Positions 1 to 22,012 of a stretch of DNA of 22,012 nucleotides are shown here, piece after piece. The stretch covers positions 1 to 22,012 of IMG/VR virus record IMGVR_UViG_3300047356_000073; one strand, given 5' to 3'. The stretch comes from a virus. Positions within the stretch are counted from its first letter, which is position 1; the number at the start of each line of letters is the position of its first letter. The position numbers and the translations under genes were made by a program. The notes beneath the pieces were generated by a model. That model did not search any database. It worked only from the letters and a program-made list of their open reading frames with translations, and was not told where the DNA came from.

Positions 1-49
1 CACCAATTAGAATAAGTGCATTGCTAATTAAGTCGATCTTGCTCGCCAT
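1..49 (-). CDS. Head-to-tail adaptor, N-terminal fragment (partial)
   Basis: Only the first 16 codons are inside the window. They begin at an ATG at 49 and read MASKIDLISNALILIG before running off the left end. The K-x-D-L-I-x-x-A-L-x-x-I-G opening is characteristic of podophage head-completion or tail-adaptor proteins of the P22 gp4-like kind, which dock under the portal. The gene lies directly downstream of the major capsid gene, the usual place for such an adaptor. A GGTGGG stretch just upstream of the ATG may serve as ribosome binding site. The hairpin at 70-85 separates it from the capsid gene. The identity rests on 16 residues and gene order, so it is tentative. Confidence 0.5.
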   Translation of the reverse strand, partial: MASKIDLISNALILIG

Positions 50-59
50 AACCCACCCA

Positions 60-85
60 GAAATAGAATGGCCCCCGAAGGGGCC
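60..85 (-). terminator. Hairpin with UUCG tetraloop after the capsid gene
   Basis: On the minus strand a perfect 6-bp GGCCCC/GGGGCC stem closes a TTCG loop, giving the very stable c(UUCG)g tetraloop. The sequence ATTCTATTTC follows. The U-rich tract is interrupted, so termination is probably partial. That would let the abundant capsid transcript end here while some polymerase reads into the adaptor gene. The hairpin starts about 9 bases after the capsid stop codon. Confidence 0.6.
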
Positions 86-94
86 GTGTAAGAC

Positions 95-928
95 TTATGC
101 AGTCTTGTCGTACTGAACCTTAACCAAACCACCTTCGTCGCGAACGACAGAGCCAGCCTTCAGCATGCCGTTAGACAGCCAAGAAGTCTTCTCAGGAACG
201 TAGTTGATCTCAGTCTTCATGTCGATACCGATAGCAAGGCCGACAGACGGACGCTGGAAGAACCAAGAGTCCACGACGTTAGCCGCTTCAGTCAGACCGC
301 CTTCCGCACGAGTTTCAAGGATGATGAACTGGAAGCCAACAAGAGAGTTGATCTCACCAGATACAAGAGCCTTGACCGCTTGGTAGTCAGAAGAAGTTGC
401 CTTCTCGTCAGCCAAGAGTCCACCCAATCCACCAGCTTCGATTACTGCGAAAAGCTCTGTATTTGGTACGCCCTGATCACGTAGCTCAACCTGTGCTTGG
501 TTGACCTTAGCGATTGTGAGGTTAGTACCACCAGCGGCCACAGCAGTAGTCAATGGAGTAGAAGCGTCCATAGCATCAATGACAAGCTGGTCACAACGAC
601 GACCCAAGGCACCGGCGATTGTAGATGCCAGCTCTTGCTTCTCGTCAAAGTTTACGTCTTGTGCGTCAAAGATGTCTGTGAACTCAGGTGCGTTCCAGTT
701 TACGAGTGTTGCAGTCTTGAACTCGTGTCCAACACCCATTGCAACTACATCGGCAGAACTAGCCTTCTGGTTAGCAAGGCCTTTGCCCATACGACGGAAT
801 TTGTAGGTATCACCTACGACGTTGTTTCGGAGTGTGACAGCGTTCTTAAGCAAGCCCATGTTTGCGTAGGCGTGCTTCACCATGCTGTCAAATTCAGTTA
901 CCGCTACTGCGGAGAGATTAATTGACAT
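95..928 (-). CDS. Major capsid protein
   Basis: A 277-residue protein that should form the icosahedral shell of the phage head. It follows terminase, portal and scaffold genes in the standard head order. It has the composition of a podophage capsid protein of this size class: an N-terminal segment rich in small residues (MSINLSAVAVTEFDSMVKHA), a central IFDAQDVNFDEKQELAST region, and a C-terminus carrying conserved-looking glycine and aromatic positions (PSVGLAIGIDMKTEINYVPE). I recognise the family by overall pattern and position, not by a catalytic motif. The start is ATG 928 with an excellent GAGGAGA ribosome site 7 bases upstream, the strongest in the head operon, fitting high expression. 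The stop is TAA, followed by the hairpin at 70-85. A 147-bp untranslated stretch precedes the gene, while its neighbours overlap. Confidence 0.85.
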   Translation of the reverse strand: MSINLSAVAVTEFDSMVKHAYANMGLLKNAVTLRNNVVGDTYKFRRMGKGLANQKASSADVVAMGVGHEFKTATLVNWNAPEFTDIFDAQDVNFDEKQELASTIAGALGRRCDQLVIDAMDASTPLTTAVAAGGTNLTIAKVNQAQVELRDQGVPNTELFAVIEAGGLGGLLADEKATSSDYQAVKALVSGEINSLVGFQFIILETRAEGGLTEAANVVDSWFFQRPSVGLAIGIDMKTEINYVPEKTSWLSNGMLKAGSVVRDEGGLVKVQYDKTA

Positions 929-979
929 GATTCAGTCTCCTCTATGTCAAATTGAAAAAAAATTGATTAAGAGATTTTG

Positions 980-1006
980 GACTGAGTACCCGATAGTCGG
1001 TCAGTC
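980..1006 (-). other. Bulged stem-loop in the capsid mRNA leader
   Basis: The outer arms GACTGA and TCAGTC (980-985 with 1001-1006) and inner arms CCGA and TCGG (990-993 with 997-1000) form a 10-bp stem with a 4-base bulge (986-989) and a 3-base loop. On the minus strand an A/T-rich stretch and then eight T residues (955-962) follow, before the capsid ribosome site. The hairpin could be an attenuating terminator or a processing and stabilising element for capsid mRNA. The 17-base gap between stem and T-run argues against a simple intrinsic terminator. Confidence 0.5.
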
Positions 1007-1055
1007 GTTCAACCTAAAACTACCGGGCCTTGTGAAAGGGGTATCCGATCTCGCT

Positions 1056-1083
1056 ATGATACCACACACTGCGTATTAGCCAA
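1056..1083 (-). promoter_or_regulatory. Possible capsid promoter
   Basis: On the minus strand TTGGCT (1083-1078) and TATCAT (1061-1056) lie 16 bases apart. They match sigma-70 -35 and -10 boxes at 4/6 and 5/6 positions. The site overlaps the end of the scaffold gene and opens the only long untranslated gap in the head operon, just where a separate capsid promoter would be useful. It is assigned from base matches alone. Confidence 0.3.
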
Positions 1084-1810
1084 CAACGCGTACATTGGGC
1101 TTATCACCACCAAACTCTTTCATCATGCGTTGAACCTTGGCCTCGTGGTTAGGATCGACCGCACGAAGCATCTGGCCGCTCTCATGCTTCTTAAACATCT
1201 CAGCTTCAATGTCAGTCCATGTAATGCCACCCGGTTCAATGTAGCCATCAATCGGCAACTTAGCAGGGGCGGTTGACTTCACTAGGGCTTCGATCAGCTC
1301 GACAGCTTCGGCACTGTTTACGGCATAACGTAACCGCTCGTATGTGTCGCCATCGAGATTGTTCTTCATGTACTGCTCGACAACCTTGACACGCTCTACA
1401 CCGTTATCGCCTAGCTTCTGAAGCTCAACTTCCATTGATACTTCTTCAGCCGCTTGATCTTGTGCGGACAATAATTCCCATGCGTCGTTCATTGCAGACT
1501 GAGACATGTTGGTCTTCTCACCAAACGACACTAGCTCCTGCCATAACGCGTCGTCTGACTCTACACCTTCAATAACGGAGTAACCGTCTTTAGGTGCGCC
1601 AGTGAATCCCCCGAACTTCTTCTCCAGCTCGGTGTATGCCTTGGCTTGCTCTGATACTGACTTGTACTTATCGGCTTTGTACCACTCGGGTTGATCGCCA
1701 ACGCCCTTGATCCCATCACTCAAAAAGAATTCGCCTTCACCTAATGTGGGTTCTGCGGCGTCTACTAATGATTGCAGGGTGTCGTTACTTTCTACGGCCT
1801 GTTCTTCCAT
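1076..1810 (-). CDS. Capsid scaffolding protein
   Basis: A 244-residue acidic, probably largely helical protein placed directly before the capsid gene, where podophages encode the internal scaffold. The N-terminal part carries the pattern seen in such scaffolds: WYKADKYKSVSEQAKAY, then LEKKFGGFTGAPKDGY. This is followed by long helical stretches (about residues 75-180) and a charged C-terminus containing KVQRMMKEFGGDKP. The scaffold would copolymerise with capsid subunits and leave before or during DNA packaging. I chose ATG 1810, which has GGAG six bases upstream. The longer reading begins with a TTG at 1822 that lies inside that same ribosome site, so it is unlikely. The gene begins 3 bases after the stop of the preceding gene. 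Confidence 0.75.
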   Translation of the reverse strand: MEEQAVESNDTLQSLVDAAEPTLGEGEFFLSDGIKGVGDQPEWYKADKYKSVSEQAKAYTELEKKFGGFTGAPKDGYSVIEGVESDDALWQELVSFGEKTNMSQSAMNDAWELLSAQDQAAEEVSMEVELQKLGDNGVERVKVVEQYMKNNLDGDTYERLRYAVNSAEAVELIEALVKSTAPAKLPIDGYIEPGGITWTDIEAEMFKKHESGQMLRAVDPNHEAKVQRMMKEFGGDKPNVRVVG

Positions 1811-1812
1811 GA

Positions 1813-2130
1813 TTATCTCCAAGGATATTGAATTACTGCTCTTTTAACATTTACGGGTTGGTGTCTTAGCAGGATAGATTCCACCCTGCGCTTGCCATTG
1901 ATCACGGCAAGATCGTTCACGTCGATCCAATCAACGTGTTGACCGTCTTTGTAGCATCTGAAAGCACGAAACTTGTGGATGTACTCGAACTTCTCAAAGC
2001 CATATCGGTCATGTAATCGTTCCAGCCAATCAAGTTCGCACCCAATAGTTGCTAGGTGGTCCATGTCATTGCCGGATACCTCGTACTTGGGCTTCGCCTT
2101 GCGCCCACGCTTCTTGGTTTCTTCGGTCAT
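1813..2130 (-). CDS. Conserved hypothetical head-operon protein
   Basis: A 105-residue basic protein of unknown function between the Bbp19-like gene and the scaffold. The first 16 residues are highly charged (TEETKKRGRKAKPK). The rest mixes aromatic and charged residues without a motif I recognise. Its ATG at 2130 overlaps the TGA of the preceding gene in an ATGA junction, with GAGAGA as ribosome site, so translation is probably coupled. Position suggests a role in head assembly, for example as a minor head or scaffold-associated protein. That is inference from position only. Confidence 0.7.
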   Translation of the reverse strand: MTEETKKRGRKAKPKYEVSGNDMDHLATIGCELDWLERLHDRYGFEKFEYIHKFRAFRCYKDGQHVDWIDVNDLAVINGKRRVESILLRHQPVNVKRAVIQYPWR

Positions 2131-2402
2131 AGTCTCTCGGTTTGCTGTATGTAGTGGATGATCATGCGGATAACGCCAGCTTCACCATTGTGATACGCCG
2201 CTTCATACGCGACGTTCTGGCTAGATAGGGCGGTTGAGTTATCGAATAGAAAGCGACGGGTCAGATCCTCTAAGACCTTCTGCCCGTCTTCAGTGTTGAA
2301 GCATCGGGCATAGGCTTTGGTGAGTTCCGTTATCTGTTCTTGTGCTTTGGCTTTCTGTCTCTTGGCATCCGGGCTTGCGCCCTCAATTGTTTCCCAAGTC
2401 AT
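2127..2402 (-). CDS. Bbp19-like small head protein
   Basis: A 91-residue protein lying between portal and scaffold. It shows the pattern I associate with the Bbp19 family of short podophage proteins: a helical N-terminus, then FNTEDGQKVLEDLTRRFLFD around residues 35-54, and a C-terminal half with AYEAAYHNGEAGVIRMIIHYI. Members lie at this place in many podophage head operons and their exact function is not established. The ATG overlaps the portal TGA as ATGA, and its own TGA overlaps the next ATG the same way. It therefore sits in a translationally coupled string portal - this gene - 105-aa gene. Confidence 0.65.
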   Translation of the reverse strand: MTWETIEGASPDAKRQKAKAQEQITELTKAYARCFNTEDGQKVLEDLTRRFLFDNSTALSSQNVAYEAAYHNGEAGVIRMIIHYIQQTERL

Positions 2403-3961
2403 TCAGCTTCCATTGGTTGTGGTTGTTGTTGCATCTGAGCTTGTGCACCGGCTTGGATGATCTGCTGTTTCTCTACCTCAGACCGTACCAATTCAGAGGG
2501 CATACCTGTTTTGTTAGCCGCCCACGTACCGAAGTCCTCAGTCTTATAAGCCATGAGTACCTGCTCGGGGCCAGACGTACCCAATACGAACTGTACGGCT
2601 TGTTGAACAGCCAGTAAGTCTTCGCCGTCTTGCGCTCGTGCTAGTGGGGATGTGAACTTAACTCGTACATCGCGGCCATCAAGCTCGATAGGCACGATCA
2701 ATCCGCGTCGAGTCAGTATAGCGACGACACGCTTGAGTATTGGTATGAGTATCTCGGTCTGAAGTCGCCCAAATGCCGACCCGATCCGCTTTGCAAGCTC
2801 TCTGGATTCAATAGCAACTTCAGTGGCGCTACGAACAGGACCAGCAGGATCACGCAAGTCGTTGAACATTGCCAACTTGATAGCGTTCTGAAGCTCGACG
2901 ATTTCAAATTGCGCGAGAGCAAGGTTCGATCCTGTATCGAGACGCTGAATAGAAGGGTTGTTGGTGTTGTTTGACCCGACTGGAATTACGACACCGGGTG
3001 CAATCACCATATTGTACGGGTTAGTAACACCGTCGTCAGTAGCCGTATACATACCGGCAAGGTCAATAGCCGCTTTCTGCAAGACAAACTCTTTCGCCTT
3101 GTTCAGTGAGCGTACATCGGGCAATGACTGCATTGCTGGACCGCGACCACGTATCTCCCCGGCTACCTTGGTGTATCGACCAGTGACCCAAGGGCTTGAT
3201 TCCCCGAAGTCTTCAGTCCATGAGAAAGACTTTTCATTGTTAACCCACAGGCATCCGTAGTATCGCTTGCTCTTAGGGTCAAAAACTACGCCCTCAGACA
3301 CGCTCACTTCAGTGTTGGGACTGTTCTCGATCATGTTGCGTACATTCTGCGAGGCTTCAAAGCCCTGCCACATACGCTCTAGTAATCGAGCCTTAACTTG
3401 AAACCGTCGCCAGTGTGTCTCGACCGTTCCGTATGGACCCTCTTCAAACGCAATGCCCTTCTGCGGGATCGTGTGGAAGCAAATAGGGTTTGTCTCATCG
3501 TCAGTCTCTTCGATCTTCATGGTTGCCGTACCCACGAGAAGATCAAGCGCCGCTTCATAGAACTGCGTATGGAAGTTAGAGCGATTCAAGTAATCAAAGA
3601 CTAGCTCGCACTGCTGATCTAGGTTAGCTCGCACATCCTCTTCGGATACATCGAACTGACCTGACTCCAATAACCGGATGATCTCTTCAGTCGGCTGGAA
3701 TGTAGCCCAACGTGACCAGATCGGAGCAATGTTTTCTTGGAGCTTGCTCGCACCTTGTTGGATAGCTGTCAACGCAGTCGAGTCAAAGATGCGATCCATC
3801 TTCTTCTGACCGGTGTTCTCGGTATCAAACAAGTTACGTTGCGGTAAAAAGTATTCGTACACATCCTGCAATTGGTCGTGCCACATTGCTTGAGTGCTAA
3901 ACGCTTTCTGTTCACGTTCCTTTATGTCTTGGACCGAGCCAAGATGCGGGGGCAAGCTCAT
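2399..3961 (-). CDS. Portal protein (head-to-tail connector)
   Basis: A 520-residue protein matching the podophage head-to-tail connecting protein family, which forms the dodecameric portal at one capsid vertex through which DNA is packaged and ejected. The family-like features are the N-terminal helical segment with YFLPQRNLFDTENTGQKKM (about residues 37-55), the FDSTALTAIQQGASKLQENI stretch, the central beta-rich region with FHTIPQKGIAFEEGPYGTV, and RGRGPAMQSLPDVRSLNKAK at about 270-290. The C-terminus is Q-rich (QAGAQAQMQQQPQPMEAE). The start at ATG 3961 sits 6 bases after the stop of the previous gene. The gene follows the terminase genes as expected. Confidence 0.9.
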   Translation of the reverse strand: MSLPPHLGSVQDIKEREQKAFSTQAMWHDQLQDVYEYFLPQRNLFDTENTGQKKMDRIFDSTALTAIQQGASKLQENIAPIWSRWATFQPTEEIIRLLESGQFDVSEEDVRANLDQQCELVFDYLNRSNFHTQFYEAALDLLVGTATMKIEETDDETNPICFHTIPQKGIAFEEGPYGTVETHWRRFQVKARLLERMWQGFEASQNVRNMIENSPNTEVSVSEGVVFDPKSKRYYGCLWVNNEKSFSWTEDFGESSPWVTGRYTKVAGEIRGRGPAMQSLPDVRSLNKAKEFVLQKAAIDLAGMYTATDDGVTNPYNMVIAPGVVIPVGSNNTNNPSIQRLDTGSNLALAQFEIVELQNAIKLAMFNDLRDPAGPVRSATEVAIESRELAKRIGSAFGRLQTEILIPILKRVVAILTRRGLIVPIELDGRDVRVKFTSPLARAQDGEDLLAVQQAVQFVLGTSGPEQVLMAYKTEDFGTWAANKTGMPSELVRSEVEKQQIIQAGAQAQMQQQPQPMEAE

Positions 3962-3969
3962 AGTGCTAC

Positions 3970-4281
3970 CTATTTAAGTTGTGCTTGTGTGCCAGAGTAC
4001 GGGCCAGAGCGCATACCGCCGCCAGCACCGCCGGGAGAGACGCCGCCCATACCGCCCATGCCTAACATGGTTCGAGCTGGAGCCGCTCCTGCACGGCCTC
4101 CTGCGGACTCTGCACGGCTACGTGGTACACCGCCCAAGAGAGACTTAGTTCCTAGCTTGCCGCGAGCCATAGCACGGAAGCGCTCCTCTTGCTCCGCAAT
4201 CTCTTCATCCAATGCTACTGCCTGACGGCGCTCGACAGCTACTTGCTGTGCTGTGGGCTTAGGTGCTTTCGGTGATTTCAT
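3970..4281 (-). CDS. Small glycine/alanine-rich protein upstream of portal
   Basis: A 103-residue protein of unknown function. It has a charged, probably helical N-terminal half with PTAQQVAVERRQAVALDEEI, then LGTKSLLGG. A low-complexity Gly/Ala/Met tail follows (LGMGGMGGVSPGGAGGGM). Small proteins with this helix-plus-SLLGG layout lie beside the portal in other podophages, and I regard it as a minor head or connector protein. It starts at ATG 4281, overlapping the end of the preceding gene by 23 bases, and ends with TAG. That shows TAG is a functional stop in this genome. Confidence 0.65.
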   Translation of the reverse strand: MKSPKAPKPTAQQVAVERRQAVALDEEIAEQEERFRAMARGKLGTKSLLGGVPRSRAESAGGRAGAAPARTMLGMGGMGGVSPGGAGGGMRSGPYSGTQAQLK

Positions 4282-4609
4282 GTCTCAAATACCTATAAAG
4301 TTGATGCGGGGTCAGTATGAAAGGATTACTGATACCCAAAACTTTCTTTGTATGTCCGACGCAGGTGTTCAACATGAACAGTGATCGCCGGGATTCTCTG
4401 ATTACAGCCTTGACGATGATATCATTTTCGACTACTTGGGTCACATCATCGGTCGTGTACATTTCCAACCCCTTCGTGGTCTTAGAATGCACGATCCATT
4501 TACCGCTGGCTGGGGCTATGATGTAGCAGTGCCGGATAGTTGGATGCAGTATCCACGACCACCAGTGACCATCATCATTCGTAAACACGACATAGCAATC
4601 AGAAGACAC
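4259..4609 (-). CDS. Permuted papain-like (NlpC/P60-type) protein
   Basis: A 116-residue protein. The pattern is W-W-x-W-I-L-H-P near residues 16-23, then R-H-C-Y-I-I with His27 starting a beta strand, then N-T-C-V with Cys83 at the start of a helix, and finally TPHQLYRYL near 100-108. A histidine before the cysteine is the order found in circularly permuted papain-like enzymes of the NlpC/P60 and LRAT type. Similar proteins sit beside terminase genes of other podophages. Whether it is an active peptidase, amidase or acyltransferase, or only a structural fold, cannot be told here. The start is a GTG at 4609 inside the terminase 3' end (11-base overlap), with no strong ribosome site, so coupling to terminase translation is likely. 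Confidence 0.6.
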   Translation of the reverse strand: MSSDCYVVFTNDDGHWWSWILHPTIRHCYIIAPASGKWIVHSKTTKGLEMYTTDDVTQVVENDIIVKAVIRESRRSLFMLNTCVGHTKKVLGISNPFILTPHQLYRYLRHEITEST

Positions 4610-6062
4610 GGACGTCCATCTTCATCTGACGCACCTTCCTGCTCTGCGTATGTAAGTTAGTTAGTGCCTGTCTGCCTTCACCTTCGCCTTGCAATGCGTA
4701 CTCCAATGCCTCGACCGGGTGACTGTATTCGTTCTTATCAGGCTCATCCGTGTACTTCTCACCCGATATCTGAATGCGTCGGTAACAGAAGCCACCTTGC
4801 AATCCCTTACGAATCATCCGTGCTTTAGGGCTAATCAAGAATCGTGGCTTACCATCCATGCAGAGTTCCTTCATCGGTATCTCTAGCGCCGCACGTCGTA
4901 ATGCAGGATCGTTGGTTAGTGTAGGCGTACAGGGTATGCCAGCCGCTCGCATGATCTTGAAGGGCGTGTCCGCATTGGCTTGGTTCTTATTGTCACCCGA
5001 TGGATCACCCCAGCCCCTGAATCGGCACTTCGGGTAGTTCGCATCAATGTATCGCTTGAGGCTAGGTGCAAAGTCCACCGCCCCAGAGTCAGTTAGACAA
5101 AACTCATCAAAACAAACCCAGCGGCCCAACGCATCTCTCTGAAGAAACGCACAAGCTGGAGTCCGACCGAAGTCAAAGCCAAGCACGATAGGTTGATCAG
5201 TATTAGGCTGGTAAACGTCAGCCATGCAGTGAATAGAATCAGTGTACAAAGGATGAACTGGCTTACCACTCGATACAAAGCCGTACTCATTCGCAAGATT
5301 AACCTTGATCCAATCATCAGTCTTACCCTGTAGACCTCGCCGGTAATAGCCGTCCGGTAGGTTATTAAGATTCTCTGCCTTTTCGTTGAGGTACCATCCG
5401 TCGCCCTCACGATATACACCACCCGGTTGACGGTGAAACTTCCAATCTTCTGGCCTGTCTTCTTCAGCCAGCTTGTAATACCAGTGGTCTTCGTCTGGAG
5501 CATTAGAGTCCCCCAGCATTCCATAGTGCGTAGGCTTTACGCCTTCCTTCATCGACGGGTATCGACCGCATCGCAGATCAAGCATGTCCACAACGCTCTT
5601 AGAATGCTCCTTAGCCTCGTTTAGCCACACCCATGTAGTCTGGATACCCCTCGCCTTCTTAACGTGCTCAGGGCGGTCAAAGGCTATGAAGATGACCTCG
5701 CTCTTAACCGTCGTGCCATCCTCCAGCTTGAACTCTAGTCGATGCGTTGGCGGCTCCTTGTTCCCCTGCTTGAACTCACCGAGATCGCCATGCACCTCGA
5801 TCCAATCCTTGATGGTGGTTGAGAACAATTCACTATAAGTATTTCGAGCGGCAATGATCCGACTGAGCCGAATGCCGTAGTTGGGATGCGATTCTCTTGT
5901 GACTGGTGCTTGCTGGCACATCAGCTCAAGGAGCTTGAGGATAACTTGGACGGTCTTGCCTGAGCCTAGTGGCCCCATGATGAAAGAGTTACGCGCCCGA
6001 CAGTCGGCGAACTCCTCGAGTACCACGCCTTGCGGCTTCATAACGTATTCAATCGTCGCCAT
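4599..6062 (-). CDS. terL: Terminase large subunit
   Basis: A 487-residue DNA-packaging motor with ATPase and nuclease domains. The Walker A motif GPLGSGKT is at residues 30-37. A hydrophobic strand ending in an acidic residue (WVWLNEA, Glu149) serves as Walker B and catalytic glutamate. The RNase H-like nuclease domain shows the expected acidic residues: Asp297 in GFDFG, Glu320 in CFDEF and Asp353 in WGDPSG. SHPVEALEYAL at 447-457 closes the domain. It would cut concatemeric DNA and pump it through the portal. ATG 6062 overlaps the preceding gene by 14 bases, and the gene overlaps the next by 11. Confidence 0.95.
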   Translation of the reverse strand: MATIEYVMKPQGVVLEEFADCRARNSFIMGPLGSGKTVQVILKLLELMCQQAPVTRESHPNYGIRLSRIIAARNTYSELFSTTIKDWIEVHGDLGEFKQGNKEPPTHRLEFKLEDGTTVKSEVIFIAFDRPEHVKKARGIQTTWVWLNEAKEHSKSVVDMLDLRCGRYPSMKEGVKPTHYGMLGDSNAPDEDHWYYKLAEEDRPEDWKFHRQPGGVYREGDGWYLNEKAENLNNLPDGYYRRGLQGKTDDWIKVNLANEYGFVSSGKPVHPLYTDSIHCMADVYQPNTDQPIVLGFDFGRTPACAFLQRDALGRWVCFDEFCLTDSGAVDFAPSLKRYIDANYPKCRFRGWGDPSGDNKNQANADTPFKIMRAAGIPCTPTLTNDPALRRAALEIPMKELCMDGKPRFLISPKARMIRKGLQGGFCYRRIQISGEKYTDEPDKNEYSHPVEALEYALQGEGEGRQALTNLHTQSRKVRQMKMDVRVF

Positions 6063-6420
6063 CGAATCTCTTACGCTGAATGTTAACGACTAAATCACCG
6101 CCATCTGGTCCACTAATCTCTGTGGATTTAAGATCAGGAAGCACTTTAGCGGCCAGCTTTAGGTTTAGTTCTGCGGCTGTACGCATACGCTGTACGTCTA
6201 ACGCGTCATACTCCTTATCTGGATCGGTCAAATCTTGAGCTATATCAATGACCTTCTCGATTAGCTTTTGCTTGGAAAGGAAGTCTCTTAGCCCCTCCTG
6301 TCTTAGCTGTCTATTGAGCTGAGCTTTTGTCTTTGCCACCGAATATCCTATCCCAGCCATCCTTATAGGATTGACTACTGTTAGTTGCGAACTTGCGCGG
6401 TCTTGACCCCTTACCCCCAT
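6049..6420 (-). CDS. terS: Terminase small subunit (probable)
   Basis: A 123-residue basic protein directly before terL, where the DNA-recognition subunit of terminase is normally encoded. The opening MGVRGQDRASSQLTVV resembles the M-G-x-R-G-x-x-x-A beginning of many small terminases, which supports ATG 6420 over the internal ATG 6360. The helical middle with ALDVQRMRTAAELNLKLAAK, followed by VLPDLKSTEISGPDGG, resembles the C-terminal part of phage small-terminase-like proteins. I see no confident helix-turn-helix motif. The ribosome site is weak for either start. It would bind the pac or cos site and load TerL. Called from position and short motifs, so probable rather than proven. Confidence 0.65.
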   Translation of the reverse strand: MGVRGQDRASSQLTVVNPIRMAGIGYSVAKTKAQLNRQLRQEGLRDFLSKQKLIEKVIDIAQDLTDPDKEYDALDVQRMRTAAELNLKLAAKVLPDLKSTEISGPDGGDLVVNIQRKRFDGDD

Positions 6421-6461
6421 TATACTCAGGGAAGTGTCTGTCTCGCGTTTCTTTATCTAGC

Positions 6462-6656
6462 TTATGCCGATGATCCGCCATGTTCTACCTCAGTTGGATA
6501 ACGTGACCAGAATGATTTGCCGTACTTGTAATACGCTCTCAAGTATTTGCGCATCGTCATGTCGTGCACATCGAAGATTTGTGAGAGCGCCCATACCTCG
6601 ACGCCCTCGCTTTCCATCTGAGCCGCATCGTGCACCTGCTTATAAGTCAGCTTCAC
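6462..6656 (-). CDS. Small helix-turn-helix protein
   Basis: A 64-residue basic protein opening with MKLTYKQVHDAAQMESEGVE, then WALSQIFDVHDMTMRKYLRA. The second stretch reads as a helix-turn-helix: a helix ending in Ala-Leu-x-x-Ile-Phe, a turn at Asp-Val-His, and a recognition helix MTMRKYLRAY. Small DNA-binding proteins near terS may help recognise the packaging site or regulate the operon. The start is a GTG at 6656 with AAGG about 10 bases upstream. It overlaps the previous gene by 17 bases and leaves 41 bases to terS. The specific function is unknown. Confidence 0.6.
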   Translation of the reverse strand: MKLTYKQVHDAAQMESEGVEVWALSQIFDVHDMTMRKYLRAYYKYGKSFWSRYPTEVEHGGSSA

Positions 6657-6852
6657 AATCTATGCCCTTATAATCCGGATGACCGTTACGACCATTAGAC
6701 TCGATCCACAACTCTACGTTCTCGCAGTACCACTCTTGCTGATCAATCTGATCCTGTAAGTCAGCGTTGCCCACAATACCTAGCGCCGCTACAAACAAGA
6801 TAATCCCAGCCACTACTCGCGCCGGATACTGCTGTAATAAATTCAATTCCAC
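6640..6852 (-). CDS. Small membrane-anchored protein
   Basis: A 70-residue protein with one clear N-terminal transmembrane segment (about residues 11-28, ARVVAGIILFVAALGIVG) and a soluble acidic remainder holding two cysteines (CENVELW and GIDCEADL). The uncleaved-anchor layout, with a short N-terminal MELNLLQQYP, suggests an inner-membrane protein with its tail outside, but there is no recognisable family. The start is a GTG at 6852 preceded by GGGAGAA at good spacing. It is encoded in the leader part of the packaging operon. A role in lysis timing or superinfection exclusion is possible but not shown. Confidence 0.55.
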   Translation of the reverse strand: MELNLLQQYPARVVAGIILFVAALGIVGNADLQDQIDQQEWYCENVELWIESNGRNGHPDYKGIDCEADL

Positions 6853-6870
6853 GTCGTTCTCCCTTTTTTT

Positions 6871-6901
6871 GGGGGTGCAAAGCCCCTCGGCCTTTTCGGC
6901 C
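6871..6901 (-). other. Tandem small hairpins before the membrane-protein gene
   Basis: On the minus strand GGCC-GAAAA-GGCC (6901-6889) is followed by GGGG-CTTTGCA-CCCC (6886-6872). A run of A residues and then the ribosome site of the gene at 6852 come next. There is no T-run on the 3' side in this direction, so it is not a normal intrinsic terminator. It is more likely an mRNA leader structure. Confidence 0.4.
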
Positions 6902-6916
6902 TGTTATTCCCTCGCC

Positions 6917-7087
6917 TTACTGGCTTGGGTAATGTTTAGCCATCTCCAACGCTCGTGCATTCTCCAACTTGTTTATCGCACAGAGGTCCAAGTATTCGGA
7001 CTCTGTTAAACCTTTGAGTCGCCCGACTAGTTCGCAAACTATACCGAGGTTCTCAATGTGCTGGACATTGTTACGAGTGCAGAACAT
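6917..7087 (-). CDS. Small hypothetical protein, first gene of the packaging operon
   Basis: A 56-residue protein of unknown function beginning MFCTRNNVQHIENLGIVCEL, followed by a segment containing KGLTESEYLDLCAINKLENA. It is probably helical and carries three cysteines. I chose ATG 7087 because AAGAGAG sits at proper spacing upstream. The frame continues upstream to a TTG at 7129 and an ATG at 7111, but neither has a ribosome site. It is the promoter-proximal gene of the leftward operon, diverging from the rightward mini-operon, which is a typical place for a small regulator. No DNA-binding motif is visible. Confidence 0.5.
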   Translation of the reverse strand: MFCTRNNVQHIENLGIVCELVGRLKGLTESEYLDLCAINKLENARALEMAKHYPSQ

Positions 7088-7111
7088 CGCTCTCTTCACT
7101 GTAGTACACAT

Positions 7112-7172
7112 CCGATGAGTATACCACAAATGTATATTTACAACACCCCACCGACAAACACAATAAAATAAA
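7112..7172 (-). promoter_or_regulatory. Leftward promoter zone of the packaging/head operon
   Basis: This A/T-rich stretch between the divergent operons must hold the promoter for the leftward genes. On the minus strand several partial matches occur, such as TTTGTC with TATACA 16 bases on, and GTGTTG with TATACT 17 bases on. None is convincing alone, so I mark the zone rather than a site. It abuts the palindrome at 7173-7189, so a protein bound there could act on both directions. Confidence 0.35.
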
Positions 7173-7190
7173 TAAACATAAAGTGTTTAC
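7171..7190 (+). promoter_or_regulatory. Palindromic operator, copy 1
   Basis: The 20-base sequence AATAAACATAAAGTGTTTAC contains the inverted repeat TAAACA-TAAAG-TGTTTA (7173-7189, 6-bp arms, 5-bp spacer). The same 20 bases, with one change, occur on the minus strand at 12954-12935. Here it covers the candidate -35 box of the rightward promoter. Inverted arms and placement suggest a binding site for a dimeric regulator. Confidence 0.65.
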
Positions 7191-7214
7191 TTTTAGATTT
7201 AGGTATGCAATTAT
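7186..7214 (+). promoter_or_regulatory. Rightward promoter of the mini-operon (candidate)
   Basis: TTTACT (7186-7191) and AATTAT (7209-7214) are spaced by 17 bases and match sigma-70 boxes at 4/6 each. The right arm of the palindrome overlaps the -35 box. The first gene starts 46 bases downstream. The match is modest; position and operator overlap are the main support. Confidence 0.45.
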
Positions 7215-7259
7215 CTGTTCATCGGCTGGGGACACAGCCACAACCAAGGGAATAGAGAC

Positions 7260-7400
7260 ATGACAGAACTAGATAAGCAAATTGCACACGCCGCCAGTGA
7301 GTACAACGTAGAACTCATGTTTTGTCGTGACGAGGATGCCGCCGCATGGCTCCGAGTAATGTACGAGTTAATCGAGTTAAGAAATAATCAGGTCGCATAA
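7260..7400 (+). CDS. Small acidic protein, first gene of the rightward operon
   Basis: A 46-residue protein reading MTELDKQIAHAASEYNVELM, then a segment around CRDEDAAAWLRVMYELIEL, and ending RNNQVA. It is probably two helices, and no family is recognised. The ATG is preceded by CCAAGGGAATAGAGAC, a leader shared almost exactly with the next gene. As the first product of a plus-strand operon opposite to the rest of the phage, it is likely made early and may be a small host-modulating or regulatory protein. That role is inferred from context only. The stop TAA begins a 16-base repeat also found after the next gene. Confidence 0.6.
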   Translation: MTELDKQIAHAASEYNVELMFCRDEDAAAWLRVMYELIELRNNQVA

Positions 7401-7413
7401 GCGGTCTTTACCA
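7398..7413 (+). repeat. Intergenic repeat TAAGCGGYCTTTACCA, copy 1
   Basis: This 16-base stretch includes the stop codon of the 46-aa gene and leads to the CCAAGGGA ribosome leader of the next gene. It recurs with one change at 7699-7714 after the next gene. The repeat makes each small gene look like a cassette with the same stop and start surroundings. Confidence 0.6.
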
Positions 7414-7437
7414 ACTACTAACCAAGGGAATACAGAC

Positions 7438-7701
7438 ATGAACAACTTAGACCTTTACACCATCGAAATGATAACCAACGAGACACAGCTCAACGACCAC
7501 ACAGGTGCATTGATTCGTTTGGCTCGCGCTCTCGATGAGCAGTTTCTTGTTGACCAGCTTTTTATTCTTGACGGACGCCATGCCACCGCCGGTGAAATGA
7601 CTCAGAAACTTAGAGAAGAGCGCCGCACATATTACAGTTGGCTAATGGGCAAAGCCCAAGAAGTGTTCGACAACTTCACAGAAATCCAAGCCGCGTTTTA
7701 A
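7438..7701 (+). CDS. Small hypothetical protein of the rightward operon
   Basis: An 87-residue protein of unknown function, probably all helical. It starts MNNLDLYTIEMITNETQLND, continues through ALIRLARALDEQFLVDQLF, and ends in a charged, aromatic-rich helix around REERRTYYSWLMGKAQEVF. I see no transmembrane segment, zinc site or DNA-binding motif. The ATG is preceded by ACCAAGGGAATACAGAC, nearly identical to the leader of the first gene. The reading frame is uninterrupted and in a compact operon, so it is real even though I cannot name it. Confidence 0.7.
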   Translation: MNNLDLYTIEMITNETQLNDHTGALIRLARALDEQFLVDQLFILDGRHATAGEMTQKLREERRTYYSWLMGKAQEVFDNFTEIQAAF

Positions 7702-7714
7702 GCGGCCTTTACCA
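7699..7714 (+). repeat. Intergenic repeat TAAGCGGYCTTTACCA, copy 2
   Basis: Second copy of the stop-plus-leader repeat, one base different from that at 7398-7413. GCCGC at 7690-7694 and GCGGC at 7702-7706 can also pair into a 5-bp hairpin across the stop codon. Confidence 0.55.
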
Positions 7715-7727
7715 AGGGAGATAGGAT

Positions 7728-7874
7728 ATGTGGGGATTCACAATCATTGGTCGGGACGGGGGCGAGGCGTACACGTCTGAGCCTGAGTACGAATCAGAGA
7801 TGGAGGCGTACAAGGCTGGCGATCACACCCTGTGCGACATGAACGAAGGTTCACTAGAAGTGTGGGAGGATTAA
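7728..7874 (+). CDS. Small acidic protein before the sigma-like gene
   Basis: A 48-residue strongly acidic protein starting MWGFTIIGRDGGEAYTSEPE and ending around MNEGSLEVWED. It has two cores with tryptophan (WGFTII and LEVW) and a glutamate-rich middle (YESEMEAYKAG). That layout could be a tiny beta-sheet or a protein-binding peptide, and no family is recognised. The ribosome leader CCAAGGGAGATAGGAT precedes the ATG. Its TAA overlaps the next ATG (TAATG), so the two are translationally coupled and may work together, for instance as inhibitor and regulator. That last point is inference. Confidence 0.6.
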   Translation: MWGFTIIGRDGGEAYTSEPEYESEMEAYKAGDHTLCDMNEGSLEVWED

Positions 7875-8077
7875 TGTCACGAGCCATTAACTTTGTTTAC
7901 CACATGACACATCAAGAAATCGCAGACGTTCTTGGTGTAAGCCGTCAAACAATTAGAATCACTGAGATCAGGGCGCTCAAGAAGCTAAGAAGGAATCCAG
8001 TGTTGAAACAGCACTTCCTCGACCACATTAGTTCCAGCTCTGAATCTCGTAGTCTGGATCAAGTTCCTTCTGTCTAA
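7874..8077 (+). CDS. Sigma-70 region-4-like helix-turn-helix protein
   Basis: A 67-residue protein whose core MTHQEIADVLGVSRQTIRIT, followed by EIRALKKLRRNP (residues 11-42), matches the helix-turn-helix of sigma-70 region 4. In that region a x-x-x-E-I-A-x-x-L-G-V-S-R-x-x-[IV]-R segment is followed by an E-x-R-A-L-x-K-L-R helix that contacts the -35 box. Regions 1-3 are absent, so it cannot be a complete sigma factor. It could be a promoter-specific regulator, an RNA polymerase appropriator or a repressor. I chose ATG 7874, which has GGAGG four bases upstream and overlaps the previous stop. The longer frame to 7832 lies inside that gene. The last 50 bases overlap the opposing nuclease gene. 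Confidence 0.75.
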   Translation: MSRAINFVYHMTHQEIADVLGVSRQTIRITEIRALKKLRRNPVLKQHFLDHISSSSESRSLDQVPSV

Positions 8078-8411
8078 CCTCATCGCGGTAATGCGCCGCG
8101 ATATCCTTCCTCAGTAGTTTATTAGTCTTGTAAATCTCGTTGCGATCCATCCTTAGCTTATCCATGTGGGCTTCACCTAGCTCGATGTTTAGCCAGTCGT
8201 GGAATGCTATTGGGTTGGAAGTGAAGTAGCGGTGACAGGCATGACACAGGGCCGTAGCGTTTGACATAGCCCAGCGGACTCGCTTGTTAGCCCTTCCATA
8301 GATGTGAGCGCATTCCAGTCGGTCAGCCTTGTGACAGTGCAAACACTTTTGATCCCGTAGCCTTACCGCCTTGCTAAACCAAATGTCACAGGGTTCGCGC
8401 TTGACTGCCAT
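8028..8411 (-). CDS. NinG/HNH-like nuclease
   Basis: A 127-residue protein with a zinc-binding nuclease pattern: CLHCHKADRLECAHIYGRAN, then W-A-M-S-N-A-T-A-L-C-H-A-C-H-R-Y-F. The two C-x-x-C pairs and the intervening A-H-I resemble HNH endonucleases and the lambda NinG (Rap) family, which helps resolve or recombine branched DNA. Position at the end of a recombination operon fits NinG. ATG 8411 has GGGAG at good spacing, while the longer frame to 8483 has no such site. The 3' end overlaps the convergent sigma-like gene by 50 bases, and the start overlaps the zinc-ribbon gene by 26 bases. Confidence 0.7.
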   Translation of the reverse strand: MAVKREPCDIWFSKAVRLRDQKCLHCHKADRLECAHIYGRANKRVRWAMSNATALCHACHRYFTSNPIAFHDWLNIELGEAHMDKLRMDRNEIYKTNKLLRKDIAAHYRDEVRQKELDPDYEIQSWN

Positions 8412-8550
8412 CTGTCTCCCTCGTGTATTGTCGCTCTCGTAAAATAGCTTTCTCGGTGTGTCCGCAATCGCATGACCAGCCATCGAGCTTGTGGGGGTAT
8501 TCTTGCTTGAACTGCGGCACCATTATCTTATGGCATTCAGTGCAGGTCAT
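8386..8550 (-). CDS. Small zinc-ribbon protein
   Basis: A 54-residue protein with C-T-E-C near the N-terminus and W-S-C-D-C-G-H about 25 residues later, a likely zinc ribbon. The rest is charged (AILRERQYTRETDGS). Ribbons this size often bind nucleic acid or a protein partner. The start is uncertain: ATG 8550 fits the beginning of the ribbon but lacks a good ribosome site. In-frame ATGs at 8571 and 8583 lie near a GAGGAGG sequence, which is too far from one and touches the other. The gene overlaps both neighbours. Confidence 0.5.
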   Translation of the reverse strand: MTCTECHKIMVPQFKQEYPHKLDGWSCDCGHTEKAILRERQYTRETDGSQARTL

Positions 8551-8785
8551 CTGAGGTAAATACGATCTCATACTCTGGCTCATCCTCCTCATCAAGTAAT
8601 GCAGAGACCCATACCTCTGCGAATTCTTCAACACTCAAATCTATCGTGATCCCTTCCTGCGCCCAGCCTAGAACGTAGACGTCACACTCTTGGGGATTCT
8701 TGGCGGTCGTTGCGCCGCCTATGTCTGAAGTCTTTAGCAATGCCCTGCCACCACCGGGCAAAGGACAGCTAATAATTTGGATCAC
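8537..8785 (-). CDS. Hypothetical acidic protein of the replication operon
   Basis: An 82-residue acidic protein with a hydrophobic, beta-like N-terminal half (MIQIISCPLPGGGRALL). Its C-terminus is strongly acidic (DEEDEPEYEIVFTSDDL). Family unknown. It starts with a GTG at 8785 in a GTGA overlap with the phosphoesterase stop, and GAGGTAAAGG lies upstream as ribosome site. Its coupling to the phosphoesterase hints at a joint role in DNA processing, and the acidic tail might mimic DNA or bind a partner. Both are guesses. Confidence 0.55.
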   Translation of the reverse strand: MIQIISCPLPGGGRALLKTSDIGGATTAKNPQECDVYVLGWAQEGITIDLSVEEFAEVWVSALLDEEDEPEYEIVFTSDDLH

Positions 8786-9945
8786 GCCTTTACCTCATCA
8801 ATGCCCACTTTGAATCGGCTGTGTTCGCCGTAGTTCTTATCGAGTATGACACAGGACATGGAGCGCGCGGAGCCATAACCCGATGCTGAATGGTAGGCAT
8901 CTGGGGGACATAAAACCCCAAACGATTCTAGGTGCAAGCCGCCCATCTCTGTCACAGTCCGGTGGTGTATATGACCGTGATATAAGTACCGGTATTTAGA
9001 GCGTCCCCATTCCTCTGCGTAGTCGCGAGTCACAGCCTCGTAAAGTACCTGAGTCTTAATCCTGTCGCCGTGGTGCATAACAACTAGAGTTTGCCCCCAC
9101 TCAAAATGTATCCACTTGCTAAAGTTATCAAAGACCTTTACCCGTGGTTCATTGTGGAAGTACAAGCGCATCATCTCATTCAACCAGAGACTAGCATCTG
9201 GATCGTGATTACCTCGCACGTTGATCAACCACACTTCCTTGTGCGTCTCCAACATACGAGTGATTAAAACTTTAAATAGATTGCCGACAACGCGAATTAC
9301 CCGGCCCAATCTTCCGTCAACATCGACGGGCGTGCCTTTTGCCGTTTTATTATCCCCGGAATTTGCATGCAAAAAATCTCCGAGGTTGATCAGTGCGCCT
9401 ACCTCTGCATCGCCTGCCGCCGACACTAGCTTATCGACTGCTTTAATCAGCACGTCTTGTGCGATGTTTGTATCCCAGTCATCGCCACCCGTCTCAGGGG
9501 ACCAGCAGAGCGCGTTGAGGTGGTGATCTCCGATTAAGTAGGCTGATAGCCTGTCTTCGTTTTTCGTTGCTTCTGGAGCCTTTACGGGCCTGTGAAGGCC
9601 ATCAATCTCATCTAGCAATCCAGCCTTGAAAGCTTCCAGTGCGATTTCAAGTTGTCGTTCTTTGTCACTGGCAGACTTTACCCATTGACCAACCGGCTTG
9701 CCTTCATCGTTGTAGTACGTGGAGACTCCCTTTACTAAGAAGCCATCGGGGACGGTATGAACCATGTCGTGATCGGGGGAGTGACCTTGCATAGCGGCCC
9801 TACGCTTTATGTTTTTTATAATGTCACGCGCAACCCACTTGCTTACGCCAAGCTTGTCGCCGATCTTTTGATAGCCAAGCCCCTCTAAGTGCAGAGTAAT
9901 AATTTGTGTTTGACGTTCAGTTGTACAGTAATTAAGTAAGCTCAT
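8782..9945 (-). CDS. HTH-metallophosphoesterase (SbcD/Mre11-like)
   Basis: A 387-residue two-part protein. Residues about 8-50 form a helix-turn-helix (GLGYQKIGDKLGVSKWVARD). The rest is a calcineurin-like metallophosphoesterase with all five metal-site motifs: GDHH 139-142, NLGDF 187-191, RGNHD 244-248, HHGD 291-294 and HGHIHH 323-328. Such phage enzymes are usually compared with Mre11/SbcD nucleases and probably cut or trim DNA in replication or recombination. The DNA-binding front end supports a nucleic acid substrate, but no SbcC-like partner is encoded nearby. ATG 9945 has GGGGGAACT upstream. The TGA overlaps the next gene's GTG. Confidence 0.85.
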   Translation of the reverse strand: MSLLNYCTTERQTQIITLHLEGLGYQKIGDKLGVSKWVARDIIKNIKRRAAMQGHSPDHDMVHTVPDGFLVKGVSTYYNDEGKPVGQWVKSASDKERQLEIALEAFKAGLLDEIDGLHRPVKAPEATKNEDRLSAYLIGDHHLNALCWSPETGGDDWDTNIAQDVLIKAVDKLVSAAGDAEVGALINLGDFLHANSGDNKTAKGTPVDVDGRLGRVIRVVGNLFKVLITRMLETHKEVWLINVRGNHDPDASLWLNEMMRLYFHNEPRVKVFDNFSKWIHFEWGQTLVVMHHGDRIKTQVLYEAVTRDYAEEWGRSKYRYLYHGHIHHRTVTEMGGLHLESFGVLCPPDAYHSASGYGSARSMSCVILDKNYGEHSRFKVGIDEVKA

Positions 9946-9959
9946 AGTTCCCCCAGAAA

Positions 9960-10352
9960 CTACTTGCCAAACCTCACATCAATATCAAAGTTCTCTGCGA
10001 CGTGTCGCGACATCACTTGATATATCTGATCAACCTCATACTTGCCGACCTTTACGAGATCGGCTTTCTGAAGCATTGCGTTTTGGATTGGCTTCCACAT
10101 AACGTGGTATAGCATTTTGCCAGTTGGCGGTATGGATAATTTAGCTCCGTGTAAAACGTGTTGCATATCGTGACCACCCGCATTCATATCTCGCGCGACA
10201 TGATCACAATAAGCATGGACGGCTTTCAGTTGTTGCCCGGTCAGATTTGGCTGGTAGATTTCGTATGTCTTACCAGCCTCAGCGTTTTCCATGACGTACT
10301 TACAAAACTGCTCTGCTTGGAACTTGCTATTGACAGTCCATCGCTCGCTCAA
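9960..10352 (-). CDS. NinB-like conserved phage protein
   Basis: A 130-residue protein. It contains W-T-V-N-S near the start, GQQLKAVHAYCDHVARDMNA at about 39-58, an M-W-K-P-I-Q-N-A-M-L segment, and E-V-D-Q-I-Y-x-V-M-S-R-H-V-A-E-N-F near the end. This sequence pattern is shared by a family of short marine-phage replication or recombination proteins. The N-terminal layout recalls NinB-type ssDNA-binding proteins, but I would not equate it with lambda NinB. The start is a TTG at 10352 overlapping the previous TGA as TTGA, with GAGGG eight bases upstream. No better ATG exists near the expected N-terminus. Confidence 0.55.
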   Translation of the reverse strand: MSERWTVNSKFQAEQFCKYVMENAEAGKTYEIYQPNLTGQQLKAVHAYCDHVARDMNAGGHDMQHVLHGAKLSIPPTGKMLYHVMWKPIQNAMLQKADLVKVGKYEVDQIYQVMSRHVAENFDIDVRFGK

Positions 10353-10732
10353 GCCGTCACCCTCTCGCCATTAAAGGTCACGTACTGGCCGTACTTTTCC
10401 AAGCAATGCGACCTGTAACTTTCTGATTTCATAAAATCGTGAGTGCAATCGTCTACCGTTGACCAAGCCTTCATCGCGATTTTACCAGAATTTGTAGTCA
10501 TTTTCTCCGCAAATGGTGACACACCCCTTTCCATGTCCGATGCTCGCTTGAGCCATGAGGTTATAAACTTCTTGATTCCCCTCAGAGTCTTGCGCTTTTG
10601 AGTGTTGGCATCGCACCACATTGCCATCGCATTAAGCTCGGCAAAGACATCGACAGTTGGATAGGCGTGTTGCAGTTGTATCAGGTACTCATCATCGGGT
10701 TCGTAGTAAGTACCATCGTTTAAAATTATCAT
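10349..10732 (-). CDS. Replication-initiator C-terminal-like protein
   Basis: A 127-residue protein containing A-Y-P-x-V-D-V-x-x-E-L-x-x-M-x-x-W, then Q-K-R-K-T-L-R-G-I-K-K-F-I-T-S-W-L-K-R-A at about residues 45-65. That arrangement (ELxxMxxWxxxN..RKTxRGIxxFIxxWLxRA) is what I know from the far C-termini of phage replication initiators and primosomal loaders. Here it stands alone with no winged-helix domain in front, followed by a tail with three cysteines or histidines (DDCTHDF, SHCLEKYG). It may help load a host helicase. ATG 10732 lies eight bases after AAGGG, whereas the upstream GTG 10738 is too close. Confidence 0.5.
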   Translation of the reverse strand: MIILNDGTYYEPDDEYLIQLQHAYPTVDVFAELNAMAMWCDANTQKRKTLRGIKKFITSWLKRASDMERGVSPFAEKMTTNSGKIAMKAWSTVDDCTHDFMKSESYRSHCLEKYGQYVTFNGERVTA

Positions 10733-10750
10733 CCACACTTCCCTTTTAAT

Positions 10751-10768
10751 GCCGGAGCAAGCTCCAGC
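10751..10768 (-). other. Stem-loop before the replication-like gene
   Basis: GCCGGAGC and GCTCCAGC flank AA on the plus strand and form a stem of about 7 bp containing one G-T pair. On the minus strand the AAAAGGG ribosome site begins a few bases downstream. It could modulate translation of the gene at 10732 or protect the mRNA end. There is no T-run, so it is not an intrinsic terminator. Confidence 0.45.
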
Positions 10769-10779
10769 AAATTAGTTAA

Positions 10780-10821
10780 TTAGTAATGACGAGCTTTGAT
10801 TACTGTATCGAATCTTGACAT
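10780..10821 (-). CDS. 13-residue micro-ORF
   Basis: The reading frame encodes MSRFDTVIKARHY and stops at TAA. It has a convincing ribosome site (AAAGGG five bases before the ATG) that overlaps the TAA of the interrupted gene upstream. This is the stop-leader-start geometry used throughout the operon. It may be a leader peptide acting on downstream translation or a tiny protein. At this length a chance ORF cannot be excluded. Confidence 0.35.
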   Translation of the reverse strand: MSRFDTVIKARHY

Positions 10822-10831
10822 CTATTCCCTT

Positions 10832-11010
10832 TACCAGCTCTCGGCACAGGGAGGCGCATCATAGAGAGGGTCAACTCTGTCTCCGAGGTTCTTAGGTTCC
10901 TCGGCCTAACGCCCAGTAATCTCTGACAAATTGGAAGATGAGGGGATATGGAATGGTTTTGTAGTGTATAATCCATTCATCTTCTTGACTTGACTCCTTG
11001 AAGATATCAC
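10832..11010 (-). pseudogene. Small gene interrupted in frame by an amber codon
   Basis: A frame opens at GTG 11010, preceded by CCAAGGGAGGGAC, the operon's usual leader (an internal ATG lies at 10980). It runs 34 codons to a TAG at 10908-10906, then continues open in the same frame for 24 codons, including GDRVDPLYDAPPCAESW, to TAA at 10834. The second half has no ATG, GTG or TTG start of its own. Its stop is placed exactly before the ribosome site of the micro-ORF. This suggests one gene of about 59 codons with a TAG inside: a nonsense mutation, programmed or suppressor-dependent readthrough, or a sequencing error. The function is unknown. If the second half is chance, only a 34-codon peptide remains. 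Confidence 0.4.
10934..10984. promoter_or_regulatory. Split inverted repeat around a TATAAT box
   Basis: GAAGAT (10934-10939) and GAATGG (10951-10956) can pair with the contiguous CCATTCATCTTC (10973-10984). This leaves an 11-base bulge and a 16-base loop. TATAAT (10967-10972) lies in the loop on the plus strand, though without a good -35 box. On the minus strand the same structure covers the ATG at 10980. It may control plus-strand transcription, minus-strand translation, or both. Confidence 0.4.
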
Positions 11011-11036
11011 AAACGTCCCTCCCTTGGACAGTGATT

Positions 11037-11062
11037 GCCCCTCTCGCGAGGGGCTTTTTTTT
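11037..11062 (+). terminator. Strong intrinsic terminator facing right
   Basis: GCCCCTC-TCGC-GAGGGGC forms a perfect 7-bp G/C-rich stem (11037-11043 with 11048-11054), followed directly by eight T residues on the plus strand. This is the best intrinsic terminator in the window. No plus-strand gene lies upstream, so it either ends a short noncoding transcript or blocks rightward transcription from entering the recombination operon antisense. Confidence 0.8.
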
Positions 11063-11066
11063 GCCT

Positions 11067-11261
11067 CTACTTTTTCAGCAAGTGATACATCGCATAACGC
11101 TTGCCATCTTTGTTTTTTATTTCTGTACGGATATCGTGACCGCCCATGCGAAGCTCATTGATCCGCGCCGCCAAACGAAAGCACCCGTAGTCGTTCAAGG
11201 CATCCATAGCCGTGATTGGTTTACTTTCTAGGTGGTCAAGAATTTGCATTGTGTGGCTCAT
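11067..11261 (-). CDS. Winged-helix HTH_39-type small DNA-binding protein
   Basis: A 64-residue protein reading MSHTMQILDHLESKPITAMD, then A-L-N-D-Y-G-C-F-R-L-A-A-R-I-N-E-L-R-x-x-G-H-D-I. This is the signature of a short helix-turn-helix domain common in phage genomes (the I-T-x-x-x-A-L-x-x-[FY]-G-C-x-R-L-A-A-R-I pattern). A beta-hairpin tail (RTEIKNKDGKRYAMYHL) forms the wing. It likely binds DNA as a regulator, though the target is unknown. ATG 11261 has GGGAGATGAC upstream and starts one base after the stop of the previous gene. Confidence 0.75.
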   Translation of the reverse strand: MSHTMQILDHLESKPITAMDALNDYGCFRLAARINELRMGGHDIRTEIKNKDGKRYAMYHLLKK

Positions 11262-11262
11262 G

Positions 11263-11475
11263 TCATCTCCCTAAATCTAAAAACGATTCGCAACTCATAC
11301 CGAAGTAGTCAGAGAGGGCAAAGACAACGCTTACTTTTTGATCTGCCTTTGATCTCCACCGGGTTGCAGTTTGCTTGCACACGCCAAAGTCTTTTGCCAA
11401 CTTTAGATTCGATATGCCAGCTTGCTTTTGCGCCGCAATCAACGACGCGCCCACGTTAAAACGGAATGTCGTCAT
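11263..11475 (-). CDS. Cro/XRE-like HTH regulator
   Basis: A 70-residue protein with AAQKQAGISNLKLAKDFGVC, then K-Q-T-A-T-R-W-R-S-K, a helix-turn-helix in which ISNLKLAKDFGV and KQTATRWR form the two helices. After it comes VSVVFALSDYFGMSCESFLDLG, as in Cro/XRE-type regulators where a helix ends in S-x-x-F-L-x-L-G. It is a candidate to bind the shared palindrome at 7171 and 12935. The start is unsure: ATG 11475 overlaps the SSB-like gene by 20 bases and has a poor ribosome site, while GTG 11454 just after the SSB stop is the alternative. The longer frame to 11619 is inside the SSB-like gene and unlikely. Confidence 0.65.
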   Translation of the reverse strand: MTTFRFNVGASLIAAQKQAGISNLKLAKDFGVCKQTATRWRSKADQKVSVVFALSDYFGMSCESFLDLGR

Positions 11476-11758
11476 TGAACTGTTCAGCCGGGGTCTGGGT
11501 TGCAAGGGTGTCTCGGACTTGTTGAACGCCATCCGCATGAACTTTTGCCGGGTCTGGTTCCCATGTATCGAGTTTGGCATATAACTTATCGCTCGCTTTT
11601 GCTTTAAGAACTTGAACATTAACCCGGTCGCCAGACTGAGCGTTTAGGAAGGGGATCATCTCCGACTTCTTTACTGAGATGTTGCACACCACAAAGTCCG
11701 GTGCGTTTTGGTGGCGCTTGCAGATCATTCCATCCACAAAGGTTATGTCTTTATTCAT
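11456..11758 (-). CDS. SSB-like protein with acidic DDIPF tip
   Basis: A 100-residue protein opening MNKDITFVDGMICKRHQNAP, followed by D-F-V-V-C-N-I-S-V. The core is predicted beta-rich and small enough for one OB fold. It ends EQFNDDIPF. A C-terminal D-D-I-P-F tip is the hallmark of bacterial single-stranded DNA-binding proteins, where it recruits repair enzymes. The core resembles a family of short phage proteins I know mainly as uncharacterised, so the SSB role rests on tip, size and neighbours. It directly follows the annealing protein in an ATGA overlap with GGGAGAAACAGC as leader, a common annealase-SSB pairing in phages. Confidence 0.65.
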   Translation of the reverse strand: MNKDITFVDGMICKRHQNAPDFVVCNISVKKSEMIPFLNAQSGDRVNVQVLKAKASDKLYAKLDTWEPDPAKVHADGVQQVRDTLATQTPAEQFNDDIPF

Positions 11759-12348
11759 GCTGTTTCTCCCAAGATTAATTTACGTGCTTCGTTAAACTCA
11801 TTGCTTTTGAGATCACTACGCTCGGCAGTTGTGAAGATGCCGCCCTTACTAGGTGCAACCCACAAGGCTTTCTTGTCGTCGTTGTCGATCTCGCCCCACG
11901 CCTCTGCTACGGCTTCCCATGCCTTTAGCTGGAGGTGTTCTTTGATGAAGTACACAGACGCATAGTTGCGCTGTAATGCTTCGTTGTGAGCCATGACCGG
12001 CCCGGTGTCTTGTTGCTGTTGGATAGCGTGTGCAACCTCATCAGCAGACGCATACTCAGTGCCGCCAAAACCTAGAGCGGCAAGACAGCGACCGATAGCA
12101 GAAGTCTCTGCGTTCTCTAGCGCACTAGTGGCGTTGATCTTACTGGATGCGCGCACCTCTTCTGAGTAACCGGTAGCCAATAGTCGGCCATCGTTATCAA
12201 GGATGCTGGCTTTCATAATGACCAGCACGTCGTTAGCTTCGACCAGCTCGGTCGAGATCGTGTAATCGGGATGGGCCGCTCTAAACTCTGCGACCCGGAG
12301 TGCCACGGTCTTATATTCTTTTCCGTGGATTTTTACGATGCCATTCAT
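11755..12348 (-). CDS. Rad52/Erf-like single-strand annealing protein
   Basis: A 197-residue protein. The N-terminal half reads KEYKTVALRVAEFRAAHPDY, then a beta-rich stretch with LVIMKASILDNDGRLLATGY. A helix follows with T-S-A-L-E-N-A-E-T-S-A-I-G-R-C-L-A-A-L-G at about residues 75-94. E-N-x-x-T-S-A-I-x-R-A-L is typical of phage annealing proteins related to Rad52/Erf, which pair complementary single strands during recombination and genome circularisation. The C-terminal third is helical and may bind partners. It is followed by the SSB-like gene. ATG 12348 overlaps the previous TGA, with CCGGAGAAACATT as leader. The superfamily is probable but the exact subfamily is not settled. Confidence 0.65.
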   Translation of the reverse strand: MNGIVKIHGKEYKTVALRVAEFRAAHPDYTISTELVEANDVLVIMKASILDNDGRLLATGYSEEVRASSKINATSALENAETSAIGRCLAALGFGGTEYASADEVAHAIQQQQDTGPVMAHNEALQRNYASVYFIKEHLQLKAWEAVAEAWGEIDNDDKKALWVAPSKGGIFTTAERSDLKSNEFNEARKLILGETA

Positions 12349-12563
12349 AATGTTTCTCCGGCGTGTTGAGATGCTTGGCGCATCTGGGTTAAGGCATAGC
12401 CGTCGGCGTAGCCTGATAAATAGGTGTCGGTTGCAGGGTAGGCTTGGTCATTACAAGCCACGCCATCCTCGAAGCCGTGACGGAAATCACGACTAGCTAC
12501 GGTCAGATAATCCTTGAACCGCTCGGACAAGAAAGCCTCGTCGTTTTTACTTAGATCAAGCAT
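12345..12563 (-). CDS. Small hypothetical protein of the recombination operon
   Basis: A 72-residue protein reading MLDLSKNDEAFLSERFKDYL, followed by F-R-H-G-F-E-D-G-V-A-C and S-G-Y-A-D-G-Y-A. The pair of G-x-x-D-G motifs (HGFEDGVA, SGYADGYA) suggests a short repeated helical hairpin. The family is not recognised. ATG 12563 is preceded by GGAGG six bases away, and the longer frame to 12602 is embedded in the previous gene. Its TGA overlaps the annealing-protein ATG. It probably acts with recombination, but there is no direct evidence. Confidence 0.6.
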   Translation of the reverse strand: MLDLSKNDEAFLSERFKDYLTVASRDFRHGFEDGVACNDQAYPATDTYLSGYADGYALTQMRQASQHAGETL

Positions 12564-12870
12564 CGTAAGCCTCCGCGTGTTTAGCGGCTTCAGCTTGAAC
12601 AAGATCGACGATCATGGACTCTGAATAGTTCCATAGAAGTGCGCGGGTTGTTTCCACGACTAGAAGAGGGTCAGCCTCGTCATTAAATACAAGGTCTACC
12701 CATTCAAGCTCACTGCCTACTTGGTGCATTGCGGTTGGTGCCAGCTCGGAGGATATTTCCTCAACGTCCAGCATAATATCGCGACGGATATTAAGGTCAG
12801 TAATGTCGTGGTGATTCTCTTCCCACGTCGGATAGTTAATCAGAATTTCGTAGAAATCAAAACGTGCCAT
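12556..12870 (-). CDS. Hypothetical acidic protein, first gene of the recombination operon
   Basis: A 104-residue acidic protein beginning MARFDFYEILINYPTWEENH. Further segments are LDVEEISSELAPTAM and VVETTRALLWNYSESMIVDL. No motif points to a function. It is the first gene after the promoter at 12910-12938. ATG 12870 has the AACCAAGGGAGATAG leader seen also in the rightward operon, so the two operons share translation as well as promoter design. Promoter-proximal genes in phage early operons are often host-takeover proteins, which I note only as a possibility. Confidence 0.65.
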   Translation of the reverse strand: MARFDFYEILINYPTWEENHHDITDLNIRRDIMLDVEEISSELAPTAMHQVGSELEWVDLVFNDEADPLLVVETTRALLWNYSESMIVDLVQAEAAKHAEAYDA

Positions 12871-12909
12871 TTGCTATCTCCCTTGGTTAGTTCCACATGG
12901 AACATAGAC

Positions 12910-12938
12910 ACTATAGGTCTATTTTAAGGGTAATGCAA
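12910..12938 (-). promoter_or_regulatory. Promoter of the recombination operon
   Basis: On the minus strand TTGCAT (12938-12933) and TATAGT (12915-12910) are 17 bases apart, matching sigma-70 boxes at 3/6 and 5/6. The start codon lies about 40 bases downstream with a good ribosome site between. The palindrome at 12936-12952 overlaps the -35 box, the same arrangement as at the rightward promoter. Confidence 0.5.
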
Positions 12939-12954
12939 ACACTTTATGTTTATT
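12935..12954 (-). promoter_or_regulatory. Palindromic operator, copy 2
   Basis: On the minus strand AATAAACATAAAGTGTTTGC is identical to 7171-7190 except for one base in the right arm. The inverted arms are TAAACA and TGTTTG around TAAAG. It overlaps the end of the endolysin gene and the -35 box of the recombination promoter. The second copy in front of another operon makes a chance origin unlikely. Confidence 0.65.
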
Positions 12955-13303
12955 AGTTAGCGTATGTCCAAAGCACTGGCGTGGTTGTTCGGGCATCAAC
13001 GTGGATAAATGTTCTAGCAATGCCGATAGAGAAGCCCATCTTGAGCGCCTCATGTACGATGTTCATTCGCTCGACGCCATTCGATACGGCTATGTCAGCG
13101 GCGATACCTTGGCAATGTGTGCCTGTACCGGGGGCGGCCTTGACGACCTCACTGGGATGGCTAGCGTCTCTGTAGCCAGAGGTTATTCGAAACGGGAAGC
13201 CACATATCTCGCGTAGCTCATCCAGCTTTTCCAAAAATGCGGTATCCATGGAACATTTATTCGTGTGTGTACAGTTGAATTCTTCGAGTCTGAAGTGAAT
13301 CAT
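12953..13303 (-). CDS. M15 peptidase endolysin
   Basis: A 116-residue peptidase M15A-type protein, about the size of a bare catalytic domain. It should cleave peptide cross-links of the cell wall at lysis. Expected features are S-G-Y-R at 42-45, D-A-S-H-P around 46-50, zinc ligands in G-T-H-C-Q-G-I-A-A-D (His63 and Asp70), and F-I-H-V-D at 99-103 with His101 as third ligand. There is no signal peptide, so it needs the holin encoded just upstream to reach the wall. ATG 13303 overlaps the holin TGA as ATGA. The last bases overlap the palindromic operator. Confidence 0.9.
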   Translation of the reverse strand: MIHFRLEEFNCTHTNKCSMDTAFLEKLDELREICGFPFRITSGYRDASHPSEVVKAAPGTGTHCQGIAADIAVSNGVERMNIVHEALKMGFSIGIARTFIHVDARTTTPVLWTYAN

Positions 13304-13695
13304 TTACGAGCAACGTCCTTTGTTTTCTCTACGGTTCTCATTGCACCAAGCCCCAGCATACCAAGAAGAACAGGCATCATCTCGCTGAGGTCTAACAAGG
13401 GGACCATATAAGCAGAGCCAGCAATACCAAGCCCAAAATTTGCGAAAGGCACCAGAAGATAATTGCTAGCAAGCCCAGCGCAACAGACCCAGCCCACAGC
13501 AGGCCGCCAACCACTGACAAACATTGACGTATGGGATGCTTCTTCTTTGTTGACTGCGATCTGAGCTTTGGCGATTTCATGGGCCTGTCTCTCAGTTAAT
13601 GTGGCGATCTCGTGGGCCAAGCGACTGCGCTCATCGGCATCAGGGATAACCTTGTCTAACAGGTTAGAGATTGGGCCGACTAGTAGCTCAAGCAC
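13300..13695 (-). CDS. Holin, 3-TM family
   Basis: A 131-residue membrane protein matching the gene-transfer-agent-type three-transmembrane holins. The N-terminal amphipathic part carries D-A-D-E-R-S-R-L-A-H-E-I. Then comes the conserved F-V-S-G-W-R-P-A-V-G-W, where the first membrane segment starts (about 65-80). A second hydrophobic stretch covers 82-100, and a C-terminal segment reads PVLLGMLGLGAMRTVEKTKD. It forms the holes that release the endolysin and time lysis. It starts with GTG 13695, overlapping the previous TAG (TAGTG), with AAGGCGG upstream. The endolysin gene follows directly. Confidence 0.85.
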   Translation of the reverse strand: MLELLVGPISNLLDKVIPDADERSRLAHEIATLTERQAHEIAKAQIAVNKEEASHTSMFVSGWRPAVGWVCCAGLASNYLLVPFANFGLGIAGSAYMVPLLDLSEMMPVLLGMLGLGAMRTVEKTKDVARK

Positions 13696-14027
13696 TAGAC
13701 GCCGCCTTTAATCCATATACCGATACCAGTCATTAAGGCCGCCATGATAATGCGCTCGATCCATTGGTTCTTCGCAATGCTGATCTCAATTGCTTGGATG
13801 CGCTTCTCGTGATTCTTTACTTCATCTTTCACGATTGCTTGAATCTCATCAATGCGCTTGTGCGCGCGGGCTACAGTCTCCGCCAAGTAAATCTGCCTCT
13901 GTTCCATGCTGGATAGATCACGCAAAGTCTGAGCGATACTAGTCAACGCAGACTTCATCTCACTTACATCTTGAGCCATTGCCTCTTGCTGTGCTTCCAG
14001 CTTGGCAACTGACTGCTCGACACTCAT
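13695..14027 (-). CDS. Coiled-coil protein with C-terminal membrane anchor (lysis module)
   Basis: A 110-residue protein whose first 85 residues are one long charged helix with heptad spacing (SVAKLEAQQEAMAQDVSEMK and VARAHKRIDEIQAIVKDE). A single C-terminal transmembrane segment follows (about 92-107, IIMAALMTGIGIWI). This topology and its place directly before the holin suggest a lysis accessory protein or antiholin-like regulator. It is not a classic Rz spanin, which has its anchor at the other end. The stop TAG overlaps the holin start. The ribosome site (AAGAAAAAA) is weak. Confidence 0.6.
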   Translation of the reverse strand: MSVEQSVAKLEAQQEAMAQDVSEMKSALTSIAQTLRDLSSMEQRQIYLAETVARAHKRIDEIQAIVKDEVKNHEKRIQAIEISIAKNQWIERIIMAALMTGIGIWIKGGV

Positions 14028-14030
14028 AGC

Positions 14031-14192
14031 TTATTTTTTCTTGGCCGTCTTGGCGGCGTCTCTAAACGATTGTGCAGTAGGCGCACCGGCAGTACCGGGC
14101 TTACGCATACGCTCGCCAGAGCCACTAGCGATGCGATTACGCTTCGCCGCGATGTTTGCATACAAACCTTTCTTTGGCTTTCTCATGCCCAT
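14031..14192 (-). CDS. Small basic conserved marine-phage protein
   Basis: A 53-residue very basic protein reading MGMRKPKKGLYANIAAKRNR, then I-A-S-G-S-G-E-R-M-R-K-P-G, then G-A-P-T-A-Q-S-F, ending TAKKK. This K-K-G-L-Y-A-N-I-x-A-K-R motif with S-G-E-x-M-R-K-P-G is one I know from marine phages, including cyanophages, where such proteins remain uncharacterised. The basic character suggests DNA or virion binding, for example packaging with DNA. It overlaps the end of the 93-aa gene by 10 bases. ATG 14192 (AAGG upstream) and ATG 14186 are both possible starts. Confidence 0.65.
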   Translation of the reverse strand: MGMRKPKKGLYANIAAKRNRIASGSGERMRKPGTAGAPTAQSFRDAAKTAKKK

Positions 14193-14464
14193 TTTTCCTT
14201 GTTTGCCCAAAACGCCGCAGACATCTTGCCCTTGGCTATGTTCTTTGCATGACGCGCCCTAAATGATCGACGCCGGTTCCTTGCTGTCTCAGACTCCCCA
14301 GACTTAGCAGGGGAGCCAGATACACCTTGTTGACCAAAGCGTATAGTCTTTACCTTGTCGCCTTCCTTAGCCACGACAACGTGTGACTTTTTTGGATGGC
14401 CGGGTGTACGCTTGGGTTTATTATAACCCGATACACCTATGCGATCTAAGAGCGAATCACTCAT
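14183..14464 (-). CDS. Conserved basic marine-phage protein
   Basis: A 93-residue basic protein with GYNKPKRTPGHPKKSHVVVA, then K-E-G-D-K-V-K-T-I-R-F-G-Q-Q-G-V, then F-R-A-R-H-A-K-N-I-A-K-G-K-M-S-A-A-F-W-A-N-K. This is a highly conserved protein of marine tailed phages without known function. Its constancy across morphotypes suggests a general role, perhaps in virion DNA or assembly. The middle SGSPAKSGESETARNRRR is variable-looking and basic. It overlaps the genes on both sides by 8 to 10 bases. ATG 14464 is preceded by GAAGAAG. Confidence 0.7.
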   Translation of the reverse strand: MSDSLLDRIGVSGYNKPKRTPGHPKKSHVVVAKEGDKVKTIRFGQQGVSGSPAKSGESETARNRRRSFRARHAKNIAKGKMSAAFWANKEKWA

Positions 14465-14651
14465 CTTCTTCAGCAGTCTCTTCTCTAACGATTGAGACGT
14501 AGTGATTCATAAGAAGGTTAAGGTCTTGGCGTTGCTCTTCTATTCCTAAGAGTTGCTGATTTAAATTTACCGCCTTTTGCAGTGCGGCTTTACCTTGATC
14601 ACTCAGGCTTTCAACATCAATCTCACGTCCATCAATACTAAAATCAGTCAT
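14457..14651 (-). CDS. Short acidic coiled-coil protein
   Basis: A 64-residue protein reading MTDFSIDGREIDVESLSDQG, then a helix with glutamine-rich heptads (LQKAVNLNQQLLGIEEQRQD), ending EETAEEDE. The S-I-D-G-x-x-x-D-V-x-x-L-S opening followed by a coiled coil is typical of a small phage family of unknown function found near tail or structural genes. It probably oligomerises. ATG 14651 has AGGGAAAACA upstream. The stop overlaps the next ATG by 8 bases. Confidence 0.65.
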   Translation of the reverse strand: MTDFSIDGREIDVESLSDQGKAALQKAVNLNQQLLGIEEQRQDLNLLMNHYVSIVREETAEEDE

Positions 14652-15039
14652 TTTTTGTTTTCCCTAAAATCATTTTTATTACTACAGTTGTTGGTAATAT
14701 CGTGTAATTCCAAGACCAAAACTTGTGACCAAGAGATTCCATGTGCGCCCGGTCAACCCATTCCTTTGTCCAGTTATCAATATACATTTTACCAACACGA
14801 AGGACTGCATGACCACCCGTCTTGGTTTTGCACCCGCATATCTCTGCACTAAATGTAAATAGCATCCACCAAAATTTTATCCAAGACTCTTTGCACACAA
14901 CGTAATACAGGACGGACAGCGCATAGTCTTCGCAGTCACCCCGATAGACTTCTTCGACTGGCTTTATTACTCGCCACAAATCACGACCGTCTGGATCGTG
15001 CTTGTAATTGTACAAAGTGTTGAAGTCTTTTAGGTTCAC
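14644..15039 (-). CDS. Transglutaminase-like cysteine protease (BTLCP-like)
   Basis: A protein of 131 residues with a papain/transglutaminase catalytic triad in the expected order. Numbered from the TTG one codon upstream, these are Cys37 in R-G-D-C-E-D-Y-A-L, His78 in T-G-G-H-A-V-L, and Asp89 in Y-I-D-N-W. This matches bacterial transglutaminase-like cysteine proteinases. The substrate is unknown: a virion protein or a host envelope protein would both be reasonable. A hydrophobic stretch (WIKFWWMLFTFSAEI) between Cys and His could anchor it or form the core. I prefer GTG 15039, overlapping the previous TGA as GTGA. TTG 15042 is the alternative, and neither has a strong ribosome site. Confidence 0.75.
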   Translation of the reverse strand: MNLKDFNTLYNYKHDPDGRDLWRVIKPVEEVYRGDCEDYALSVLYYVVCKESWIKFWWMLFTFSAEICGCKTKTGGHAVLRVGKMYIDNWTKEWVDRAHMESLGHKFWSWNYTILPTTVVIKMILGKTKND

Positions 15040-15365
15040 CAAGGTACGCCGTCAGCAGTGACAGGGTTCTTCTCTGCTTCAATCCTAGCCGCTAGTGACT
15101 CTTCAGTAGCGTCCTTGTCTACAGTCTCCCATACCCAGCCCAAGGCCATTTCTTCAGTTAAGTCGGCGTAGGGGACGTATCCGGGCGCTGTAGGGTCTGG
15201 TGTAAAGCCTACAGTACCGTAAGAGGATGCAGAATAAGTAACAGCGTCGTCACCCTCGCCTACAGTTTCTGAATCAGTAGCCCGCCAGTGTGCAACGACT
15301 ACTGCGCCGTCCATGTCTGCTGGCTGAATGTCACGCTCAAGTGTTGCAATAGTCCATGTAGTCAT
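15036..15365 (-). CDS. Conserved tail-associated protein
   Basis: A 109-residue acidic protein reading MTTWTIATLERDIQ, then A-H-W-R-A-T-D, and S-A-S-S-Y-G-T-V-G-F-T-P-D-P-T-A-P-G-Y-V. It ends with a segment around DLTEEMALGWVWETVDKDA, then ARIEAEKNPVTADGVPW. I recognise it as a conserved marine-phage family encoded next to tail fibre genes. The function is not established, but a fibre chaperone or attachment role is plausible. ATG 15365 has GGAG eight bases upstream. The longer frame to 15392 overlaps the preceding gene and is unlikely. Confidence 0.7.
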   Translation of the reverse strand: MTTWTIATLERDIQPADMDGAVVVAHWRATDSETVGEGDDAVTYSASSYGTVGFTPDPTAPGYVPYADLTEEMALGWVWETVDKDATEESLAARIEAEKNPVTADGVPW

Positions 15366-15367
15366 TT

Positions 15368-15595
15368 TTATTCTCCGAATGCGGCTACACAAATAGCCTG
15401 TACGTTAGCGGGTTCAGCTGAGTAGTCGTCACCTGATTGAATTACATGACGGTGATACGACTGTGAAATTACAGCGCCGTCTTCGAGTACACGAGTAACA
15501 GTCCGTACTTGAACAGAGGTAGTGGCGTTGCCGTCCTCGTCATAGCCTGTGACTACTTCGATTTTGTCTGCTGTTACTTCTTTAGTTAATGACAT
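15368..15595 (-). CDS. Conserved small protein downstream of the tail fibre
   Basis: A 75-residue protein with LTKEVTADKIEVV, then V-Q-V-R-T-V-T-R-V-L-E-D-G-A-V-I-S, then H-R-H-V-I-x-x-G-D-D-Y-S and N-V-Q-A-I-C. This pattern recurs in small marine-phage proteins found beside fibre genes. Together with the following 109-aa protein it forms a pair often seen in that position. The function is unknown: it may be a chaperone or a small structural subunit. ATG 15595 has AGGAGA seven bases upstream. The fibre stop is 47 bases before it. Confidence 0.7.
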   Translation of the reverse strand: MSLTKEVTADKIEVVTGYDEDGNATTSVQVRTVTRVLEDGAVISQSYHRHVIQSGDDYSAEPANVQAICVAAFGE

Positions 15596-15642
15596 TGTTG
15601 TCTCCTGTTAGTCCAGCCCCAGAGTCCACTGAGGCTATAGGG

Positions 15643-18600
15643 TTATGCTGTTGTTTCATAAGTTAATGTAAAGCGTAAATAGCCAGCAGTAGTAGGATAC
15701 CCCATTGCTGCATAAGAGCCTGTACTGTCACTATTGCACCGTACCTGCGCCGACGTGGCATTAGCGTTAGTCATTACACACGGAGTATTATGGCCTGTTG
15801 GTATATCTAAACCAGAGTTGTATTGAAGGACTGAAATACCGGATCTATTAGCCACGGCGGCGAAGGGCAGACCGGTTATGTTTAGACTTCCTGTACCCGT
15901 CCCAGAGTCACCATAAAAAAGCATCCAAACGGTTACTACATTACCGACTTTCGTATAAGTACCGGATCTAGCGATGTTTGAGTAACTACCTGCCGTACTG
16001 CTTCCTACGACCTCAGGAGTCCACGTCCCTTCTTCATAGTCATCCAGCGTTGCACCTGTGACAGCACCGCCAGTAGTGCCGAAGACAACGCCGCCTGACA
16101 GGTAAAGGTCTTTGAAGCGCTCATCAGATTTGCCTAGGTCAGTGTTATTGTCTGTCCCGCTTCCATCACCACCACCCGGATAAATGGCGTCGTTGGCATC
16201 ATCAAATCTGAGTTTTGTGTTTCCAGTACCTATATAGAGATCGCCGCCGCTAGTACCAATGGAGCCGACTGTGGAGCCAGACTTATGAAACTCAAGGATG
16301 TCTCCGTCAGTGTTAATGCTGTTCAAGGCTAAAGTTGAAGCATCACCAGAGTCACTCTGTATTTCCACTTTTGCTGTGGTAAATGCTAAAGTCCGATTAA
16401 CCAGCAGATTCTGCGAGGCATCAATGCGGAATGCTTCGGTGCCGTTGGTATCAAAGGCCATCTTGCGTGCGCCTTCAGTCCTTAGCGTGAGAACTCCAGC
16501 GGTGTTTCTCAAGTCACCGATGTACGAGTCACCAGTAGACGAGCCGCCAACTTGGAACCGGTAGCCGTTATTCAGTACGGCGTTACCTTGAACGTCGATG
16601 CCTGTGGAGTTAACCGTCATTATGGAACTACTACCTGCCCAGAAATCCATAGCGTCGGTAGCATGGTCATAACCTATGCGGCCTACGGTGTTGGAAGCGT
16701 CATCGCCAAAGAACAAATAACCTTTCTCACCAGAGGCTGATTCAATTTGGATTCCATTATTGTCTGGAGCTAGTACGGTTAATGTTTGAGTAGGGGCGTC
16801 CGTGCCGATTCCAACATTCCCGCTAGAGTCGATGACTAAATCGTTAGCTTCTAAAGACCCATCGTCATTTCTACGAGAGATAAACAAATCCTGCGCTGAG
16901 TTATATATGCGTCTAAACTTGTTGTTAGTCCCGCCATTCTTGTCTTTGAACTGCAAATAACCGTCGTTATCTTCGATTTGAATATTGCCAGAGACAGTGA
17001 GAGTTTCTGACGGACTGCTAGTGCCGATTCCAACCAAGCCGGTTGCGGAAATGCGGAGGCGTTCGTCTCTATTTGAGGCTGTAGTTGTCCCAGTGTAAAA
17101 AGACAGGCCATAGGCTCCACCTACAGCTGACTCAGAAACAGAAGCAATCTCGCCAGTAATCCCGTCAGAATATGTTCCGGTATAAGAAGCATCGCTAGTG
17201 ATAAAACTAAGTGCGCCAGCTTTTTCACCTGTAGTAAGACCAGAGTCTGTACCGCCAATGCTTAAAACTGGACTACTACCGCCAGTAACCAAAGAGGCAG
17301 GAGAAGTCGTACCGATACCTACCTTGCCGTCTGATTTGATACGCATGGCTTCGACAATGTTGTTTGTGCCTGACTGTCGTGTTGCAAAAGTTAATGTACC
17401 GGCAGAGTTTGATAATCCGTTTTCGTTAATAACAGAGATTGATGCAGTAGATGAAAACGAAGTCCCTGAATTTAACTCTAAAGAAGCGAAAGTACCTGCT
17501 GTATTGCTTTCGTTAATTACTTGAACAGCACCACCAGCATTAAATGATTTGCTAGTTGCGTAAGCAATTGTAGATGTATGAGCTACAGATAATGGAAAGC
17601 TTGGGTCGTCCGTACCGATACCTACGTTACCGCCATTAGGTTGAACAAGAAGGTCATAAGTAGTAGCCGCGCCGTCAAACCGCTGTTGTTGTATATAGCC
17701 GTTACCAGAGCCTAGCGTACCAATCATAGTGCCGTACTGGTCGTTCTTACCTACAGCAAAGTGTGATGAATCAGCACCTGCGGCAGGCACAGTGGTTACG
17801 CTTGCGGCCATTACAGTTAACGGTGACGCTGGGTTGCTCGTGCCGATTCCTACGTTGCTTCCTGAGTTAAAATAAGTGCTGACGCCACTATGCGCAGAAA
17901 TTCTAACGTCCTCGTTACTTCCCGAATCATAAACAGAAAGAATGCCATTATATGATTCTGTTCTAGCTTTAAAGCGCAAGTCTCCAGCCGAAGTACCGCT
18001 GGAAATTTGAACGCCTGTACCACTAGAGCCTAGATTTACTACGCTCAGGGTGTCACTAGGCGAGTCCGTGCCGATGCCTACGTTGCCGCCGTTGAAGTAA
18101 GAATTTCCGGCACTTCTTATAAGAACCTTTACTGCATCGTTTTTATCATATAAGGACAATGAACCATCGTCGTCGCTATCAGTGTTAATGACTGCACGAA
18201 CACCGCCAGAACTGCTAAAACGAGCAAGGTTTTCTGAGTCAGTCCCTGCGGACTCTACGTCTAATACATATGCTGGACTGCTAGTGCCGATGCCTAACCG
18301 CTCATCAGCGGCATCCCAGTGGAACTTCGGAGTCGCGCCCGTGTCCTCAAACAGCTCGACATCGCCGTTGGCAGATATTCTTAGTCGAGTTGTTGCAAAA
18401 TCGTTAGCGCCCGTAACAAAGTTAAATGACCCAGAGGCGTCAGTGGCCCTGATGTAGTTAGTACCTGCTCGTGCGAAGTTTAACGAACTAGTGTTAGTCG
18501 GGATGGTAATGTCGCCTTGCGAAGTCTGGACAGTCAAACCATCAACAGTCACTGTGCCAGTAACATCAAGACCATCGGTTGACAGTGGCCCACCAGCCAA

Positions 18601-21063
18601 AGACCAAGCGCCATCATAAGTTAGTGAGGCATCGTCGGTTTCAATTACAATGTAACCAGCAGTCTGAGGCTGGTTCGTATTAACCCCGCTGGCATTAATG
18701 TGGATGGTGTTATCGGCATCAGCTCCAGCCAAATAACCAAGAGCAATCGCGTCATTGCCTAAAGAATCAGCTCCGTAACCAACGGCAGTGGAGTTATTTC
18801 CAGTAGCATCGCTATTACTGCCGAGAGCCGTGGCATAAGAATATGCTGATGAGCCATAACCAAGAGCTGTAGAGTAATCCCCGTTATCAGCTAAAGAATC
18901 TCTACCGATAGCCGTTCCAAATGAACTGGTATTACTGACTCTCGCGTTGTTACCAATAGCCACGCCACCTATGCTATTTGCTTGTGCCGAGTAACCAATA
19001 GCAACGCCATTTATGTTAGTAGCTGAAGTAATAGCCCCTCCACCTATTGCGACTCCTCCCGACGCTAAAGATTGCGACGTGACCCCAATTGAAATGGAAT
19101 AGGTGTTTAGAGCGTTTGCAGACGTTCCAATTCCTATTGAATCACCAGAACCAGCAACAGCGCCCCACCCAATACCAATAGCTTTTTGACCGGCTACCGT
19201 TAACTGTCTGCCAATGGCAATCCCGTTGTCGTTATTTGCTTCAGCTCCATAACCAATAGCAAGGGTTTGTGCGCCAGAAGCAACAGCGGCCTCGCCCATA
19301 GAAATGCCATAAGCTCCGCTACTTTCCGTGTCGCGTCCAATTGCAATGGGTACTCCTAAGCCGGTTGCACTGGCAGATTTACCAACCGCAATAGAACCTG
19401 TGACTGTAGCCTCAGAATCCGCACCAATAGCAATCGAAAAGCTGTCGCTTGCGTTAGCACTTGTCCCAATAGCTATAGAGCTAACACCCGTCGTTGTCGG
19501 AGCATTGCCTATTGCAATGTTGCTAGACCCTCCTGATGAAGCGTTTTGCCCTATTGAAATGGCTTGGAGATTTAGAGCTTGGGCCGAGTTGCCTAATGCT
19601 ACTGTACCGTTATTGCTGGCATTAGAGCCGTAACCAACGGCAGTGGAGTTAGCTCCAGTAGCATCTGCATTACTGCCAACAGCCGTGGCATAGGTTGCCG
19701 CTTCTGAGCTATAACCCAAAGCTGTCGCATAACTCCCTGAGTCTGCATTAGAGTTTCTGCCTAAAGCCGTACCAAATTGCGAGTTTGATCTTGCAGTATT
19801 TCCAATAGCAACACTGCCGCTTTGATTTGCCGTTGCGCCATAGCCAATAGCAACGCCGTTTATGTTATTTACGTCAGACGTTGCGGATGAACCTATGACA
19901 ATAGAGCCTAGATTTCCAGCGGCAGAGTTAGCGCCTATGGAAATAGTATGATTGTAACCAGCGTCTGCTAATCGCCCAATCGCAATGGCGTTCTCGTTAT
20001 TTGCCTCTGCACCGTGACCAATGCCTATCGCGTTTGTCCCAGTAGTGGTTAATTGACGCCCAATAGCAATGGAGTCTGGACCCGAAGAAGTAGCAGTGTC
20101 ACCAATTGATACGCTTTGATTTCCACTAGCCGCTGTATTCGGCCCTAAAGATATGCCGGATATTCCGGTGCTTAATGCGCTATAGCCGATTGCAACCGGA
20201 CTACCACCTGCACCGTTAAGAGTAGAAGCATCCTCACCAATAGCAATTGAAGTGGAAAGTGTAGATTGCGCTCCTTTACCAACGGCAATGGATCGAACAC
20301 CAGTTGAGTCTGTTTCTTGACCAATGGCAATTGACCCGCCTCCAGAAGCAACCGCATCAAGGCCTAATGCAATATCCCTAGCGGCAGTAGCACTAGCATC
20401 ATGGCCTAAAGCAATTGAATCTGTGCCAGAAGAAACAGCATCACTACCGATATTAAAGCTGTCTGTATTTGGATCAAATCCGGGTGGTTGAGCGCCTATC
20501 TCTTGCAGTGCGCCTTCAACATTATCGGAGGTGTAATAGCCGCCAGCATCTTCAATTGACACATCATCCGCATCAACATCGGTCGTTACACCTGCCGCCA
20601 AATCAACTGCGCCATTTGCATCAAACTTCATAAACTTGTTTGCGCGAGTAGCCGCCTCGGGTAGCTCCATCGAGATAGAGTCAGAGTCGGTAATAGGCTT
20701 GCGGATAGACTGTGAGAATGAGCGGTCAGTCTGCTCACCTGCTAACCACAGATCATCAAAGTCACTGTTTACTTCAGAGGCTAGGAAGTCACCAGAGTTT
20801 GTATAGTTCTGTGTGCGAGAGTAGGGCATGTCACGATACAGGGTCAGTACGTCGCCTGTGGTCGCTCCTACAGTCAGAGTGACGTTTCCACCACTATCAT
20901 TGCCTACGTTCGACACAGAGTAATTGGTGCCTTCTGAAAGGGCTACGCCGTTCTTCAGCACGACAATGTGGCTCTTGTCTACGATCTCGAACGTATACGC
21001 GAATACCGTCTGACCAGAAGTTGCGGCATATTGGTTACGGCTTGTGTTGTCTGCTACTGTCAT
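15643..21063 (-). CDS. Giant tail fibre with YadA-type head repeats
   Basis: A 1806-residue fibre. Residues 1-150 match the T7 tail-fibre N-terminal domain that attaches to the tail (NTSRNQYAATSGQTVFAYTF, then V-L-K-N-G-V, L-Y-R-D-M-P). About 200-790 holds dozens of S-I-A-I-G-x-x-A-x-A-x-G repeats, the left-handed beta-roll pattern of YadA-type trimeric adhesin heads, arranged as two super-repeats about 283 residues apart. About 850-1660 carries repeated N-V-G-I-G-T-x-x-P-S-x-x-L-x-V units. The C-terminal domain begins at A-T-L-D-D-Y-E-E-G-T-W-T-P (1671) and includes TKVGNVVTVWMLFYGD and I-T-G-L-P-F-A-A, typical of receptor-binding tips. I see no S74 chaperone peptidase. It would bind host surface structures as a trimer. 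ATG 21063 overlaps the preceding TGA, with GGAGACTT upstream. Confidence 0.9.
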   Translation of the reverse strand: MTVADNTSRNQYAATSGQTVFAYTFEIVDKSHIVVLKNGVALSEGTNYSVSNVGNDSGGNVTLTVGATTGDVLTLYRDMPYSRTQNYTNSGDFLASEVNSDFDDLWLAGEQTDRSFSQSIRKPITDSDSISMELPEAATRANKFMKFDANGAVDLAAGVTTDVDADDVSIEDAGGYYTSDNVEGALQEIGAQPPGFDPNTDSFNIGSDAVSSGTDSIALGHDASATAARDIALGLDAVASGGGSIAIGQETDSTGVRSIAVGKGAQSTLSTSIAIGEDASTLNGAGGSPVAIGYSALSTGISGISLGPNTAASGNQSVSIGDTATSSGPDSIAIGRQLTTTGTNAIGIGHGAEANNENAIAIGRLADAGYNHTISIGANSAAGNLGSIVIGSSATSDVNNINGVAIGYGATANQSGSVAIGNTARSNSQFGTALGRNSNADSGSYATALGYSSEAATYATAVGSNADATGANSTAVGYGSNASNNGTVALGNSAQALNLQAISIGQNASSGGSSNIAIGNAPTTTGVSSIAIGTSANASDSFSIAIGADSEATVTGSIAVGKSASATGLGVPIAIGRDTESSGAYGISMGEAAVASGAQTLAIGYGAEANNDNGIAIGRQLTVAGQKAIGIGWGAVAGSGDSIGIGTSANALNTYSISIGVTSQSLASGGVAIGGGAITSATNINGVAIGYSAQANSIGGVAIGNNARVSNTSSFGTAIGRDSLADNGDYSTALGYGSSAYSYATALGSNSDATGNNSTAVGYGADSLGNDAIALGYLAGADADNTIHINASGVNTNQPQTAGYIVIETDDASLTYDGAWSLAGGPLSTDGLDVTGTVTVDGLTVQTSQGDITIPTNTSSLNFARAGTNYIRATDASGSFNFVTGANDFATTRLRISANGDVELFEDTGATPKFHWDAADERLGIGTSSPAYVLDVESAGTDSENLARFSSSGGVRAVINTDSDDDGSLSLYDKNDAVKVLIRSAGNSYFNGGNVGIGTDSPSDTLSVVNLGSSGTGVQISSGTSAGDLRFKARTESYNGILSVYDSGSNEDVRISAHSGVSTYFNSGSNVGIGTSNPASPLTVMAASVTTVPAAGADSSHFAVGKNDQYGTMIGTLGSGNGYIQQQRFDGAATTYDLLVQPNGGNVGIGTDDPSFPLSVAHTSTIAYATSKSFNAGGAVQVINESNTAGTFASLELNSGTSFSSTASISVINENGLSNSAGTLTFATRQSGTNNIVEAMRIKSDGKVGIGTTSPASLVTGGSSPVLSIGGTDSGLTTGEKAGALSFITSDASYTGTYSDGITGEIASVSESAVGGAYGLSFYTGTTTASNRDERLRISATGLVGIGTSSPSETLTVSGNIQIEDNDGYLQFKDKNGGTNNKFRRIYNSAQDLFISRRNDDGSLEANDLVIDSSGNVGIGTDAPTQTLTVLAPDNNGIQIESASGEKGYLFFGDDASNTVGRIGYDHATDAMDFWAGSSSIMTVNSTGIDVQGNAVLNNGYRFQVGGSSTGDSYIGDLRNTAGVLTLRTEGARKMAFDTNGTEAFRIDASQNLLVNRTLAFTTAKVEIQSDSGDASTLALNSINTDGDILEFHKSGSTVGSIGTSGGDLYIGTGNTKLRFDDANDAIYPGGGDGSGTDNNTDLGKSDERFKDLYLSGGVVFGTTGGAVTGATLDDYEEGTWTPEVVGSSTAGSYSNIARSGTYTKVGNVVTVWMLFYGDSGTGTGSLNITGLPFAAVANRSGISVLQYNSGLDIPTGHNTPCVMTNANATSAQVRCNSDSTGSYAAMGYPTTAGYLRFTLTYETTA
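18700..20452 (-). repeat. Tandem super-repeat in the fibre gene
   Basis: Two units of about 850 bp encode the YadA-like region. Examples: INGVAIGY at residue 401 and again at 684; IAIGRQL at 332 and 615; NSTAVGYG at 472 and 757. The bases around 18780-18840 and 19632-19690 (plus-strand view) are nearly the same. The shared offset of about 283 residues shows duplication of a large block rather than only the short 14-residue repeat. It may shorten or lengthen by recombination. Confidence 0.7.
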
Positions 21064-22012
21064 AAGTCTCCAACCTCTTTCTCTATTCTATCAAAGGCCT
21101 GACGAATAAACGTAAGATTTTGATAGGGGATTAGTCTCCGCAATGCGCGGGTGTCTGATTCGTTCCATCCGTCCTCTGCCAGACCAGCGTTAGCCACCCT
21201 TAAAGACGTATCCAAAAAGCTCCCGAATGTGGGGCCAAGTAAGTTTTCCGACATACTACGTGAGGCAAAGCGAGCCGCCGGAATGTCTACACCCAGCAAT
21301 GGGCGCATTCCAAAGTTATTGCTCGATAGCTTCTCAAGCGTGTTGTTGATTTCCATGATCCCGCCAAGCGCACCTGATCTATCAATGCCCTCAATCACTA
21401 GCTCAACCGGGTCTTCCGCAATCTCTCGCTTTGCATCCCATTGCTTGAACGAGTAGGACATCATGCCCAAGCTAGTCAGCATCAATACGCCAGCCAAAGC
21501 GTTGTGATCCTGAGACTGTAACGCCGCGATAGTCATGCGTTGAGTCGATGCAAACATGAACGAGCGGAATTGAAAGATCGTCTTGCCTAGCTCTGTTGAC
21601 ATGAACAAGGGCTTTTCTTGGCCGGGGACTACGATCACGCGGTCAGACTCTTTACGAATCGCCGCGCCCCAAAGCCTTTCTAGTTCTGGAGAGTCCCAGT
21701 TACGAGCATTGGATAAATAAACTCCATCAACCTTGGTCGCATATTTCTTTAGCTCTGCGGCCATTGCTTGTGCGTTACCGTCATCAATACCAAGACGGGC
21801 CAGACGCTTATCAACCTTGCCTTTCAGTAGTCCATCAATAACGCTGTTTTGCATGGTTACGGCATGGAGCTGTTTAACCCCGGTCGTCCAGTAGTCCATG
21901 AGGTTTACGCGGCCAAAGTTATCAGTGGCGTACTGGATGCCTCTCTCGAATGCTGTGTTTGGTTGCGTGTAATCCGTTACGTCTGCAATGATCTGCGACC
22001 GACCGCCCATAA
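21060..22012 (-). CDS. Internal virion protein, C-terminal part (partial)
   Basis: Only the last 316 residues or so are inside the window. The frame is open to the right end, and the first ATG at 22010 is probably internal. The text reads like the C-terminus of very large podophage virion proteins ejected into the host: helical, with ELGKTIFQFRSFMFASTQRM, a short hydrophobic stretch (NALAGVLMLTSLGMMSYSF), EDPVELVIEGIDRSGALGGI, and the end LRRLIPYQNLTFIRQAFDRI. The L-I-P-[YF]-Q-N-L-x-[FY]-[IL]-R ending is recurrent in such proteins. It may carry a lytic transglycosylase or other domain outside the window. Its TGA overlaps the fibre ATG, so both are made together. Confidence 0.65.
   Translation of the reverse strand, partial: MGGRSQIIADVTDYTQPNTAFERGIQYATDNFGRVNLMDYWTTGVKQLHAVTMQNSVIDGLLKGKVDKRLARLGIDDGNAQAMAAELKKYATKVDGVYLSNARNWDSPELERLWGAAIRKESDRVIVVPGQEKPLFMSTELGKTIFQFRSFMFASTQRMTIAALQSQDHNALAGVLMLTSLGMMSYSFKQWDAKREIAEDPVELVIEGIDRSGALGGIMEINNTLEKLSSNNFGMRPLLGVDIPAARFASRSMSENLLGPTFGSFLDTSLRVANAGLAEDGWNESDTRALRRLIPYQNLTFIRQAFDRIEKEVGDL

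Follow-up and report, generated by a model that had tools for sequence, protein, structure and literature searches.

A fibre joining a T7-like N-terminus to a trimeric-adhesin head was described by Mizuno et al. in 2014: in an uncultured pelagiphage-type fibre of cluster C24, from a marine podovirus, the T7-like N-terminus is combined with repeats and a YadA-like domain that matches 3S6L (PMC3909814). The YadA region of that fibre under-recruits metagenomic reads (PMC3909814). YadA-domain structural proteins have also been reported from cyanophage virions, S-TIM4 ORF108 and S-SZBM1_54, and tied to host adaptation (PMC6224464, PMC9146016), and one such cyanophage protein had mutated in every population passaged on different hosts (PMC6224464); among pelagimyophages, YadA domains are listed with the host-recognition domains. 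In the open-access literature, we found no cryo-EM study of a phage fibre of YadA type. The fibre analysed here shares with the C24 protein a T7-like N-terminal domain and a YadA domain in one polypeptide. In C24, however, the YadA domain is C-terminal, whereas here 41 coils fill the inner half, and about 1000 residues comprising distal modules and a tip come after them. The two cyanophage proteins, likened by description, are likewise virion structural proteins with a domain of YadA type, but are myoviral and not podoviral. Considering the 2014 pelagiphage fibre and the cyanophage proteins, the present fibre therefore varies something known: the combination of a T7-like N-terminus with YadA is established, and the novelty lies in the internal position and length of the array, in its variation by whole coils, and in a distal half that can be exchanged. 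The rarity of adhesin head repeats in phages, implied by the original prediction, was accordingly overstated, as such arrays occur commonly in proteins of phages and giant viruses and have the precedent above.

The window, meaning the whole stretch of DNA analysed, is the 22,012-base IMG/VR virus record IMGVR_UViG_3300047356_000073 (GC 0.49). The tail fibre gene lies on its minus strand at 15643..21063, exactly where it was originally placed, and encodes 1806 aa from an ATG start, without an internal stop. It adjoins the C-terminal part of an internal virion protein gene (21060..22010, minus strand; phrog_342, E=4e-40), which runs off the window. The minus strand also carries genes for the major head protein, head-tail adaptor, terminase large subunit and exonuclease. 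The terminase large subunit aligns over 99% of its length with that of Burkholderia phage BcepC6B, at 50% identity, and the head-tail adaptor and terminase match the marine podoviruses MEP301 and Hodr. From this gene content and the matches to BcepC6B, MEP301 and Hodr, the window represents a podovirus of marine type.

Residues 1-124 (20692..21063, minus strand) form a podoviral fibre attachment domain, matching phrog_1640 (tail protein) with E=6e-26. Residues 5-149 of T7 gp17 match the same phrog_1640 positions (E=7e-21), and solved homologues are found in orf22 of PDB 9efk and in the tailspikes Dpo31/Dpo36. On the other hand, the Pfam T7 tail model PF03906 gave no match to the fibre at E<=1, and among 32 relatives searched it matched a single one (E=0.08). 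The predicted 'T7 fibre attachment domain' hence stands as a phage fibre attachment domain through phrog_1640 and the PDB homologues, with an indirect T7 link that holds via the shared PHROG and fails via PF03906; judged on these profile matches, the 'T7-type' label seems right at superfamily level, not as PF03906 membership. With T7 gp17 the fibre has in common the N-terminal phrog_1640 domain and a gene adjoining that of an internal virion protein; gp17 differs in having 553 aa and no YadA array, in addition to the PF03906 discrepancy. The linker that follows (residues 125-201; 20461..20691, minus strand) contains a junction motif, YYTSDNVEGALQEIGA, common to relatives bearing other shafts.

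Residues 202-785 (18709..20460, minus strand) constitute the YadA-head array, in which the pattern xIAIGxxAxA recurs over 584 residues and 41 coils at a spacing of 14 residues, with occasional spacings of 13, 15, 16 or 17. The roughly 590 residues of YadA-type repeats foreseen are close to this length. Pfam YadA_head (PF05658) matched 15 stretches with 166.8 bits against a cut-off of 25 (E=7.4e-50), and the identity autocorrelation reached z=12 at lag 14 and z=9.4 at lag 28 relative to composition shuffles; the same measure revealed no clear periodicity elsewhere in the fibre. Among sequences of solved structures in the PDB, the array came closest to YadA (1p9h) and BpaC (7o23).

Residues 151-860 were then modelled as a single chain with AlphaFold2 (five models), with three sequences in the alignment. 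The mean pLDDT is 70, exceeding 90 at roughly residues 480-640 and dropping to 50-60 for some of the inner coils. Despite this uneven confidence, each 14-residue turn along the whole array shows two short strands. Foldseek against the PDB returned BpaC at E=1e-7 and the heads of CbpF, BoaA, YadA and AtaA at E=3e-3 to 1e-2; the best matches are all trimeric-adhesin heads, with low TM-scores for the full array. Against viral models, many proteins named YadA-like were recovered, from uncultured phages, Pithovirus, Klosneuvirus and Clandestinovirus. The beta-roll is thus backed by the Pfam, sequence and structure matches, its left-handedness being read off the matching structures. Another fold, or weak repeat periodicity, had been named in advance as speaking against the prediction; with adhesin heads matched by the single-chain model and z=12, it thus passed that test.

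Within the array, an inner segment (19628..19867, minus strand) and an outer segment (18773..19018, minus strand), about 283 residues apart, share 72% DNA identity and are the two copies of an old internal duplication of part of the array. Past the last coil, the segment of residues 786-836 (18556..18708, minus strand) contains NTIHINASG and is the last part common to the relative L082, described below. A search for relatives through this segment returned only L082's own contig.

Further out, the distal stretch (residues 837-1647; 16121..18555, minus strand) holds seven GIGTxxP motifs between residues 923 and 1417, spaced by 72-101 residues, where 2000 shuffles gave at most one. The motifs behind the predicted repeated V-G-I-G-T-x-x-P-S units are therefore real, but they mark irregular modules and no strict tandem repeat. 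The tail-fibre family phrog_18345 matches residues 1282-1604. The C-terminal tip domain (residues 1674-1806; 15646..16044, minus strand), anticipated as compact, was modelled with confidence (residues 1610-1806, 61 sequences, pLDDT 87) as a jelly-roll; similar structures are the Dettilon tailspike's C-terminal domain and Noumeavirus NMV_189. It is widespread and is the terminal domain in most of the relatives found that bear it. Their alignment reveals a conserved frame, with DDYEEGTW and single Y, G and P residues invariant, and variable loops. No Pfam family matched the tip; likewise, no Pfam match to a C-terminal peptidase S74 domain was obtained in the fibre, the protein ending in the EGTW tip domain.

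Comparison with record G001 (L082, L091 and L092, with L082 and L094 being one contig) revealed how this protein varies. Its DNA is 97-98% identical to the window over long blocks and 87-91% in others. Fibre residues 1-836 are shared at 93% DNA identity (L091/L092), whereas residues 837-1647 are essentially unrelated. Past residue 1647, identity resumes at 86% over 106 bases (residues 1648-1683; 16015..16120, minus strand), within RFKDLYLSGG...DDYEEGTW, and is followed by a different tip and then, after the fibre stop, by sequence of 97% DNA identity. The 106-base stretch is a likely recombination anchor. The array of L082 is exactly one 14-residue coil shorter than that of the window. In another contig, L083, coils 1-7 and 9-13 match the window and about 15 different coils replace coil 8, making the array longer by about 14 coils. 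The presence of the array, intact, in these two other contigs rules out an assembly artefact, as the uninterrupted reading frame does a pseudogene.

The internal virion proteins upstream of the fibre are also of unrelated types in the window and G001. With both the distal half and the internal virion protein replaced, the attachment-plus-array half behaves as a cassette between two exchangeable neighbours. The two internal virion protein types (window 21060-22010 and L082:3008-7405) are shuffled among the fibre relatives, and unrelated types occur in phages whose fibre half is the same and whose head genes are nearly identical. By eye, the relatives' protein (L082:3008-7405, L083:1321-5925) shows, close to the N-terminus, a stretch like that of an ADP-ribosyltransferase, KAYHGSPY...GTGEGAQAYGYGLYFAE, with an insertion in L083. 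Elsewhere in the window, the best G001 match of the exonuclease gene (8782-9945) reaches only 40% identity, with neighbouring blocks at 87-98%, and this gene is another exchanged one. The small ORF after the fibre (15368-15595) displays few differences from G001, most of which change the amino acid (2.5 synonymous v 5.5 non-synonymous).

A related attachment domain was found at 80 loci, among which only the L082/L094 contig and L083 have long coil arrays. Four loci (L096, L101, L110 and L112) have the same attachment domain and linker and carry, by sequence, pectate-lyase-like spike segments in the array slot; the L112 contig ends as an array starts after this segment. IMG/VR was also searched with a degenerate two-coil DNA pattern, the three-coil alignment being too variable for a pattern, which yielded 94 stretches. 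Among the 80 loci read from this search, one, L286, unites the same attachment-domain family (E=1.9e-19) with a YadA-type array, differing by a shorter array near the C-terminus and another C-terminal domain; it is an independent podoviral fibre. The window's tip domain was absent from all loci read. Looking for YadA heads in other phage fibres, as originally proposed, thus recovered L286, L082 and L083, together with the phage and giant-virus proteins above. Seven further loci (L261, L268, L290, L299, L300, L332 and L335) have ORFs with MNKVYKVIWNAS-type adhesin signal regions, and are probably bacterial adhesin genes beside prophages.

Aggregated, we consider it probable that in this podovirus tail fibre a beta-roll shaft of variable length carries a distal half that binds the receptor and can be exchanged. 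Residues 1-124 would, as in their family, dock the trimer to the short tail. Residues 202-785 of each chain would fold into a 41-turn left-handed beta-roll of YadA type, and three rolls side by side, by analogy with the solved YadA heads, would make a stiff shaft, very roughly 20 nm long by our estimate (41 turns of ~0.48 nm). The beta-roll may then serve as a length-adjustable spacer in which whole coils are gained or lost with the fold intact. The distal half, with its GIGTxxP modules and jelly-roll tip, most likely makes the specific host contact, the tip being the presumed main receptor-binding part, and would be exchanged between phages by recombination at the array end and at the RFKDLYLSGG/EGTW stretch.

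It is possible, yet in our judgement rather doubtful, that the array is itself a receptor-binding surface, as in YadA and CbpF, and more than a spacer, its exposed coil positions touching host surface molecules and the coil number setting the number of contacts. The evidence for this is circumstantial. Between the window and L082, dN/dS is about 0.75 in the array, compared to 0.076 in the attachment domain and 0-0.04 in the terminase, head-tail adaptor, ORF 1076-1822, head protein and holin (array versus these five genes pooled, p=2e-25); such a value exceeds what a passive spacer strictly needs, and hence counts against the shaft reading. Amino-acid changes moreover gather on non-motif coil positions. 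Positions 5, 6, 8, 11, 12 and 13 are changed in 38 of 238 codons and the rest in 11 of 320 (p=3e-7), a split chosen after the counts had been seen, which weakens it. With the split set by the array motif, the consensus core (positions 1-4, 7 and 9) is changed in 9 of 240 codons versus 40 of 318 others (p=2e-4). Synonymous changes show no concentration on the non-motif positions. The cyanophage YadA-domain protein mutated in every host-passaged population (PMC6224464) and the low read recruitment at the pelagiphage YadA region (PMC3909814) point in the same direction. However, relaxed constraint on exposed spacer residues or recombination of divergent coils yields the same pattern, and wholesale exchange sits in the distal half, not in the array. 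The pattern thus fits relaxed constraint on a spacer surface, recombinational import of coils, or host contact.

A combination of the two, which we regard as unlikely, would be a tunable adsorption module, in which coils added or removed set the reach, exposed positions diversify through touching the host, and length, surface and tip vary independently.

That the protein is instead a long tailspike-type enzyme, with an unrecognised enzymatic fold in the distal half, we hold to be improbable. Judged by sequence, relatives sharing this attachment domain and linker do have pectate-lyase-like tailspike segments in the slot, and the attachment domain is also found on the tailspikes Dpo31/Dpo36. Against this, no enzyme family was matched in Pfam or PHROG searches, and the distal part matches the tail-fibre family phrog_18345 and not a catalytic fold. 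Finally, that the phage recently acquired all or part of a trimeric autotransporter adhesin gene from a bacterium is very improbable: bacterial adhesin heads, which share the 14-residue coil and beta-roll (YadA, BpaC and BoaA; 1p9h, 7o23 and 3s6l), are indeed the solved structures closest to the array in both sequence and fold, but these adhesins are outer-membrane-anchored, whereas here YadA_head is the sole Pfam match at E<=1, with no C-terminal YadA membrane anchor, stalk or neck domain; the N-terminus is, by its domain matches, a phage fibre attachment domain and not an adhesin signal region; no close bacterial relative was found (best 27% identity, Aureisphaera) in a scan with six short peptide patterns of one genome per species across 84,980 prokaryote species, which reaches near relatives only; and arrays of this type are spread through phage and giant-virus proteins.

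Returning to the shaft with its exchangeable distal half, a bacterial-adhesin-type roll, usually seen as a binding head, is here placed mid-fibre as a shaft. Across the attachment-domain family, one and the same slot is filled by beta-rolls, by pectate-lyase-like spikes or by shafts of S74 type. The natural series at hand, with one coil fewer, about 14 more, or the distal half swapped, lets spacer length and receptor specificity be separated experimentally.
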